From: Treponema sp.
GTDB lineage: Bacteria > Spirochaetota > Spirochaetia > Treponematales > Treponemataceae
Direction: 5' to 3'
Length of the DNA stretch: 64,000 bases
Assembly: GCA_022510865.1 (NCBI GenBank)
Contig: JAFLSQ010000007.1
Span: 1-64,000, forward strand
Position numbers and translations under genes: made by a program. Shown in pieces: positions 1-64,000 of this stretch; position 1 is the stretch's first letter, and each line of letters begins with the position of its first letter. Below the pieces are notes generated by a model, which saw nothing but the letters and a program-made list of their open reading frames with translations, made no database searches and had not been told where the DNA came from.

Positions 1-204
1 CGAGTCGGTGCATGAGCAGGCGTTCTCGCGGAAGTCCACGCGGCTTTCCTCGGGCGCAAGGTGCCACAGCCCGCACTGGTAGGGATAAAGGTTTCTGCCT
101 TGCCCGCGCTCGTAGTCAGCCGAGCTTTGCGCCTCAAGCTCCGTCTCAAAGACGGACAGCGGACTTCCCGATTTGCTGAAACAGGTGTTGCTTTTCATGT
201 TCAT
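1..204 (-). CDS. small hypothetical protein, 3' part cut by window edge
   Basis: An open frame begins with ATG at 204 (a second in-frame ATG at 198) and runs off the left edge, leaving 68 codons. The visible product contains the motif YQCGLWHLAP. This recalls the short Y-x-C-G-x-W-H-L pattern of many small uncharacterised bacterial proteins, a resemblance only. It lies 51 bases downstream of the LRR lipoprotein gene on the same strand, so it is probably the next operon member. The upstream match to a ribosome-binding site (GGAA) is weak. Confidence 0.5.
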   Translation of the reverse strand, partial: MNMKSNTCFSKSGSPLSVFETELEAQSSADYERGQGRNLYPYQCGLWHLAPEESRVDFRENACSCTDS

Positions 205-255
205 TCCATAATGCTGTGTTCGCGGAGGCACATGCCCGCGCAGCTGCAAAAGCGG

Positions 256-1194
256 CTAATTCTTTTTGTAGAGACCGCTCTCGCCCCAGCCGGGATAAGT
301 CGTATTCTTAAGATTGGCAGCGTTCTTGGACGGGTCGCTCACATTAGCAGACAAATACACAGAAGAAGAATAAGACCAGTTATCTTGGGACTTGAACTCC
401 ACACTTTCAAGCGATTGACAGTCTTTGAACGCATAAGGGGCGATATACGTCACGCCTGCGGGAATGGTGATGCTCTCAAGCGACGAGCAATTAGAGAACG
501 CATAACCGGAGATTGTTGTCAAGCCTGTGGGGATTGTTACGCTTTTAAGCGACGAGCAACCAGAGAACGCATAGTCGCCGATAAACGTCGCGCTTGCAGG
601 GATTGTTACGCTCTCAAGCTGCCAGCAGTTATAGAACACATAATCGGCGATAGCTGTCACACCCATCGGAATTTCGAGCGTTTTAGCAGTCTTCAAGTCA
701 GTTCCATCAGACAGTTTGATGCTTTCAATGCTTATGCCACCGTATACAAAACACGTTAAACCAGACTGTAAGGCACCATTCTGTATGCTGCACCAGTCCT
801 TGAGCGTTCCAGTGTACGTCAAGTTTTTAAGCGAGTCGCAGTACCAGAACGCATCATCGGCTATTTCTCTCACACTGACTGGAAGTGTCACACTCGTAAG
901 TTCCGAGCAGTTAAAGAACGCCAATGATTGGATTTGCACCACTCCGGAAGGAATGACTACGCTCGTAATAGCTTTCGCCTCGAACGCATTACTACCGATT
1001 ATTCTCACACCATCTGGAATCGTGACATCCCCGCCAGTTCCATAATAATGTTGCAGGATGCCATCCATTATGTCAAATTCTGGTATTTCCTCATATACTT
1101 CATCATCGTCACTGCACGAGATGAATGTCCCCGCCGCCAGCACGAGTGCCGCAGTTGCCGCGAGAAGAGCGGCCTTTGTCCATTTTTTCAACAT
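256..1194 (-). CDS. BspA-type leucine-rich repeat lipoprotein
   Basis: The 312-residue product has a lipoprotein signal: lysines at 3-4, a hydrophobic stretch, then F-I-S-C with Cys27 as the predicted lipidation site, followed by an acidic spacer. Residues of about 50-290 are LRR_5 repeats of roughly 23 residues, each with an I-P-x-G/S-V or A-F-x-x-C-x-x-L core. This type is common on the surface of treponemes and Bacteroidetes, where it mediates attachment. AAGGAG precedes the ATG at suitable spacing. It follows the coiled-coil gene by 72 bases, with a short hairpin (1241-1255) between. Surface location is inferred from the signal. Confidence 0.88.
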   Translation of the reverse strand: MLKKWTKAALLAATAALVLAAGTFISCSDDDEVYEEIPEFDIMDGILQHYYGTGGDVTIPDGVRIIGSNAFEAKAITSVVIPSGVVQIQSLAFFNCSELTSVTLPVSVREIADDAFWYCDSLKNLTYTGTLKDWCSIQNGALQSGLTCFVYGGISIESIKLSDGTDLKTAKTLEIPMGVTAIADYVFYNCWQLESVTIPASATFIGDYAFSGCSSLKSVTIPTGLTTISGYAFSNCSSLESITIPAGVTYIAPYAFKDCQSLESVEFKSQDNWSYSSSVYLSANVSDPSKNAANLKNTTYPGWGESGLYKKN

Positions 1195-1240
1195 AGTTGA
1201 TACTCCTTGCGTTTAATGTCCGCCGACAATTATTTTTACA

Positions 1241-1255
1241 CGGGGCAACGCCCCG
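1241..1255. other. intercistronic hairpin
   Basis: CGGGGC and GCCCCG are separated by three bases between the coiled-coil gene and the LRR gene. There is no T-run on the operon strand, so it is more likely an mRNA processing or stability element than a terminator. Confidence 0.4.
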
Positions 1256-1266
1256 CAGTTTTGCCG

Positions 1267-1956
1267 TTACTTCAGCACCTCCTGCCTAAAGTGCTCAATC
1301 TCCGTGTTGGCGTAGTCTATGAACGCCGCGTATTCCGTGTCGCCCTCCAGAAGCGCGTGCGCGTTCACGTGCTGCACGAGCATCCTGTACGCCTCGTCGC
1401 TTGCACTACGCGCGGTTTTGAGCGCACCCGCCGTCTTTGCCGACCGCTCGTCCGTCCTCTGCGCCGTTAGCTCGCGAACAGTCTCGTTCGCGGCTTTGAG
1501 TTTCTCCACGAACGCGCCGAGGCTCAGCGCGTCCACCTGCGCCTTGAGCTTGCCCTCCAAGTCCTGCAAAAAGTTCACGAGCAGGCCGGTCTCCTTGTCC
1601 ATCTGCATCTGCGTGTTGATTTTGTAGTCCTTGATGTGCTGGCTCAGGATTTTTGCCGCCTCTGCCATCGCCGCGTCCGGGAAGCCCTCGTAGCCGCCCA
1701 CCGCCTTCTTGTAGCCCGCGTAGAGCCTGTCGCGCTCCTTGTCCGCCTCCGCAATCTTGTCTGTGAGAAGGCTCTTCGTGCTCAGCTGCAAGTTCTCGTC
1801 CTCCGCCTTCACCGCCGAGCGCAGAGCCTTCACCTGCTCCGCGCATTTCTCCGCTACCGCCGTGTCCTTTTCCGCGCGTTCCGCCATGTTTGCCACAAAT
1901 AAAAAGTGCGCCGCGTTGGTCATGCTTGTGAGCGGGATTGTCTGGATTTCTTTCAT
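1267..1956 (-). CDS. coiled-coil hypothetical protein (DUF6261-like)
   Basis: 229 residues without signal peptide or membrane segment. The sequence is rich in Ala, Lys and Glu with heptad-like spacing over most of its length. The opening, MKEIQTIPLTSMTNAAHF, resembles DUF6261 proteins known from Bacteroidetes and treponemes; this is from memory and tentative. AAGGAGG lies directly upstream. The ATG overlaps the TGA of the repeat-containing frame upstream (ATGA at 1953-1956), consistent with translational coupling. Function is unknown. Confidence 0.8.
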   Translation of the reverse strand: MKEIQTIPLTSMTNAAHFLFVANMAERAEKDTAVAEKCAEQVKALRSAVKAEDENLQLSTKSLLTDKIAEADKERDRLYAGYKKAVGGYEGFPDAAMAEAAKILSQHIKDYKINTQMQMDKETGLLVNFLQDLEGKLKAQVDALSLGAFVEKLKAANETVRELTAQRTDERSAKTAGALKTARSASDEAYRMLVQHVNAHALLEGDTEYAAFIDYANTEIEHFRQEVLK

Positions 1957-2546
1957 GGAATCCTCCTTGTCTTGATATTGCGCCTAGAATGCGCCGTTTG
2001 TGTGATGGAACACCTGCCAAGGGCTTTGCCAGATACTCTTTGACTGCGGAAAAGCCGCCCGAAGCCTCCGCCAGTTGCTTTTTGTGAGCGGAGAGACCGC
2101 CCGAAGCCTCCGCCAGTTGCTTTTTGTGAGCGAAGAGACCGTCCGAAGCCTCCGCCGGTTGCTTTTTGTATGCGGAGAGACCGCCCGAGGTCTCCGCCGG
2201 TCACTTTTTGTGGGCGGACAGACCGTCCGAGGTCTCCGCCGGTCAGTTTTTGTGGGCGGACAGACCGTCCGAGGTCTCCGCCAGTTGTTTTTTGAGCGCG
2301 GACAGACCGCCCGAGGTCTCCGCCGGTTGCTTTTTGAGTGCGGACAGACCGTCCGAGACCTCCGCCGGTTGCTTTTTGTGAGCGGAGAGGCTGTCCGAGG
2401 CGTATGTCTGTTAGTTTTGCGGGGCGGGCAGGGGAATCGGATGGGCGGATTGCGGCCTTTTGTGCGTGGGCAAGATGTCCGGCTGCTCGGGCGGGCTTTC
2501 TGGGGATACGGCAAAGAAATCCTGCGGGGCAGGCGGGCAATCGCAC
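1953..2546 (-). CDS. possible 14-residue repeat protein
   Basis: A 197-codon frame starts at GTG (2546) with AAAGGA seven bases upstream, and its stop overlaps the start of the next gene. Its central part is about eight copies of a 14-residue unit of the form GRSxRxQKxTGGxx. The product would be strongly basic and has no signal peptide. Because 42 bp is a multiple of three, the other frames also read as 14-residue repeats and several are open, so coding cannot be proved. The ribosome-binding site, upstream promoter candidate and ATGA coupling favour this frame. It could equally be a long structured leader. Confidence 0.35.
   Translation of the reverse strand: MRLPACPAGFLCRIPRKPARAAGHLAHAQKAAIRPSDSPARPAKLTDIRLGQPLRSQKATGGGLGRSVRTQKATGGDLGRSVRAQKTTGGDLGRSVRPQKLTGGDLGRSVRPQKVTGGDLGRSLRIQKATGGGFGRSLRSQKATGGGFGRSLRSQKATGGGFGRLFRSQRVSGKALGRCSITQTAHSRRNIKTRRIP
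2055..2400. repeat. 42-bp tandem repeat, about 8 copies
   Basis: Units begin at 2055, 2097, 2139, 2181, 2223, 2265, 2307 and 2349, exactly 42 bp apart, with a decayed ninth copy at 2391. The core is CCGYCCGARGYCTCCGCCRG followed by a T-rich segment. Copies differ at scattered positions, most without breaking the frame. Confidence 0.95.
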
Positions 2547-2618
2547 GGAACTGTCCTTTGCGGTTTGAGGCGTTAATGATGTTTTTTCTGCTTTGTCCGG
2601 GCTTTTGCCTAGTGTTTT

Positions 2619-2647
2619 ACTATACGCAAATGGGGGGGGGTGAGCAC
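2619..2647 (-). promoter_or_regulatory. candidate promoter with C9 tract in the spacer
   Basis: On the minus strand TATAGT (2624-2619) is a good -10. The 17 bases upstream include nine C (2640-2632). The -35 position reads GTGCTC, a poor match, so the promoter rests on the -10 box and on the operon that starts 70 bases downstream. Confidence 0.4.
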
Positions 2648-2793
2648 ATCAGGGCGGCTCATCACGGCGTTACCGGACGAGAGGGAAAAAAGTCTGCTCT
2701 GTGTGGATTGCCTGCTCATTGCGTTAAGTCTATATGATAACGTTGATAAATGCAAGCGCAAGGTGCGCACGGCATCTTGTATATCGTTGCGGA

Positions 2794-2819
2794 TAAAAAA
2801 AACAGGGCTTGCGCCCCGT
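2794..2819 (-). terminator. rho-independent terminator of asd
   Basis: On the minus strand ACGGGGC-GCAA-GCCCTGT is followed by a run of eight T, just after the asd stop codon. Confidence 0.8.
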
Positions 2820-2834
2820 TTTCCCGCCGGAATC

Positions 2835-3932
2835 TCACCCAAAGAATCCCTTCGCCTTTAGAAGCTCCGCGTTCAGTATTCCGCCCAGCGCGGCTCCGCG
2901 CTTGGTGTTGTGGCTTAGCGCGACGAACTTCACGTCAAAGACATTGCACTGCCTGAGCCGCCCGATGACGCACGCCATCCCCTTCTCGCACTCGCGGTCA
3001 CGGCGCGGCTGGGGGCGGTTCTGCTCGTGGCGCACAACAATCGGATGCTCCGGCGCGCTCGGAAGATTCAGCTCCTGCGGAAGGCTCGTGTAGGCAGTCC
3101 ACACCCGCTCAATCTCTTCGAGCGAGGGCTTCTTTTCTTCCGGCAGGTCGAATTCAAGGCTGACGCACGCCGTGTGGCCGTCAACGACAGGAACTCGCGT
3201 GCAGGTTGACGAGACCGCTGGCCCCGCCGCGCACTCAATCTTTCCGCCGCTCACAGTGCCAAGGATTTTCAGGCATTCCCGCTCGGTCTTCTCCTCCTCG
3301 CCGCCGATGAACGGCACGATGTTGTCAATCATGTCGAACGATGGAACTCCCGGATAGCCCGCGCCGCTTGTCGCCTGCAAAGTCGTCACAATCATGCGCT
3401 TTACGGGATAGCCCGCCTGAATGAGCGCGTGGAGAGGCATCATGTAAGTCTGCAAACTGCAGTTCGGCTTCACGACGATGAAGCCCTTGTCCCAGCCGCG
3501 GCTCTTTTTCTGCGAGTCTATCACATCAAGATGGCTGAAATTGATTTCCGGCACGAGCATCGGAACGTCATCAGTCCAGCGGTTCGCGCTCGCGTTCGAT
3601 ACGACAGGAATTCCCTCCGCCGCATACGCCGCCTCCAGAGCCTTGATTTCGTCCTTGCCCATCTCCAGCGCGGAGAATACGAAGCGGCACTTTCCGAGTG
3701 CCTTTTTCTCGTCGTTCGCGTCCTCAACAATCAGGTCCGCCACGCCCGCGGGAATCTCCGCACCGATGAGCCACCGCTCCGCCACCGCCTCGCGGTACTT
3801 CTTGCCCGCGCTCCTCGGCGATGCCGCCACGTAACTCACCTCGAACCACGGATGGTCCTCCAGAAGCTTGATGTAACGCTGCCCGACCATCCCGGTCGCG
3901 CCCAGCACACCAACCTTTATTTTCTCTGCCAT
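2835..3932 (-). CDS. asd: aspartate-semialdehyde dehydrogenase
   Basis: Reduces aspartyl phosphate to aspartate semialdehyde, the branch point to lysine/diaminopimelate, methionine and threonine. The 365-residue length and sequence fit the archaeal/fungal-type enzymes rather than the E. coli type. Visible features are the nucleotide-binding GATGMVGQ at residues 11-18, the catalytic cysteine in KPNCSLQTYM, and GYPGVPS. TAGGAGAAG precedes the ATG. It lies downstream of dapA on the same strand, so two consecutive lysine-pathway steps are together. A hairpin (3945-3977) ends directly before its ribosome-binding site. Confidence 0.95.
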   Translation of the reverse strand: MAEKIKVGVLGATGMVGQRYIKLLEDHPWFEVSYVAASPRSAGKKYREAVAERWLIGAEIPAGVADLIVEDANDEKKALGKCRFVFSALEMGKDEIKALEAAYAAEGIPVVSNASANRWTDDVPMLVPEINFSHLDVIDSQKKSRGWDKGFIVVKPNCSLQTYMMPLHALIQAGYPVKRMIVTTLQATSGAGYPGVPSFDMIDNIVPFIGGEEEKTERECLKILGTVSGGKIECAAGPAVSSTCTRVPVVDGHTACVSLEFDLPEEKKPSLEEIERVWTAYTSLPQELNLPSAPEHPIVVRHEQNRPQPRRDRECEKGMACVIGRLRQCNVFDVKFVALSHNTKRGAALGGILNAELLKAKGFFG

Positions 3933-3944
3933 AATCTTCTCCTA

Positions 3945-3977
3945 AAAATCAGCCACGCAAGTTCAGTGGCTGATTTT
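3945..3977. promoter_or_regulatory. hairpin between dapA and asd
   Basis: AAAATCAGCCAC and GTGGCTGATTTT form a perfect 12-bp stem with a 9-base loop. On the minus strand the stem ends in a T-run immediately before the asd ribosome-binding site. It could terminate or attenuate dapA transcription, or shield the asd start. Confidence 0.6.
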
Positions 3978-4070
3978 AAACTCTCCGTATTACTCAAAAT
4001 TACATTAAGGAGGGGGAAGCCCGCTTGAAACTTCGCACATTCGTGCTCGTTGCGGATACCCCCACAGCCT

Positions 4071-4985
4071 TTACAGTCCGCAGTCCTTCACCGCTTTCTC
4101 GATGATTTTCTTCGCCTCGTCGTTCACTTCCACAAGAGGAAGCCGGAGCGTTCCGGCGGGCATTCCCGCAAGGTTCATCGCATATTTAATGGAAGCGGGA
4201 TTTCCGTCAACGAACGCCGCCTTGAAAATCGGCATCATCCTGTAGTGGATTTCGCGCGCCTTCGCAAAGTCGCCGTCAAGTCCCGCCTGCGCAAGCGCGT
4301 GCATTGTTGCGGGCGCAAGGTTCGATACCACGGAAATTATTCCGTCGCCGCCCGCCGCAAGCAGGGGGAGGGTGAGGCCGTCGTCTCCGCTCAAGACCGC
4401 GAAATCAGGATGGCGGCTTTTTACCTGGGCAATCACTTCCATCATCTGGCTGATGCTTCCGCTCGCCTCTTTCACGCCGGCGATGTTCGGAAGTTCCGCA
4501 ATCCGCGCGAGCAAATCCGTGGGGATGTTCGTTCCTGTCCGCCCCGCGATGTTGTAGACGATAATCGGGATGCCCACTTTTGAGACCGCCTCAAAATGAC
4601 GGAAGATTCCCTCTTTTGAAGGCTTGTTGTAATACGGCGTGACGACAAGAGCCGCGTCCGCGCCAGCCTTTTTCGCGCGCTCGCAGTATGCCACCGCGTC
4701 GCGCGTGTTGTTGCTGCCGGCTCCGAGTATCACTGGGATTTTTTTGCCGGAGGATTTCTCGAACGCGCGGACTTCCTCAAAAACGATTCCGACGATTTTG
4801 TCCTCTTCCTCGCCGGGACGCTCGTCCAAAGTGGGAGTCTCCGCCGTAGTTCCAAGCGGAACCAGTCCGTCTATGCCCTGCTCAAGCTGAAAGCGGACAT
4901 TCTTGCGGAATCCGTCAAAATCCACCGAGCCGTCTGAATTCATCGGGGTGATAAGCGCAGTGTACGCGCCACGGAACTTGTTCAT
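4071..4985 (-). CDS. dapA: 4-hydroxy-tetrahydrodipicolinate synthase
   Basis: Condenses pyruvate with aspartate semialdehyde, the first committed step to diaminopimelate and lysine. The 304-residue protein is full length for the family. The Schiff-base lysine lies in GVKEASGS, the catalytic tyrosine in YNIAGRTG, and YYNKPSKEG is typical of DapA. AAGGAGG precedes the ATG. Transcription appears to start near 5232, giving a leader of about 245 bases folded into six hairpins. No lysine riboswitch consensus was recognised in that leader. Confidence 0.95.
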   Translation of the reverse strand: MNKFRGAYTALITPMNSDGSVDFDGFRKNVRFQLEQGIDGLVPLGTTAETPTLDERPGEEEDKIVGIVFEEVRAFEKSSGKKIPVILGAGSNNTRDAVAYCERAKKAGADAALVVTPYYNKPSKEGIFRHFEAVSKVGIPIIVYNIAGRTGTNIPTDLLARIAELPNIAGVKEASGSISQMMEVIAQVKSRHPDFAVLSGDDGLTLPLLAAGGDGIISVVSNLAPATMHALAQAGLDGDFAKAREIHYRMMPIFKAAFVDGNPASIKYAMNLAGMPAGTLRLPLVEVNDEAKKIIEKAVKDCGL

Positions 4986-4999
4986 ACATCCTCCTTAAA

Positions 5000-5215
5000 A
5001 ATTCCGAATTGCAGAAATCTTCAGATTTCTGCAATTCGGAATTCGCCCGCGCGAGCGGGCACGTAAATCCGCAGTTTGCCTGCAAACTGCAATTTCAAAT
5101 TGCCGCGCTATTTGTGCGGCAATTTGAAACCTCCTTATAGATTTTCAATGTGTGCAGAAATTTCAATTTATGCACACATTGAAAACGCGATTTTGCAGCG
5201 AAGCGGAAAATCGCG
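5000..5215. repeat. array of six consecutive perfect inverted repeats (dapA leader)
   Basis: Hairpins with stem arms at 5000-5020/5023-5043 (21 bp), 5045-5050/5055-5060, 5071-5079/5082-5090, 5093-5106/5116-5129 (14 bp), 5142-5156/5171-5185 (15 bp) and 5186-5194/5207-5215. The stems are unrelated to one another and nearly contiguous. On the minus strand they occupy the untranslated leader of dapA. An isolated AAGGAGG (minus, near 5135) sits between the fourth and fifth hairpins without a long frame after it. Confidence 0.9.
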
Positions 5216-5238
5216 GTGAATACCAAGTTTACCGCAAC

Positions 5239-5267
5239 ATAATACAATTTTAATGGTACAATTTCAA
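5239..5267 (-). promoter_or_regulatory. dapA promoter
   Basis: TTGAAA (5267-5262), 17-bp spacer, TATTAT (5244-5239) on the minus strand; predicted start of RNA near 5232. Confidence 0.65.
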
Positions 5268-5276
5268 TTTGTTTTA

Positions 5277-5304
5277 TTGCTTTTTTTTCTCAAGCCTCTA
5301 TAAT
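5277..5304 (+). promoter_or_regulatory. aroC promoter
   Basis: TTGCTT (5277-5282), 16-bp spacer, TATAAT (5299-5304), 32 bases before the chosen aroC start; back to back with the dapA promoter. Confidence 0.65.
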
Positions 5305-5336
5305 GAGTACATATTCTGATTGATTTGAGGTCGGCG

Positions 5337-6443
5337 ATGGGAAGCACATACGGCACTGAATTCAGGGTGACGACGTTCGGGGAAAGTCACGGCGTTGCGC
5401 TCGGCTGCGTGATTGACGGATGCCCGGCAGGACTTGCAGTTTCCGCTGATGATATACAGACTGCGCTGGACAGGCGGCGGCCCGGAGCGTCAGGCGCGGA
5501 CGGCAAGGTGAATGCCGCTGTCACCGCAAGAAAAGAGCCGGACCGCGTGGAAATCCTCTCCGGGATTTTTGAGGGGAAGACGACGGGAAGTCCAATCGCC
5601 ATGGAAATCCGCAACACATCACAGCATTCCGCGGATTATTCGAACCTTGCGCGTGTGTTCCGCCCCGGCCACGCGGACTACACTTATGACATAAAATATG
5701 ACGGCCACCGCGATTACCGTGGCGGCGGACGTTCCAGCGGACGTGAGACTTGTGCGCGGGTTGCGGCCGGCGCGGTGGCGCAGAAATTCCTTGCGGAAAA
5801 AGGCGTGAGAATCACCGCGTACACAATCCGGGCGGCGGGTGTCTCTGTCACTCAGCGGGACCTCTCGCAGATAGAGCAGAATTCCATGCGCGCCCCGGAT
5901 AATAAATCCGCTGAGATTATGGAGCAGAAAATCGAGGCGCTGCGGGCGCAGGGTGATTCCGCCGGCGGCGTGATTGAGTGCGTTGTCCGCGGCTGCCCGG
6001 CAGGTCTTGGCGAGCCTGTTTTTGACAAGCTTGACGCGGAGCTTGCCAAGGCAATGCTGAGCATCGGGGCGGTCAAAGGCTTTGAGATTGGCGATGGCTT
6101 TGCGGCCGCCGACAGTTTTGGCAGCGCGAACAATGACATCATGCGCTGCATGTCAGACACTGGGGATGATTGCCGCCCTGTTTTTGAGACAAACCACAGC
6201 GGCGGAGTGCTCGGCGGAATCAGCAGCGGCAGTGAGATAATCTTCCGGGTGGCGGTGAAGCCCGTGCCGAGCATCTTTCAGGCGCAGAGAACCGTGGAAA
6301 AACTTGCGGACGGCACTTACCGGGACACCACGCTGGAGATAAAAGGACGGCATGATGTCTGCCTGTGCCCCAGAATCGTGCCTGTGGTTGAGGCGATGAG
6401 CGCGATTGTCCTTGCGGATATGTTTCTGAGAGCCGGAAAATGA
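5337..6443 (+). CDS. aroC: chorismate synthase
   Basis: Converts EPSP to chorismate with reduced FMN, the last shikimate step. The 368-residue sequence carries family signatures: GESHG near residue 17, FRPGHADYTY, and RGGGRSSGRET in the flavin-binding region. ATG at 5337 was chosen because GAGG lies six bases upstream; an in-frame TTG at 5325 has no such site. The stop overlaps the next start (ATGA at 6440-6443), implying co-translation with the carboxypeptidase. Confidence 0.96.
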   Translation: MGSTYGTEFRVTTFGESHGVALGCVIDGCPAGLAVSADDIQTALDRRRPGASGADGKVNAAVTARKEPDRVEILSGIFEGKTTGSPIAMEIRNTSQHSADYSNLARVFRPGHADYTYDIKYDGHRDYRGGGRSSGRETCARVAAGAVAQKFLAEKGVRITAYTIRAAGVSVTQRDLSQIEQNSMRAPDNKSAEIMEQKIEALRAQGDSAGGVIECVVRGCPAGLGEPVFDKLDAELAKAMLSIGAVKGFEIGDGFAAADSFGSANNDIMRCMSDTGDDCRPVFETNHSGGVLGGISSGSEIIFRVAVKPVPSIFQAQRTVEKLADGTYRDTTLEIKGRHDVCLCPRIVPVVEAMSAIVLADMFLRAGK

Positions 6444-7882
6444 CAGAGAAAGACAACGGCAGAAAAATCCCCAGGCTCAGGCTGATTTTTGGCTCGGCTC
6501 TGGCATTGGCAGTTGTTTTCGCGCTGTCGTTGTGCGTGACTGCGGCGGTGCGCTTCCGTCAGTTCGCGTCTGGCGCAGAGCCGTCCCCGCTTTCGGATGA
6601 TGAGCGCGTTGCCCTGATGAGCCTGCTTTATGAGCGTTACCCCGAGAATTTCGGGGTGCTGAGAAATCTTCCTTATTCGATTCCCTCACCGAACCTTGAT
6701 GTGCGGGCAAAATCCGCGATTATTGTCGATGTCTCGAACGGGAACATTCTGTACCAGAAAAATGCCGATGAGGTGATTCCTCCCGCCTCAATGACAAAAC
6801 TTTTCGCGATGTATGTCGTTGACGAGGAGGTTTCAGCGGGCAATCTCTCTTATGACCAGATAATCCCGCTTGTGCCGGAAAGCTGGGCCTGCAATATGCC
6901 GCCCCGCTCATCGCTCATGTTCCTTGGCGAGGGTCAGCGCGTCACATTGGAGGAGCTTCTGCTCGGACTTTCGGTGTGCTCCGGAAACGACGCGGCATAC
7001 GCACTGGCATATACAATCAGCGGAAACATGGAGAATTTCGTTGAGCGGATGAATCTTGTTGCCTCGGATTTGGGATTGGTCAACACTCATTTTGTGGAAA
7101 GTTCCGGTTACAGCGAGCGCAACACCACGACTGCCCGCGAGATGGCTGTTTTTGCCTGCGAATATTTGCGCCGCCATCCCGACTCGCTCGCCCGCTATCA
7201 TTCTGTGATGTCGTTCACTTATCCAAAAGAGCACAATCTTGCGCCCGGCGACAGTCCTGCCCCTCAGGATTTTTCCCAGGGATTGCCGCGCCATATCACA
7301 ATGCCGGTCACTCAGCACAACACGAATCCGCTTCTTGGTCGGCTTGACGGCTGCGACGGACTTAAGACCGGCTACATCGATGAGAGCGGCTACAATCTTG
7401 CGCTCACGGCAAAAAGGGGAGGAACGCGCTTTCTTTCTGTGACGATGGGCGGTCCCGGGCAGAACAGCGCGGAAGGTCAGGCGGTGCGCGTGCACGACGG
7501 CACGGAGCTGATGGAATGGGCGTTCTATTCTTTTGCGGATTATGATTTCTCTGATTATTCCCGCCCGTACTTTGTGCGGAATTTCGGCTCATCGCAGAGG
7601 GCATTCGCGCTGATTCCGGTCTTGCAGGAGAAAACCGCGACAATCCCGTTTCTCACCGGCACGACGATGGCAGAGAATCTCGCTTCTGTGGAGATTTCCG
7701 CGGACTATCCGCGCTGGCACAAAGGCTCTGTCCTGCAAGGCGAGGTTCTCGGCGGCATTGAAATCACTCTGGCGGGCTATACAATCCAGAGAATTCCGCT
7801 TGTGGCAGACCGCACGGCAAAAAAATCCGCATGGTTCATTGCGCTTGCCGACCGCATCGCACTTTTATTTTTAAAGGCTTGA
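6440..7882 (+). CDS. D-alanyl-D-alanine carboxypeptidase (peptidase S11)
   Basis: A low-molecular-weight penicillin-binding protein that trims the terminal D-Ala of peptidoglycan pentapeptides. Residues of about 13-35 form an uncleaved or signal-anchor membrane segment. The three active-site motifs are present: S117-M-T-K120, S181-G-N183 and K-T-G in DGLKTGYIDESG. The C-terminal region matches the PBP5-like beta domain in length (480 residues overall). It overlaps aroC by four bases. DacA and DacF orthologues cannot be told apart from this sequence alone. Confidence 0.92.
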   Translation: MTEKDNGRKIPRLRLIFGSALALAVVFALSLCVTAAVRFRQFASGAEPSPLSDDERVALMSLLYERYPENFGVLRNLPYSIPSPNLDVRAKSAIIVDVSNGNILYQKNADEVIPPASMTKLFAMYVVDEEVSAGNLSYDQIIPLVPESWACNMPPRSSLMFLGEGQRVTLEELLLGLSVCSGNDAAYALAYTISGNMENFVERMNLVASDLGLVNTHFVESSGYSERNTTTAREMAVFACEYLRRHPDSLARYHSVMSFTYPKEHNLAPGDSPAPQDFSQGLPRHITMPVTQHNTNPLLGRLDGCDGLKTGYIDESGYNLALTAKRGGTRFLSVTMGGPGQNSAEGQAVRVHDGTELMEWAFYSFADYDFSDYSRPYFVRNFGSSQRAFALIPVLQEKTATIPFLTGTTMAENLASVEISADYPRWHKGSVLQGEVLGGIEITLAGYTIQRIPLVADRTAKKSAWFIALADRIALLFLKA

Positions 7883-7947
7883 TTTTCTGCTGATATGCGA
7901 TTACTATTGATTCTAAGTTTAGGAATTTTTACGATGGGAGAAAAAAT

Positions 7948-8361
7948 ATGTCTTTGAAGAAAACTTTTTCAAGCGATGGAAAAAAATGCACCGTTGTGTT
8001 CACTGTGAATCCCGAGGCCGCCGCCGGCGCGTCAAAAGTTTATCTTGTCGGCGAGTTCAACAGCTGGAATCCTACCGCGACTCCGATGAAAAAAGATCCT
8101 GCCGGGTCTTTCTCTGTGAAAAAGCAGCTGGACACGAACAAGGAGTTCCAGTTCCGCTACTGCCTTGACGGAAACATCTGGATTAACGACTGGAAGGCTG
8201 ATAAATACGTGCGCTCAGAGCTTGCCAACGATGACAATTCTGTTGTTGACACTACAGTGCCAAAATCCTTGAAAGCGGGTAAAACGCCTGCCGCAAAGGA
8301 GACTGGCGGGAAAACTGCCGCAAAAAAATCGGCCGCGCCTAAAAAATCAGCAAAAAAATAG
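7948..8361 (+). CDS. CBM48/isoamylase N-terminal domain protein with basic tail
   Basis: Residues 10-95 form an early-set, glycogen-binding-type domain: VYLVGEFNSWNP, a long strand-rich stretch, then FQFRYCLDG and W-x-N-D-W. Residues 108-137 are a Lys/Ala-rich tail resembling histone-like tails. There is no signal peptide, so it is probably cytoplasmic. Stand-alone CBM48 proteins may bind glycogen or related glucans; the ligand here is inferred. GGGAG precedes the ATG. The window also encodes a secreted CBM48 protein at 20325. Confidence 0.8.
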   Translation: MSLKKTFSSDGKKCTVVFTVNPEAAAGASKVYLVGEFNSWNPTATPMKKDPAGSFSVKKQLDTNKEFQFRYCLDGNIWINDWKADKYVRSELANDDNSVVDTTVPKSLKAGKTPAAKETGGKTAAKKSAAPKKSAKK

Positions 8362-8380
8362 CGAATCTGATTTTACGCTA

Positions 8381-8409
8381 TTGACAAAGTGAGCATAAAA
8401 CTGTATTTT
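8381..8409 (+). promoter_or_regulatory. tRNA promoter
   Basis: TTGACA (8381-8386), 17-bp spacer, TATTTT (8404-8409), 22 bases before the tRNA-Gln gene. Confidence 0.75.
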
Positions 8410-8419
8410 ATGCTCACTT
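8387..8419. promoter_or_regulatory. 14-bp inverted repeat covering the tRNA promoter
   Basis: AAGTGAGCATAAAA and TTTTATGCTCACTT flank five bases. The palindrome covers the spacer, the -10 box and the expected transcription start. It has operator geometry and no following T-run. Confidence 0.6.
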
Positions 8420-8430
8420 GACTTGTTTAT

Positions 8431-8501
8431 TCCCCGATTGTGTAATGGTAGCACTTCAGATTCTGGTTCTGACTGTGGGGGTTCGAATCCTCCTTGGGGA
8501 A
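8431..8501 (+). tRNA. tRNA-Gln (CTG)
   Basis: Acceptor stem TCCCCGA/TTGGGGA, anticodon stem TCAGA/TCTGA with loop TTCTGGT (anticodon CTG), T-arm GGGGG-TTCGAAT-CCTCC. No CCA is encoded. Confidence 0.93.
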
Positions 8502-8506
8502 AAAAC

Positions 8507-8579
8507 GGCTCCCTCGAATATCGGTTTAGTTCATCGCCCTCTCAAGGCGGAGAGACGGGTTCGACTCCCGTGGGAGCTA
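8507..8579 (+). tRNA. tRNA-Glu (CTC)
   Basis: Acceptor GGCTCCC/GGGAGCT, short D-stem GAA/TTC, anticodon stem TCGCC/GGCGG with loop CTCTCAA (anticodon CTC), T-loop TTCGACT. It is five bases after tRNA-Gln and certainly co-transcribed with it. Confidence 0.93.
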
Positions 8580-8588
8580 AAACAGAAG

Positions 8589-8610
8589 ACTCGCTTCGGC
8601 GAGTTTTTTT
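8589..8610 (+). terminator. terminator of the tRNA pair
   Basis: ACTCGC-TTCG-GCGAGT followed by a T-run. Confidence 0.9.
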
Positions 8611-8632
8611 GTTTTAACGGATTTTCTGTCCG

Positions 8633-8661
8633 TTGAAATTCTGCGCAAATTGATATATTAT
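8633..8661 (+). promoter_or_regulatory. promoter for leaderless transcript
   Basis: TTGAAA (8633-8638), 17-bp spacer, TATTAT (8656-8661); the -10 box ends six bases before the ATG at 8668, so transcription should begin at the start codon. Confidence 0.7.
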
Positions 8662-8667
8662 TTTTGT

Positions 8668-10380
8668 ATGCTCGAAGAAGATTCAAAAGGAACTTTTGAC
8701 AAACTTGTCGCGGGGCTTTCGTCAGCGGAGCGCACCGCAATGCTCAGCGGAATCGGTTCTACAACGGAAAGTTCCATCCAGTTCATTGACACGGAGACTG
8801 TGAGCACGGAAAAAAATCTTTCACTTCAAGCGCAATTGAAGAACGAGTCGCTGTTCTATAAAATCATGCTCTGGATTCGCGGATTTTTCAAGCGGCAGTC
8901 CTCCGAGAGAGTTTACAGTGATGATGTCCTGACCGCACTCGGCCGCAGAATCGCCCGCAATCATCCCGGCCTCATCGATTATAAAATGAAGGCTCTGGGC
9001 GGGAATTTTTACGCGCGGCTTCAGGCACTCAAAGAGGCGTCCGATTTTTTTAAGCCTTACATGGTGATGATTGAGGACAATCCCGGCGAGTTCTACGTTT
9101 TTCTCTGCTCGTTCATCACCCCGGATTTTGTTGACGAGGTGACTGCCCGGGCAGACCCTTTCATTCTGGATTTTGATGCCGAGCCGACCTCGGAGCACAG
9201 GAATTCAATCCTGCGTTCTCTGGAGGATGTGCTCAAGAACATGAATTCACAGACAAAAACCGTCCTTTATGACGCAATCTCCTCGCTGAACTGGCTCATC
9301 CATTTCTGCAAGCTTCCGTTCCTGCATTTTATGGCGCAGTTCACGAGCGTTCTTGGCGATACTTACACCTGCCCGTACAGGAACGCCACCGTGGATTACG
9401 ATGCTTTCGCCGCGGTTTTCACGAACGTCCGCTCAATCACAACCGAGCTGCTTGAGTCGATTTTTCTTTTCTCGCAGCGCACAAAAATCACCGAGAACGC
9501 GCAGCAAAAAGACATAGAGCGGGCGGTCAAAGATTTTCTTGCCAAGGCGAACCAGCAGCTCATCCCAATCCAGATGTTCATAAGCTCTGTTCCGGTTCTC
9601 AAAGTGGGCAAGCTTGTGAATGATAATTATGACTGGATTCCCCAGACGATGGAGGGCGCGGAGGCGTGGTTCGCGGCGTTCCGGGCGCAGTGGCGCAAAA
9701 TCCTTGATGCGCGCTGGAACGAGTGGATTCTTGCCAAGAAAAAGATTTCAATAGAAAAAACTCTTCTTTCTGATTTTGATATTGATGAATTCCCGGTCAT
9801 GGAAAATCGTCCGTGGCTTGAGCTGTGGACAAGCGTCACGTTCCATTACGAGCTTTCTTCCGGGCTTCTGAGCTGGTTCGTGAACTGCGCTTTTGAGAAG
9901 ATGTACGCGCGGTTCAATGAGGTTATGATGGAGGGCGTTTTTATCCGCAATGAGAAGCGCGTGGAATTTTCTGACGGCCTGAACCTGCTCAATCAGGCGG
10001 CAAATCAGATGCGCGAGCTGATTCACAGCCTTTCTTCTGAGGGCGAGATTGGAATTGCGTTCGCGGATATTGTGCGCAATCAGATTCTGAGCTTGCAGGT
10101 GCAGAACAGAATTGACGGGCTGATGGGCAGGGTGGAGACTGAAATCCGCGGGATTATCAACACGCTGATGAAATGCGGAAAAACTCTTGGCGCGATTCTC
10201 TCTGAGATTCTGGATGATGACAACCATCGCACCCACGATATTTTGCAGAACCTGAAAAGCATAAAAGGCCAGTTTAACCGCGAGTGGCGCGAGAACCTTG
10301 CGGCAGAAAAAGAGCGGTTCAAGAAATTTCTGTATTATCTGACAGAACTGAGCAACATTGACACAACTGGCCGCTCATGA
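8668..10380 (+). CDS. spirochaete-specific hypothetical protein, 570 aa
   Basis: A long, mainly helical soluble protein with no signal peptide or convincing membrane segment. I recognise it only as the kind of protein conserved among spirochaetes (possibly DUF5312, uncertain). ATG at 8668 was chosen over the in-frame TTG at 8650 because the TTG lies within the promoter. No ribosome-binding site is present and a leaderless mRNA is predicted. pgeF begins four bases after the stop. Similar-sized helical spirochaetal proteins occur at 25607 and 36066, but no clear similarity between them could be established by eye. Confidence 0.85.
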   Translation: MLEEDSKGTFDKLVAGLSSAERTAMLSGIGSTTESSIQFIDTETVSTEKNLSLQAQLKNESLFYKIMLWIRGFFKRQSSERVYSDDVLTALGRRIARNHPGLIDYKMKALGGNFYARLQALKEASDFFKPYMVMIEDNPGEFYVFLCSFITPDFVDEVTARADPFILDFDAEPTSEHRNSILRSLEDVLKNMNSQTKTVLYDAISSLNWLIHFCKLPFLHFMAQFTSVLGDTYTCPYRNATVDYDAFAAVFTNVRSITTELLESIFLFSQRTKITENAQQKDIERAVKDFLAKANQQLIPIQMFISSVPVLKVGKLVNDNYDWIPQTMEGAEAWFAAFRAQWRKILDARWNEWILAKKKISIEKTLLSDFDIDEFPVMENRPWLELWTSVTFHYELSSGLLSWFVNCAFEKMYARFNEVMMEGVFIRNEKRVEFSDGLNLLNQAANQMRELIHSLSSEGEIGIAFADIVRNQILSLQVQNRIDGLMGRVETEIRGIINTLMKCGKTLGAILSEILDDDNHRTHDILQNLKSIKGQFNREWRENLAAEKERFKKFLYYLTELSNIDTTGRS

Positions 10381-10384
10381 TTTT

Positions 10385-11239
10385 ATGAATGAGATTTGCC
10401 TGGCGGACTTTTGCCAAGAATCATCGCAGAAATATGTTGCCTTCTCGTTTTACGATGACAAAAAGCCTCTTCTTGCGCCGTCACCGCTTTGCGCCCTGTC
10501 GCTTCGTGCCGCAGGCTCAATGCGCTTCCGCTGGAATGAGAGCAATCCTGCGCGTGATGATTTTCTTGCCTCCCTGCGTGACAGCCAAGTGTCCGGCGCG
10601 GCAAAAGCAGGAGAATCAAAAAGTTTTGTTCCCGTGCAGCTTAGCCACAGCCACACAGTTTATGATGTCTCCTGCGCGGAGGATACCGCCGGGAAAATCG
10701 GGGACGGGATAATCACCGTGAATCCGTCGCTGATTCCTACGGTGACTGTCGCGGACTGCGTCCCTTTGTTTTTGTGGGAGCCGCGGACCGGGGTTTTCGG
10801 AATCGTCCATTCGGGATGGAAAGGAACCGGAATTGTGGCGGATGCCCTTGCTCTGGCCGCCGAGCGTTACGGCGCGAATGCGTCAGATTTTTTTATTGCG
10901 ATTGGCCCGCATATCCGTGAGTGCTGCTATTGTGTGGATGAGGAGCGCGCGGATTATTTTGCGCGGAATTTCAGCTCTGATTGCGTGCCCCCGCTTGATG
11001 ATGCGCAAGGTCCAAAAATCCGCTGGAATACTGGCGGCGGGAAGGCGTTCCGGCTTTCGCTTGAGCGCGCGAATCTTGCCCTGCTGAAAAAAATCGGTGT
11101 ACAGGAGCGACGAATCACCCTGTGCACCGACTGCACTTGCTGCAATCCAGTCTTCGGCTCAAACCGCCGCGAGACCATCGCAACAGGCTGCCAGGACAAT
11201 TTTACTGTCATGGCAGCGTTCATAGTAAAACCGTCCTAA
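10385..11239 (+). CDS. pgeF: YfiH/LACC1 family protein, peptidoglycan editing factor
   Basis: Belongs to the DUF152/YfiH laccase-domain family. Members are zinc proteins described as purine nucleoside phosphorylases, and as preventing misincorporation of Ser/Gly into peptidoglycan. Zinc-site motifs are visible: HSGWKG, GPHIRECCYCV and CTDCTCCNPVFGSNRRE. ATG at 10385 was chosen; the TTG at 10358 lies inside the upstream gene. It follows that gene by four bases without a clear ribosome-binding site, so coupling is likely. The 3' end overlaps the convergent carboxylase gene by four bases. Confidence 0.88.
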   Translation: MNEICLADFCQESSQKYVAFSFYDDKKPLLAPSPLCALSLRAAGSMRFRWNESNPARDDFLASLRDSQVSGAAKAGESKSFVPVQLSHSHTVYDVSCAEDTAGKIGDGIITVNPSLIPTVTVADCVPLFLWEPRTGVFGIVHSGWKGTGIVADALALAAERYGANASDFFIAIGPHIRECCYCVDEERADYFARNFSSDCVPPLDDAQGPKIRWNTGGGKAFRLSLERANLALLKKIGVQERRITLCTDCTCCNPVFGSNRRETIATGCQDNFTVMAAFIVKPS

Positions 11240-12726
11240 AGCGGAATGTTTCCGTGCTTTTTGAGCGGCTTGTTCGTGAAAATTTTTGTCTCAAGGAAGT
11301 CAAAGCTGCTTACGATGCGTTTTCTTGTCTCTTCCGGCGCAATGACCTCCGTGATGTATCCGCGCTCTGCGGCAATTTTCGGCGTCATAATCTCTTTCTT
11401 GTACTGCTCTGTCTTGACAGAAATCTCGCCCGCCATGTTCGGGTCTTTAAGCTCCTTCGCATACAGAATCTCAATCGCGCCCTCCGCGCCCATGACCGCA
11501 ATCTCCGCGCTTGGCCACGCATAGACAAAGTCCGCGCCAAGATGACGTGAGCACATCGCGATGTACGCGCCTCCAATCGCCTTGCGCAGAATCACTGTGA
11601 GCTTTGGCACCGTGGCCTCGCTGTAAGCGTAAATCACTTTCGCGCCGTGGCGGATGATTCCTTTCTGCTCTTCCTGCGGCCCCGGAATGAAGCCCGGAAC
11701 ATCAACGAAAGTCAGAAGCGGGATGTCAAAGCTGTCGCAGTAGCGGATAAAACGCGCGATTTTGTCAGAAGCGTCGCAGTCGAGGACACCGCCAAGACCT
11801 TTCGGGTTGTTCGCGACAATTCCGACCGTCCTGCCCTCAATTTTTGAGAAGCCGGTCACGCAGTTCACGGCGAATTCAGTCATAACCTCAAGGAAAGAGT
11901 CCTCGTCAATCACACAGTTGATGACATCGCGCACATCATAGCCCTGACGCGGATTCTCCGGCAGAATCTCGTTGATTTTTTTCGCGGATTTTCTGGCATC
12001 AAACTTGAATTTCTCTGATGGCTCAAGCTTGTCCCCGAAATAATGCGGAATATAATCCAGAAGCCTGCGGACTTTCTCGTAGCAGTCGTTCTCGTTCTCG
12101 CAGCGGAAGTGCGCCACGCCGGATTTCTGAGAGTGGATTGCGGCCCCGCCCAAATCCTCTGCGGAAATGTCCATGAACATCACTGATTTCACGACTTTTG
12201 GCCCTGTGATGAACATCTGGCTTATCTGGTCAACCGTGAAAATAAAATCCGTGATTCCGGGCGAATAGACCGCGCCGCCGGCACAAGGCCCCGCGATGAT
12301 GGAAATCTGCGGGATTGCCCCTGATGCCCTCACGTTCTGATTGAAAACATTTCCGTAACCGCCAAGCGCGTCAACTCCCTCCTGAATTCTGGCTCCGCCA
12401 GAGTCATTGATTCCGATGACCGGGCATCTTGCGTCCACTGCCATTTTTGTAAGCTCCGCGATTTTCTTGCCGTGCATATTGCCGAGCGAGCCGCCCTGAA
12501 CCGTGAAGTCCTGCGCGTAAATCGCGACTTTTCTTCCGTGAATCTTTCCGAATCCCGTGATTACTCCGTCATAAGGAATGTCTTTCTTGTCCATTCCGAA
12601 GCTGGTGCAGTTGTGACGCGCCCCCTGATAAGTCTCAACAAAAGTGCCCTCATCACAAAGCGCGTTGATTCTTTCAATCGCGTGAAGTTTGCCTTTGGCA
12701 TGTTGTTTCTCAATATTGTATTCCAT
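11236..12726 (-). CDS. acyl-CoA carboxylase, carboxyltransferase (beta) subunit
   Basis: The 496-residue protein matches the carboxyltransferase subunit of propionyl-CoA carboxylase and methylmalonyl-CoA decarboxylase (PccB/MmdA). It has the double crotonase fold and typical segments DSGGARIQEGV, GPCAGGAVYSPG, and in the second half GFIPGPQEE and RKAIGGAYIAM. ATG at 12726 was chosen because GAGGT precedes it. No biotin carboxylase, biotin carrier or decarboxylase membrane subunit is adjacent. Carboxylase (anabolic) versus decarboxylase (succinate to propionate) roles therefore cannot be separated here. Confidence 0.9.
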   Translation of the reverse strand: MEYNIEKQHAKGKLHAIERINALCDEGTFVETYQGARHNCTSFGMDKKDIPYDGVITGFGKIHGRKVAIYAQDFTVQGGSLGNMHGKKIAELTKMAVDARCPVIGINDSGGARIQEGVDALGGYGNVFNQNVRASGAIPQISIIAGPCAGGAVYSPGITDFIFTVDQISQMFITGPKVVKSVMFMDISAEDLGGAAIHSQKSGVAHFRCENENDCYEKVRRLLDYIPHYFGDKLEPSEKFKFDARKSAKKINEILPENPRQGYDVRDVINCVIDEDSFLEVMTEFAVNCVTGFSKIEGRTVGIVANNPKGLGGVLDCDASDKIARFIRYCDSFDIPLLTFVDVPGFIPGPQEEQKGIIRHGAKVIYAYSEATVPKLTVILRKAIGGAYIAMCSRHLGADFVYAWPSAEIAVMGAEGAIEILYAKELKDPNMAGEISVKTEQYKKEIMTPKIAAERGYITEVIAPEETRKRIVSSFDFLETKIFTNKPLKKHGNIPL

Positions 12727-12879
12727 AAAATACCTCGTGAAAAATCCTTTTCTTCTGATATTATAAGATGGCTTGCGTAGTGTCAATGACAAAAAAGCCC
12801 TTGAGTGTCAGAATAAAATTCGTGTTCCCGCGGATTTCCTGGCCTTTATGAATGTGCGGGCAATCCGTCTAAAAACTGA

Positions 12880-12908
12880 TTGATTATTACATCCATAAAT
12901 GATAAAAT
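12880..12908 (+). promoter_or_regulatory. yajC-secD-secF promoter
   Basis: TTGATT (12880-12885), 17-bp spacer, TAAAAT (12903-12908). Confidence 0.6.
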
Positions 12909-12957
12909 CTTAGGACTGATTTTTATCAGATTTTAAAAATTTAGGATGGAAAAATAT

Positions 12958-13392
12958 ATGTCTTTTATTCCGTTTTTACAGAGCGCAGGCGCAGCAGGAA
13001 GCGCATCCTCATCGGCTTCGCTGGTGACTTTCCTGCCGATTGTCTTCATTTTTGTGATTTTCTATTTCTTTTTGATTCGTCCGCAGAACAAGAAACAGAA
13101 AGAGACAGAGAAGATGATCAACGCCCTTAAAAAAGGCGACAAGGTAATCACAATCGGGGGGATTCACGGCACTGTCTCGTCTCTCAAAGAGAAAACTGTG
13201 ATTCTTAAAGTTGACGATGACTGCAAGATTGAATTCAACCGCACTGCGATTGCCTCGGTTGAGCTTTCTGATGAGGAGAAAGCAAAGCTTGCGGCCGCCG
13301 CGAACGAGAAGAAGGCGAAAAAGTCAAAGAAATCATCTGAGCCGGCAGAGATTGCCGCCGCCGAGGATGACAAAAAAGAAGAGAACAAATAA
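12958..13392 (+). CDS. yajC: preprotein translocase subunit YajC
   Basis: Small membrane component that associates with SecDF. Residues of about 19-37 form the single transmembrane helix, followed by the family motif IRPQNKKQKE and a KGDKVITIGGIHG stretch. The C-terminal 40 residues are a Lys/Glu/Ala-rich extension. An earlier ATG at 12946 is possible, but the AGGA box abuts it, so 12958 was preferred. It heads yajC-secD-secF, the usual bacterial order. Confidence 0.92.
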   Translation: MSFIPFLQSAGAAGSASSSASLVTFLPIVFIFVIFYFFLIRPQNKKQKETEKMINALKKGDKVITIGGIHGTVSSLKEKTVILKVDDDCKIEFNRTAIASVELSDEEKAKLAAAANEKKAKKSKKSSEPAEIAAAEDDKKEENK

Positions 13393-13409
13393 TTCGGAGT
13401 AAATAAAAG

Positions 13410-15155
13410 ATGAACAAACGAACTCGTTTAGTGTTGCTGCTTGTTGTTCTGGGGCTTTGTTTTGTCTTCCTCTGGCCGTCAATCAGCTGGTACGGAAGAA
13501 CCCCGAAGGAATTGCAGCAGCTTGCGTTAGGCTCAACGGAAGCCATCAAAACTTATGCGGAGCTGAGGGCTGCGGATGACGTGCGTGCCATTAAATCGCT
13601 GGTGGCAGACAATCCGTCCGCATTGCTTGGCGATGAGTATTCATGGATTAAAAAAGACGTTGCCAGACGCTACAAGGTTCTGGACAAATCCGTGCCGTCT
13701 CCGCTTACAGTCATGGATGTTGTCGCCGCTTATGACAGCGAGCTTGATTTTATGAGCGTTGTCCAGAAAAAATACCGCGATGAGATTACCAAGGCAAAAA
13801 AATATTACGAGAATTCCGTCAAACTCGGTCTGGATTTGTCGGGCGGCATGAACATCATCGTCCGTGCGGATTTGGATGCCGCGCTTGCCTCCCAGGAGAA
13901 TTCCGGAGTCAGGGAGAATGCCGAGGTTCTCAAAAAAGAAGCGATGGAGAATGCGATAGACAACCTCTCAAGCCGCATAGATAAATTCGGCCTCACGTCG
14001 CCGGTCATCCGTCAGCAGGGCGATGACAGGATTTACATCGAGATTCCGGGGGCGGCCCAGGCGGATGCAATCAACACGCTGATTATGGGAAAGGGAATTC
14101 TGAATTTCCGCCTTGTTGATATGGATGCCACGAACGCGTTCAAATCGTATTATGCGAGAAATCCCGCGACGACTTTCAACGCTTCCGGCGAGCTGATGGA
14201 TTCCTCTGTGATTCCGGATGACTGCGAGGTTTTCGGCGTTTACACAAAGGATGATTACGGCCTTGACGAGCGCATTGACTGGCTTGTGGTTAAAAAAGAA
14301 ATTGCGCTTGATGGTCAGCACGTAAAATCCGCAGAGGTTCGTGCGGATGAGTTCACGAACCAGCCGGAGGTGGCGTTCATGCTTGATGCTGAGGGCGCGA
14401 GGATTTTCGGCGATTTCACGGGAGCGCACGTTGGCGAGAACCTTGCCATTGTGAGCGACAATAAAGTTAAATCAAACGCAAGGATTCAGACTGCAATCAC
14501 AGGCGGCTCTGTCTCGCTTTCCGGCGGTTTCACTTATGATGAGGCGAACAACATCCGGAAAGTTCTTCAGACGGCGTGGCTGAATGTTCCGCTTGAGGTT
14601 GAGAGCCAGCAGGTGATTGGCGCGTCTCTTGGCGAGGAGGCAATCCATCAGGGTGTGATGGCAATCCTTCTTGGTCTTGGCCTGATTCTTGTTTTCATGC
14701 TGATTTTCTACAAGTCCGCGGGAATAAATGCGGTCGTCGCACAGATTCTGAACCTTTACATGATGTTCTCCATTCTCTCCGCGTTCAATTACACGCTCAC
14801 GCTCTCTTCCATTGCCGGTATGATTCTTACAATCGGTATGGCGGTTGACGCGAACGTGCTCGTTTTTGAGAGGATTAAGGAGGAGCTGCGGCAGGGCAAG
14901 AGCCGCGAGGTGGCAATTTCGATGGGATTCGACAATGCTCTGTGGGCGATTCTGGACTCAAACATCACGACATTCATTGCCGCAATTTTCCTGAGCCAGC
15001 TTGGAACCGGCGCAATTCAGGGATTCGCCGTGTCTTTGGCGATTGGCGTTGTTTCATCCGTTTTCACGGCTCTGTTCGTTTCACGCCTCATCTTTGATTT
15101 TGATACTGATGTGCTTCATGCAAAGAAAGTGAGCATCGGATGGGGGATAAAATAA
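13410..15155 (+). CDS. secD: protein-export membrane protein SecD
   Basis: RND-family partner of SecYEG that uses the proton or sodium gradient to pull proteins across the membrane. The 581-residue protein has an N-terminal membrane segment, a large periplasmic region with LGLDLSGGMNI, and a C-terminal five-helix bundle containing GMAVDANVLVFERIKEE, diagnostic for SecD. The stop overlaps the secF start by one base (TAATG at 15153-15157). Confidence 0.97.
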   Translation: MNKRTRLVLLLVVLGLCFVFLWPSISWYGRTPKELQQLALGSTEAIKTYAELRAADDVRAIKSLVADNPSALLGDEYSWIKKDVARRYKVLDKSVPSPLTVMDVVAAYDSELDFMSVVQKKYRDEITKAKKYYENSVKLGLDLSGGMNIIVRADLDAALASQENSGVRENAEVLKKEAMENAIDNLSSRIDKFGLTSPVIRQQGDDRIYIEIPGAAQADAINTLIMGKGILNFRLVDMDATNAFKSYYARNPATTFNASGELMDSSVIPDDCEVFGVYTKDDYGLDERIDWLVVKKEIALDGQHVKSAEVRADEFTNQPEVAFMLDAEGARIFGDFTGAHVGENLAIVSDNKVKSNARIQTAITGGSVSLSGGFTYDEANNIRKVLQTAWLNVPLEVESQQVIGASLGEEAIHQGVMAILLGLGLILVFMLIFYKSAGINAVVAQILNLYMMFSILSAFNYTLTLSSIAGMILTIGMAVDANVLVFERIKEELRQGKSREVAISMGFDNALWAILDSNITTFIAAIFLSQLGTGAIQGFAVSLAIGVVSSVFTALFVSRLIFDFDTDVLHAKKVSIGWGIK

Positions 15156-16369
15156 TGAGAAAACAGATAAAATTCAGCAGGGCATTTCTTCCTTGCTCAA
15201 TCATAAGCTGCGCGCTGATTATTTTCGGGATTGTCGGCTTCTGCACAAAAGGAATCAATCTTGGTCTGGATTTCCGCCCCGGTCTGATTGAGGAAGTCCG
15301 CGTGGCGAATCCGGTCGCAGAAATCGTTTATAACGGCCCTGCGAGCGTTTCCTTGGATTTGTCCGCCGGACAGATGGATATTGTCATAAGCGGAACTGGG
15401 GTTGCCAACGAGACCCGGCAGATGAACTTCGCGCTTTACAAGACTGTCGCGGAGCTTGCCGCGGAGGTGAACAAGATTGACGATGTTGTTATGACCGTCA
15501 GAGACGGCTCTTATGATACGACAAAACTTTTCTTGAATTCTGCCGTGACGAATCAGCTGAGGACTGAGCCGCTGTACATTTATCCTGCGGGAACTTCCGA
15601 GATTACAACTGATGATTTGCGCGCTGCTCTTGGAGACGAGGGCGTGGCAATCAAGCAGCTGGGTAACGGCGCGGATGCTTCCTACCAGATTCGCATGGGC
15701 GTTTCTGATGATGAGGCGCAGAACGATTTGCAGTCCGGGGTGAACGAGAAGCTTTATTCTGCGTTCGGAAAAGAGCGCGTGGCAATCGTCAAGACTGATT
15801 TTATTGGCGCGGGAATGTCAAAATCAATCGGAACGCGGTCAATCATCATGTTCGTGTGCGTTGTCGTCCTCATCTGGATTTACGCGACAATCCGCTTCCA
15901 CTGGGATTTCGCGCTCGGCTCTGTAATCGCATTGCTGCATGACACTCTGATTATGTTCACTTTCATCGTGTGGACTCAGATGGAATTCTCCACGACGGTT
16001 CTTGCCGCGGTTCTGACAATCATCGGTTATTCCATAAACGCGACGGTGGTCATCCTTGACCGAATCCGCTTCAATCTCAAGATGATGCCGGAGGCAAAGA
16101 CTTTTGCCGATATTCTGAACAAGGCTCTGAATGACACGCTCGTCCGCTCAATCCTCACGACTGTGACGACTTTGTTCGCGGTTGTCTCGCTTTATGTGTT
16201 CACCACAGGAAGCATAAAAGACTTCTCGCTTGCAATGATAGTCGGATTGCTCAGCGGAATGTACTCGTCAATTTTTGTGTCGAGCGCGTTCATCAGCCTT
16301 TCAAGAAGAAAATGGCGGCCTGAATTCGGCATCCATCATTCTTTGAAGCACGTCCGCGCGGACGAATAG
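15155..16369 (+). CDS. secF: protein-export membrane protein SecF
   Basis: Forms the SecDF complex. The 404-residue sequence shows an N-terminal helix, NLGLDFRPG, a periplasmic domain longer than in E. coli SecF, and the helical bundle with IGYSINATVVILDRIR. ATG at 15155 was chosen, overlapping the secD stop, with a purine-rich GGGGGA seven bases upstream. Confidence 0.96.
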   Translation: MRKQIKFSRAFLPCSIISCALIIFGIVGFCTKGINLGLDFRPGLIEEVRVANPVAEIVYNGPASVSLDLSAGQMDIVISGTGVANETRQMNFALYKTVAELAAEVNKIDDVVMTVRDGSYDTTKLFLNSAVTNQLRTEPLYIYPAGTSEITTDDLRAALGDEGVAIKQLGNGADASYQIRMGVSDDEAQNDLQSGVNEKLYSAFGKERVAIVKTDFIGAGMSKSIGTRSIIMFVCVVVLIWIYATIRFHWDFALGSVIALLHDTLIMFTFIVWTQMEFSTTVLAAVLTIIGYSINATVVILDRIRFNLKMMPEAKTFADILNKALNDTLVRSILTTVTTLFAVVSLYVFTTGSIKDFSLAMIVGLLSGMYSSIFVSSAFISLSRRKWRPEFGIHHSLKHVRADE

Positions 16370-16382
16370 AGACGTTTTCTGA

Positions 16383-16417
16383 AAGGAACTTTGTCCTGCA
16401 CAAAGTTCCTTTTTTTT
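16383..16417 (+). terminator. terminator of the sec operon, overlapping the ispH promoter
   Basis: AAGGAACTTTGT-CCTGC-ACAAAGTTCCTT followed by a T-run. Confidence 0.92.
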
Positions 16418-16425
16418 GATATACT
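16397..16425 (+). promoter_or_regulatory. ispH promoter inside the preceding terminator
   Basis: TGCACA (16397-16402) lies in the terminator loop and descending arm; 17 bases on is TATACT (16420-16425), ending six bases before the ispH ATG. Confidence 0.6.
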
Positions 16426-16431
16426 TGCTTT

Positions 16432-17295
16432 ATGAGAATAATCCGTGCCTCTGTGATGGGGTTCTGTTTTGGTGTCCGCCGCGCGGTTGAGCTTGCGCAG
16501 AAGGCTTTGGCTGAAAATCCGGGAAAAAAAGTCTATTCTCTGGGGCCGCTTATTCATAATGAGAGCGCGCTGCGCGCGCTTGAAAGCCAGGGGCTTGTGG
16601 CGGTGGATGAGAGCGGCATTTCCGGGATTTCTGATGGCTCTGTCGTGATTATCAGGGCGCACGGCGTTGCCCCGGATGTCTCTGCCGCGCTTGAGGAAAA
16701 AAACTGCGTGATTGTCGATGCGACCTGCCCGCGTGTCAAGGCAAGCCAGAAAATGGTGGAGCGGTACTCAAATCACAATGATTATGTCGTGCTCACCGGG
16801 GATAAGAATCACGGCGAGGTAATCGGGATTGCAGGCTATGCCGGTGCGAATTTCAGTCAGATTCAGGATTATGATGAGGCGGCCCGGTTTTCCATGCCTG
16901 AGCCGGGCAAAAAAAACGTCATTCTTCTGAGCCAGACCACTTACAGTCCCGCGGAATTCTCGCGGATTGAGACGCTTTTTAAATCGAGATTCGCGAACCT
17001 TGCGGTGATGAACACAATCTGCCCCGCCACAAACGAGAGGCAGTCCGCGCTTGAGGCTCTGTGCTCGCAGGTGGACGGCGTGCTTGTCATCGGCGGCAGA
17101 AATTCCGCGAACACAAGGCGGCTTTATCAGACTGCGCGCGCTCTCTGCGATTTTTCTGCCCACATTCAGGGCGCGGACGATATTCCGGCCGAATTCTTCA
17201 AGCTGGAAACTGTGGGAATCACTGCGGGCGCGTCAACTCCGGATGCAATAATCGATGAGGTTGAGAATCGGCTGTTAAAATCCGCTGATGCTTAA
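16432..17295 (+). CDS. ispH: 4-hydroxy-3-methylbut-2-enyl diphosphate reductase
   Basis: Iron-sulfur enzyme that performs the last step of the MEP isoprenoid pathway. The three cluster cysteines are visible in FCFGVRRAV (Cys12), DATCPRV and NTICPATN. Substrate-site motifs LIHNES and KNHGEV are also present. At 287 residues it is full length, without the S1 fusions seen in some Firmicutes. There is no ribosome-binding site and a leaderless transcript is predicted. Confidence 0.97.
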   Translation: MRIIRASVMGFCFGVRRAVELAQKALAENPGKKVYSLGPLIHNESALRALESQGLVAVDESGISGISDGSVVIIRAHGVAPDVSAALEEKNCVIVDATCPRVKASQKMVERYSNHNDYVVLTGDKNHGEVIGIAGYAGANFSQIQDYDEAARFSMPEPGKKNVILLSQTTYSPAEFSRIETLFKSRFANLAVMNTICPATNERQSALEALCSQVDGVLVIGGRNSANTRRLYQTARALCDFSAHIQGADDIPAEFFKLETVGITAGASTPDAIIDEVENRLLKSADA

Positions 17296-17298
17296 AAC

Positions 17299-17327
17299 TT
17301 GAAAATTACGCATATCTTGTATATAAT
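17299..17327 (+). promoter_or_regulatory. ndk promoter
   Basis: TTGAAA (17299-17304), 17-bp spacer, TATAAT (17322-17327), nine bases before the ATG; the leader would be only about 2-3 bases. Confidence 0.7.
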
Positions 17328-17336
17328 TTGAAAACT

Positions 17337-17780
17337 ATGAGCAGATGTTTTACGATGTTAAAGCCGGGCGTGATTAACCGCCGGATTGTCGGTGAGGTGA
17401 TTGACCGACTGGAGAAAAAAGGTTTCAAGCTTGTCGGATTGAAAATGGTTTATGTTACAGAAGAGCTTGCCGGCTCGCATTACGCGGAGCACAACGGAAA
17501 GCCTTTTTTTAATGAGCTTGTTGATTATGTGACCTCAGGTCCTGTAATCGCGATGGTCTGGCAGGCGGATGACTGCGTTGCGCTGATGAGAAAAATCTGC
17601 GGGGCGACAAGACCAAGCGATGCCGCTCCCGGAACAATCCGCGGGGATTTCTGCATCCACACTGACAGGAACATCATCCACGCCTCTGACAGCGATGAGA
17701 GCGCGGAGCGCGAGATAAATCTGTGGTTCCGCCCGGAAGAAATTTACGACTGGAAGGACTGCGAGGACGGCTGGTACTAG
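17337..17780 (+). CDS. ndk: nucleoside diphosphate kinase
   Basis: Transfers the gamma phosphate between nucleoside triphosphates and diphosphates through a phosphohistidine. The catalytic histidine lies in NIIHASDS; MLKPG near the N-terminus and the GDF segment are typical. At 147 residues it is normal length. ATG at 17337 replaces the in-frame TTG at 17328, which falls in the promoter-proximal region. Confidence 0.96.
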   Translation: MSRCFTMLKPGVINRRIVGEVIDRLEKKGFKLVGLKMVYVTEELAGSHYAEHNGKPFFNELVDYVTSGPVIAMVWQADDCVALMRKICGATRPSDAAPGTIRGDFCIHTDRNIIHASDSDESAEREINLWFRPEEIYDWKDCEDGWY

Positions 17781-17849
17781 TTTGCCGGTGGCGTGAATGC
17801 GTTTTTGCGGTCACGATGGGATGAGCGCAGTTTTTATGGAGGGGAGCGT

Positions 17850-18896
17850 ATGGAAGAGAGAAAAATCGGTGTGATTGGCGGCGGCGCATGGGGAACCGGC
17901 ATGGCTCAGGCAATCGCGCGCGGAAATAACAGCGTGGAAATCTGGGCGATGGAGGAAGATGTCGTCCAGTCAATCAACAGCGAGCATGAGAACAAGCGGT
18001 TTCTGCCCGGATATAAACTGAGCGGGCGGATTACCTGCTCTGATGATATTGTCAGGGTCGCCTCGGACAAAGAGATTCTTTTCATTGCCTCACCGTCGAT
18101 TTTTCTTACCAGAACGATGGAAAAAATCAAGGATGTGCCTTCCATCGCGAACGGCTCAACAATCATTGCTGCGGTCACAAAAGGTTTTGTTCCGTCTGAT
18201 TCCGGGCCAAAGCTCATTCTTGAGACAATGGAATCTGTGCTGCCGGAATTCTACAAGGACTGCACGGTTTATGTTGCGGGACCGAGCCACGCGGAGGAGG
18301 TTGCAATCGGTAAGCTCACGGGGCTGGTGGCGGCATCGCTCAATCCCAAGAATTCCATAAAAGTGCGCGAGCTTCTGCGAGTGCCCGGCCTTATGGTTTT
18401 CTCCAGTTTTGATGTTGTCGGCGTGCAGATTTGTGCGGCCGCAAAAAATGTCGTTGCCGTGGTTTACGGTGCGATGGATGCGCTTTCTGAGACTTCGGAT
18501 TATATCGGCGATAATACAGAGAGCCTTCTTCTTGCCGCCGGACTGAACGAAATCCAGACGCTGGGTTTCGCGATGGGCGCGAGCCACGCCGAGACATTCA
18601 CATCAATTTCCGGGGTCGGAGATTTGGACGTGACGTGCAAGTCAAAATACGGGCGCAACAGGCGGTTCGGGCAGGACATTGTGAAAACCGATATGCTCTC
18701 AAAATTCAAAGACATTGATGATTTGATTGCGAACGTCGGAAAAATCGGGTATCTGCCTGAGGGCGCGATTGCCTGCAAGTATGTTCACGAGATTGCCCAG
18801 AAAAAAGACATAAAACTGCCGATTTGTGACGCGCTTTTCAAGATTCTGAACAAAGAGCAGACAATCAGCGAGATTATGCAGACTCTGATAAAATAG
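17850..18896 (+). CDS. gpsA: glycerol-3-phosphate dehydrogenase [NAD(P)+]
   Basis: Makes sn-glycerol 3-phosphate for phospholipid synthesis. Residues 7-15 hold the dinucleotide-binding GGGAWGTGMA; AAKNVVAV contains the catalytic lysine region, and GDLDVTC is a family motif. GGAGGGG precedes the ATG at 17850, so the upstream GTG extension was rejected. The protein is 348 residues. Confidence 0.95.
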   Translation: MEERKIGVIGGGAWGTGMAQAIARGNNSVEIWAMEEDVVQSINSEHENKRFLPGYKLSGRITCSDDIVRVASDKEILFIASPSIFLTRTMEKIKDVPSIANGSTIIAAVTKGFVPSDSGPKLILETMESVLPEFYKDCTVYVAGPSHAEEVAIGKLTGLVAASLNPKNSIKVRELLRVPGLMVFSSFDVVGVQICAAAKNVVAVVYGAMDALSETSDYIGDNTESLLLAAGLNEIQTLGFAMGASHAETFTSISGVGDLDVTCKSKYGRNRRFGQDIVKTDMLSKFKDIDDLIANVGKIGYLPEGAIACKYVHEIAQKKDIKLPICDALFKILNKEQTISEIMQTLIK

Positions 18897-18905
18897 GGAA
18901 GAATA

Positions 18906-20318
18906 ATGTTAGAGAAAATTTCCGGAACTTTCAGCAATATTTTCAGGACTTTGAGCGGAAAGTCCACAATCACAGAGAAAAACATTGAGGACACTGTAGA
19001 AGAGATTAAGATGGCTCTGCTTGAGGCGGATGTCAATCTGCGTGTCGTGCGCCGTTTCGTGAATTCAACGATTGAGGAGGCGAAAGGCGAGAAAGTCCTC
19101 AAGGCGGTGAATCCGGGGCAGCAGTTCACAAAAATCATCTATGACAAGATGGTGGGGATGCTCGGCGACACAAAAGTTGACCTTCACCTAAAAGGTCCGG
19201 ACACTCAGTCTGTGATTCTTATGCTCGGTTTGCAAGGCGCGGGAAAAACCACCGCTGCCCACAAGCTTGCCGCGCGGCTTCTGAAAGACGGCAGAAAACC
19301 GCTTCTTGCCGCCTGCGATTTGGTTCGCCCCGCCGCCGTTGAGCAGCTCTCGCAGCTTGGCGAGAAAATCGGTGTGGCGGTCTACAAGGAGAATTCCAAG
19401 GACGCTGTAAAAAATGCACGGGATTCAATCGATTTCGCGCGGAAAAACGGCTACGACACCATCATCATAGATACGGCCGGCCGCCTCCAGATTGACGAGG
19501 ATATGATGGCCGAGCTTGTGAGAATCAAAAAGGAGACCGCCCCGGTTGAGGTTCTTCTTGTCGCGGACTCAATGACCGGCCAGAACGCGGTTGACATCGC
19601 AAAAAGTTTTGACGAGCAGCTGGGACTTACCGGCGTTATTCTCACAAAGTTTGATTCGGATGCCCGCGGCGGTGCCGCGCTGTCGCTCAAGACAATCACT
19701 GGGAAGCCGATTCTTTTTATCGGCACCGGCGAGAAAACAGAGGATTTCGAGGTGTTCCATCCCGAGAGAATCGCCTCGCGAATTCTTGGCATGGGCGATG
19801 TTGTCTCTTTGGTTGAGAAAGCGCAGGAGACTGTGGATGCGGAGGCCGCGCTCAAAATGCAGAGAAAACTCCAGCGCAATGAGTTCACTTTGCAGGATAT
19901 GCTTGAGCAGTTCCAGAGCGTAAAAAAAATGGGCAGCATGCAGTCAATCATAGACATGATTCCGGGGCTTAGCGGAATGGATGCCAGTCAGATGGACATG
20001 AGCGGGATGAAAAAAAACGAGGCAATCATCCAAAGCATGACTTACAAAGAGCGTCTGAACCATCTGATTATAGGCCCAAGCCGCCGCAAACGGATTGCGA
20101 AAGGCAGCGGAACTACGGTCGCCGATGTGAACAAGCTTTTGAAGCAGTTTGAGAAGACAAAACTGATGATGAAAAAAGTCAGCCGCAACAAGGGAATGCA
20201 GGGGCGCATGATGAGCCAGCTTGGTCTGAATCCCGGGATGACTGGCGGACTTGACCCCAGCGCGCTCAAAGGCATGGATATGAAAACTCTGTCGGATATG
20301 GCAAAGCGCCTCAGATGA
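18906..20318 (+). CDS. ffh: signal recognition particle protein Ffh
   Basis: GTPase that delivers nascent membrane proteins to FtsY and the Sec translocon. It shows an N-terminal helical bundle, G-domain motifs GLQGAGKTT, DTAGR and TKFDSDARGG, and a methionine-rich M domain with IPGLSGM from about residue 320 on. 470 residues. It starts nine bases after gpsA ends. The 4.5S RNA partner was not found in the window. Confidence 0.97.
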   Translation: MLEKISGTFSNIFRTLSGKSTITEKNIEDTVEEIKMALLEADVNLRVVRRFVNSTIEEAKGEKVLKAVNPGQQFTKIIYDKMVGMLGDTKVDLHLKGPDTQSVILMLGLQGAGKTTAAHKLAARLLKDGRKPLLAACDLVRPAAVEQLSQLGEKIGVAVYKENSKDAVKNARDSIDFARKNGYDTIIIDTAGRLQIDEDMMAELVRIKKETAPVEVLLVADSMTGQNAVDIAKSFDEQLGLTGVILTKFDSDARGGAALSLKTITGKPILFIGTGEKTEDFEVFHPERIASRILGMGDVVSLVEKAQETVDAEAALKMQRKLQRNEFTLQDMLEQFQSVKKMGSMQSIIDMIPGLSGMDASQMDMSGMKKNEAIIQSMTYKERLNHLIIGPSRRKRIAKGSGTTVADVNKLLKQFEKTKLMMKKVSRNKGMQGRMMSQLGLNPGMTGGLDPSALKGMDMKTLSDMAKRLR

Positions 20319-20324
20319 CAGTTT

Positions 20325-21050
20325 TTACTCCACGACAATCACGCTCGCGCTTCTGCCGTCGTTCGTGTAGATTTTATCCGGGTTGGTGTTGTCCAGAACC
20401 GGCGTAAGCCCGATGTAATAATTATAAAAATACTTCCCGGACGCGAGCGGCAGGTCAAGCTCGTAAATTCCGGGCCGGGTCTCAATCAGCTCATAAATCC
20501 ACGGGTCCCAGTTCGTGAAAGTTCCCGCAAGTTGGATTTTCTGGCCGCTCTCTCCTTTATAAATGAAATGCACCGTTTTTGATTTCTCTGACTTTGTGTA
20601 GATTCTCACGCCGTCTGGCAAATCCACACGCGAGAAATAAAGGTTCACATCATCATCATATTCTTTTTTGGGGTTCAGAGGGTCGGTCGTCCACAATCCG
20701 TCAAGCACAAGCCTGTATTTTATGGATGAGAATTTGTGCTCGCGCTTGTGGCAGTAGAACATGTGCCTGCGCGATTTTTTGTCGTTATCGTCAGTCTGCG
20801 TGAGCACCTGAAACGGATGGATTACCTGGTAGTTCTCAAAATCAAACGCGATTCCTGCAAAGCGATATTTCGGGTCGGCCGTGAAAATTATGTAATCGTC
20901 CGTGATGATTGGGGCGGTCGGCCGTGTGATTTCATGGAGCAGCATGTCCAGCTCATAATTCTGGAATTCAACAGGAGTCGCCGCTGTGATTTTTGCGGCA
21001 CAGAACGTAAAAAAAATCGCCGAAACAATCAGAATTCTTTGCTTTCTCAT
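20325..21050 (-). CDS. secreted protein with CBM48/early-set carbohydrate-binding modules
   Basis: Residues 1-24 form a signal peptide. Residues 85-145 look like one early-set module (KYRLVLDGLWTTDP) and residues 155-241 like a second glycogen-binding-type module (QLAGTFTNWDPW and a YFYNYYIG strand). The predicted location is the periplasm or outer membrane. No catalytic domain is present. Convergent with ffh, with only six bases between the stops. No clear ribosome-binding site; GATAAT ends five bases before the ATG. Confidence 0.8.
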   Translation of the reverse strand: MRKQRILIVSAIFFTFCAAKITAATPVEFQNYELDMLLHEITRPTAPIITDDYIIFTADPKYRFAGIAFDFENYQVIHPFQVLTQTDDNDKKSRRHMFYCHKREHKFSSIKYRLVLDGLWTTDPLNPKKEYDDDVNLYFSRVDLPDGVRIYTKSEKSKTVHFIYKGESGQKIQLAGTFTNWDPWIYELIETRPGIYELDLPLASGKYFYNYYIGLTPVLDNTNPDKIYTNDGRSASVIVVE

Positions 21051-21060
21051 ACTTGATTAT

Positions 21061-21956
21061 CGGCTTTTGATTTTAAAACATAAAAATAATCGGATTTTTT
21101 GATTTTTTTCTATAAAAAATCGGTAAAAATGATTTTTTGCGGCAATTATATATGTAGGAGGTGTTCTTTGGGAGCAGACGAATGCTTGTGCAAAGGCTCG
21201 GGCGCGCAATCTGGTTGCTGTGGCTTATGACTTTTTTTATTCCTTTTTGTGCGGTTGGTGGTAAAAATTGCTCTGGCTTGGCTTCTCGGGCTGTCTGATG
21301 AAAGTTGTCCCGTCTGCGGCGTTTTTGCGCTGTGCTTGGTCTTGCTCTGCCCGCGCTGTCAGTGCTGGCGGGGTTTGCCTGCGGGAAATGATTTTTGTCT
21401 TGCGTCTGATTTTTTGACGGGTACGAGTCTGTTTGCGAGGTGATTCAGGTTCTGGGATTGGTTCTGTGCGCTTTGAGATTGCGGACTTGGATTTTGCGGC
21501 TGTTTTTTTGGCTTTGATTTTGACGGTGCGCTGAATCCTGTTTGCTTGCGGTGAGGTTTCTGTTTCCGGCGGATTTTGCCCGGCTTTTGCTGCGTGATGA
21601 TTTCTAACGGAAAATGGACTTGCCAGGTCAGGGGGCGTGAGCCGTGGAGATTATGTTTTGCTTTGCAAACCCAAAGAAACCCTCCTTACATTTCTGCGGA
21701 TTATAGGCATCTTCTTGCGCGGATATGTGGATTGGGCGGTTTTGTGGGAAATGCGCGAAAGCAGATGTGCGTTTTGTGTTGGGGGCAAACGCTGGTTCGT
21801 GCCGGGAAATTGCGGGAAGTTCTGTATTTGGGAGCGTTCGGTTTGGCCGCGAAAGCGGGCGTGTGAATGTGCAGTCTTGCGTCAAGTGCAGGTTTTGTCA
21901 TCCGTGCTGTTTTGTGGACTGGTGGCTTCTTTACCTGTGAATTCAGGAGGTTTTTG
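21061..21956. other. gene-poor, T/G-rich intergenic stretch
   Basis: About 0.9 kb with no convincing gene. The plus strand is rich in T and G, and short frames in several registers are open without family resemblance. Only a 38-codon signal-peptide-like frame at 21182 has a ribosome-binding site. No tRNA, SRP RNA, RNase P RNA or tmRNA consensus was recognised. It may be decayed coding DNA. Confidence 0.5.
21182..21298 (+). CDS. possible 38-aa signal-peptide-like small protein
   Basis: ATG at 21182 has GGGAG seven bases upstream. The product has an arginine-containing N-terminus, then a hydrophobic run (IWLLWLMTFFIPF) and a short C-terminal part with one cysteine. It could be a truncated remnant of a secreted protein or a small membrane peptide. 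A second, stronger ribosome-binding site (AGGAGGTG at 21157-21164) lies further upstream. Confidence 0.25.
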   Translation: MLVQRLGRAIWLLWLMTFFIPFCAVGGKNCSGLASRAV

Positions 21957-22256
21957 GTGGAGGATGAATTTAGGTTTGTGCTTGCTCCGGCGTACAGTCT
22001 TTTTGTCGGGGCGGCTGTAAAAAAGCAGTCCGGTGAGAAAATCCGCTTTGTTGTCGAGGACATTGATGACGAGGCGTTGAAGGACAGTCTGCGTCGTGCG
22101 TTCAAAAATCATCTGGATTATCTGCATGAATCGGGTGGGCGCGCAGAAAAATCCGCTGGGCGGCTGGAAGTCAGTTTTGTCGCCGGGAACAGGAGGAAAA
22201 TCCGCAGGTATATCCTGAAAAAGCACGGAGAGCCGTGGAAGTTGCGGGTGGTGTGA
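21957..22256 (+). CDS. hypothetical protein, 99 aa
   Basis: GTG start at 21957 with AGGAGG six bases upstream. The product is soluble and basic toward the C-terminus (NRRKIRRYILKKHGE), and I do not recognise it. It lies in the gene-poor region, co-directional with two further small genes each preceded by a strong ribosome-binding site. The frame extends upstream as far as 21867 without a ribosome-binding site, so the GTG is the better start. Confidence 0.55.
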   Translation: MEDEFRFVLAPAYSLFVGAAVKKQSGEKIRFVVEDIDDEALKDSLRRAFKNHLDYLHESGGRAEKSAGRLEVSFVAGNRRKIRRYILKKHGEPWKLRVV

Positions 22257-22289
22257 TAGGTTGTGCGTTTGTGGTGTCTGGAGGAGTGA

Positions 22290-22474
22290 ATGAAAAATAT
22301 GAGGAAGAAATCGGGGCAGTTTTCTGTGCTGGTACGAAAAAATGGGGCTGACTGCACGCTGAGTGTGAATCCCGTGCGGATTCTCGGCGAGCCGGTTCTG
22401 AGCATCACGCCGTTAAAAATCAGGCTGTGCCGTCAAAGATTTCTGCGGATGTGCCCGCTTTATTTTTACAGTAG
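22290..22474 (+). pseudogene. small gene with probable -1 frameshift
   Basis: ATG at 22290 follows GGAGGAG closely (an in-frame ATG at 22299 has better spacing). The first 43 codons read as an ordinary protein ending in VLSITPLK. At TTAAAAAT (22413-22420) the original frame turns into an implausible Cys/Gly/Arg-rich sequence that runs to 22622. The -1 frame continues sensibly (NQAVPSKISADV) and stops at 22474. Either the gene is frameshifted or the A5 run is a slippage site. Family unknown. Confidence 0.45.
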
Positions 22475-22783
22475 CGCAAGGAAACCAAGAAATGGCTGCT
22501 GTAAATTGCAGGACATCGGGATTTGCGGGCGCGGAAATTGCGGACGTTGCGACGGCGGTGGCGTTTGCGGCGGATTGTGTCAGCGGAATTCTATTGAGGA
22601 GGATTCGCCGCTGACTGATTAGCAGACTTCTTTTTGCGTTGCGGCGATGTTGTGCTTGGATGGATGACGTGGCGGGTTTTGCCTTGCAGTTTGCGAGGGG
22701 CTTTGTCCGGTGTGCCTGCCTGTGCGGACGAATCCCCCGCGAAAGCCGGATGTCCTGCATCGCCGCGTTTTTAGGAGGATTTT

Positions 22784-23218
22784 ATGCGAAGTTTAAAATT
22801 CAGTGCGATTTTATTACTGCTGTTTTGCGCGCGGCTTTATTCGGTGTCGCCGAAAAATCCAGTTCCCTATGCAATTTCTGGCGAGATTGAGATGGACGAG
22901 GATGCTTCGGAGTACGAGATTGCGGGCTTCAAAATGGAATTCCGCAATTTGTCGGACAAAAATATCGTGGAGCTGACCGTCAATTTTTATATGTTCGATG
23001 AGGAGGGGGAGCCTGTTTCCGTTGGCAGAAGCAATGTGTCCCTGATTGTCCGTGCAGAAATCCCGGCTTATGAGACCGAGGCACGGCGGATAAGCCTTGA
23101 CTCGTATTTTTATACAGTGCCCGATGGCTTGTATACAATCGATTATCTTTATGTGAGCAAAATTGTGTATGACGATGGCGGCGTTTGGTCAGACCCTTAC
23201 GGACTTTTGTATTTTTAG
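22784..23218 (+). CDS. secreted hypothetical protein, 144 aa
   Basis: Signal peptide at residues 1-20 (MRSLKFSAILLLLFCARLYS), then a beta-rich acidic domain that alternates hydrophobic strands and turns, suggesting an immunoglobulin-like or FxLYD-like fold (inference). AGGAGG lies six bases before the ATG. Third in a row of small co-directional genes. No family recognised. Confidence 0.7.
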   Translation: MRSLKFSAILLLLFCARLYSVSPKNPVPYAISGEIEMDEDASEYEIAGFKMEFRNLSDKNIVELTVNFYMFDEEGEPVSVGRSNVSLIVRAEIPAYETEARRISLDSYFYTVPDGLYTIDYLYVSKIVYDDGGVWSDPYGLLYF

Positions 23219-23313
23219 GAACGCTCGGGATTGAGAAAGCGGCTCAGAGGCGATTGGAACGGCTTTTTATGTCGGATTGCTTTGCCTTGTCCGTGGCGGC
23301 AGCGGGCAGAAAG

Positions 23314-23340
23314 TTTGAGCCGCGCAAAGCGCGGCTCAAA
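23314..23340 (-). terminator. hairpin after the CobW gene
   Basis: TTTGAGCCGCGC and GCGCGGCTCAAA form a 12-bp stem with a three-base loop, ten bases beyond the cobW-type stop codon. The T-run is weak. Confidence 0.5.
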
Positions 23341-23349
23341 CGAGCGTGC

Positions 23350-24555
23350 CTATTTGTCCAGACACTTGTCCAGTTCCGCCTCAATCTGCTCGCGATCCAG
23401 ATGCCGTCCGATTACAACGAGCTTTATCATCCTGTCACCGACTGTCTCATCCCAGTCTTTCTGCATCTGCGGCTCTTCCGCAAGAACCTGCTTCTGCTCT
23501 TCGGGCGGGCAGGCGGCAAGCCAGTTGCCGGAGTATCCCGCCTGAATCTGTCGTCCGCTTGTCTCCAGAACATAGGCCATGTCATCCTCATCGCTGAACC
23601 AGATTACGCCTTTTGAGCGGATAATGCTCCGCGGCCAGCGGGAGGCGAACTCATCGAGTTTCTGGCGGTTGAACGGCTTGCGGCGGTAGTAAACGAACGA
23701 GCCGATTCCGTACTCGTCCTCGGACTCGCCTTCGTGCTTGTGCTCGTGGTGATGGCCATGATGATGCTCGTGATGTCCGTGCTCGCCGTCATGGTGATGC
23801 TCATGCTCGTGCTCATCATCGTGGTCGTCATCATCATCTTCGTCCTCATGCGCGTCGTGCTCCTCAAGAGCCTTGACCCAGCCCGCAGAGGCGTACACCG
23901 TCTCAAAATCAAAGCGGTTCGTCCCGATGATGTCCTCAACAGGAACTTCGCAGCGCGTGGTCTCAATGACCTTGACGCTCGGCTGAATCTTATTGATGAC
24001 GGCCCGCACCATGTTCATCTGCTCGTCCGTAACAAGGTCGCGTTTGTTCACAATCAGCGTAGAGCAGAATTCAATCTGTTGAATCAGAAGCGACTCGATG
24101 TCCTCCTCGTCAATGTCGTCTTTGAGCAGGGCCTTGCCCTCGTCAAATTCGTCAACAAGGCGGCTCGCGTCCACAACGCCCACAACATTGTCCAGCCTGC
24201 CAATCTCAATCTGCTCGATGGCCTGGGCAATGGGCATTGGCTCGCAGACCCCGGACGCTTCAATCATAATGTAGTCGAATTTTCCGGTCTTCATCAGATC
24301 CTCAATCTGATTGACCATATCTGATTTCAGGGTGCAGCAGATGCATCCGTTTGTGAGCGGAACGAGGCTGCTTGAATCCTCGATTTTTGCCTCTTTTGAG
24401 ATGAGCCGCTCGTCAACGTTCACCTCGCCAATATCGTTCACAATGACGGCCACTTTATAGCCTTTCTGATTTGTGAGAACCCGGTTCAGAAGCGTGGTTT
24501 TTCCTGCCCCAAGATAACCGCAGAGCAGGGTGATTGGAATTCTTTTTTTTGCCAT
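23350..24555 (-). CDS. CobW/COG0523 GTPase with histidine-rich metal-binding linker
   Basis: A G3E-family GTPase thought to deliver zinc, cobalt or another metal to client proteins. Walker A is GYLGAGKT (13-20), the conserved metal site is C71-I-C-C74, EASGVCEP is the switch region, and NKRD is the base-recognition motif. Residues of about 230-285 hold a long run dominated by His, Asp and Glu; the C-terminal CobW domain follows. AAGGA precedes the ATG. The linker suggests a metal store or zinc sensor. Zur control is possible, but no operator was recognised. Confidence 0.9.
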   Translation of the reverse strand: MAKKRIPITLLCGYLGAGKTTLLNRVLTNQKGYKVAVIVNDIGEVNVDERLISKEAKIEDSSSLVPLTNGCICCTLKSDMVNQIEDLMKTGKFDYIMIEASGVCEPMPIAQAIEQIEIGRLDNVVGVVDASRLVDEFDEGKALLKDDIDEEDIESLLIQQIEFCSTLIVNKRDLVTDEQMNMVRAVINKIQPSVKVIETTRCEVPVEDIIGTNRFDFETVYASAGWVKALEEHDAHEDEDDDDDHDDEHEHEHHHDGEHGHHEHHHGHHHEHKHEGESEDEYGIGSFVYYRRKPFNRQKLDEFASRWPRSIIRSKGVIWFSDEDDMAYVLETSGRQIQAGYSGNWLAACPPEEQKQVLAEEPQMQKDWDETVGDRMIKLVVIGRHLDREQIEAELDKCLDK

Positions 24556-24652
24556 GACAATCCTTCTTAAAATTTGTTTTCAGAATACAATATAATGAAA
24601 AATCCGCAGCAAGTATAGATTTTTTTTTGATGATAATTGATAATACACAACG

Positions 24653-25483
24653 ATGAAACGAGTCATTACAGTTCAGGATATTTCATGCGTGGGCAAATGC
24701 TCGCTCACAGTTGCCCTTCCGATTATCTCTGCGATGGGCGTGGAGACGTGCGTCATTCCCACGGCGGTCTTATCGACCCACACCGCGTTCAAGGATTTTA
24801 CTTTCTGCGATCTCACCTCCAACATCGCCCCGGTCTGCGCTCACTGGAAAAAGGAGCGTTTCCATTTTGACGCGATTTACACCGGCTACCTTGGCTCGTT
24901 CGAGCAGCTTGAGCTGATGAAAAAACTTTTTGATGATTTTGCCGGGAACGACACGACCATAATCGTTGACCCGTGCATGGCGGACAACGGAAAACTGTAC
25001 ACCGGCTTCACCAAGGAATTCGCCCTTGCGATGGCCGGCCTGTGCGCCCGCGCCGATGTGATTGTCCCGAACATGAGCGAGGCGTGCTATATGCTCGGCA
25101 CGGATTATATTGCCGATGGTTATGACCGCGATTATGTCCAGAATCTGCTTGTAAGCCTTGCGTCTCTTGGCGCAAAAAAAGTCGTGCTGAAAGGCATCCA
25201 GTTTGATGATGAGAGGCTTGGCATTGCCCTCTACGATTCCGCATCCTGCAAGACCGAATGGTATTTTCACAAGCGGCTTCCGCAGAGTTTTCACGGCACC
25301 GGCGATATTTTCGCGTCAGTCCTCACCGGCGCTCTTGTCCGGGGGCTTTCGCTCAAAGATTCATGCCGTCTTGCCGCGGATTTTGTGGTTCAGTCCATCA
25401 CGCACACGCTCTCCCATGCCGATTACAACTGGTACGGCGTGGATTTTGAGTCGGCAATCCCCGATTTAGTCGCCCGACTATAA
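24653..25483 (+). CDS. pdxY: pyridoxamine/pyridoxal kinase
   Basis: Phosphorylates B6 vitamers in the salvage pathway to PLP. The ribokinase-like fold ends with the anion-hole and catalytic motif GTGDIFAS (Asp is the base). The N-terminal QDISCVGKCSLT and PTAVLSTHT are characteristic of PdxY/PdxK rather than ThiD. 276 residues. Divergent from the CobW gene. There is no clear ribosome-binding site; GATAAT ends eight bases before the ATG, so the leader would be very short. Confidence 0.9.
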   Translation: MKRVITVQDISCVGKCSLTVALPIISAMGVETCVIPTAVLSTHTAFKDFTFCDLTSNIAPVCAHWKKERFHFDAIYTGYLGSFEQLELMKKLFDDFAGNDTTIIVDPCMADNGKLYTGFTKEFALAMAGLCARADVIVPNMSEACYMLGTDYIADGYDRDYVQNLLVSLASLGAKKVVLKGIQFDDERLGIALYDSASCKTEWYFHKRLPQSFHGTGDIFASVLTGALVRGLSLKDSCRLAADFVVQSITHTLSHADYNWYGVDFESAIPDLVARL

Positions 25484-25606
25484 AATCAGCCGCAAATTCC
25501 CTCCGCCGATTTTCTTGCTGTTTCTGGCGAGAGAATCCGTTCATCCGTCCGCCTGCGCGGACAAGCGCGGCTTATCAGACAGACTTTTGCGCGCCGAGGC
25601 TCGCTG

Positions 25607-27565
25607 TCACTTCGCGCTGCTTTTGTAGTTCGCCTTGATTGAGTCCACAAAAAGTTTGTTCTGATCCCTGCGCTCCGGCACAGAAAACAGCGGCCGGCCG
25701 TCCTCCGCAGAAACCCGCCAGATGTGCATTGGGTTTGTGGAGTATGCGGGGCTTTCGGGATTGTTCAGCCACCAGTCCAGCACCGCGATGAAACACAGCG
25801 TGTATTTGAGCAGGTTCGCGTTCGTTGCCATCGTGCTCGCGCTTCTGTTCTGCGCCCCAAGGAGGATGTCAAGCCGTTTTGAGATGTCATTCGGAACATC
25901 GAATCTGTAGTGCGCCCAAGGATTCTCTATCAGAGTGCACTGGGCGCGTGTCTTCTCGTTCGCGTCGCATTCGTTTATCACAAGCGTCAGGAATTTCCGC
26001 GCAAAGTCGGTTCTGTGGAACAGCGGGCGGTACTTGCTCTCGTTGATTGGCCGCTCCAGCGTCAGCTGCTCGAATTTGAGGCTTGGCAGGAAGTGGTACG
26101 TTGTCTGCCACAAAAGCGCGTTGATTGTCCGCTTTCCCGCGTGCGACTGCTCGAATTCGCTCTGGGCATAAATCGTGTTCACAAGATCGCGCAGGGGGTC
26201 GCAGTAAAGGTGCTCAAAATCCTCCTCGCGGTAAGCCGACCATTCGTCAATGACAGCCTGGATTGACTCCTCGCCTTTTTTAGGCTCCTCGGTCTCTGTG
26301 AAGACGATGTTGCGGCAGCCTTTGAGACAGTTCTCTATTATGTATTGCAGCACCATCGTCACTTGCAGCGGATTTTCCGGCGAGAGCAGGTTGAAGCCGT
26401 CCGCGAATTTGAAAAGCGGCTGGAAGTACGGGTACAAGTCCGGGTGCTCGTCAAGCCTGTCAAATCCTGCCTGCGGGAACATCTGATCCAGAAGCTTAAG
26501 CCCGGTCTCAACCGCAGAGTCCATTATGCCTTTCTTAGGCGGCTCGACTTTCTCCGGCTTCTCCTCTTCCTCCTGCTCGGGCTGCTCTTTTTTCTTTTCG
26601 GGCAGCAGCAAGTCAAACTTGTGCAGGTCAAGGAATTTCAGGATTTCCCCGGCCTTGGCGTTGAAAAAAGTATGATACGGCTCGTAAGTATCACTGCACA
26701 TCCTCATCAGAAGCGGGTACATTTCCTTGATGATTTCCGAGTCAATGAAAAGCCACTCAGAGATTGCCTGCTTCGCGTGGATTGACAGCGAGTCCGGCCG
26801 CGCCTCCGGGTAAGCCGTCATATCCGAATAAATCTCCTTAATCAGCTTGGGGATGCTGTCGCTTCCGTAATAATACAGCGTTATCACATATTTGTAGACA
26901 CTGCGCACGAACGGAATCAGGTCTGCGGTAAGCAGAGCCGGAAAATCGTTCAGGGTGATGTACTCGGTTTTGATTGCCTGCATCGTCCAGCCAGATACCA
27001 TCCGCATGAATTTGAACTTCACCTCGGTCCCGGTGGAGATTTTTGCCTTGTAAGTCGGCGGCGCAACCTGAATCAGCGTTCTTATCACTATGACGAAATT
27101 CTCCATGTGCTCGACCATCTGCTTCATCGTGGTCTTGTAGAATTCCGGCAGGATTCTCTCCGCGCCGTTTTTTTGAAGCGTCCGCACAAAGTTGAAAAGC
27201 CCGTAATTCGGTTTGATTTTGTACTCGTGCGACATCATTACGCGGTCCATCGCGGCGGCGGCCTTCTTGGAGATTTGCGGCAGCTCCTCTCTTTTGCGGC
27301 GTTTCGTTGCGGACATCACGACGTTCCCGCCGGAATTCGCGCCGCCCGCCTTGCCTCCGCCGCCCTGAGCCGGGTTTCGCACGATTGCGCCGCCCCTGCC
27401 AGAAGACGGCGCGGGTGATGCGGATGACCGCTCGTACATGACCTGACCGCCCAGTTTCTTTGCCATTGCCGCGGCATCCTGCGCGCTTATCTCACCGATG
27501 TTCTTTCTTGTCTTGTCCAGCGTGCCCGGCGCCCAGTCCGCGGTTCTTTTTATCTCGTCGCCCAT
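25607..27565 (-). CDS. spirochaete-type hypothetical protein, 652 aa
   Basis: Residues 1-100 are low complexity (Gly, Ser, Ala, Lys). The rest is helical, interrupted by a charged Lys/Glu/Pro linker at about 322-346. No signal peptide or membrane segment. I do not recognise a domain. The start lies one base after the stop of the upstream gene, with GAGGT inside that gene's end, so the two are translationally coupled and probably act together. Confidence 0.85.
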   Translation of the reverse strand: MGDEIKRTADWAPGTLDKTRKNIGEISAQDAAAMAKKLGGQVMYERSSASPAPSSGRGGAIVRNPAQGGGGKAGGANSGGNVVMSATKRRKREELPQISKKAAAAMDRVMMSHEYKIKPNYGLFNFVRTLQKNGAERILPEFYKTTMKQMVEHMENFVIVIRTLIQVAPPTYKAKISTGTEVKFKFMRMVSGWTMQAIKTEYITLNDFPALLTADLIPFVRSVYKYVITLYYYGSDSIPKLIKEIYSDMTAYPEARPDSLSIHAKQAISEWLFIDSEIIKEMYPLLMRMCSDTYEPYHTFFNAKAGEILKFLDLHKFDLLLPEKKKEQPEQEEEEKPEKVEPPKKGIMDSAVETGLKLLDQMFPQAGFDRLDEHPDLYPYFQPLFKFADGFNLLSPENPLQVTMVLQYIIENCLKGCRNIVFTETEEPKKGEESIQAVIDEWSAYREEDFEHLYCDPLRDLVNTIYAQSEFEQSHAGKRTINALLWQTTYHFLPSLKFEQLTLERPINESKYRPLFHRTDFARKFLTLVINECDANEKTRAQCTLIENPWAHYRFDVPNDISKRLDILLGAQNRSASTMATNANLLKYTLCFIAVLDWWLNNPESPAYSTNPMHIWRVSAEDGRPLFSVPERRDQNKLFVDSIKANYKSSAK

Positions 27566-27566
27566 T

Positions 27567-28619
27567 TTACAACCTCAGCAAATTTTTATGGATTATTCCG
27601 GGGAATCCTTTAAGCGTGATTTTCTCGCCGTCTTTTGTAAGAAGAACTCCGTCGAAATGCCCGAAAATATTATCGTCACTTGTGCGCAACGCCACCAGAT
27701 TCAGCGTCTTTGAGTGCCGCGAGGCCGGCATGAACATCAGGTCAATCATGTTCTCTGTGTCCTGAATAATCCACTTGTCGTCCAGCCCGAACGGATGCGT
27801 GATGTAGACCGGCGGCAGGGCGGTAGGCGTTCCGTCAACAAAAAGCGTGTTGTCGTTGTATGTGTCGCAGTCCGCCGCGTCCATGTTCGAGGTTTTGATT
27901 AAGAACACGATTTTTCTCTCTCCCGCAGAGCCAAGCCCGTAAATCATAGTTGTCTTTGAATGAAGCTTGAAGTATGTGCGGTTCAGATACATCAGCGCGA
28001 GGCCCTCCGAATCATCGGTTTTTTCCCTGCTCAGCGCAATGTGCCCGCTGATGCTCATTGAGGCAAGCCACGTTGCGGAGCAGCGCGAGGAGGCCGGGGA
28101 AGGGCAGACGCTCATCACGTCGCAGTGCATGTCATCGCTCATCGGCGAGTAGAAATATCCCTCCGCGTCAGGCCGCGCTCCGTCGCCTTTCATCTTGAAT
28201 GTGAGCGCGTGGTGCTGGTGGACACGTCCCCATGAGATTTTAAGAAACCGTGATTTTCTGTAGCTTGCGCAGATTCCCCTTGTGGTGAGCGTGGGGATGA
28301 ACCGGCGGCGTGGCGGCATTACCATCCTGTACACATATTTTTTGCCAGATTCCCTGCTCCAGAAAATAATCTCCGCAAGTCCTATCAGCTTGAAGTCTAT
28401 GAAAGATGCCTTGCCAATGTATGCGTCCGTGGAAAAAACATAGCTGAGCCTGCCTTTTATGCGCAGGTTGGAGATGATTTGCGGGGCCGGAATTCCGGCG
28501 TAAGGCGCGAACATCCCTTTTATGTCAATTTTTGAAGAAACGCCCGCATACGTGCCGAATTCGGCTTTCCTGTCGCTTATAAGACTCTGGGGCGGTTCCT
28601 TAAAATCGCGGATATACAT
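27567..28619 (-). CDS. hypothetical protein, DUF2804-like C-terminus
   Basis: 350 residues rich in beta strands. The C-terminal part (FGHFDGVLLTKDGEKI and the following glycine) resembles the end of DUF2804 proteins; this is tentative. No signal peptide. ATG at 28619 was chosen because TATAAT (28631-28626) ends six bases before it; the upstream TTG would lie in the promoter. Predicted leaderless mRNA, and first gene of a coupled pair. Confidence 0.8.
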   Translation of the reverse strand: MYIRDFKEPPQSLISDRKAEFGTYAGVSSKIDIKGMFAPYAGIPAPQIISNLRIKGRLSYVFSTDAYIGKASFIDFKLIGLAEIIFWSRESGKKYVYRMVMPPRRRFIPTLTTRGICASYRKSRFLKISWGRVHQHHALTFKMKGDGARPDAEGYFYSPMSDDMHCDVMSVCPSPASSRCSATWLASMSISGHIALSREKTDDSEGLALMYLNRTYFKLHSKTTMIYGLGSAGERKIVFLIKTSNMDAADCDTYNDNTLFVDGTPTALPPVYITHPFGLDDKWIIQDTENMIDLMFMPASRHSKTLNLVALRTSDDNIFGHFDGVLLTKDGEKITLKGFPGIIHKNLLRL

Positions 28620-28625
28620 TCTTAA

Positions 28626-28631
28626 ATTATA
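28626..28631 (-). promoter_or_regulatory. -10 box for leaderless transcript
   Basis: TATAAT on the minus strand, six bases before the ATG at 28619; the -35 region is weak (TTCCAT). Confidence 0.55.
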
Positions 28632-28744
28632 AACTAATGTCCGCAATTATGGAAGTAAGTTTTTATTTTGCGAAAATGCGCGAATGGGCTTATAATAACT
28701 GAAACAAACGAGATTATCCGCTTTATTGCGAGACAGGAGAAACT

Positions 28745-30169
28745 ATGTCTGTAAAATGCTATTCAAGGGGCGCGGCAAGGGAAGTGACCGGCTCCAATCA
28801 CATATTCGAAATTGACGGCAGGATGTTCATGGTCGATTGCGGTGCTTTTCAGGGCAAGCGCGATGAATCCGACAAAAAGAACCGCAGTTTTGACGCGGAG
28901 CATGAGCGGCTGGAGGGCGTGATTCTTACGCACGGCCATCTTGACCACTGCGGGCTTCTTCCGGTTCTGACGCGCCGCGGCTACAAGGGGAACATTTTTG
29001 CCACGCCCGCAACCCGGGACATCGCGAACCTTGTGATGATGGACAGCGCGCGGATTCAGGCGCGTGACGCGGAATTCCTTGCGAAGCAGGCGCGCAAACG
29101 CGGCGAGCGTTTCACATGGACACCCCTTTATGATGAGAATGACTGCGTCGCAGCCGCCAACCAGATAATCTCTCTGTCATACAACCGCAAAATGCTCATT
29201 GCCCCAGATGTTCAGCTGGAATTCTTTGACGCGGGTCACATCCTTGGCTCGGCGTTCGCGAGCATCACAATAAACCCAAATCCCGCAAGCCCGGAAAGAG
29301 AGCTGAGGCTTCTGTACACAGGAGACATAGGGCGCAAGTGCAAGCCAATCATCAGGAATCCGGACACTACCATGAGCGCGCCGGACTACATTTTCCTTGA
29401 GTCAACTTACGGCAACAAACTGCACGATAATCACGAATTCGCGATGAAAGAGCTTGAGCGCATTGTGCGCGATGCCTGCGCCAAAAAGGGCAAAATCATC
29501 ATACCGTCTTTTGCAATCGAGCGCGCCCAGGAGCTTGTCTTTTACCTGCACCTGCTCACAGACATGAAGCGGATTCCCGTGCTGCCAATCTACGTGGACT
29601 CTCCCATGGCAAGCAACGCCACCGCCGTGTTCCGCGTGCACCCAGAATGCTATGACGAGAGCGTGAACGAGGCTTTCTTGAAGCACCACAAGAACCCGTT
29701 CGGATTCAATTCCCTCACTTACACCACAAGCGTGGAGGATTCCAAGGCGCTGAACGACAAGGAAGGGCCTATGATTATCATCTCTGCGGACGGAATGTGC
29801 GAGGCGGGCAGGGTGCTCTATCATCTTGCCAACGAGATTTCAAACCCGCGCAACACCGTGATGATTGTGGGCTACATGGCAGAGAACACCCTCGGCAGGC
29901 GCATTTATGACGGCCAGAAAGAGGTGAAGATTCTTGGCGAGAAATACCGCGTGGAGGCAAAAATCGAGCGGTGCAACGGATTCTCTGCCCATGCCGACTA
30001 CAGCGAGATGATTGAATGGCTGAACGAGATTGACACAAGCCGCCTCCAGAAAATCTTTTTGATTCACGGCGAGAGCGACCAGCAGGAAGGGTTCAGGCGG
30101 CATCTTGCCAAGGCGGGCTACAAAGGCGTGGAGATTGTGGAGCCTGACGCAGAGTACATAATCTCGTAG
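28745..30169 (+). CDS. beta-CASP metallo-beta-lactamase RNase
   Basis: Zinc-dependent nuclease of the CPSF73/YSH1-like group (COG1236). The MBL motif THGHLDHCG lies near residue 61, an acidic GDIG motif follows, and the beta-CASP part contains SADGMCEAGR and GFSAHADYSE. It probably processes or degrades RNA; the substrate is unknown. The 474-residue length is normal for bacterial members. GGAG precedes the ATG. Confidence 0.92.
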   Translation: MSVKCYSRGAAREVTGSNHIFEIDGRMFMVDCGAFQGKRDESDKKNRSFDAEHERLEGVILTHGHLDHCGLLPVLTRRGYKGNIFATPATRDIANLVMMDSARIQARDAEFLAKQARKRGERFTWTPLYDENDCVAAANQIISLSYNRKMLIAPDVQLEFFDAGHILGSAFASITINPNPASPERELRLLYTGDIGRKCKPIIRNPDTTMSAPDYIFLESTYGNKLHDNHEFAMKELERIVRDACAKKGKIIIPSFAIERAQELVFYLHLLTDMKRIPVLPIYVDSPMASNATAVFRVHPECYDESVNEAFLKHHKNPFGFNSLTYTTSVEDSKALNDKEGPMIIISADGMCEAGRVLYHLANEISNPRNTVMIVGYMAENTLGRRIYDGQKEVKILGEKYRVEAKIERCNGFSAHADYSEMIEWLNEIDTSRLQKIFLIHGESDQQEGFRRHLAKAGYKGVEIVEPDAEYIIS

Positions 30170-30284
30170 CGCGGCGGACGGGGAGGGCGCGGATTTCCCC
30201 GCCATTTTTCTGGCATCCGGGCATGGAAACGCCGCCAGACAGTCATTTTTTTATAAAAATTCTAAAAAATCTCAAAAAAAGTAC

Positions 30285-30314
30285 TTGACAAAGTTGATGG
30301 GGGGGGGGTATACT
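30285..30314 (+). promoter_or_regulatory. promoter with G10 tract in the spacer, probably phase-variable
   Basis: TTGACA (30285-30290) and TATACT (30309-30314) are 18 bp apart, and the last ten spacer bases (30299-30308) are all G. Gain or loss of one or two G would move the spacer through 16-20 bp, and so through the optimum of 17. Confidence 0.85.
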
Positions 30315-30346
30315 CTGTTCCCATAATACTTTTTAAAGGAGATATT

Positions 30347-30850
30347 ATGAGAAAATCTGCAAAGGGTTTGATTGCTGCATTGGTTCTGCTTTTTGCGGCT
30401 CCGCTGTCTGCGGGCGATTTTGATTGGTCTCAGTTCTGGTGCAACTACGGTGGCGGAATTGAGAAGGGTGATTTGATTGTCAACATCGATACCGGATTGG
30501 GATTCGGTGGAGGTTTCGGCTGGAATCCTATCATGGTTGACGTGGCTATTGCACTGCCTATCTGGAAGCTGCCGTTCACTTTTGGTGGATATGCTACAAT
30601 TAACCCGTTCGGAGGCTTTGGACTGACTGTCGGAGGAGAGGCTGCCTATCACGTAATGCTTCCGCCGGAGCATCTTGATGTGTATGCTATATTCAGAATT
30701 GGAGCGTTGCTTTGGTTCGGCGATCCGTTTTGGGGCAGACCTGACTGGGGTACGGCACTTGGCGCAACATGGTACTTCACAGACCTCATTGGTGTGAACC
30801 TTGAGATTGGTTATCCAGCGTTGAAAGCCGGACTTTCTTTGAAGTTCTAA
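30347..30850 (+). CDS. small predicted outer-membrane beta-barrel protein
   Basis: 167 residues. The signal peptide ends near PLSAG (22-23). The mature part is rich in Gly and aromatic residues in alternating-strand patterns (FGGGFGWNP, FTFGGYATINPFGGFG) and ends in LSLKF. A terminal Phe after alternating hydrophobic residues is the outer-membrane beta-signal. AAAGGAG lies seven bases before the ATG. The gene is alone between the poly-G promoter and a strong terminator. I do not recognise the family. Confidence 0.82.
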   Translation: MRKSAKGLIAALVLLFAAPLSAGDFDWSQFWCNYGGGIEKGDLIVNIDTGLGFGGGFGWNPIMVDVAIALPIWKLPFTFGGYATINPFGGFGLTVGGEAAYHVMLPPEHLDVYAIFRIGALLWFGDPFWGRPDWGTALGATWYFTDLIGVNLEIGYPALKAGLSLKF

Positions 30851-30884
30851 ACAAAAAGTATTCTGAAACCTAATAAAAACCTTG

Positions 30885-30917
30885 CAGGGGAAAACGTTGT
30901 TTTCCCCTGTTTGTTTT
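30885..30917 (+). terminator. terminator of the poly-G-controlled gene
   Basis: CAGGGGAAAAC-GTT-GTTTTCCCCTG followed by TTTGTTTT. Confidence 0.9.
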
Positions 30918-31010
30918 AACGCAATAGTACTCACGGCATGAAAATCCGCGTGGTGTGCGCTAGATGTGGTGTAAAAACTGCGGATGGAATGCGCAGAAAA
31001 ACAAAAATGC

Positions 31011-31039
31011 TTGATAATCCCGTTGCATTGTATTATTAT
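31011..31039 (+). promoter_or_regulatory. pflB promoter and long leader
   Basis: TTGATA (31011-31016), 17-bp spacer, TATTAT (31034-31039). The leader of about 120 bases carries AATCATAAAGGAGT twice, ahead of the AAGAGG used by pflB. Otherwise 30918-31166 holds nothing recognised. Confidence 0.65.
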
Positions 31040-31166
31040 TTAAGTAGTCCGGTACGGAAAGTTTTTCCAATCCGCACAGAAATCATAAAGGAGTTTTGCG
31101 CGGAAATCGGCAGATAAATATCCGCGGGAATCATAAAGGAGTCCCAAGGAAAAAGAGGTTTTATAT

Positions 31167-33464
31167 ATGAGTTTAAGACCAGAATGGGAAGGATTCAATC
31201 CTGACGGTTTATGGACAAGCGAAGTTAACGTTCGCGATTTTATTCAGGCAAACTACACGCAGTATGATGGTGACTCATCATTCCTTGCCGGCCCCACAAA
31301 AGCCACAGACAAGCTTTTTGAGGAGCTTCAGAAATTACAGAAAGCAGAGCACAATAAGAAGTCCGTCGGTCTTGACGGAAAAGAGAGGTCGGGTGTCCTG
31401 GAGCTTGACACCGACGTTGTAACAGGACTTACTTCTCATCCTGCCGGATACATCTGCCCGGAAGGAAAGGAGCTTGAGCAGGTTGTGGGATTGCAGACCG
31501 ACAAGCCGCTCAAAAGGGCGTTCATGCCGTTCGGCGGAATCAAGATGGCCGAGCAGTCATGCGAGATGTACGGCTACAAGCCCAGCGCAGAGCTTCATAA
31601 AATTTTCACAGAGTACCACAAGACGCACTCAGACGCTGTCTTTGACGTTTATACCCCGGAAATCCGCAAGGCGCGCAAGGCGCACATTCTGACCGGATTG
31701 CCCGATACTTACGGCCGCGGACGAATCGTCGGCGACTACAGGCGCGTCGCGCTTTACGGAATTGACTATCTCATCGAGCAGAAAGAGATGGACAGGGCGA
31801 ACTGCGGCAACGGCACAATGACAGAGGACATCATCCGCCTGCGCGAGGAGATTGCCGAGCAGATTAAGGCTCTTAAAGGCATGAAGGCTATGGCCGCGCT
31901 TTACGGCTATGACATCTCAAAGCCCGCCACAAACGCAAAAGAGGCGTTCCAGTGGCTCTACTTCGGCTATCTTGCGGCAATCAAGACGCAGAACGGCGCG
32001 GCAATGTCTGTGGGACGAATCTCCACGTTCCTTGACTGCTACATCGAGCGTGACCTTAAGAAAGGCATTCTTACAGAAGAGAAGGCGCAGGAGCTTGTTG
32101 ACCACATCGTGATGAAGTTCCGCATGGTGCGCTTCGCGCGAATCGAGTCCTACAATCAGCTCTTCTCCGGCGACCCAATCTGGGCTACGCTTGAGGTTGC
32201 GGGTCTTGGTCAGGACGGCCGCTCGCAGGTCACAAAGAACGACTTCCGCTTCCTGCACACACTGGAGAACATGGGGCCGTCTCCCGAGCCGAACATCACG
32301 GTGCTTTACTCAAAGAGACTGCCGGAGAATTTCCGCCGCTATGCCGCGAAAATCTCAATAGACACATCATCAATCCAGTATGAGAACGACGATGTCATGC
32401 GCCCAATCTGGGGTGACGACTACTCAATCTGCTGCTGTGTCTCCGCCACCCAGACAGGAAAAGAGATGCAGTTCTTCGGTGCGCGCGCGAACCTTGCGAA
32501 GGCCCTTCTCTACGCAATCAACGGCGGAAAGGACGAGGGTGCGGGTCTTACCCCCTACGCGCAGGTTGGCCCGGAGCTTCAGCCAATCACATCAGATTAC
32601 CTTGACTATGACGAGGTTATGAGAAAGTACGATGTGATGCTTGACTGGCTTGCCGACTTGTATGTGAACACATTGAACGCAATCCATTATATGCACGACA
32701 AGTACTACTATGAGGCGGCGGAGCTTGCCCTGATTGACACGGACGTGCGCCGCACGTTCGCGACGGGCATTGCGGGATTCAGCCACGTAGTTGATTCGCT
32801 TTCTGCAATCAAGTATGCCAAGGTCAAGGTTATCCGCGATGATCACGGCCTTGCGTGCGACTTCAAGCCCGAGGGCGATTTCCCGCGCTATGGTCAGGAC
32901 GATGACCGCGCAGATGAGATTGCGGTCTGGCTGCTCAAGACTTTCCTTGCAAAGATTAAGAAGCACCCGACATACCGCAACGCCGAGCCTACAACATCAA
33001 TCCTCACAATCACATCGAACGTTGTGTACGGAAAGGCGACCGGCGCGCTTCCTAACGGACGACCGGCTCACGCTCCGTTCTCACCGGGAGCGTCTCCGTC
33101 TTACGGCGCAGAGACAAAGGGATTGGTCAAGTCCTTGAACTCCGTTGCGAAAGTTCCGTACAAATATTCACTGGACGGAATCTCCAACACGCAGACAATC
33201 AACCCGGCGGCTCTGGGGCACGACGAGAGCGAGCGCGTCTCCAACCTTGTGAGCGTGATGGACGGCTATTTCTCCAAGGGTGCGCATCACCTGAACGTGA
33301 ACGTGTTCGGTGTTGAGAAGCTCAAGGATTGCCAGGCTCATCCCGAAAAACCGGAGTACGCGAACTTCACGGTGCGCGTTTCCGGCTATGCGGTGCGCTT
33401 CATCAACCTTACAAAAGAGCAGCAGGATGACGTTATAGCGCGAACCTGCCACGCAAGCCTCTAG
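31167..33464 (+). CDS. pflB: formate C-acetyltransferase (pyruvate formate-lyase)
   Basis: Glycyl-radical enzyme that cleaves pyruvate plus CoA to acetyl-CoA and formate under anaerobic conditions. The adjacent catalytic cysteines lie near residue 420 in DYSICCCVS, and the radical glycine is in RVSGYAVRF near residue 739. The 765-residue length fits true PFL rather than diol dehydratases. AAGAGG precedes the ATG. The activating enzyme is not next to it. A strong terminator follows. Confidence 0.96.
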
Positions 33465-33485
33465 TAAGCAACCGGCAGTAAAAAA

Positions 33486-33515
33486 ACTCCCTGCGTCAGC
33501 AGGGAGTTTTTTTTT
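33486..33515 (+). terminator. pflB terminator
   Basis: ACTCCCTGC-GTCA-GCAGGGAGT followed by nine T. Confidence 0.95.
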
Positions 33516-33551
33516 GCGGGGGCGCAGTGTGCGCTCACGGGCATTTTGCCC

Positions 33552-33580
33552 TTGCATAATTTACGTATATATTGTATAGT
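33552..33580 (+). promoter_or_regulatory. toxin-1 promoter
   Basis: TTGCAT (33552-33557), 17-bp spacer, TATAGT (33575-33580). The segment TATATTGTATAGTGGA is repeated at the toxin-2 promoter. Confidence 0.8.
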
Positions 33581-33611
33581 GGAATAGCACCACAGCAGCA
33601 GGTAGGCTGAA

Positions 33612-33634
33612 CCTCCGAATAAAACATTTGGAGG
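33612..33634 (+). promoter_or_regulatory. leader hairpin sequestering the toxin-1 ribosome-binding site
   Basis: CCTCCGAAT (33612-33620) pairs with ATTTGGAGG (33626-33634), burying the GGAGG that precedes the GTG at 33641. Confidence 0.75.
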
Positions 33635-33640
33635 CCTGAT

Positions 33641-33760
33641 GTGAAAGGATACGAAAGCGCAATGCTTCTTTGTGCGCTCGTGACGGCAATCGTCGCGGTC
33701 GCATCGTTTGTTCTTGAAGTAATCAAGGCACTCGCAAAAAAAGACAGAAAAAGCAAGTAG
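33641..33760 (+). CDS. type I toxin-like membrane peptide, 39 aa (locus 1)
   Basis: GTG start with GGAGG six bases upstream. The peptide has MKGYESAML, then a hydrophobic helix (about residues 8-27) and a basic tail ending DRKSK. The Y-E-x-x-M start, single helix and charged tail match the Fst/TxpA and holin-like toxin group of type I toxin-antitoxin systems. It has its own promoter, a leader hairpin that masks the ribosome-binding site, and a convergent promoter downstream. Membrane damage on overexpression is inferred from the family. Confidence 0.75.
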   Translation: MKGYESAMLLCALVTAIVAVASFVLEVIKALAKKDRKSK

Positions 33761-33761
33761 A

Positions 33762-33854
33762 TAAAAAGAAAGCCTACACCGAGCAGTAACTTCGTGTAGG
33801 CTTTTTCTAAAAGCTCAACGGAGGTTCAGCCACGCTGCTGTGGTGCTCTCCTTG
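33762..33854 (-). ncRNA. predicted antisense antitoxin RNA (locus 1)
   Basis: A minus-strand promoter (33888-33861) predicts an RNA of about 93 bases starting near 33854 and ending at the bidirectional terminator. It overlaps the toxin mRNA 3' end. Its 5' part repeats the toxin leader words AGCACCACAGCAGC and GGCTGAACCTCCG. Confidence 0.65.
33769..33806. terminator. bidirectional terminator shared by toxin-1 mRNA and its antisense RNA
   Basis: AAAGCCTACAC and GTGTAGGCTTT form an 11-bp stem with T-rich tails on both strands. Confidence 0.88.
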
Positions 33855-33860
33855 TCTTTA

Positions 33861-33888
33861 AGTATACCACATCTGTTAAGAATGTCAA
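33861..33888 (-). promoter_or_regulatory. antisense RNA promoter (locus 1)
   Basis: TTGACA (33888-33883), 16-bp spacer, TATACT (33866-33861) on the minus strand. Confidence 0.82.
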
Positions 33889-33909
33889 GCGAACTGGCGC
33901 GTTCCGCTC

Positions 33910-33938
33910 TTGCAAAATTACCACATATATTGTATAGT
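33910..33938 (+). promoter_or_regulatory. toxin-2 promoter
   Basis: TTGCAA (33910-33915), 17-bp spacer, TATAGT (33933-33938). Confidence 0.82.
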
Positions 33939-33966
33939 GGAGTTGCACCCGTGACTAGGACGGATT

Positions 33967-34013
33967 GCCTCCTTGCTCGACCGGCGCAATGCCGGATTAC
34001 CGAAAAAGGAGGC
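33967..34013 (+). promoter_or_regulatory. leader hairpin sequestering the toxin-2 ribosome-binding site
   Basis: GCCTCCTT (33967-33974) is complementary to AAGGAGGC (34006-34013); the loop contains a nested CCGGC/GCCGG hairpin (33981-33995). Confidence 0.78.
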
Positions 34014-34018
34014 TTGCT

Positions 34019-34120
34019 GTGAGTCTGTATGAGATTCTTATGGTGGCACTTGCCGTCATTCGCATTGTCTACGACATACTTAGCGACCTTCTCCGCAGAT
34101 GGAAAAAAGGAAGCGAGTAA
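34019..34120 (+). CDS. type I toxin-like membrane peptide, 33 aa (locus 2)
   Basis: GTG start with AAGGAGG six bases upstream. The sequence opens MSLYEILMV, continues as one amphipathic to hydrophobic helix and ends in a basic tail (LLRRWKKGSE). It shares Y-E-x-x-M at the same position with the locus-1 peptide and resembles putative holin-like toxins. The helix is shorter and interrupted by Arg and Asp, so membrane insertion is less certain than for locus 1. Promoter, masked ribosome-binding site and convergent antisense promoter all repeat. Confidence 0.75.
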   Translation: MSLYEILMVALAVIRIVYDILSDLLRRWKKGSE

Positions 34121-34156
34121 AAAAACAGCCCGTCCTGTCTTGACCACAGAACGGGC
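34120..34156 (-). terminator. terminator of the locus-2 antisense RNA
   Basis: An 11-bp stem (34128-34138/34146-34156, one G-T pair) with the T-run only on the minus strand; no equally good plus-strand terminator was found for toxin 2. Confidence 0.8.
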
Positions 34157-34219
34157 AAAGGCTTGAGTAATCAAGCAAACCGTATATGAGGCAATCCGCT
34201 TGGGAGCGGGTGCATCTTT
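34120..34219 (-). ncRNA. predicted antisense antitoxin RNA (locus 2)
   Basis: From the promoter at 34253-34226 an RNA of about 100 bases would begin near 34219. It ends at GCCCGTTCTGT-GGTCAAG-ACAGGACGGGC plus a T-run. It carries TGCACCCG and CGGATTGCCTC, both also in the toxin-2 leader. Confidence 0.65.
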
Positions 34220-34225
34220 CTTCTG

Positions 34226-34253
34226 ACTATAGCACATTCCACGTAAATGTCAA
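34226..34253 (-). promoter_or_regulatory. antisense RNA promoter (locus 2)
   Basis: TTGACA (34253-34248), 16-bp spacer, TATAGT (34231-34226). Confidence 0.83.
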
Positions 34254-34348
34254 GCGGGGCAATCGTTTCTTTTGTGCGCGGTCTGGCAATCCGCATGAAT
34301 TTTTTGCGCGTGCCTGTCTCAGATGGTTTCATTTTCCGCGCAAAAGTA

Positions 34349-34354
34349 TATAAT
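34349..34354 (+). promoter_or_regulatory. -10 box for leaderless metN
   Basis: TATAAT ends six bases before the metN ATG; the -35 region is weak. Confidence 0.55.
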
Positions 34355-34360
34355 ATCGGC

Positions 34361-35371
34361 ATGGAAATAGAACTGAGAAATCTTGTGAAATCCTACACAT
34401 CGGCGGACAAGAAAAGCACGGTCACTGCGGTGAACGGAATTTCGCTGACAATCCCTTCAAATCAGATTTTTGGGATTATCGGGCGCAGCGGGGCGGGAAA
34501 ATCGTCTCTTGTGCGCCTTGTGAGCATGATGGAGCACCCGGATTCTGGCGAGGTGCTTTACGACGGCCAGCGTGTTGATAATCTGAGCGAGAAAGAGCTG
34601 ATTCTGCGCCGCCGCCGCATCGGGATGATTTTCCAGAATTTCAATCTGTTCAGCTCGCGCTCTGCGGCGCAGAACATCGCGTATCCAATGGAAATTTGCG
34701 GCGTTCCCAAAGAAAAAATCGATGCCCGCGTTGACGAGCTTCTTGCGCTTGTGGAGCTTTCTGACCGCAAGGATGCCCGCATAAGCACGCTTTCCGGCGG
34801 GCAGAAGCAGCGCGTGGCAATTGCGAGGGCGCTTGCGAACAATCCGGATATTCTTTTTTGCGATGAGGCCACGTCCGCGCTTGACCCGCAGACCACAAAA
34901 TCAATCCTGGATTTAATCCGCAGGATTCAAAGTCAGATGAACCTGACTGTTGTGATGATTACTCATCAGATGGAGGTTGTGCGTGACGCTTGCAGCCATG
35001 TTGCCGTGATTCACGAGGGAAAAGTTCTGGAGGTAGGCGATGTTCGCGAGACTTTCCTTGCGCCCAAAAATTCTGTCACAAAAGAATTTATCTCGCATAT
35101 CCGCAGTGATGAGACTGGCGGAATTGTGCGGTGGTCGCAGTTCGGCGGCGAATATGAGCTGAGTTTTCCGCAGGAAAGTCAGGACGCGCCGGTTCTCAGC
35201 CGGATTGCAAAAAACTTTGACGTGGAATTCAATATCCGCGCGGCGGGAGTGCAGAAACTCACGAGCGCTACCGTTGGCAAGATGATTGTGGATTTTTCTG
35301 GCAGCGGCGTGGAATCCGCATTGGACGCGCTGCGCAGTGAGGGAATTATTGTAGAGAAGGTGGGGGAGTAG
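34361..35371 (+). CDS. metN: methionine ABC transporter ATP-binding protein
   Basis: ATPase of the MetNIQ methionine importer. Walker A GRSGAGKSS, signature LSGGQKQR and Walker B ILFCDEATSALD are present. The last 85 residues form the NIL domain that senses methionine in MetN proteins. ATG at 34361 was chosen because the longer frame would read through the promoter. It continues directly into metI, one base after the stop. 336 residues. Confidence 0.94.
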   Translation: MEIELRNLVKSYTSADKKSTVTAVNGISLTIPSNQIFGIIGRSGAGKSSLVRLVSMMEHPDSGEVLYDGQRVDNLSEKELILRRRRIGMIFQNFNLFSSRSAAQNIAYPMEICGVPKEKIDARVDELLALVELSDRKDARISTLSGGQKQRVAIARALANNPDILFCDEATSALDPQTTKSILDLIRRIQSQMNLTVVMITHQMEVVRDACSHVAVIHEGKVLEVGDVRETFLAPKNSVTKEFISHIRSDETGGIVRWSQFGGEYELSFPQESQDAPVLSRIAKNFDVEFNIRAAGVQKLTSATVGKMIVDFSGSGVESALDALRSEGIIVEKVGE

Positions 35372-35372
35372 C

Positions 35373-36041
35373 ATGAATCCTGATGTCGTAAAATATCTTT
35401 CTGTAATTGGAACGGCCACTTGGCAGACTTTGGTGATGGTTTTCTTTTCCGCGGTGTTCAGCATGATTCTGGGCATTCCGCTTGGAATTCTTTTGTGCAC
35501 AACGGACTCATCCGGCGGGCTTAGGCCAAACCGTGTGGTGAACCAGACGCTTTCAATCATCATAAATGTTCTGCGCGCTATTCCGTTTGTAATCCTTGTG
35601 ATTCTTTTGTTTCCGTTCACGCGCTTTGTAGTGCACACGGCAATCGGAACAAAAGCGTCTGTTGTGCCGCTCACAATTGCGGCCGCGCCTTTTGTTGCCC
35701 GCGTGATTGAGTCCAGCCTTAAAGAGGTTGACGCGGGTGTGATTCAGGCGGCGCGCGCGATGGGGTCAGACAACAAGCAGATTATTTTCAAGGTGCTCAT
35801 GCCGGAGGCGCTTCCTTCGATTGTGAACGGAATCACGCTCACTGTCATCAATCTGATTGGCTATTCCGCGATGGCGGGAACGGTTGGCGGCGGCGGACTT
35901 GGCGATGTGGCAATCCGTTATGGCTATCAGCGTTACCGTTTTGAGTATATGCTTGGGTCTGTGGCAATCATTTTGATTCTTGTTGAGGTCATTCAGGTGA
36001 TTGGAACGCGCATCTCGAACAAAATGCAGGCGAACAGATAG
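35373..36041 (+). CDS. metI: methionine ABC transporter permease
   Basis: The 222-residue membrane protein has five or so helices and the EAA-type loop EALPSIVNGITLTVINLIGYS, as in MetI. GGGGGAG at the metN end serves as ribosome-binding site. The substrate-binding lipoprotein MetQ is not adjacent; the next gene is convergent and unrelated. It must be encoded elsewhere. Confidence 0.93.
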   Translation: MNPDVVKYLSVIGTATWQTLVMVFFSAVFSMILGIPLGILLCTTDSSGGLRPNRVVNQTLSIIINVLRAIPFVILVILLFPFTRFVVHTAIGTKASVVPLTIAAAPFVARVIESSLKEVDAGVIQAARAMGSDNKQIIFKVLMPEALPSIVNGITLTVINLIGYSAMAGTVGGGGLGDVAIRYGYQRYRFEYMLGSVAIILILVEVIQVIGTRISNKMQANR

Positions 36042-36065
36042 GCGGTTTTGAGCTTCTGCGCAGAT

Positions 36066-37622
36066 TTACTGGACGTAAGTCTGCATGAGCTGTGCGAACA
36101 GATAAATTTTCTTGTAAATGTTCACGGAAAACTCTTTGAGCGGCTCGTCAAGGTATTTCTCAAGCTCTTTCCAGTTCTGCATGATGAGCGGACTTTGCAG
36201 GCTGTAATCCTCAATCAGCTGTTTGATTGTCTTTCCGATTGTGATGAGATCCTGCGTTCCCTGCACAATGAAATTCCGCGCCGTCTCATTCGCGTCCGAG
36301 ACCACCCTGTTGATGATGTTCTCCGCGCCTGCGTCGTGCGCGGTTTTTGGCAGCAGCGTCTTGATTTTAACGCCCATAGTCCCATCTTCCGCAAAGGAGT
36401 CGTCAAAGTCATTTATGTCGTCCGACATTTTCAGAAGCTCCTGATAAGCGTTCGACATTGGCGCAGAGATTGTGGAGTCCCACTGCCCGCGGATTCCCAC
36501 AACCTCGTAATACTCGCGGATTGATTTTTTCACGAATTCAAGAAGGAACGCCTTAAGATAATTCAGCGGCTCCGCATATTCAAGCAGCGAGAGATTTTTC
36601 TTTTCCAGAACAGCGTTGAATGACGGAACATAGTTTTTCATCGTCTGCGGCTCGGTCTGCCCGAAAATCTGCACACAGATTGAGCTTGCCTTTGACTCTT
36701 TCTGCTGCGACTGGATTTTTTTCATGAGCGCGCGAGTGTCCGCCTCAACCTTGTCCATGAACGGTTCGATTACTGACGGCACGTTCTGGTTCAGTTCTGT
36801 CTGATAATTCGGATTTTCGGACGCGTGCTGGATAATCATGTCCAGAGTGCGGGCAACCTGCACAGAGCGCACCCGCCCCACGATTTTCTTCCAGTTTGCG
36901 GCAGAGACAATCTCCCGGTTCTGCGTCTGCTTGAACATCTCAAAAAGGTCATTCCACGCGATTGACTCATCCGTGATGAGGTAGGCGACCGCAAGAAAAT
37001 CCTTAAGATTGTCAATCACGTAGGTGGCGTTTAGTTTTTCAAGCCGCGGGTTTGAGTCAAAGCCATATTCCTGAAAAGACGAGTCATATTTTCTCAGCAG
37101 CACATAATAATCAAAAGTGCAGAAATCCTTGAAGTACGCGAACGCCTTGGAAAGATTTTCTGCGCGGGCGACCCTTGCGCCGTCAAACTCATTCAGAAAA
37201 ATCTGGAGTTTTTTCTCAATATCTTTGTTCAGCTGATTGAAAGGCACCGTTTTTGATTTCTCAATTATGTTCTCTTCCTCAAATTCCTCTACAAGAGCAA
37301 GCTGATTTTCGGAGAGCGTGAAATTTATGAGCTGGCGTGTGAAAATCGCGGGATTCTGCGTGTTCGTGAACATTGTCTGCGCGGGTGCGACCGTCTTGTA
37401 CAGCTCCAGCATGAATTTTCCGAACGTGCCTGTAAGCTCGGTTGCCGCAGGCTTGTAAAAATTATGGAATCTTGATTTGGATATGTTTTTGGCAATCGCC
37501 TTGAGCTTCTTTTTTTTCTCTGCCTCCGGGTTCGAGCGGCTGAGCAGCGCGGAGATAATGCTTTGAAAGAAACTTTCTTTATTATCTGGTGATTTCTTTG
37601 CTGGTGTCTTTTTTTCTGGCAT
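36066..37622 (-). CDS. spirochaete-type hypothetical protein, 518 aa
   Basis: The N-terminus is Lys/Pro/Ser-rich (MPEKKTPAKKSPDNKES), and the remainder is helical and soluble. No recognised domain. ATG at 37622 was chosen over the ATG at 37679 because a near-consensus promoter lies between them, placing the RNA start at 37622. It probably belongs with the other large helical proteins at 8668 and 25607, which share size, composition and (at 8668) leaderless starts. Confidence 0.82.
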   Translation of the reverse strand: MPEKKTPAKKSPDNKESFFQSIISALLSRSNPEAEKKKKLKAIAKNISKSRFHNFYKPAATELTGTFGKFMLELYKTVAPAQTMFTNTQNPAIFTRQLINFTLSENQLALVEEFEEENIIEKSKTVPFNQLNKDIEKKLQIFLNEFDGARVARAENLSKAFAYFKDFCTFDYYVLLRKYDSSFQEYGFDSNPRLEKLNATYVIDNLKDFLAVAYLITDESIAWNDLFEMFKQTQNREIVSAANWKKIVGRVRSVQVARTLDMIIQHASENPNYQTELNQNVPSVIEPFMDKVEADTRALMKKIQSQQKESKASSICVQIFGQTEPQTMKNYVPSFNAVLEKKNLSLLEYAEPLNYLKAFLLEFVKKSIREYYEVVGIRGQWDSTISAPMSNAYQELLKMSDDINDFDDSFAEDGTMGVKIKTLLPKTAHDAGAENIINRVVSDANETARNFIVQGTQDLITIGKTIKQLIEDYSLQSPLIMQNWKELEKYLDEPLKEFSVNIYKKIYLFAQLMQTYVQ

Positions 37623-37628
37623 AAGTTT

Positions 37629-37657
37629 AATATAAGGCAATCCATATTTTAATTCAA
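37629..37657 (-). promoter_or_regulatory. promoter for leaderless transcript
   Basis: TTGAAT (37657-37652), 17-bp spacer, TATATT (37634-37629), six bases before the ATG at 37622. Confidence 0.7.
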
Positions 37658-37746
37658 GATACTTTTTGTAAGTGTGCATTTTAGTAGAACAAAAAAGCCG
37701 AATTCTGTATAATCATTATAAATTTTATGATTTTTTAGGAGATGTT

Positions 37747-38811
37747 ATGAAAAAAATTGCAGCGGTGATGGCAGTCTCCGCAATTCTTCTGTCTGCCGTT
37801 TATGCGTACAATCCTCCGGTTGGAAACGAGAGCCTTTTTGAGTATTCCAGCCCGGCCGCGCTTTCAGGCAGAATTTCTGTCACAGGAGGCGCGCTGTTTT
37901 CGGCTGGCCCGGACTCTCTGATTGCTAACCCGGCTCTTACGGCTGGCGAGCAGCGGTCTGCGCTGAACGTTGGCTTCACTCTGTTTGTTTCCGGTAACGA
38001 TGAGAATGAGTATCCGCTCGGCTCATCATTCCAGACAGGAATTATGATTCCTTTCAAGCTTTATGTTTTCAGCGGATTCATCGACGGCAATTTCACTAAT
38101 TTTGATGAATTCTACATCGGCAATAACCTGAACGTGAAGGCGGGGCTTTCCAAGGAAATCACGGATAAGCTTGACGTTGGCGCGAGCGTGAGCGGCGGAC
38201 TGAACTGGGGTTACGGTTTTGACTGGTCGCTTGCGGGGAACATCGGCTTCAATTACACTTACGGCGACCTTGGAATCCTTAAGAATTTCCGTTATGGAGC
38301 GTCGTTGCTGAACCTTGGAAAATCTTACAACGATTTGAAGCGCAACGCCTATGCTTTGGATGACAGCGCGGCTGTGACGGATTTTCCGCAGTTCATCACT
38401 TTGAAGGCGGGAGCTGCCGCATCGATTCTTAAAAATGATGTGATGGAGCTTGGCTTTGCGGCTGACCTCACAATTCCGTGCTTCCAGAATCTTATTCTGG
38501 ATTTGAGCGCGCAGTTCGCGCTCAAAAACGCGCTTGTCCTGAGCATCGGTGAGAAAATCAACATAATGGAAGCCGTCCGTGGCAAGAGCAATTTTGTTCC
38601 GGGATTCAGCCTGAGTTACAAGTTTGATTTCAGCGTGAGCAACAACGAGTATCTTGCGCGAAACGACTGGAGCCAGAGCGAGATGAATGTCTCTGCCGGG
38701 TATAAAAATCTGTATAAAAGTGTGCATGCCATTTCTGCCGCCGCAGATTTGAGTCTTGGAATGCAGGACACTACCGCGCCAAAAATTACTATCGTTGGTG
38801 AAGAAGACTGA
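37747..38811 (+). CDS. treponemal outer-membrane beta-barrel protein (UPF0164/PorV-like)
   Basis: 354 residues. Signal peptide MKKIAAVMAVSAILLSAVYA, then the N-terminal pattern typical of the treponemal UPF0164 and FadL/PorV-type barrels (AGPDSLIANPAL, alternating strands such as ALNVGFTLF). The C-terminus is an extended tail ending GEED rather than the usual aromatic residue. AGGAGAT precedes the ATG at 37747. It sits 14 bases before the OmpA-domain gene, so the two are co-expressed envelope proteins. Confidence 0.8.
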   Translation: MKKIAAVMAVSAILLSAVYAYNPPVGNESLFEYSSPAALSGRISVTGGALFSAGPDSLIANPALTAGEQRSALNVGFTLFVSGNDENEYPLGSSFQTGIMIPFKLYVFSGFIDGNFTNFDEFYIGNNLNVKAGLSKEITDKLDVGASVSGGLNWGYGFDWSLAGNIGFNYTYGDLGILKNFRYGASLLNLGKSYNDLKRNAYALDDSAAVTDFPQFITLKAGAAASILKNDVMELGFAADLTIPCFQNLILDLSAQFALKNALVLSIGEKINIMEAVRGKSNFVPGFSLSYKFDFSVSNNEYLARNDWSQSEMNVSAGYKNLYKSVHAISAAADLSLGMQDTTAPKITIVGEED

Positions 38812-38825
38812 TTGGAGGAGTGAAG

Positions 38826-41800
38826 ATGAATAAGAAATTTGTTTCTGCCGGTGCGCTTGCCGTTTTTGCTGTAACGGCACTTTCTGCCGCACCAAAATAT
38901 ATCTCTCCGAATAATGACGGAATTCAGGACGAGCTTGTGATTCCGCTGAACATTTCGGAAAAACGTTACATTCAGGCATGGAGTCTTGTGATTATGGACT
39001 CAAAGCACAATGTCGTGCGCGTCATAGAGAATAAAGTCGCGCTGCCGGAAAAAGTGGGGTTCAAATCCTTTTTCAAGCAGCTTGTTACGCCCAAGCAGGG
39101 CGTTGTAGTTCCGAACGAGGTCACATGGAACGGCGTGATGAACAACGGAGAGACTGCCCCCGACGGAACTTACTATTATTATATCACCGCCACGGATGAC
39201 AACGGCAACAAAGGCCAGACAAAAGAGTACGAGGTGATTGTAGACACCCGCGCTCCCGAGATTCAGCTTGCTCAGCCCGGCGACAAGATTTTTGGCGAGG
39301 GCGCAAAATCCGTCTTCACAGTGCGTCAGAGCGGCTCAAAAGAAGATGAGTGGATTGGAACTTTCCGTGCCGCGGACGGAACTGCTGTCAGAACAGAGCG
39401 ATGGACTAACGCGGAGCCTGCCGAATTCAACTGGTACGGAACAAACGATGACGGTGCGCAGGTTGCGGACGGCATTTATTCTTATGAAATCACTGCGACA
39501 GACCGCGCCGGAAACATCGCGCCAAAATCTGTGATTACGAACATCATTTATTCTGCGGACAAGCCCGCCACAAGCATTTTTGTGGAAGGCTCGCGCTATT
39601 TCTCGCCGCGCACAGAAAGCAGGCTTCAGAACGTGACCTTCAATCTTACTGTTCCCACCCCGGATGCCAGGACGGGAAACCGGCTTACTGAATGGGCTGT
39701 GAATGTGAAGGACCAGAAAGGAAAAGTTGTCAGGTCATTCAATCAGGAGAAAAACGGAGCGAATCCGCCGTCATCAATCATTTTTGATGGAACTGACGAT
39801 GACGGAAAGCTTCTTTCTGACGGGCAGTATCAGGCTGTGGTCTCCGCAAAATATCTGAACGGATACGTTCCGGCTGAAATATCGTCCGCTTTTGTCGTGC
39901 TTGACACCGAGAAGCCGTCCGCCACAATCACTGCGTCAGAGAAGACGTTCGGCGCGGGCAAAAAAGACAGCGTGACTTTCTCAATTGCGATTGCCTCCTC
40001 TTCCGGCGCTCCAGTTTATGCTTGGCGCGGAGAAATCCGCAACGCGGACACCGGCGCGGTTGTGCGCGAGTACTCGTTCAATGAGTATCCGCCGCAGACT
40101 GTCGTCTGGAACGGAATTTCTGATAAAGGCGGGATTTCTGATGCCGGAGACTATGTGTTCGTTCTTTCTGGAACTGACATGGCGGGCAATGCGGGCGGCG
40201 GAATCACTACGCAGGCGGTCACATTCAGCCAGGACGAGGCTCAGCTTCTGCTTGCGGTCTCTGCCACGGCGTTCGCTCCCAAAGAGGGAAGTGCGGGCAG
40301 CACAATCACTTTCAATCCTGTTACATCGACAAAGAGCGTAAGCTCATACAACTTTGCAATCAAAGATGCCAAGGGAAAAGTGGTTTATTCGCAGGGCGAT
40401 GAGTCTGACAGTTTCATCTCTCTGCCGCAGTCGTTTGTCTGGGACGGAAAAAGCAGCGAGAAAATCATCTGCGATGACGGCGTTTATTCCGCGCAGCTTT
40501 CTCTGGTCGCGGCGAACGGAGCGGACGCATCCGCGTCAACTCAGAATTTTGAGATTGACACGCAGGCTCCGTCTCTTGAGGCGGAAACTTCGTGGACGGC
40601 TTTCTCCCCGAACGGGAACGGCACGCAGAAAAATCTGCCGGTAAAAATCAAAAACATCACAGCAGAGAAACTTTGGAATGCCGAGGTCAGGAACGCATCC
40701 GGCAAGGCGGTCTGCAAGTTCTCATGGAGCGGCAAAAAGGATTCTCTGACTTGGAACGGCACGGACGATTCCGGCAACATGGTCGCGGACGGAATTTACA
40801 GCGTCGTGTTCTTCTCTACGGACGAGGCGGGCAATTCGTTCTCAACCGAGCTTAAGGGCATTTCTCTGGACAACCGCGAGACAAAAGGATATGTCACCGC
40901 AGATTTGGAGGGAATTTCCCCGAACGGAGACGGCGTTCTTGAAAGTCAGAAATTTGCGATTCGCGCGTCTGTGACAGACAACATTGTCTCCTGGAATTTT
41001 GATGTGCGAAAGGAAAACGGCTCGTCAGTCTATTCGGTATCAGAGAAGGATGCGGAAAGACTTCCCGCGACAATCAACTGGAACGGCAAGGGCGCGGACA
41101 ATAATCCGTGCGAGGGCACTTTCATCGGAACGCTTGATATAAAATACGCGAACGGAAATTCAGTGAGCGCAGTCTCCGCGCCGTTTGTGTGCACGGCAAC
41201 CCCGCCGAAACTTACGGTGCAGACATCGCCGCAGTATTTCAGTCCGGATAATGACGGCACAGACGATGATTTGTTCATCAGGCTCTCCGGCACAACAAAA
41301 GCAGACATCAAGAGCTGGTCATTCACAATCAAAGACCCTCTTGGCCTTGATTTCTGGCGCACGAACGGAAAGTCCCAGATTACCGAGCGGATTGTCTGGG
41401 ATGGTCTGAGCAACGTGCAGAAAGACGCGAGCGGAAAAGCCGAGCGCGTCCAGTCCGCGATGGACTATCCGTATGTGTTCACGGTGACGGACACAGTTGG
41501 AATGACAAGCACGATTGAGGGCGTGATTCCTGTTGATGTTCTTGTTATCCGCGACGGCAATGTGCTCAAAATGGCAGTTCCGTCAATCATCTTTGAGTCT
41601 GATGCCGCGAACTTCCAGAAAGCCTCCGGAAAACTGACCAAAGAGCAGGTGGACAACAACATCAAGGTTCTGAACCGAATTGCCGACATCCTTAAGAAAT
41701 TCAAGGATTACAAGGTGACGGTCGTGGGGCACGCGAACAAGGTCACGAACAATCCGGATGAGGAGACGGTTGATAATCCGCGTGAGTGGGGACGCGCCTC

Positions 41801-41975
41801 AATGCCGCTCTCAAAAGAGCGCGCGGACGCAATCAAAGTCTATCTTACAAAGCGTGGCGTGAGCGCATCCGTGCTTTCTACCGACGGAATGGGCGGAACT
41901 CGGCCTGTTGTTGACCCGAAAGACAAGAACAACAACTGGAAAAACCGCCGCGTCGAGTTCATCCTAGAAAAATAA
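38826..41975 (+). CDS. large envelope protein: FlgD-like Ig repeats plus OmpA domain
   Basis: 1049 residues. A signal peptide ends near ALSAAP. The body has about eight repeats of 90-110 residues, each opening with S-P-N-x-D-G or a similar motif and containing W-x-G-x-x-D/N-G and G-x-Y-x-Y-x-V/I strands, as in FlgD/CHU_C Ig-like modules. The last 120 residues form an OmpA domain (VVGHANKVTNN, LSKERADAIKVYL, NRRVEFILEK) that should bind peptidoglycan. The Ig rod may span the periplasm or reach the surface. GGAGGAG precedes the ATG. The 3' end overlaps the convergent gene by 17 bases. Confidence 0.88.
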   Translation: MNKKFVSAGALAVFAVTALSAAPKYISPNNDGIQDELVIPLNISEKRYIQAWSLVIMDSKHNVVRVIENKVALPEKVGFKSFFKQLVTPKQGVVVPNEVTWNGVMNNGETAPDGTYYYYITATDDNGNKGQTKEYEVIVDTRAPEIQLAQPGDKIFGEGAKSVFTVRQSGSKEDEWIGTFRAADGTAVRTERWTNAEPAEFNWYGTNDDGAQVADGIYSYEITATDRAGNIAPKSVITNIIYSADKPATSIFVEGSRYFSPRTESRLQNVTFNLTVPTPDARTGNRLTEWAVNVKDQKGKVVRSFNQEKNGANPPSSIIFDGTDDDGKLLSDGQYQAVVSAKYLNGYVPAEISSAFVVLDTEKPSATITASEKTFGAGKKDSVTFSIAIASSSGAPVYAWRGEIRNADTGAVVREYSFNEYPPQTVVWNGISDKGGISDAGDYVFVLSGTDMAGNAGGGITTQAVTFSQDEAQLLLAVSATAFAPKEGSAGSTITFNPVTSTKSVSSYNFAIKDAKGKVVYSQGDESDSFISLPQSFVWDGKSSEKIICDDGVYSAQLSLVAANGADASASTQNFEIDTQAPSLEAETSWTAFSPNGNGTQKNLPVKIKNITAEKLWNAEVRNASGKAVCKFSWSGKKDSLTWNGTDDSGNMVADGIYSVVFFSTDEAGNSFSTELKGISLDNRETKGYVTADLEGISPNGDGVLESQKFAIRASVTDNIVSWNFDVRKENGSSVYSVSEKDAERLPATINWNGKGADNNPCEGTFIGTLDIKYANGNSVSAVSAPFVCTATPPKLTVQTSPQYFSPDNDGTDDDLFIRLSGTTKADIKSWSFTIKDPLGLDFWRTNGKSQITERIVWDGLSNVQKDASGKAERVQSAMDYPYVFTVTDTVGMTSTIEGVIPVDVLVIRDGNVLKMAVPSIIFESDAANFQKASGKLTKEQVDNNIKVLNRIADILKKFKDYKVTVVGHANKVTNNPDEETVDNPREWGRASMPLSKERADAIKVYLTKRGVSASVLSTDGMGGTRPVVDPKDKNNNWKNRRVEFILEK

Positions 41976-42510
41976 AGTCCATGCGGATGTCATGCTCATC
42001 CGCAGGCAAATCATCCACAAGCTGGAATTGCAGGCATACGCCCGCGATTCTGGCTTTGTTTTTAAGGAGGGGCAGGTATTTATCATAAAAACCGCCACCC
42101 CTGCCAAGCCTCTTCCCGCTTTTTGTGAACGCCCTGCCCGGAACAAGCACAAGCGTCCTGCTGTCCGCATTCTGCGGCTGAAATTCCGTGCCGATTTTTC
42201 CCGCCGGCTCTTGAATTCCGAACGCGCCGCTTTCTGTCCGCGTGATTTCCGTGAGCCTGAAAAATTCCATTCTGCCGGTCTCTGCAAAAACTTTCGGAAT
42301 ATAAACGGATTTTCCCACCTTAATCGCCTTTTTTATGACTTTTGAGATGTCCGCCTCGTCCGGAAGCGCCATGTACGCGAGCACCGTGTCTGATTTTTTG
42401 AACTGCTGTGAGCAAATGATTTTCCTGCTGATTTTTGAGGCCGCCCGTCTGTACCCATTGAATTCCGCCGCAAGAATTCTCATCTGCCCGCGGATTTTGC
42501 TTTTGATCAT
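41959..42510 (-). CDS. 5-formyltetrahydrofolate cyclo-ligase family protein
   Basis: Converts 5-formyl-THF to 5,10-methenyl-THF with ATP. The family signature VPGRAFTKSGKRLGRGGGFY and the following D-K-Y-L lie in the C-terminal half; the 183-residue length is typical. The gene has no ribosome-binding site. A promoter (42545-42517) ends six bases before the ATG and overlaps the terminator of the upstream lipoprotein gene. Its end overlaps the OmpA-domain gene by 17 bases. Confidence 0.9.
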   Translation of the reverse strand: MIKSKIRGQMRILAAEFNGYRRAASKISRKIICSQQFKKSDTVLAYMALPDEADISKVIKKAIKVGKSVYIPKVFAETGRMEFFRLTEITRTESGAFGIQEPAGKIGTEFQPQNADSRTLVLVPGRAFTKSGKRLGRGGGFYDKYLPLLKNKARIAGVCLQFQLVDDLPADEHDIRMDFIFLG

Positions 42511-42516
42511 AAGAGC

Positions 42517-42545
42517 ATTATTCCATAAAAAACAGGCGCGGGCAA
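42517..42545 (-). promoter_or_regulatory. promoter for leaderless transcript, overlapping a terminator
   Basis: TTGCCC (42545-42540), 17-bp spacer, AATAAT (42522-42517), six bases before the ATG at 42510. Confidence 0.62.
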
Positions 42546-42559
42546 CGCCCGCGCCTGTT
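42527..42559 (-). terminator. terminator of the 42586-43200 lipoprotein gene
   Basis: AACAGGCGCGGGC and GCCCGCGCCTGTT with a three-base loop, followed on the minus strand by a T-run. Confidence 0.9.
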
Positions 42560-42585
42560 AAGCCTCATTTGGCAAGGAGAAAAGA

Positions 42586-43200
42586 CTAGAGTCTTGTGAA
42601 TGTGAGGCTGACAGTAGTTACTGCTTTTGTGTTATGGTCGTCAGCGTCGTCATTCCAGCCATCCGTAGTATAAGTATATGACAGTGTAAATTCATCATCC
42701 TCTGGGTCTATTTCATCAAGTTTGATAAGGTACTCATTGCCTGCAAATCTTGATGGTTCATTATAACTTTCTAGACCCAATCGACCAACAAAATAATCAT
42801 CACCTGTTTTTGTGATCCAGACTTCTCCGTGAGCATCGTCTGCTGTTGCGTCTTCCCATATATTCTCCAATTTTGTAGCATCCCAGTCAACCCATTTTTT
42901 GTACGTATACGAAAAACCGTTTAAAGAAATCTTATAGTTGTATTTGTTCGTGTCTAGATTATAGTTTTCACCCCATTCAACATCGGCATATGATTTGTTT
43001 GTAGCAGTAAATGTTTTTGATTCGGTGACCTCTTTTTTATCTTTCTGATAAGATGTCACTGTTTTCACAGAACCGCTTACATCATACCGATAGTTGAATG
43101 ACTTATACGAAACATCAACAGTCTCCTGCGGGCCGTTATTGCACCCACTCAACGCCAACACTGCTACAGCCGCAGCAGCAACCAAACTAAGTTTTTTCAT
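42586..43200 (-). CDS. hypothetical lipoprotein, 204 aa
   Basis: Signal MKKLSLVAAAAVAVLALSGC with Cys20 as lipidation site. The mature part is rich in Tyr, Asp, Lys and Thr with beta-strand alternation (NYRYDVSGSVKT, FTLSYTYTTDGW). No family recognised. AAAGGAG lies seven bases before the ATG at 43200, so the longer in-frame start was rejected. Base composition is more A/T-rich than its neighbours. It is preceded by the palindrome and 41-bp repeat array, which suggests a variable or acquired cassette. Confidence 0.78.
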   Translation of the reverse strand: MKKLSLVAAAAVAVLALSGCNNGPQETVDVSYKSFNYRYDVSGSVKTVTSYQKDKKEVTESKTFTATNKSYADVEWGENYNLDTNKYNYKISLNGFSYTYKKWVDWDATKLENIWEDATADDAHGEVWITKTGDDYFVGRLGLESYNEPSRFAGNEYLIKLDEIDPEDDEFTLSYTYTTDGWNDDADDHNTKAVTTVSLTFTRL

Positions 43201-43237
43201 TTTGAAACTCCTTTGTTGACAATTTTGTTTTTTTTTT

Positions 43238-43316
43238 AAGCGCAAATCCTGCGAAGCAGAGATTTGCGCTTAAAGCCGTTGTGTCAACGGCTTTAATGCT
43301 ATAGCATTAAAGCCAC
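43238..43316. repeat. three linked palindromes upstream of the lipoprotein gene
   Basis: Stems AAGCGCAAATC/GATTTGCGCTT (43238-43271), AAAGCCGTTG/CAACGGCTTT (43272-43294) and a 26-bp perfect palindrome centred on GCTATAGC (about 43289-43314). The second and third share GGCTTT, so they cannot form together. Confidence 0.85.
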
Positions 43317-43349
43317 GCCCTTGCGGGTGCTTGGAGCACTGGAGGAAGC

Positions 43350-43600
43350 GTTAAAAATCATTTTTAACACCCGGAACAGTCTGCGCGCGGTTAAAAATGA
43401 TTTTCAAGCCCCAGACTGTCTGCGGGGGCGTTAAATATTTTATTTTACGTCCAAGACGTGCTGCGGCGGTGTTAAATATTTTGTCACGGGGCAAGAACGC
43501 GTGTCGGCAGTGTTAAATATTTTATTTTACGTTAAAAACATCCGTTGGCGGCGTTAAATAAAATATTTAACCGTGCCGCAGGCAGAAGCGGGAAAAAATA
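43350..43600. repeat. degenerate 40-41 bp tandem repeat, 6-7 copies
   Basis: GTTAAA words begin at 43350, 43390, 43430, 43471, 43512 and 43553 with a decayed copy near 43592. Each unit is an A/T-rich half (GTTAAATATTTTATTTTACG) followed by a variable G/C-rich half that often ends GGCGGT or similar. Confidence 0.82.
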
Positions 43601-43639
43601 TTTTATTTTGGATAAAGGGCGGCAATCGGAGCATAAAAA

Positions 43640-43662
43640 AAGACTTGCCTTGCGGCAAGTCT
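43640..43662 (-). terminator. tRNA-Asn terminator
   Basis: On the minus strand AGACTTGCC-GCAA-GGCAAGTCT followed by a T-run. Confidence 0.92.
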
Positions 43663-43665
43663 TCG

Positions 43666-43738
43666 CGGCTGCTGCAGGTTTTGAACCTGCGACACATGGA
43701 TTAACAGTCCATTGCTCTACCAGCTGAGCTAAGCAACC
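43666..43738 (-). tRNA. tRNA-Asn (GTT)
   Basis: Acceptor GGTTGCT/AGCAGCC, anticodon stem ATGGA/TCCAT with loop CTGTTAA (anticodon GTT), T-loop TTCAAAA. No CCA is encoded. Confidence 0.95.
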
Positions 43739-43753
43739 ATAACTAACGGATTT

Positions 43754-43782
43754 ACTATATAAAAAACTTTTGTTTGTGTCAA
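43754..43782 (-). promoter_or_regulatory. tRNA-Asn promoter
   Basis: TTGACA (43782-43777), 17-bp spacer, TATAGT (43759-43754). Confidence 0.88.
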
Positions 43783-43819
43783 CATTCTGCGCGGCTTTTT
43801 CACAAGTTTTTGCGGCCTG

Positions 43820-46612
43820 TCATTTCTGGCTGTCTCTGGAATAAACCGAAAGGCTGGGCTGACCGTCAAACAGTTCAAGCGCGTCCAGAAAATCATTCGC
43901 GCCGGCATTCTGAATAAAATCGTGCTCCAGAAGATAACGCTGGGGAATCGGCTTGGAATCCCCGCTCATCTCAAAACTTTTTTGCAGCAGCCGGGCAGTC
44001 CCTGCGTCAGTGCTAGTCTGCGCCATCTGCGTGAGCGTCCAGCGGATTTTTATTTCCTCGGCGATTTTTTCTGCGGTCTCCGGGCTTTCAAGCAGCGTCC
44101 TCAGCGCGGATATTCCGGCTTGCAGCGCGGAGTCGGCAAGTTTTGTGTGGCGCACATTCTGAAAAATCACCGTGCCAAAGCCAGTTGCGGCGCGCGGTAG
44201 AATCACCGAGATCTGCGACTGGGAAATCCCCGGTGTCTCCGCGCATTTTTCCTGCAAGAATTCCTCCAGAAAATTCAGCACCGCGCAGTAAACGGCGCTC
44301 CTTCGGATTTTTTCGGCCGTGTCCTCCGTTCTGTGCGCGGAATCCTGCGGCATCTCAAAAATGTATGCCACCGGGTCCAGAAACTCTTTGGTGGGGACAA
44401 GTTCCGCCGGCATTGGGCCTGCCGCCTGTGCCGGAACGTCCGTCAGAAAAGTGTGTGTGATTTCTGTGACCACTGATTTGCCGTCAGGAAAATCCGCCAG
44501 TGCGCTTGCCCTGCGGATTTCTCCGGCTTTTTTCTCCAGCCGCCCGAACGTAGCCTCAAGAATGCCGTCCGCGTCTGATGGAATTTTGCCCGTGAGGATT
44601 ATGTTGTAACGCCGCGCGTCCAGAAAATCAAGGTAAGAGACAAGAATCGCGCTGAAATCAACTTGCTGGAGAATATCGGCGGTCGTGTCAAAAATTCTTG
44701 CGATTTCGCTGCCTTTGAGAATTTCGCGGACACCGGCGTAAAAAATCTGATTGACCGCGCTGCCGTTCTCAAGTCTTTTTCTGTGCCGCGCATTCGCAAC
44801 CGTCCTGTCTGCCATCGCGGGCGGAATCTGGCCGTAAACTATCGCGCTGATAATCCCGCCGCAGACTTCCGCAATGTCATCGCTCTCAAATTCTATGATG
44901 ACTGAGCTTGTGCGGTAATCAGTCCTGCAATCCATCTTGGGCAAAAAACTGATTTCGCCGCGGCCGGTTTTTTCCGCAAGTTCGCGCTGAATCATCGCAA
45001 AAAGCAGCTGAATCATCATCTCCTCGAATCCGGGATTTTCCACGCTGATGATTTTCCCGCCGTCTATGCTCAGCAAAATTGTTGTGCGCGTGGAAAGCGC
45101 GCCCGGTTTTTTTATCACCGTGATTCCGTTTGAAAGTTCCGATGTTTTTATCTGCGCCGTGTTCACGGACGCAAATTTGTTGTCCGCCGTAATCTGCGTT
45201 GCCGCGCCAGAATCCGGGATTTTCCCGCCGCTGCTCTGGGGCTGGCTTTCTTTGAAAATTTCCTGCGTGTACCATGCCGAGTTTTTTTTGTTAATCTCCT
45301 CAAAATTCCCGGCCGCATACTGATTTTTTGTTGCCTTGAAATCTGCGGAATTGATAATCACAAAGACAAACGGATTCTCATCGCTCAGCGCACAAAGGCA
45401 TTCCGCCAAATCCGGCAGGTTGTCCGTGGCGGTTTGAGTTCCGCGCGCCCAATCCGCCGAAAAATCAGCGAGAAAATCCTGCGTGATGGCGATGCGGTCA
45501 TTTTTTTTCTGATGAAGCTGCCGCGCCGCGCCAAGAAAATCGTCATTGTCCACAATTTCGGGGATTTTTTGGACTTGGGCAAGAAAATCACTGGTCTGCT
45601 GCTGCGAGGTCAGCCGGTGCGTCTTGCCTTCCGGTTTTTGCAGGAGCGTCTGGATAATCAGGCGCGAGATTCCGCCCTCGTTCACCGCCTCAACATTGAT
45701 GTACTCGTTTCCCGGAATGTTCAGCCGCGCGTTTTCGACAAGCGTTTTTTTGAAGCGCGAGTTGTCATCGTTCAGAATCTCCGCAAGAAGGGCGCACTGT
45801 GCGGCAGAGAGCGTCGTGTACTGGACGACAATCTGCGTCAGGTCGGCAGAGATTTCTTCTGCGTGAAAGACAAATTTTTTCTGCGGATTTTGCCTGGCAA
45901 TCCGTTTTGGCGATGGCGTGGCGGCGGCGTAAAAACGCCCGAAACTTTCTTTGAGCATTGATGTGACGCGGGCGGCGTTTATGTTCCCGCTGACAAAAAC
46001 CGCGCAGTTCTGCGGAATGTAGAACTGTCCTGTGATTTGCGTCAGAATAGTGCGCGCCTTCTCCTGCGATATTCCGGCTAGCACTTCTGGATGAATTCCT
46101 GAGTCGTGCTGCCACGGCGCGTCCGGGAAAACGCGCGAGTCGATTGCGGCGTTGATGTGGTAGGAGATTGCGCCCGCGTTTTCTTTTACATGGGATTTTA
46201 GCGCGGAAAGTTCCGCAGAAAGCGTCTCATCTGAAAAAGCGGGATTAAAAAACGCATCTGCCATCATCCGCAGAGTTTTTTCTGCCTGCGACGGCGTGAT
46301 TGTAAGACTGTAGCGTGAGAAATCGGTATTGCACGAAGCCTCGGAGAATTTGAGCGCAGGATTTGAGGCCAATGCAATCCGGGTGAAAAGTCTGAAAAAT
46401 CCGTTTGTCTCCTGCGTCTGCGCGGCAAAACCCGCTTTGCAGACGAACGTGACGTGCACGGAGGCATCCCCGGGATTTTCCAGCAGAAAAGCCGTCAGTC
46501 CGTTTTCCAGCGTGATTTTCTGCATTTTCTGTGCGGGATTTGAGAAACCCGGCCGCGCCGAAAAAATCCCCAGGGAAATCAAGACTGCGATTTTTTTGAC
46601 AATCTTTTTCAT
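43820..46612 (-). CDS. M16-type insulinase-like protein without the zinc motif
   Basis: 930 residues with a signal peptide (to about FSNPA). N-terminal and internal halves fit the tandem M16 layout (LENGLTAFLLENP at the start; second half beginning LSNGITVIKKPG). In active M16 peptidases the first half holds H-x-x-E-H; the equivalent stretch here reads NGFFRLFTRIA, with none of the metal ligands. It is therefore probably a non-catalytic periplasmic protein, as with the inactive partner of paired M16 peptidases. TATAAT ends seven bases before the ATG at 46612, and AAGGTG is a weak ribosome-binding site. Confidence 0.82.
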   Translation of the reverse strand: MKKIVKKIAVLISLGIFSARPGFSNPAQKMQKITLENGLTAFLLENPGDASVHVTFVCKAGFAAQTQETNGFFRLFTRIALASNPALKFSEASCNTDFSRYSLTITPSQAEKTLRMMADAFFNPAFSDETLSAELSALKSHVKENAGAISYHINAAIDSRVFPDAPWQHDSGIHPEVLAGISQEKARTILTQITGQFYIPQNCAVFVSGNINAARVTSMLKESFGRFYAAATPSPKRIARQNPQKKFVFHAEEISADLTQIVVQYTTLSAAQCALLAEILNDDNSRFKKTLVENARLNIPGNEYINVEAVNEGGISRLIIQTLLQKPEGKTHRLTSQQQTSDFLAQVQKIPEIVDNDDFLGAARQLHQKKNDRIAITQDFLADFSADWARGTQTATDNLPDLAECLCALSDENPFVFVIINSADFKATKNQYAAGNFEEINKKNSAWYTQEIFKESQPQSSGGKIPDSGAATQITADNKFASVNTAQIKTSELSNGITVIKKPGALSTRTTILLSIDGGKIISVENPGFEEMMIQLLFAMIQRELAEKTGRGEISFLPKMDCRTDYRTSSVIIEFESDDIAEVCGGIISAIVYGQIPPAMADRTVANARHRKRLENGSAVNQIFYAGVREILKGSEIARIFDTTADILQQVDFSAILVSYLDFLDARRYNIILTGKIPSDADGILEATFGRLEKKAGEIRRASALADFPDGKSVVTEITHTFLTDVPAQAAGPMPAELVPTKEFLDPVAYIFEMPQDSAHRTEDTAEKIRRSAVYCAVLNFLEEFLQEKCAETPGISQSQISVILPRAATGFGTVIFQNVRHTKLADSALQAGISALRTLLESPETAEKIAEEIKIRWTLTQMAQTSTDAGTARLLQKSFEMSGDSKPIPQRYLLEHDFIQNAGANDFLDALELFDGQPSLSVYSRDSQK

Positions 46613-46621
46613 CACCTTGAT

Positions 46622-46650
46622 TATACAATCATTTTAATATGTGGTATACT
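46622..46650 (+). promoter_or_regulatory. promoter for leaderless beta-helix gene, overlapping a divergent promoter
   Basis: TATACA (46622-46627), 17-bp spacer, TATACT (46645-46650), six bases before the ATG at 46657. The minus-strand -10 for the M16 gene (46625-46620) overlaps its -35. Confidence 0.55.
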
Positions 46651-46656
46651 TGCAGA

Positions 46657-48846
46657 ATGGTAAAAATAGAATATTCGGGCGGATTGCCCGCCTGCAATGT
46701 GCCGGAAGAGCTTTTGAGCGGCAAGCGTCATCTCACTTTCAATGAAATTCAGATTCTGGAGAAAAATCTTAATCATAACGCGGACTCAACTTGGAGCAAT
46801 TTTTATGTGGATGAGGGCGGCTTTGATCCGTCTGTGATTCATCTTTCTTTTTTCTCGGGGTTCATTGTCCTTGGCAAAATGGAGAACTGCTCGCTGCATT
46901 ATAATGATTTGCTGCTTGAGTGCGGAATCAGAAGCTCGCGGCTGAGCAACGTTGTCACCGGCGACCACTGCGCAATCCGCAATGTGCGTTATCTTGACAA
47001 TTACCGGCTTGGAAATCGCGTGATTCTTTTTAATGTTCAGGAGATGTGCTGCACGAACCACTCGAAGTTCGGGGTGGGCGTGCTAAAGGACGGCGAGCCT
47101 GAGTCAAACCGGGTTTGGATTGGCGTTGCGAACGAGAATGACGGCCGGCGCGTGCTTCCTTTTGAGTCGATGATTCCGGCGGACGCGTACATCTGGTCTC
47201 ATTACCGCGATGACCCGGCTCTTCTTGAAAGGTTCGTCGCGCTCACGGAGCACGGCATTTCCAAGGAGCTGAACACTTTTGGTTTTGTGGATGACGACAC
47301 GGTAATCAAGAATTCACACATAATCAAAGATACAAAGGTCGGGAAATCCGCGTACATAAAAGGCGTTTTCAAGCTCAAAAACGTGACCGTCCTCTCATCC
47401 GAGGCGGAGCCTAGTCAGATTGGCGAGGGCGTTGAGATGGTCAACGGAATTCTTGGCTATGCCAGCCATGTTTTTTATCAGGCGATTGCCGTGCGTTTTG
47501 TAATCGGGCGGAACTGCCAGGTGAAGTACGGCGCGAGGCTTTTGAATTCGGTGCTGGGCGATAATTCCACGGTCTCCTGCTGCGAGATTCTGAACAATCT
47601 GATTTATCCGTTTCATGAGCAGCATCACAACTCTTCATTTCTGATTGCGACCACCGTGATGGGGCAGAGCAATATTGCCGCGGGCGCGAACATCGGCAGC
47701 AATCACAACAGCCGCAGCCCGGACGGCGAGATTTTTGCAAAGCGCGGTTTTTGGCCGGGGCTTTGCAGCGACTTCAAGCACAACTCGCGGTTCGCGTCAT
47801 TTGTCCTTGTGACAAAAGGAAGCTATCAGCACGAGCTGGATATTCCTTATCCGTTTGCGCTGGTCTCGCCGGGGCAGAACGGAAATCAGTCTGTGGGGAT
47901 TTTTCCCGCTTGGCTTTTCCTTTATGATATGTTCGCCGTCACCCGGAACAAGGCAAAGTTCGCGAAGCGCGACAAGCGCGTGATAAAAGTGCAGCACATC
48001 GAGACCGATCCGCTTGCGCCGGACACAATGGAAGAGGTCATGGCCGCCATGGACAGGCTGATTTCTCTGACAGCCGATTACCTTACTTCTGTTAATAGCG
48101 ATTATATGGCCGATGCCGGCACTCCGGAAAAGAGAATGCAGGCCGCGAAAGATTTTCTTCATCAGAATCCGGAGGCGGATTTTACGCTGATGGACTCGCG
48201 CTGCCAGAAAAAATACGGCGCGACAATCTTCAAGCCTGTGCAGGCTTACAGGATGTACCGCAAAATCGTGAAATATTACGCCACAAAAACTCTGATGGAT
48301 TTCTGCACCGCGCTTGATGTCCAGACGCTCACCAAAGACCTGATTGATAGAATCCGGGAACTTCCGCTTTACGAGAACTGGGAGAATGCGGGCGGTCAGT
48401 TAATCCCGTCGCAGAAAATTCAGGAGCTTTTTGCCGCGATTAAGGACAATGGGATTTCAGACTGGGAGGGAGTCCATCGGTTTTATGACAGCTGCCAGTT
48501 CTCGTATGAGCAGTACAAAGTGCGTCACGCGCTTTATCTTCTGGAGCAGTTGTATTCGCGCCCGGTTGAGGAATTCTCCAACGAATTGTACCGCGACATA
48601 ATCGATGATGTGTCAATCGTTGCCTATGATATTTACAACGCCTCTTTTCAGTCCAGGGAAAAAGATTACACGGATTATTACCGCGCGATGACCTACCGTT
48701 CCAAAGAGGAGATGGACGCGGTGATTGGCCCGCTTGTTCAGAATGAATTCCTGCGCCAGCTGCGCACAGACACCGAGGCGTTCATTTCTGACCTGAAAAT
48801 GATTTTTAACGGACTTGTGCGGGGGGGGGTAATATTGTATAGTTAA
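46657..48846 (+). CDS. DUF4954-like left-handed beta-helix protein
   Basis: 729 residues, no signal peptide. The region of about 60-420 shows hexapeptide-type turns (NCSLHYNDLLLECGIRSSRL, VKYGARLLNSVLGDNSTVSC, GQSNIAAGANIGSNHNSR), as in left-handed beta-helix transferases. A helical C-terminal part follows. It matches what I recall of DUF4954 proteins of Bacteroidetes and treponemes, which are annotated as nucleotide-sugar transferase-like. ATG at 46657 is set by the promoter; no ribosome-binding site. The last codons contain a G9 run (48821-48829). Confidence 0.82.
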   Translation: MVKIEYSGGLPACNVPEELLSGKRHLTFNEIQILEKNLNHNADSTWSNFYVDEGGFDPSVIHLSFFSGFIVLGKMENCSLHYNDLLLECGIRSSRLSNVVTGDHCAIRNVRYLDNYRLGNRVILFNVQEMCCTNHSKFGVGVLKDGEPESNRVWIGVANENDGRRVLPFESMIPADAYIWSHYRDDPALLERFVALTEHGISKELNTFGFVDDDTVIKNSHIIKDTKVGKSAYIKGVFKLKNVTVLSSEAEPSQIGEGVEMVNGILGYASHVFYQAIAVRFVIGRNCQVKYGARLLNSVLGDNSTVSCCEILNNLIYPFHEQHHNSSFLIATTVMGQSNIAAGANIGSNHNSRSPDGEIFAKRGFWPGLCSDFKHNSRFASFVLVTKGSYQHELDIPYPFALVSPGQNGNQSVGIFPAWLFLYDMFAVTRNKAKFAKRDKRVIKVQHIETDPLAPDTMEEVMAAMDRLISLTADYLTSVNSDYMADAGTPEKRMQAAKDFLHQNPEADFTLMDSRCQKKYGATIFKPVQAYRMYRKIVKYYATKTLMDFCTALDVQTLTKDLIDRIRELPLYENWENAGGQLIPSQKIQELFAAIKDNGISDWEGVHRFYDSCQFSYEQYKVRHALYLLEQLYSRPVEEFSNELYRDIIDDVSIVAYDIYNASFQSREKDYTDYYRAMTYRSKEEMDAVIGPLVQNEFLRQLRTDTEAFISDLKMIFNGLVRGGVILYS
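48815..48843 (+). promoter_or_regulatory. candidate antisense promoter with G9 spacer
   Basis: TTGTGC (48815-48820), 17-bp spacer made of G9 plus eight bases, TATAGT (48838-48843). It lies in the 3' end of the beta-helix gene and would transcribe antisense to the DTW gene. Confidence 0.5.
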
Positions 48847-48848
48847 TC

Positions 48849-49532
48849 CTATTCAAAACTTGGGATTTCTCTGATTTTATTGTATTTTGCATCGTAATTG
48901 TGACTGTTCGGCCGGATTCCAAGAATGCGCTCGTTCTCTGCCTGCAACTGGAATTTTATCATCTGTTTGAAGGCATCCATCATCGGCTCCGGATTTGCGT
49001 GGGAATCGCAAAGTCCGCATTCCTGCATCTCCTTAATCAGATAGTAGCAGGATTCCACAGTCGAGATGTATTCGGGGCGCGGTTCGTGCTTGAACGTGAA
49101 AATTGAGCGGTAGTCGCCGTAAAAAGACAGGCGCGGCAAATCAAGCAGGAACGGATTGTGCTCAATCAGTTTTCTGGCGCAGAACCATGTGGAGTCCAGA
49201 ATCAGGACCAGCAGGGTTCTGCCGGCAATCGCCTCTTTGAATCCTTCTTTTCGCGCAGTCCACGCGCCCTCGCCGGGGTACATCATCACAGGAAAATATT
49301 GTGGGTCAGAGAGCAGCTGGCGCAGACGATGATTGCCCTGGAATTCAAAGCCCACAAGAATTTCGGAATTTTTAAGCGATATGTGCGCGATGTGCCCGGT
49401 TCCAGTCCGCTGACGCTTTGCCTCTTTCTGGTGCATGAGCAGCACGAATTTGATTCCGCAGTCGATTTCTTTTGTGTAGCCGCAGAGACAGGCGGATTTT
49501 GGCTTGAAACATCTGTAACATCGCTCGCTCAT
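48849..49532 (-). CDS. DTW domain protein (tRNA aminocarboxypropyltransferase family)
   Basis: DTW proteins such as E. coli TapT add the acp group to uridine in tRNA variable or D loops using SAM. The N-terminus has the zinc-binding pattern C-x-x-C...C-x-C (RCYRCFKPKSACLCG), and the signature appears as LILDSTWFCAR. The 227-residue length fits. Convergent with the beta-helix gene, with two bases between stops. Leaderless: TATTAT ends six bases before the ATG. Confidence 0.88.
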   Translation of the reverse strand: MSERCYRCFKPKSACLCGYTKEIDCGIKFVLLMHQKEAKRQRTGTGHIAHISLKNSEILVGFEFQGNHRLRQLLSDPQYFPVMMYPGEGAWTARKEGFKEAIAGRTLLVLILDSTWFCARKLIEHNPFLLDLPRLSFYGDYRSIFTFKHEPRPEYISTVESCYYLIKEMQECGLCDSHANPEPMMDAFKQMIKFQLQAENERILGIRPNSHNYDAKYNKIREIPSFE

Positions 49533-49538
49533 GTGGCT

Positions 49539-49567
49539 ATAATATCAGAAGGATTTTCAAACGGCAA
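49539..49567 (-). promoter_or_regulatory. promoter for leaderless DTW gene
   Basis: TTGCCG (49567-49562), 17-bp spacer, TATTAT (49544-49539). Confidence 0.65.
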
Positions 49568-49626
49568 CAGGCAGGTAATCGATTTTTAAAAATACTGAAA
49601 AACTGTAGTAAAATTAAAGTGTCGGC

Positions 49627-49654
49627 TTGACAAAATTTTATAAAGCGTCATAAT
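49627..49654 (+). promoter_or_regulatory. promoter for leaderless acyl-CoA ligase gene
   Basis: TTGACA (49627-49632), 16-bp spacer, CATAAT (49649-49654), six bases before the ATG at 49661. Confidence 0.75.
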
Positions 49655-49660
49655 GTAACT

Positions 49661-51364
49661 ATGAATTTAGCGCATGAATTTATTAAGGACTACCGAGAGT
49701 ATACATCTTATGCGGATTTGAAGGCGAACTGCCGCCTTGTCGCTCCTGATAATTTTAATTTTGCATACGACATTGTGGATCGCTATGCCCGTGAGGATCC
49801 GGATAAGCGTGCCCTTGTCTGGATTGACGATAATTCATCGGAAGAAAAGACGTTCTCTTTCCTTGATATTTCCCGCGAGTCAAAACGCGCCGCCTACTGG
49901 CTTTCTCAGAAAGGAATCAGAAAAGGCGACATGATTATGCTCATGCTGCGCCGCCGCTATGAGTGGTGGTTTCTGCTGCCCGCGCTCCACAGAATTGGTG
50001 CGGTTGTAATTCCGGCCACAGACCAGCTTCTGCAATCAGACATAGAATACCGCACAAAAGCGGCCGATGTTAAGATGATTATCTCGTATGATAATCCCAA
50101 GGTTCAGGAGGAGATAGAGAAGGCTCTTCCGAATTCACCCACAGTTAAATTTCTTGTTACAGTGGGAAAGGCTCGCGACGGCTGGATTAGTTTCCATGAT
50201 GAGTACAGCAAAGTTGAGCCGGAATTTCCGCGTCCTGTGGGGGAAGCCGCCACGCACAATTCTGACCCGATGCTCATGTACTTCACGTCAGGAACATCGG
50301 GTTATCCCAAAATGGTTCTGCATGATTTTACATACCCGATCGGGCACATAATCACCGCAAAATACTGGCATTGCGTCGTTGATGACGGACTTCATCTTAC
50401 AATCGCGGAGACCGGATGGGCAAAAGCCACCTGGGGAAAAATCTACGGCCAGTGGATTTGCGGAACCGCGCAGTTTGTCTATGACATGAATATGCTCAAG
50501 CCGGACAAAATGCTCACGCTCATCTCAAAATACGGACTTACGACTTTCTGTGCGCCGCCGACAGTCTACCGTTTTCTTGTCCGTCAGGATTTATCAAAAT
50601 ATGATTTGAGCAAGTGCCAGAGATTCAGCACAGCGGGCGAGGCTCTGAACGGCGAGGTTTACGACAAGTGGCTGGAGCAGACCGGAAAGCGCATCTACGA
50701 AGGTTACGGTCAGTCTGAGTCGGCTGTAATCTGCGGGAATTTTATGGATTCGCCTGTAAAACCCGGCTCAATGGGCTGTCCGTCCCCTGCTTATGACGTT
50801 CAGGTTTTAAATCCGAATGACAGGCCGGTTCCTGCCGGCGAGGTGGGGGAGCTTTGCATAAAAGTCTCTGACGGCCATCCGTTCGGATTGCTCACAGGCT
50901 ATCACAAGGATGTGTCGCTCACTGCGGAAGCGTTTGACGGCGGATGGTATCACACTGGCGACAACGTTTATGCCGATGATGACGGCTACATCTGGTTTGT
51001 GGGCCGCAAGGATGATATAATCAAGTCATCGGGTTACAGAATCAGTCCGTTTGAGGTTGAGTCTGTCTTGCAGAAACATCCGGCGGTCATGGAATGCGCT
51101 GTCACCGGCGTTGAAGACCCCAAGCGCGGGCAGGTTGTCAAGGCGACAATCGTGCTGGTGCCGTCCTACGAGAATAAAGATTTAAAGGAAATGGAGATTG
51201 AGATTTCCACATTCGCGAAGGAAAACACCGCAATGTACAAAATTCCGCGCATTTACGAGTTTGTGAAGGAGCTGCCCAAGACAATCAGCGGGAAAATCCG
51301 GCGTGTGGAAATCCGCGAGAAAGACAAGGGCAAGGACATAGAAAAAATAAAGCGGGATTTTTAG
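49661..51364 (+). CDS. AMP-binding acyl-CoA synthetase
   Basis: Adenylate-forming ligase that activates a carboxylic acid to its CoA thioester. Core motifs are YFTSGTSGYPKMV (P-loop), YGQSESAV, GWYHTGD and the catalytic lysine in TISGKIRR near the C-terminus. Length (567 residues) and motifs fit the medium-chain/acetyl-CoA synthetase group; substrate is unknown. The stop shares a base with the GTG of lptC (TAGTG), so this ligase is the first gene of the Lpt operon, which hints at a role in envelope lipid supply. Confidence 0.92.
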   Translation: MNLAHEFIKDYREYTSYADLKANCRLVAPDNFNFAYDIVDRYAREDPDKRALVWIDDNSSEEKTFSFLDISRESKRAAYWLSQKGIRKGDMIMLMLRRRYEWWFLLPALHRIGAVVIPATDQLLQSDIEYRTKAADVKMIISYDNPKVQEEIEKALPNSPTVKFLVTVGKARDGWISFHDEYSKVEPEFPRPVGEAATHNSDPMLMYFTSGTSGYPKMVLHDFTYPIGHIITAKYWHCVVDDGLHLTIAETGWAKATWGKIYGQWICGTAQFVYDMNMLKPDKMLTLISKYGLTTFCAPPTVYRFLVRQDLSKYDLSKCQRFSTAGEALNGEVYDKWLEQTGKRIYEGYGQSESAVICGNFMDSPVKPGSMGCPSPAYDVQVLNPNDRPVPAGEVGELCIKVSDGHPFGLLTGYHKDVSLTAEAFDGGWYHTGDNVYADDDGYIWFVGRKDDIIKSSGYRISPFEVESVLQKHPAVMECAVTGVEDPKRGQVVKATIVLVPSYENKDLKEMEIEISTFAKENTAMYKIPRIYEFVKELPKTISGKIRRVEIREKDKGKDIEKIKRDF

Positions 51365-51987
51365 TGAGAAACCGGGCAAAAAAATCATTTTCTTGTTTGC
51401 GGGCGGTCGCATTCGCAGCGGCTGCCTTTCTGCATTTTTCCTGCTCGCTGAAATATGATGAGACGGTGAACGTTGAGGAGCGCGTGCCCGAATTTGTTTT
51501 TCAGGACACGACGATGGTTCGCAGTGAGGACAATAAAATCACTTTTGAGATGAAAGCCGGGGTTCTGGAGCAGTATAAAAAATCATCCGAGACTTTTGCA
51601 AAGGATGTTGCGTTCACAGCCTATGATGATGAGGGCGCGGTCTCCACAGAAGGCGAGTGCGGCCTGCTTTTTTCCGACACGGACAAAAAAATCCACGAGC
51701 TTTACGATGACATCAAACTGTACAACCGCAGCGAGGAGACGAATTTTTTCGCGGATATTCTGCGCTGGAACGAGAGAAACGAGCAGCTGACCAGCGGCCG
51801 TGGCGATATGGTGCGCGTCGAGAAAAACGGCACGGTCATGCGCGGAACCGGATTTTCTGCCAGCGGAATCAGCAAGACTTTTTCGTTCCGCGGGAATGTT
51901 TCCGGCGAGATAGAGACAAAATCTGAGGATGATTCTGCTGATGCTTCCGATGCCATTGAGAATCAGGCGGAGGAATCCGCGCGATGA
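51364..51987 (+). CDS. lptC: LptC-like lipopolysaccharide export protein
   Basis: 207 residues. A hydrophobic N-terminus ends in H-F-S-C, so it may be a lipoprotein rather than the single-pass protein of E. coli. The body is the beta-jellyroll of LptC (PEFVFQDTTMV, ITFEMKAGVLEQY, LYNRSEETNFFADIL). It starts on GTG overlapping the ligase stop and overlaps lptA by four bases. Identification rests on fold-like pattern and operon order. Confidence 0.82.
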   Translation: MRNRAKKSFSCLRAVAFAAAAFLHFSCSLKYDETVNVEERVPEFVFQDTTMVRSEDNKITFEMKAGVLEQYKKSSETFAKDVAFTAYDDEGAVSTEGECGLLFSDTDKKIHELYDDIKLYNRSEETNFFADILRWNERNEQLTSGRGDMVRVEKNGTVMRGTGFSASGISKTFSFRGNVSGEIETKSEDDSADASDAIENQAEESAR

Positions 51988-52781
51988 GACTACGATTTTT
52001 TGCGCCCGCATTTTTTTTGCTGATGTGCGCCCGGGTTTCCGCGGAGACAATCGTTTTTTCTGCGAATGCGATGACCGGGCAGGCCGGGAATTCAAGCACA
52101 ACGACGACGCTTTCCGGCAACGCCTACGTGAAAACCCAGTCAATGGAAATTCAGGCGGATGTTCTGGAACTTTCCGGCGATGACTATCGGTTTATAAAAG
52201 CGCAGGGGCACATCGACGGCAAAAATCTTGAGACGAACATGACTTTCACGTGCGATTCCCTTTCTTATGACCGGGTTACAAAAATCGCGGATTTGCGCGG
52301 CAACGTGGATTTTCAGGATGTTGAGAATGATGTGCGCGCTCAGGCACAGATAATCGTCTATAATCAGAATGATGAGACTGCTGTCATGCAGGTTAAGGTG
52401 AGCCTTACGCAGAAAGACAACGTTTGCACGGGCGCATACGCGCTTTATTACAAGACTACCCAGATTCTGGAGCTTTCCGGCAACGCCCAGATAAAGCAGA
52501 AAGATGATGTTTTCCGTGCGCAGCACATCACGCTGGACATGGACACGCAGGAAATCACGCTTGGCGGGAATGTCCGGGGTTCGGTCAGCGAGTCAAAGTC
52601 TGAGGCAAAAAAATCGGATGATTCTGGCTCTGGTTCTGCGGAAAATGCGGATGATTCCGGCGCGGATTTTTCTGCGCGTTCGGATGACTCACCCGGCAAT
52701 TCTGATGAGGATGCGGCGGATGACGAGACAGAGGCGGAGAAATCAGACGGAAATGCGGAGGTTACTGGCGATGGACAATGA
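51984..52781 (+). CDS. lptA: LptA/OstA-like periplasmic protein with acidic tail
   Basis: Signal peptide to about RVSAE, then OstA-type repeats (SGNAYVKTQSMEIQADVLEL, ADLRGNVDFQDVEND, LSGNAQIKQKDDVFRA, LGGNVRG) over residues 25-200. Residues 205-265 form a Ser/Asp/Glu-rich tail not usual in LptA. It should bridge the periplasm for glycolipid export. Overlaps lptC by four and lptB by eleven bases. Confidence 0.88.
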   Translation: MRLRFFAPAFFLLMCARVSAETIVFSANAMTGQAGNSSTTTTLSGNAYVKTQSMEIQADVLELSGDDYRFIKAQGHIDGKNLETNMTFTCDSLSYDRVTKIADLRGNVDFQDVENDVRAQAQIIVYNQNDETAVMQVKVSLTQKDNVCTGAYALYYKTTQILELSGNAQIKQKDDVFRAQHITLDMDTQEITLGGNVRGSVSESKSEAKKSDDSGSGSAENADDSGADFSARSDDSPGNSDEDAADDETEAEKSDGNAEVTGDGQ

Positions 52782-53565
52782 GCACGTGGAGGAGGCGCTT
52801 TCTGGTCAGCAGGCGCAGGAAATCGGCGGAAAAAAAGACACCCACATTCTGCGCGTCTCAAGTCTGTACAAGCAGTTCGGGCACAAGAAAGTTGTGCGCG
52901 GCGTTGAATTTTCTATGGAAATGGGCGAGGTGCTGGGGCTTTTGGGGCCGAACGGCGCGGGAAAAACCACGACGTTTTACATGGTAGTGGGATTTTATAA
53001 ACCGACCGCAGGCGATGTCTTTCTTGACGACCAGTGCATAACTCCGCTGCCGATGTACAAGCGCGCCCGGCTTGGCGTGGCATATCTTCCGCAGGAGCCG
53101 TCCGTTTTCCGCAAATTCACGGTTGAGGAGAACATCTGGTCAATTCTGGAGACGCGCACAGACCTCACGAAGCAGGAGAAAAAAGACCGCCTTGAATCGC
53201 TCATTGAAGAATTCTCAATCGGGAGAATCCGCAAGCAGAAGGCGTTCACGCTTTCTGGCGGAGAGCGACGCCGCACCGAAATCGCACGTTCGCTTGCGAT
53301 GGAGCCGAAATTCCTGCTTCTGGACGAGCCGTTCGCGGGAATTGACCCGATTGCCGTGGCAGACATCAAGGCGATGATCCGCCTGCTCGCGAAGCGCGGA
53401 ATCGGCATTCTGATTACCGACCACAACGTGCGGGACACTTTGGAGATAACGGACAGGGCAATCATCATAAATCAGGGGACGATTATGACGCAGGGCACAA
53501 AAGATGAGATTCTTGCCAGCGAGGTTGCCCGCGAAATCTACCTTGGAAAAGATTTTAATATGTGA
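52771..53565 (+). CDS. lptB: lipopolysaccharide export ABC ATPase
   Basis: ATPase of the LptBFG extractor. Walker A LGPNGAGKTT, signature LSGGERRR, Walker B LLLDEPFAGID, and the LptB-type PQEPSVFRKFTVEENI. 264 residues with an N-terminal extension of about 25. ATG at 52771 lies inside the end of lptA, with GGAGG nine bases upstream. The permeases LptF and LptG are not in the window. Confidence 0.95.
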   Translation: MDNEHVEEALSGQQAQEIGGKKDTHILRVSSLYKQFGHKKVVRGVEFSMEMGEVLGLLGPNGAGKTTTFYMVVGFYKPTAGDVFLDDQCITPLPMYKRARLGVAYLPQEPSVFRKFTVEENIWSILETRTDLTKQEKKDRLESLIEEFSIGRIRKQKAFTLSGGERRRTEIARSLAMEPKFLLLDEPFAGIDPIAVADIKAMIRLLAKRGIGILITDHNVRDTLEITDRAIIINQGTIMTQGTKDEILASEVAREIYLGKDFNM

Positions 53566-53613
53566 TTTTATGCCGGACAATCCGCAAAAATCCGAATCTG
53601 CCCGTTTTTCAGT

Positions 53614-53642
53614 TTGACATCAAGCCGATTTTTTAGTATGAT
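53614..53642 (+). promoter_or_regulatory. rny promoter
   Basis: TTGACA (53614-53619), 17-bp spacer, TATGAT (53637-53642). Confidence 0.72.
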
Positions 53643-53670
53643 TAGGGCTGAACTATTCTAAAAATATTAT

Positions 53671-53692
53671 ACCCATATAGTTTTATATGGGT
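53671..53692 (+). promoter_or_regulatory. hairpin in the rny leader
   Basis: ACCCATATA-GTTT-TATATGGGT, ending four bases before the AAGGAG ribosome-binding site of rny. A stable stem here could affect translation or act as a cleavage site for autoregulation. Confidence 0.6.
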
Positions 53693-53708
53693 TGCAAGGA
53701 GAAAGTGT

Positions 53709-55241
53709 ATGCCGCAGATTGTCTGGTATATTGCACTCCCTGCTGCCGGGATTGTTCTTGGATGGATTATTCGCTGGATTTATGCCAGATTTCAATTAAC
53801 TGCTTCTGAACAGAAAGCAGAGCGTGTTAAGCAGGATGCAATAAGAGAAGCTGAAGCACAGAAAAAAGAAATTTTGTTAAATGCAAAAGATGAGCTCATT
53901 CGTGAACGAAACCAGCAGGAGCGCGAGAACAGGGAACGCCGTGCCGAAGTGCAGCGTTTTGAGGCTAGGGTAAATAAAAAAGAGGAGCTGCTGGAGCAGC
54001 GGGCCGCTGAATTCGAGAAGACCGAAAAAGAGCTTGCCGATAAAAGAGCCGCCATGTCACGCCGCGAGGATGAGCTTTCAAAGCAGGAAGGATTGCTCAG
54101 GCAGGAACTGGAGCGGATTTCCGGACTTTCGGCGCAGGAGGCAAAAGACCTCATCATCAAAAATCTTGAGAATGAGGCGCGTCACGATGCCCAGGCTCTT
54201 ATCAATAAGATTGAGCAGGAGGCTCAGCTTTCTGCGGAAAAAAAGGCCAAAGACATTCTTGTGTCCACAATCCAGAGGATTGCACCTGAGACAACCGGCG
54301 ATATAACTGTCGCGACGGTCTCGCTTCCAAGTGACGAGATGAAAGGACGCATTATCGGGCGTGAGGGCAGGAACATCCGCACGTTGGAGACGCTCACCGG
54401 TGTGGACATCATAATTGATGATACGCCGGAGGCAGTCGTTATATCATGCTTTGACCCTGTGCGAAAAGAAATTGCCAAGGAATCTTTGGAGCGGCTGATT
54501 TCTGACGGGCGCATTCATCCGGCCCGCATCGAGGAGATTGTCCAGAAAGTAACGCACGAGATTCAGAACAAGATTTACGAGGAGGGCGAGCGCGCTCTGT
54601 TTGACCTTGGCATTCACAATATGAACACCGAGGGAATAAGGGCGTTGGGGCGGCTTTACTTTAGGACGAGTTACGGGCAGAATGTGCTCACGCATTCCAA
54701 GGAAGTTGCGATGGCGGCGTCCTTGCTGGCTTCTGAAATTGGCGCGAACCGTGAGCTTGCCAAACGTGCCGCGATTCTGCACGATATTGGAAAAGGCGCG
54801 GAGAATGACAGCGACCAGAATCATGCCGAGGTTGGCGCGGAGATGGCACGAAAAATGGGCGAGAGCGCGGATGTAATAAACGCGATTGCCTCACATCACA
54901 ATGATGTTGAGCCGTCAAGTCTGGAGGCGGTCATTGTCCAGATTGCGGATGCCATTTCTGCCGCAAGACCGGGCGCGCGCCGCGAGACAATCGACAATTA
55001 TGTTAAGCGTCTTGAGAATCTTGAGGCGATTGCGGAGGGATTTTCCGGCGTTGAGAAAGCCTACGCGATTCAGGCCGGCCGCGAGCTTCGCGTTCTGGTT
55101 AATAACGAGAAAGTTTCTGACGGCGATGTGAAAGAGCTTGCCAGAAACATTGCGAAACAGATTGAGACCGATTTGCGTTATCCGGGTAGAATCAGGCTGA
55201 CGATGATTCGCGAGACCCGGATTGTTGAGTACGCGCGCTAG
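53709..55241 (+). CDS. rny: ribonuclease Y
   Basis: Membrane-anchored endoribonuclease that starts mRNA decay. An N-terminal helix (residues 4-24), a long coiled coil (about 30-190), a KH domain (GRIIGREGRNIRTLE), and an HD domain (HDIGKG, SHHNDVEP) are in the canonical order. 510 residues, full length. AAGGAGA precedes the ATG. The gene is alone between its promoter and a terminator. Confidence 0.97.
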   Translation: MPQIVWYIALPAAGIVLGWIIRWIYARFQLTASEQKAERVKQDAIREAEAQKKEILLNAKDELIRERNQQERENRERRAEVQRFEARVNKKEELLEQRAAEFEKTEKELADKRAAMSRREDELSKQEGLLRQELERISGLSAQEAKDLIIKNLENEARHDAQALINKIEQEAQLSAEKKAKDILVSTIQRIAPETTGDITVATVSLPSDEMKGRIIGREGRNIRTLETLTGVDIIIDDTPEAVVISCFDPVRKEIAKESLERLISDGRIHPARIEEIVQKVTHEIQNKIYEEGERALFDLGIHNMNTEGIRALGRLYFRTSYGQNVLTHSKEVAMAASLLASEIGANRELAKRAAILHDIGKGAENDSDQNHAEVGAEMARKMGESADVINAIASHHNDVEPSSLEAVIVQIADAISAARPGARRETIDNYVKRLENLEAIAEGFSGVEKAYAIQAGRELRVLVNNEKVSDGDVKELARNIAKQIETDLRYPGRIRLTMIRETRIVEYAR

Positions 55242-55262
55242 GCGTTAAAATTAGTTGGATTA

Positions 55263-55292
55263 AAAAGGGCGGACTGAAGTCAGCCCTTTTTA
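55263..55292 (+). terminator. rny terminator
   Basis: AAAAAGGGC...GCCCTTTTT with an extended inner stem (GACT/AGTC). Confidence 0.9.
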
Positions 55293-55630
55293 TTGCGATG
55301 GCTACAAATGTAATCCCGAATAAAGCTCTGTTGATTGTTGTGCTCGTAACTGCCGCGTGGAAGAATGCTCCGTGACAGTCAGCCCGACTGTGTGCATGAA
55401 TTTTACGCCGTGACGGTGTTCAGCTTCCCTCACTTTCGATTTTGTAAAAATCACCGCGAAAGCCGGGTAAATCCGCTGTTCCGAACGAAAAGCCCGCAAG
55501 ATTCGGAATGGGCTGCGCACAGGTGGCAATCACAAATCTTTTTTTGAGTCCTGTTTGCCCGCATAATCCTTTGATTTCTCTGTGTTGTAAAATGCAAGGA
55601 TGGCAAACAGGACTTTTTTCATGCGGCCGC
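55293..55630. other. intergenic stretch without a clear gene
   Basis: About 340 bases between rny and a convergent gene. It holds a 25-codon frame (ATG at 55299) without ribosome-binding site. It also has a long-range stem in which GTCCTGTTTGCC pairs with GGCAAACAGGAC (about 55545-55615) ahead of a T-run. On the minus strand the same segment reads as a 30-codon frame starting MKKVLFAILAF near 55622. I cannot decide between a structured terminator and a truncated secreted-protein remnant. Confidence 0.45.
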
Positions 55631-56050
55631 TCAGTCCTTGACTTTGATGATTGCGCCCAGAACGAGCAGGTGCATTGCGAACCGCTGGAGCGCGCCGCAG
55701 AAATCGCTTGCGTTGCCAAGATTCTTGAGCAGACCTTTGCTGCCAATAAAATCCATCATGACAATCATCACAATCCATGAGAGCATGATGACGACCATGA
55801 GAACCGTGTCAAGTGCGGTACTGAGGTTCACGAACAGGCGCAGAAGCAGGAAAAATCCCACCACAATCTCAATCACGCCAAAAACTACGCACAGAATGCT
55901 GGCAAGGTCGGCAGAGCTGAACAGCGATTTGATTGCCGAGGCCACGTCGTCACCGTTCGCGCCCTGAACTGTCCAAATGCCGCTCACGATGAAAAGCAGC
56001 CCCAGAGCAATCTGCAAAAATGTCGTTCCGATTGTTCTTTTGTTTTCCAT
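55631..56050 (-). CDS. small membrane protein, DoxX/TMEM-like
   Basis: 139 residues with four predicted transmembrane helices (about 10-28, 45-70, 75-103, 118-137). The start FLQIALGLLFIVSGIWT resembles DoxX-type proteins. AAAGGAGA precedes the ATG. Function unknown. Confidence 0.72.
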   Translation of the reverse strand: MENKRTIGTTFLQIALGLLFIVSGIWTVQGANGDDVASAIKSLFSSADLASILCVVFGVIEIVVGFFLLLRLFVNLSTALDTVLMVVIMLSWIVMIVMMDFIGSKGLLKNLGNASDFCGALQRFAMHLLVLGAIIKVKD

Positions 56051-56072
56051 AATTTTCTCCTTTTAAGAAATT

Positions 56073-56528
56073 TTATTCTTTATAGACAACTTTGAATGTC
56101 TGATAGACCAGCTTTATGTCGGGAGTGAAGTCAAAGCCAAGAACCGCGCCCTCATCCTCAAGATATTCCTGTTTTTTTGATTTCCATGCCCCAAGATTTT
56201 CGTCCTCGCCTTCTTTTTCCGCCATGCTCCATGTCACCTCATTGAACGGCACGACCTGAACTTCCTGCGTCTCCACGACACATCGCGCTTTTCCGCCGCG
56301 GTCAAGCACCACATAAAGTTCGCCGGAAACTGGAAGCGGCTCCTGGTCAATTGCGTATGCGGCCCAGCTTGTAAAAAACGCGGTCTTTTTTCCGGCAAGA
56401 ACGAGCGTCACCAGCTCATCGCCGACAAATCCGCCTGCCTCGAACGCAAGGTCGCCGGCGCAACGCTCGTCCTCGCTCCGGCCTGTGCTCCGCAAAAAAC
56501 GATTCCAAAACTCATCAGTTTCTGTCAT
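56073..56528 (-). CDS. ASCH domain protein
   Basis: 151 residues matching the bacterial ASCH (PUA-like) group: lead-in FWNRFLRSTG, core LVLAGKKTAFFTSWAAY, then PVSGELYVVLDRGGKARCVVETQEV. ASCH proteins may bind RNA or act as amidohydrolases. No strong ribosome-binding site; AAGGA lies ten bases upstream. It precedes the DoxX-like gene by 22 bases and is probably co-transcribed with it. Confidence 0.85.
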   Translation of the reverse strand: MTETDEFWNRFLRSTGRSEDERCAGDLAFEAGGFVGDELVTLVLAGKKTAFFTSWAAYAIDQEPLPVSGELYVVLDRGGKARCVVETQEVQVVPFNEVTWSMAEKEGEDENLGAWKSKKQEYLEDEGAVLGFDFTPDIKLVYQTFKVVYKE

Positions 56529-56621
56529 AAAATCAAGTCCTTGTCATTTTGATGTCCGGCAGTCAGATTGCGGGCGATTTTGAAGCCTCTCATTCGATTT
56601 TCGACCGAAATTTCGCAAACG

Positions 56622-57431
56622 TTAACGGGTCTGGCAATCAAACTGCAAGTTTTTCAGTTTTGTGAAAACGCCCTTGTCCGCCCCGAACGGCACTATTGAA
56701 TCCCCGTTGAATTCCGGATTTATGACCAGCCCGGCATCAAGGCAGCGGCACACAAAATCGTCATATTTTTCCTGCGGGATTTTCGGGCGCAGGTACGGGC
56801 CGTGCCTCTCCCAATATTTTGTGAGAACGCTGTCGTAAATGAACCAGTTTTTTTCCTGACGTGCCGGAAGTTCCGCAATTAAATTATAGATTGCACGTGT
56901 GAGTGCGCATTCCAGAGCGAACGGAAGTTTGACGCTGACAGGGCAGTTTTTTTCCTGCGATTTTGATTGCAGAGCCTCGTTTTTCACGGCAAGCAGATAA
57001 ATTGTGTCAGTCCAAGGAAGCGGCGGGATGATTATGGCGCAGTCCGCATCAGAAATTTTCTGATTCTGCGACCACGGCCTGTAAAAACTTGTTCCATGCG
57101 GCGAAAAATAAAGCCCCGCTTTGAGCGCGGTCATCTTATCAGAAAATGCGAATGCAGTGCGCTGCGTCTGCGTGAGGCTGGAGACGGCCCGCGAGAGCCT
57201 CCCCGGATGATTCTGCTCCTCCGTGATGAAACTGCCGGTCTGCCCTCTGGAAAGGACGTTTTTTAGATGCGTGAACGCGCTTTTTCCATCCCACCCAAGG
57301 ATTGCCCTGCCGTTCTCCTGATACAAATCTGTGAGGCGCACACCTTTTTTTGTGTAAAGAAAACATCCGCGCGCGCGCGTGACAGGACCGTAACGCTTGT
57401 AAATCTCGCTGTAAAAATCGGTTTTGTTCAT
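56622..57431 (-). CDS. truncated class III aminotransferase-like protein
   Basis: 269 residues. The first 60 residues (GPVTRARGCFLYTKKGVRLTD, GRAILGWDG) follow the N-terminus of acetylornithine-type class III aminotransferases. The remainder has no PLP-lysine region, and the chain is well short of the usual 400 or so residues. It is probably a diverged or repurposed relative rather than an active transaminase. The frame is intact and has a leaderless-type promoter, so it is likely expressed. Confidence 0.7.
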   Translation of the reverse strand: MNKTDFYSEIYKRYGPVTRARGCFLYTKKGVRLTDLYQENGRAILGWDGKSAFTHLKNVLSRGQTGSFITEEQNHPGRLSRAVSSLTQTQRTAFAFSDKMTALKAGLYFSPHGTSFYRPWSQNQKISDADCAIIIPPLPWTDTIYLLAVKNEALQSKSQEKNCPVSVKLPFALECALTRAIYNLIAELPARQEKNWFIYDSVLTKYWERHGPYLRPKIPQEKYDDFVCRCLDAGLVINPEFNGDSIVPFGADKGVFTKLKNLQFDCQTR

Positions 57432-57437
57432 AGACGC

Positions 57438-57466
57438 ATTATAGCAGAATTCAGGCGGATTGTCTT
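57438..57466 (-). promoter_or_regulatory. promoter for leaderless transcript
   Basis: AAGACA (57466-57461), 17-bp spacer, TATAAT (57443-57438), six bases before the ATG at 57431. Confidence 0.62.
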
Positions 57467-57507
57467 ACTCTGGTCTTGCGCAAAACTAGGCCTGCAATCC
57501 GCGGATT

Positions 57508-59868
57508 TCACCGCTTTTGCTCAAAAATGAATTCCAACGAGCCAGTTTTGCAATCCGCAGTGACTTTCCCGCCTTTTTCCAGCCTGCCGAACAGCACCTC
57601 ATCCACAATTTTGTCCGCAATCTCGTCTTCGACTGTCCTCGCGATGTTCCGCGCGCCAAAATCCTTGGAATAACCCTTTTCTGCAAGAAAATCCACGCAT
57701 TTTTCTGTGACTTCGAGCACAACTTTTTTTTGCAGCATCCTGTCCGCAAGTTTTTTGATTTCCTTGCGGCAGACTTTTTTGGCAATCTCAAAATCAAGGA
57801 AATTGAACGGAATCACAGCGTCAAGGCGGTTACGGAATTCAGGCGGAAATTCGCGTTCAACGGCCTCTTTGAGCGATGCTTCAAGATTGCCGCCTTTATC
57901 AGAGCCGAATCCGATGCCGTTTTTCTCCAAATCACGTGCGCCCGCGTTGCTTGTCATAATGATTATGCAGGAGCGGAAGTCCGCCTTGCGCCCCTGATTG
58001 TCTGTGAGCTGCCCGTAATCAAGCACCTGGAGCAGGACGTTGTAAATATCGGCGTTCGCTTTCTCAATCTCATCAAAAAGAATCACAGAATGCGGATTTT
58101 TGCGCACGTCCTTTACAAGCTGACCGCCCTCCTCGAATCCCACATAACCCGGCGGCGAGCCGACAAGCCGGCTGACTGTGTGCTTCTCCTGATATTCGCT
58201 CATGTCGTAGCGCAGAAGCGGCTCTTTCAGCAGTTTTGCGAGCGAGCGCGCAAGCTCCGTTTTTCCACAGCCTGTCGGCCCCACAAAAAGAAAGCAGCCC
58301 TCCGGCTTCTCGGGATTTCTGAAACCTGCCCGTGCGCGTTTCACGGACTTTGCGAGCGCGGCAACCGCCGCATCCTGCCCGAAAATCTCAGTACGCAAAG
58401 TTGCTTCAATTGACTGTAGAGCCTCTTTTTCGGAGCCGCGCACAGTCTCAATCGGAATTTTTGTGATTTTTGATGTCACCGTGCGGATAATCTGCGGAGA
58501 AATCAAAGGAACGCGGTTTTTCCGGAGCGCGACCTCGCGTTGCCCCGCCTCAACAAGCGCAGTCTCGTTTGTCATCGCGCCTGATTTTTTTGACTGCCCC
58601 GCGAATCCGCCGTTGTGCTTTATGCTCATGTATGCGCCCGCCTCATCAATAATGTCGATTGCTTTGTCCGGCAGCCGGCGGTCAGGCATAAACTGAACGG
58701 AAAGTCGCACCGCGTCATTCACTGCGCCCGCAGAGTAGCGCACCCCGTGATGTTTCTCGTATTTTGGCAGCAGTCCGCGCAGAATTTTTTCGGTCTCGGC
58801 CAAGGTTGGCTCTGCAATATCAATTTTCTGGAAACGCCGGGCAAGCGCGCGATCCTTCTCAAAATTTTTGGAATATTCCTCAAAAGTCGTTGAGCCGATG
58901 AATTTGACCTCGCCGGTGGCAAGCACTGGTTTAAGCAGGTTCGCCGCGTCCATCTGAGAGCTTCCGTTCGAGCCGGCCCCCATAATCATGTGGATTTCAT
59001 CAATGAAAAGAATTGATTTTTTCTTCTCTTTCAGCTCGTCAATCACCGAGTGAAGTCGCTCCTCAAAATCTCCCCGGAATTTGGAGCCGGCCATCAGAAG
59101 TCCTATGTCAAGCGACCAGATTGTGTAGCCTTTGAGACTGTCAGGCACGCGGTTTTCCACAAGACGCTGGGCAAGCCCTTGCGTGATGGCGGTTTTTCCC
59201 ACGCCCGCATCCCCGACGTGCAGCGGATTGTTTTTTGTGCGCCTGCAAAGAATCTGGATTGTCCGCTCAATTTCTGCCTCGCGGCCAACAAGAGTGTCGT
59301 AAACGCCTTTCTGGGCAAGCTCATTCATGTTGAGCGCAAAGCGTTTCAGTCCGCCGGAATTGTTTGACTGATTTCCGTCCTGGAAAATCTGATTTTGTGA
59401 TGCCCCGCCCTGATGATGTTTTTTGGGCGACTGGATTTTTGTAATGTTCTCAAGCAGGCGCATCCTGTCCACGCCGTTGGTTTTCAGAAAATATGAGCAG
59501 TAATTCCGGCTCTCGTCAATCATGCTCATAAGAATATCTGTGATGTCTATTGTGTCTGACGCGGATGCAACGCAGTGAAATACAGCGCGGTTCATCATCG
59601 CCTGAAAGCCCGCGGACTCAACTGGGTCTTTCATAATCTGCGGATTCGCCTCGTTTGAGATGACCGGAAGTTTTGTGTTCAGGAAATTTATCAAATCATT
59701 CTGAAGCTCTTTTGTGTTTGCGCCGCTGTTCACAAGAAGAGTCTCAACCTGCGCGTCGTGAATTGCGGATGCAAGGACGTGCTCTGGAGTAAAAAACTGA
59801 TGCCGCAGGTCTTTTGCCGCCAGAAGCGATTCAGAAAGAATTCTGCTGAGCGCAGGCGTAACTTTCAT
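57508..59868 (-). CDS. clpA: ATP-dependent Clp protease ATP-binding subunit ClpA
   Basis: AAA+ unfoldase for ClpP. The Clp N domain (residues 1-145) is followed by a first ATPase with GDAGVGKTAI and a second with GPTGCGKTEL, pore loop GYVGFEEGG, and the ClpP-binding loop in NGIGFGSDKGG. The absence of a long coiled-coil middle domain separates it from ClpB. ATG at 59868 was chosen (MKVTPALSRIL fits the family start); the TTG at 59907 overlaps clpS. Adjacent clpS supports ClpA rather than ClpC. Confidence 0.95.
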   Translation of the reverse strand: MKVTPALSRILSESLLAAKDLRHQFFTPEHVLASAIHDAQVETLLVNSGANTKELQNDLINFLNTKLPVISNEANPQIMKDPVESAGFQAMMNRAVFHCVASASDTIDITDILMSMIDESRNYCSYFLKTNGVDRMRLLENITKIQSPKKHHQGGASQNQIFQDGNQSNNSGGLKRFALNMNELAQKGVYDTLVGREAEIERTIQILCRRTKNNPLHVGDAGVGKTAITQGLAQRLVENRVPDSLKGYTIWSLDIGLLMAGSKFRGDFEERLHSVIDELKEKKKSILFIDEIHMIMGAGSNGSSQMDAANLLKPVLATGEVKFIGSTTFEEYSKNFEKDRALARRFQKIDIAEPTLAETEKILRGLLPKYEKHHGVRYSAGAVNDAVRLSVQFMPDRRLPDKAIDIIDEAGAYMSIKHNGGFAGQSKKSGAMTNETALVEAGQREVALRKNRVPLISPQIIRTVTSKITKIPIETVRGSEKEALQSIEATLRTEIFGQDAAVAALAKSVKRARAGFRNPEKPEGCFLFVGPTGCGKTELARSLAKLLKEPLLRYDMSEYQEKHTVSRLVGSPPGYVGFEEGGQLVKDVRKNPHSVILFDEIEKANADIYNVLLQVLDYGQLTDNQGRKADFRSCIIIMTSNAGARDLEKNGIGFGSDKGGNLEASLKEAVEREFPPEFRNRLDAVIPFNFLDFEIAKKVCRKEIKKLADRMLQKKVVLEVTEKCVDFLAEKGYSKDFGARNIARTVEDEIADKIVDEVLFGRLEKGGKVTADCKTGSLEFIFEQKR

Positions 59869-59899
59869 CTGGCGCACAGTGCCATTCTGTCTGCCATCG

Positions 59900-60211
59900 C
59901 TACTCAATTTCTACCCTCAGCGGAAAGCCGTTTTTTCTGGCGGCCTGAATCGCAAGGTTCGTTCTGGAGACCGCAATGTCGTAGGTGTAAGTTCCCACCT
60001 TGCACGAGCCTTGCTCGTGAACCTGCCTCATCAGATGCTCGGCGGTCTCATGCGATTTATTGAAAATTGAAATCAGGATATCAACAACAAAATCCATAGT
60101 CGTAAAATTGTCATTGTAAAAAATGACTTTCTTTTCCGGAGGAAGCGGAACAGACGTGTCTTCTGCGATGTTGCTGCCATGCCCGGCAGTCCTGAAATCT
60201 GAATCATCCAT
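59900..60211 (-). CDS. clpS: ATP-dependent Clp protease adaptor ClpS
   Basis: 103 residues. The N-degron adaptor core is visible: VIFYNDNFTTMDFVVDIL, then the helix with H-x-x-A-x-x-L-M and the C-terminal strand PLRVEIE. It delivers N-end-rule substrates to ClpA, encoded just downstream. No ribosome-binding site; TATATT (60224-60219) ends seven bases before the ATG. Confidence 0.95.
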   Translation of the reverse strand: MDDSDFRTAGHGSNIAEDTSVPLPPEKKVIFYNDNFTTMDFVVDILISIFNKSHETAEHLMRQVHEQGSCKVGTYTYDIAVSRTNLAIQAARKNGFPLRVEIE

Positions 60212-60218
60212 ACAGTTA

Positions 60219-60224
60219 AATATA
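60219..60224 (-). promoter_or_regulatory. -10 box for leaderless clpS
   Basis: TATATT on the minus strand, seven bases before the ATG. Confidence 0.5.
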
Positions 60225-60268
60225 TCATAAATAGCACAAAAAAAGAAGAATAAAAGTGAATTTGTGTG

Positions 60269-60274
60269 TATAAT
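60269..60274 (+). promoter_or_regulatory. -10 box for leaderless rhomboid-like gene
   Basis: TATAAT, six bases before the ATG at 60281; weak -35. Confidence 0.55.
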
Positions 60275-60280
60275 TGCGTT

Positions 60281-61015
60281 ATGGCAAAAAAGAAATTCAA
60301 ATTCAAGTACAAGTTTTTTCTGGACGCGCCGGTTCCGGTTTTCTTTGTGATGGTAAGCGCGCTGGTCTTTATCATCGATTATTTTTTACTTAAAGACAGG
60401 TCATCAGTTTTCCTGACTTTCTCGCCCACAACCCCGGATGGCTCGCTTCCGTTTTTGATTTCCAAACCGATTTCCTACCTTCGTCTTTTTCTTTATGTCT
60501 TCGGATTCGCCTCGCCCCAACTTCTGATTACCGACCTGATTTTCATAATGCTGCTCGGCCCTTCAATCGAGGAGCGTTACGGCTCCATCGTGATTGGAAT
60601 TATGATGGCGGTCTCCGCGCTGTTCTCCGGCGTGCTGAACGCCTGTTTCTGCGCCACAAGTCTGCGCGGCGCGTCATGCATAATTTTCATGCTGATTTTC
60701 CTGAATTCGTTTATGACGCTCTCAAAAAAGAAAATTCCCGTCTCCTTTATTTTTGTGCTGATTCTTTACGTTCTCCGCGAATTCTTTGAGAAAAAATCAG
60801 CGGGCGCTGTCGGCATTCTAATCTGCATTGCGGGCGGATTGTGCGGCAGCCTTTTTGCTTTTCTCACTTCGCCAAAAGCGCGGGCAGAAAAAAAGACTTC
60901 CGCGCGGGAAGCCTTTTTGGAGGAGCTGGACAGTCAGAGTCCGCGTAACCGCAAGAAAAATCAGTCCAACGATGATGACGATGGCTCGACCGTTGTCGGA
61001 ACCATCAAGTTTTAG
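60281..61015 (+). CDS. rhomboid-like membrane protein, catalytic residues not conserved
   Basis: 244 residues with six predicted helices (20-42, 70-95, 105-125, 130-148, 155-170, 177-195) and a charged C-terminal tail ending in a Ser/Asp-rich stretch. The helix pattern and L-R-G-A-S-C in helix 4 resemble rhomboid proteases, whose serine sits in G-x-S-G. The last glycine is replaced, and the histidine expected in helix 6 is absent (ICIAGGLCGSL). A pseudoprotease role is likely. ATG at 60281 is set by the promoter. Confidence 0.72.
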   Translation: MAKKKFKFKYKFFLDAPVPVFFVMVSALVFIIDYFLLKDRSSVFLTFSPTTPDGSLPFLISKPISYLRLFLYVFGFASPQLLITDLIFIMLLGPSIEERYGSIVIGIMMAVSALFSGVLNACFCATSLRGASCIIFMLIFLNSFMTLSKKKIPVSFIFVLILYVLREFFEKKSAGAVGILICIAGGLCGSLFAFLTSPKARAEKKTSAREAFLEELDSQSPRNRKKNQSNDDDDGSTVVGTIKF

Positions 61016-62197
61016 CTAAGCGTAAATCGGGCGCACACGGCTCACGGTGTCGCAGGCCGCAAGTTTGGCGATAATATCATCCGTCACTTTTCCGTCCACA
61101 TCGATGATGTTGTAGGCAACATCCCCTCGTGCCTGATTTATGAACGCCGAGATGTTCAGTTTTGCCTCGCCAAGAATTTTCGTGAACTTTGAGATTGTGT
61201 CCGGAATATTCTTGTGGCTGATGCAAAGCCTGGTCCCGCCATCAGGAATGGGATTATCTGTGACCGTTTTCGGGAAATTCACGGAATTGACGATGTTGCC
61301 GTTCTCCAGAAAATCCTTGAGCTGATTTGCTGCCATAATCGCGCAGTTGTCCTCCGCTTCCGGGGTGGACGCGCCAAGATGCGGCATGCACACAACTTTC
61401 GGATGGTTCAGCAGTTCTTCCGCCGCAAAATCCGTGATGAGGCAGGAGACTTTTCCGCTGTCAAGTGCGGCAATAATATCGGCGTTGTTCACAAGTCCGC
61501 CACGCGCAATGTTGATAATCCGCACACCGTCCTTCATGTTTTTGATTGACGCGGCGTTAATCATCCCTTTTGTGTCGTTCGTCTGCGGAACGTGAATTGT
61601 GATGTAATCGGCTTTTGCGTAGAGACTGTCGAGTGTTTCCGCAATGTTCACTTTTTTGTCCAGCTTCAATGCCGAATTTACAGACAGGAACGGGTCGTAG
61701 CCGTAAACTTCCATGCCAAAGTGGAGCGCAAGGTTCGCCACCATATCCCCGATTGCCCCAAGACCGATGACTCCCAAGGTCTTGCCCATAAGCTCAGGGC
61801 CTACAAACTGACTTTTTCCCTTTTCGGCAAGCTCAGGAATCTCATCGCCTTTGCCGCTCAGACTTTTTGCCCATTTGTTCGCGTCAATCACAGGGCGGCT
61901 TGAAAGCAGAAGCGAGAGCATCACAAGCTCTTTCACTGCGTTTGCGTTCGCGCCGGGCGTGTTGAAAACGACGACGCCCTTTTCCGTAAGTTCGGGGATG
62001 GGGATGTTATTTGTGCCGGCTCCGGCGCGCGCCACGGCCTTAACGCTGTCAGAAAGTTTTGTCTCGTGCATATCCGCCGAGCGCACCAGAATTGCATCCG
62101 GATTATTTATCTCTGATGCAATCTCATAATTGTCGCGGTCCAGCTGGTTCAATCCACAGGACGCAATTTTGTTCATAGTCTGGATTTTATAGCTCAT
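61016..62197 (-). CDS. serA: D-3-phosphoglycerate dehydrogenase
   Basis: First step of serine synthesis. 393 residues: substrate-binding halves flank an NAD domain with GVIGLGAIG; catalytic motifs NIARGGLVN and HLGASTPEAE; a C-terminal ACT domain (about 320-393) for serine feedback. GAGGAGA lies six bases before the ATG at 62197. It follows serC by 30 bases. Confidence 0.95.
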   Translation of the reverse strand: MSYKIQTMNKIASCGLNQLDRDNYEIASEINNPDAILVRSADMHETKLSDSVKAVARAGAGTNNIPIPELTEKGVVVFNTPGANANAVKELVMLSLLLSSRPVIDANKWAKSLSGKGDEIPELAEKGKSQFVGPELMGKTLGVIGLGAIGDMVANLALHFGMEVYGYDPFLSVNSALKLDKKVNIAETLDSLYAKADYITIHVPQTNDTKGMINAASIKNMKDGVRIINIARGGLVNNADIIAALDSGKVSCLITDFAAEELLNHPKVVCMPHLGASTPEAEDNCAIMAANQLKDFLENGNIVNSVNFPKTVTDNPIPDGGTRLCISHKNIPDTISKFTKILGEAKLNISAFINQARGDVAYNIIDVDGKVTDDIIAKLAACDTVSRVRPIYA

Positions 62198-62227
62198 TTC
62201 AGTCTCCTCAATCAAAGTGTGCGAAAT

Positions 62228-63352
62228 TTACCGCACTTCCTCCGCGAATTTCTTCATAAAATCAACAAGAGCCTTCACTCCGTCAAGGCTCATGGCGTTG
62301 TAGATTGAGGCGCGCATTCCGCCAACCAGGCGGTGGCCTTTGAGGTTCACAAGTCCCGCCGCTGCTGCGGATTTCACGAACTTGTCGTTGATTTCCTTTT
62401 CTTTTGCGGCCGCGGCCTCGTCTCCGTCTGGATAGTCGCTGTATTTTGTGAGGAAAGGCACATTCATCAGTGAGCGGCTTCCTTTTTCCGCAGTCGCGTG
62501 ATAAAAATCAGATTTGTCCAGAAAATCGTAGAGATAATCGGCTTTCTCTTTGTTGCGCTTTGCCATTCCCTCCGCGCCGCCGTTTTTCTTAATCCAATGA
62601 AGGACTTTGCCAAGCACATAAATCGTGTAGCACGGCGGCGTGTTGTACATCGAGTCGTTCTCCGCATGAGTTTTGTATGTGAGCATGGTCGGTGTGCCCG
62701 CACGGGGAGAGTCGGTAATCAAATCCTCGCGGATAATCACGAGCGTCACGCCGGCTGGCGCAAGATTTTTCTGCGCCCCCGCAAAAAGAAGTGCGAATTT
62801 GCTCACGTCAAGCGGCTCGCTCAGAACGCAGGATGAAATATCGGCAACAAGTGGGATGTTCCCGCTGTCCGGAATGTACTCATAATGCGTTCCCATGATT
62901 GTGTTGTTCAGGCAGATGTAGGCATAGTCATATTCCCCGGTGATTTTCTCGACGCGCGGAATATAAGAGTAATTTTTGTCCTTGCTGGATGCGATTGTCG
63001 TGACATCAATTCCAAGTTTTGCCGCTTCCTGCGCTGCTTTTTTTGCCCAGACACCGGTCTCGATGTACGCCGCTTTTCCTGTTTTGTTCCCAAGATTCTG
63101 CGCCACCATCGCAAACTGAGTGGAGCCGCCGCCCTGCAAAAAAAGCACCTTGTAATTTTTGGGGACGTTCATCAGCTCGCGCACCATGGACTCCGCATCC
63201 TGAATAATCGGCTCGTAGGCCTTGGAGCGGTGGCTCATTTCCATCACGCTCTGCCCTGTGCCGTTGTAATCCAGCATTTCTGCCGCGCATTCTTTTAAAA
63301 CCTCTTCTGGCAGGCAGCTCGGGCCTGCGCTAAAATTGTACACTCTTGACAT
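62228..63352 (-). CDS. serC: phosphoserine aminotransferase
   Basis: Second step of serine synthesis, PLP dependent. 374 residues: MSRVYNFSAGPSCLPEEVL, GGGSTQFAMVAQN, and the PLP lysine in LLFAGAQKNLAPAG are diagnostic. AAAGGAG precedes the ATG at 63352. First gene of serC-serA. The phosphatase SerB is not in the window. Confidence 0.96.
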   Translation of the reverse strand: MSRVYNFSAGPSCLPEEVLKECAAEMLDYNGTGQSVMEMSHRSKAYEPIIQDAESMVRELMNVPKNYKVLFLQGGGSTQFAMVAQNLGNKTGKAAYIETGVWAKKAAQEAAKLGIDVTTIASSKDKNYSYIPRVEKITGEYDYAYICLNNTIMGTHYEYIPDSGNIPLVADISSCVLSEPLDVSKFALLFAGAQKNLAPAGVTLVIIREDLITDSPRAGTPTMLTYKTHAENDSMYNTPPCYTIYVLGKVLHWIKKNGGAEGMAKRNKEKADYLYDFLDKSDFYHATAEKGSRSLMNVPFLTKYSDYPDGDEAAAAKEKEINDKFVKSAAAAGLVNLKGHRLVGGMRASIYNAMSLDGVKALVDFMKKFAEEVR

Positions 63353-63393
63353 AAAAACTCCTTTTGTCATTTTAATTTCCGTGGATACTGCCG

Positions 63394-63966
63394 TCATTCT
63401 GATTTTCCGGCCGCATCCTCCGCATTATTTTCTTTTTTTGCCAGAAACTCTTCCTTCAAAATCGCGTAGCACAATCTGTCGTACTTTGTTCCGTTCAGGT
63501 AAACGGATTTTCTTTCCCGTCCCTCAAGCGTAAATCCGCACTTCTCAATGGCTTTCTGCGCCCCCATGTTGATTTCAAGCGTGTTCGCGGTTATGCGCTC
63601 CATCCCAAGAAATTTGAAGCCATAGTCAAGCATCAGGCGGATTGCCTCGCTGCCGTAACCTTTTGACCGGTTCTCAATCCTCGCAATCCCGATTCCAACC
63701 GAGCATTTGCGGTTCACGCGGTCTATGTCCTGCAACGCGACATCGCCGATTACCGTGCCGTCATTCAGGAAAATTCCTAGCCGCACATTCTGATTTCCCT
63801 GCAATCTCTGGATTTCATCAAACCATCCGTCTGATTTCTCATCCGAATGCCCGATGTTGAATTCCTCGGCCGGGCAGTCAAAATCATACTCAAAGTCGTT
63901 CCAGAGCGTTTTGCAGTCCGCCCGCTCAAGCATCGCCAGATAAATTCTGCTGCCCTGCAATCTCAT
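63394..63966 (-). CDS. GNAT family N-acetyltransferase (RimJ/RimL-like)
   Basis: 190 residues. The acetyl-CoA-binding segment is IARIENRSKGYGSEAI, and ANTLEINMGAQKAIEKCGF is the usual C-terminal GNAT motif, closest to the RimJ/RimL group. ATG at 63966 was chosen because GGAGA lies five bases upstream; an in-frame ATG at 63996 exists and the frame could extend past the window edge. Upstream of serC by 41 bases on the same strand. Confidence 0.85.
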   Translation of the reverse strand: MRLQGSRIYLAMLERADCKTLWNDFEYDFDCPAEEFNIGHSDEKSDGWFDEIQRLQGNQNVRLGIFLNDGTVIGDVALQDIDRVNRKCSVGIGIARIENRSKGYGSEAIRLMLDYGFKFLGMERITANTLEINMGAQKAIEKCGFTLEGRERKSVYLNGTKYDRLCYAILKEEFLAKKENNAEDAAGKSE

Positions 63967-64000
63967 AATCGTCTCCAAGTCCGGTGATAAAATCATCCGC

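Follow-up and report, generated by a model that had tools for sequence, protein, structure and literature searches.

We analyzed a 64,000-nucleotide stretch of a Treponema sp. contig (the window) and read its positions 30285-30850 directly; their layout matches the earlier description exactly. A gene for a small predicted outer-membrane protein stands there behind a promoter whose spacer ends in ten G residues. The features of the locus, each with the evidence for it, are as follows.

30179-30201, + strand: terminator-like hairpin of the upstream MBL-fold gene, 8-pair stem followed by a T run (scan)
30285-30290, + strand: -35 element TTGACA (sequence; promoter scan)
30291-30308, + strand: 18-bp spacer, AAGTTGAT followed by G10 (sequence; promoter scan)
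30299-30308, + strand: G10 tract adjoining the -10 element, the presumed slip tract (sequence; class evidence)
30309-30314, + strand: -10 element TATACT (sequence; promoter scan)
30335-30341, + strand: ribosome-binding site AAAGGAG (sequence)
30347-30850, + strand: gene for a 167-aa predicted 8-stranded outer-membrane beta-barrel with signal peptide and C-terminal aromatic beta-signal (ORF; AlphaFold; fold matches; PF13505 in relatives)
30884-30910, + strand: terminator-like hairpin closing the unit, 12-pair stem and T run (scan)

The earlier note had placed TTGACA and TATACT 18 bp apart, with G as the last ten bases of the spacer and the tract exactly between the two elements. Direct reading and the promoter scan, which gave 11 of 12 consensus matches and an 18-bp spacer, confirm both points: G10 lies directly before TATACT. 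Runs of eight or more G are themselves over-represented in the window (seven overlapping matches from three tracts, 0.66 expected), and none of 100 shuffles reached seven. With a hairpin on either side, the barrel gene forms a single-gene unit; its neighbours, named from reading their proteins, are presumably an MBL-fold gene and a pyruvate formate-lyase-like gene.

The barrel gene starts with the ATG at 30347, and its stop codon ends at 30850. The signal peptide and the C-terminal aromatic beta-signal described earlier are present, the protein ending in ...AGLSLKF. An AlphaFold model built from 23 relatives has eight strands with a mean pLDDT of 89.8, and its best natural folds, by fold comparison and Foldseek, are OmpA, OprF, NspA, and OmpW, with Z about 15. 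OmpW (2f1t, Z 14.8) is tied with the other three, the fold being common to many families. Pfam gave only a weak match to the protein itself (PF13505, E 0.045), and nine of the 23 family members match this barrel model. Neither the protein nor its 22 relatives matched the curated OmpW or DUF2715 Pfam models, and for the protein there was no NCBIfam match and no sequence match among solved structures. Because its best folds are these eight-stranded barrels, the product is confidently predicted to be a small outer-membrane barrel.

The homopolymer thus lies wholly between the hexamers (30285-30314), which is the arrangement of spacer-length contingency promoters of the porA or TP0126 type, and the gene behind it encodes a surface protein of the kind they control, as far as the model predicts. 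The tpr-type arrangement, with the tract in the -10/transcription-start region and the -35/-10 spacing unchanged, is not seen at this promoter. Alternatively, the coding frame would extend N-terminally to include the tract, and slippage would shift the frame. The frame is indeed open upstream through the tract, and an ATG overlaps the start of the tract. At G10, however, that ATG is out of frame with the gene, and it lacks a ribosome-binding site; the ATG at 30347, by contrast, follows AAAGGAG and begins the signal peptide. Class-wide, moreover, the tract lies between the TTGACA and TANNNT elements, and the median distance from the -10 element to the start codon is 34 nt. We therefore rejected a translational switch at this locus as very unlikely.

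Recurrence of the promoter design and the genes behind it

Similar promoters were searched for with the pattern TTGACA-N2..16-G7-TANNNT, the reversed pattern and a poly-C version serving as controls. This genome contains 11 such sites against none for the reversed pattern, so the placement of the target tract is not due to chance. Ordinary TTGACA-N15..19-TANNNT sites number 171 in the same genome, versus 51 for their control. In the genus, where the genomes compared are mostly metagenome assemblies and related ones are not independent, 62 of 146 genomes carry sites of this class, 175 in total (summed by hand) versus one for the reversed pattern. Across the phylum they occur in 47 of 296 genomes, most of which are in the same family, while some belong to the class's other families and few to other classes.

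It could be argued that the tract is a product of chance or of assembly, since the genome assembly consists of 145 contigs and homopolymer lengths are prone to error. The number of sites relative to the reversed control and the fixed class of genes behind them speak against this, as does their presence in single-contig genomes (L074, L075, G066). At the class level such an explanation is already contradicted, and for the target it is hardly credible.

The design was also found in Clostridia, Bacilli, Saccharibacteria, and others. Thirty genomes of other groups, each picked for having at least one site, hold 146 poly-G sites (summed by hand); the set outside the genus was thus selected for having a site, and the GTDB contig matches listed give no rates. 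One uncultured Bacilli genome (G451, a 1.7-Mb assembly) contains 32 poly-G promoters, and the ten that were read (L413-L422) precede paralogous secreted proteins.

Secreted proteins and lipoproteins were called with a simple heuristic devised in-house, which looks for signal peptides and lipoboxes. By this rule, a gene with a signal peptide or lipobox lies behind 121 of 134 sites in the genus (about 90%) compared with 14 of 58 neighbours (24%; p = 1e-19). Outside the genus, among the matches listed, which include some Treponema loci, the corresponding figures are 72 of 110 and 75 of 451 (p = 7e-23). Ten of the 11 products in this genome look secreted, one of them judged by eye because its start was masked. 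The one clear exception in the genome is L052 (G000:C67:13336-13366), where the protein behind the poly-G promoter is flavin reductase-like and has no signal peptide. Separately, in a relative (G005), apparent lipoprotein genes at three loci (L381, L385, and L392) carry a G9-10 tract within the start of their coding sequence; in L385 it is in frame. This suggests, from the sequence, a translational version of the switch in that relative.

Tract and spacer lengths

Tract lengths differ in several orthologous sets. L227 and L309 have G10 and G7 between identical flanks of 60 bp upstream and 45 bp downstream; L074 and L075 have G13 and G9, and their relative L397 has G15. Further sets are L281/L402/L288 (G10, G9, and G8), L395/L396 (G12 and G9), and L295/L296 (G10 and G11). 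Four orthologous sets are equal in length (L276/L289, L279/L285, L284/L293, and L286/L408). All of these comparisons are between species, in assemblies, and concern sibling promoters rather than the target tract. In G168, the barrel gene behind the L279/L285 poly-G promoters has an orthologue (L361) whose tract is cut to GGGG and whose -35 element is TTGGCA; here the switch has perhaps been lost.

The family of the target protein was found in 34 of 146 genus genomes. Among the upstream regions read, the tract occurs only in the window, G021, and G107, the latter two holding a more distant homologue. No tract was found upstream of the syntenic orthologues, around which the neighbourhood of MBL-fold, outer-membrane protein, and pfl genes recurs. 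Because the tract is absent from relatives that share this neighbourhood, the target tract is, judging from these upstream regions, lineage-specific; in the family, such a tract has apparently arisen, or been kept, more than once.

The earlier note had proposed that a one-base change would restore or destroy the 17-bp optimum. Restoration by one base is plausible at the target, but the spacers of the class are mostly 18-19 or 15-16 bp. Over 210 unique sites from the genus and phylum scans, spacer length peaks at 16 and at 18-19, with 20 sites at 17. Within the 15-19 range, 12% of poly-G spacers measure 17 bp versus 41% of ordinary promoters in this genome (37/91), and a second genome set agrees (11/92 at 17), although the dip was noticed post hoc. 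Either the loci mostly lie away from the optimum, or a G run moves the optimum itself. Total spacer length is less variable than when tract lengths are reshuffled (p about 0.001), an effect absent in the core subset. Over 311 sites the left part of the spacer is negatively correlated with tract length, a relation made in part by the limits of the scan; with these respected, r = -0.27 (p about 0.001), again with no effect in the core subset.

Strand polarity of the tract

The poly-C version of the pattern yielded two sites in the 146 genus genomes versus 175 for poly-G, and none versus 146 in the 30 selected genomes of other groups. A poly-C tract is present in the promoter of neisserial opc (PMC7864442), so C tracts are usable elsewhere. 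Because poly-C would alter spacing equally well, spacing alone does not explain the G-only design.

This near-absolute polarity is what would be expected if the G run were mainly a fixed structural or sigma-contacting element, with non-template G beside the -10 element and length changes incidental. The tract also always ends at the -10 element, though the pattern used imposes this, spacers peak at 18-19, and some orthologous pairs keep one length. On the other hand, tract length ranges from G7 to G10 and from G9 to G15 among orthologues, runs of this kind are known to slip (PMC10013896), and the restriction of the design to surface genes is better explained by a switch than by a general element. 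We regard a mainly fixed element as improbable; a fixed role and a switch may both hold. Tentatively, and with less than even confidence, strand-polar poly-G spacers, with G and hardly ever C on the non-template strand directly before the -10 element, might constitute a distinct and widespread promoter design of host-associated bacteria in several phyla, in which the G run serves as both slip tract and working promoter element, lies off the 17-bp optimum, and is a principal means of varying the surface (one Bacilli genome has 32 sites). L403 and L287, which are identical over 500 bp downstream, have CCC-G9 and CCCC-G8, respectively; the spacers are equal in length, and the boundary differs by a substitution.

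Known switches and the proposed mechanism

In T. pallidum, tp0126 has poly-G between its -35 and -10 elements and is transcribed best at a spacing of 17 nt, according to PMC7864442, where Giacani et al. 2015 is described; meningococcal porA works in the same way, with poly-G in the -35/-10 spacer (PMC7864442). The spacer-slippage mechanism is therefore already known. TP0126 has been modelled as an OmpW-like 8-stranded barrel (PMC8407342), so the earlier idea that the target represents a different kind of gene for poly-G promoter control fails. The target resembles tp0126, for which the spacing effect has been demonstrated, in tract position, in its small outer-membrane barrel gene, and in belonging to the same order of spirochaetes. 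It differs in being one of about 11 such promoters in a gut-type treponeme genome and in its spacer of 18 with G10, and Pfam gives no evidence for homology of the two proteins. With porA of Neisseria meningitidis it shares poly-G in the spacer of an outer-membrane protein gene, yet organism and protein are unrelated and the treponeme has many loci per genome. Poly-G also lies upstream of the treponeme outer-membrane protein genes tprE/G/J and tprL; the tprL tract, however, overlaps the -10 region with spacing unchanged (PMC7864442), unlike that of the target. In another gut commensal, Bifidobacterium breve, G-tract slippage switches a surface structure, the pilus, but there the tract is located between two ORFs of one pilin gene rather than in a promoter spacer, and switching is by reading frame (PMC9187656). 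In T. pallidum clones, 24 of the 46 G/C tracts with at least 8 residues showed length variants (PMC10013896).

We consider it very probable that the target is a phase-variable promoter of the porA/TP0126 type. The exact anatomy, its recurrence across the genus, and the secreted gene class support this, as do tracts that differ between close relatives in unchanged flanks, spacer variance below the reshuffled expectation, a barrel product with terminators on both sides, and the experimental precedents of tp0126 and porA. The earlier claim of a slip-prone spacer before a surface barrel gene is thus upheld at the level of the family, where the architecture recurs at many surface-protein genes and orthologous tract lengths differ. 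Weighing against phase variation are the four orthologous sets of equal length, the near-absence of poly-C, the avoidance of 17 bp, which is the expected optimum, and the lack of compensation between left part and tract in the core subset.

Under phase variation, slipped-strand mispairing during replication would reversibly lengthen or shorten G10 within a population, and the changed -35/-10 distance would alter the fit of the sigma70-type RNA polymerase. Cells would then switch the monocistronic barrel gene, whose product would be surface-exposed, between high and low transcription. Genus-wide, the promoter set would toggle mostly surface lipoproteins and outer-membrane proteins independently, giving mixed, and possibly beneficial, surface phenotypes in one population.

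The locus alone would be a further switch of the TP0126 type. Of greater importance is the wider set, which suggests that in the gut both uncultured treponemes and bacteria of other phyla use one readable, strand-polar DNA signature to vary many surface lipoproteins and outer-membrane proteins. Phase state would become scorable from microbiome sequencing reads, and spirochaetes that are harmless commensals could be used to model a mechanism that is otherwise examined in T. pallidum. The class also raises the questions of why the tract is G rather than C and why the spacers avoid 17 bp. The literature searched, chiefly open-access, contained no report of a poly-G spacer promoter class in commensal treponemes or Clostridia, and its breadth and G polarity seem new as far as that literature tells.

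G9-11 tracts that lack TTGACA form a second class; they lie at a constant 6-7 nt from ACTATAC, which precedes the tract, or GTATAGT, which follows it. Examples lie at 2619-2640 and 48821-48843 of the window and at L010, L011, L059, L063, L064, L065, and L067. The pattern ACTATAC-N4..8-G7, whose reversed control gave none, had matches in seven of 39 genomes.
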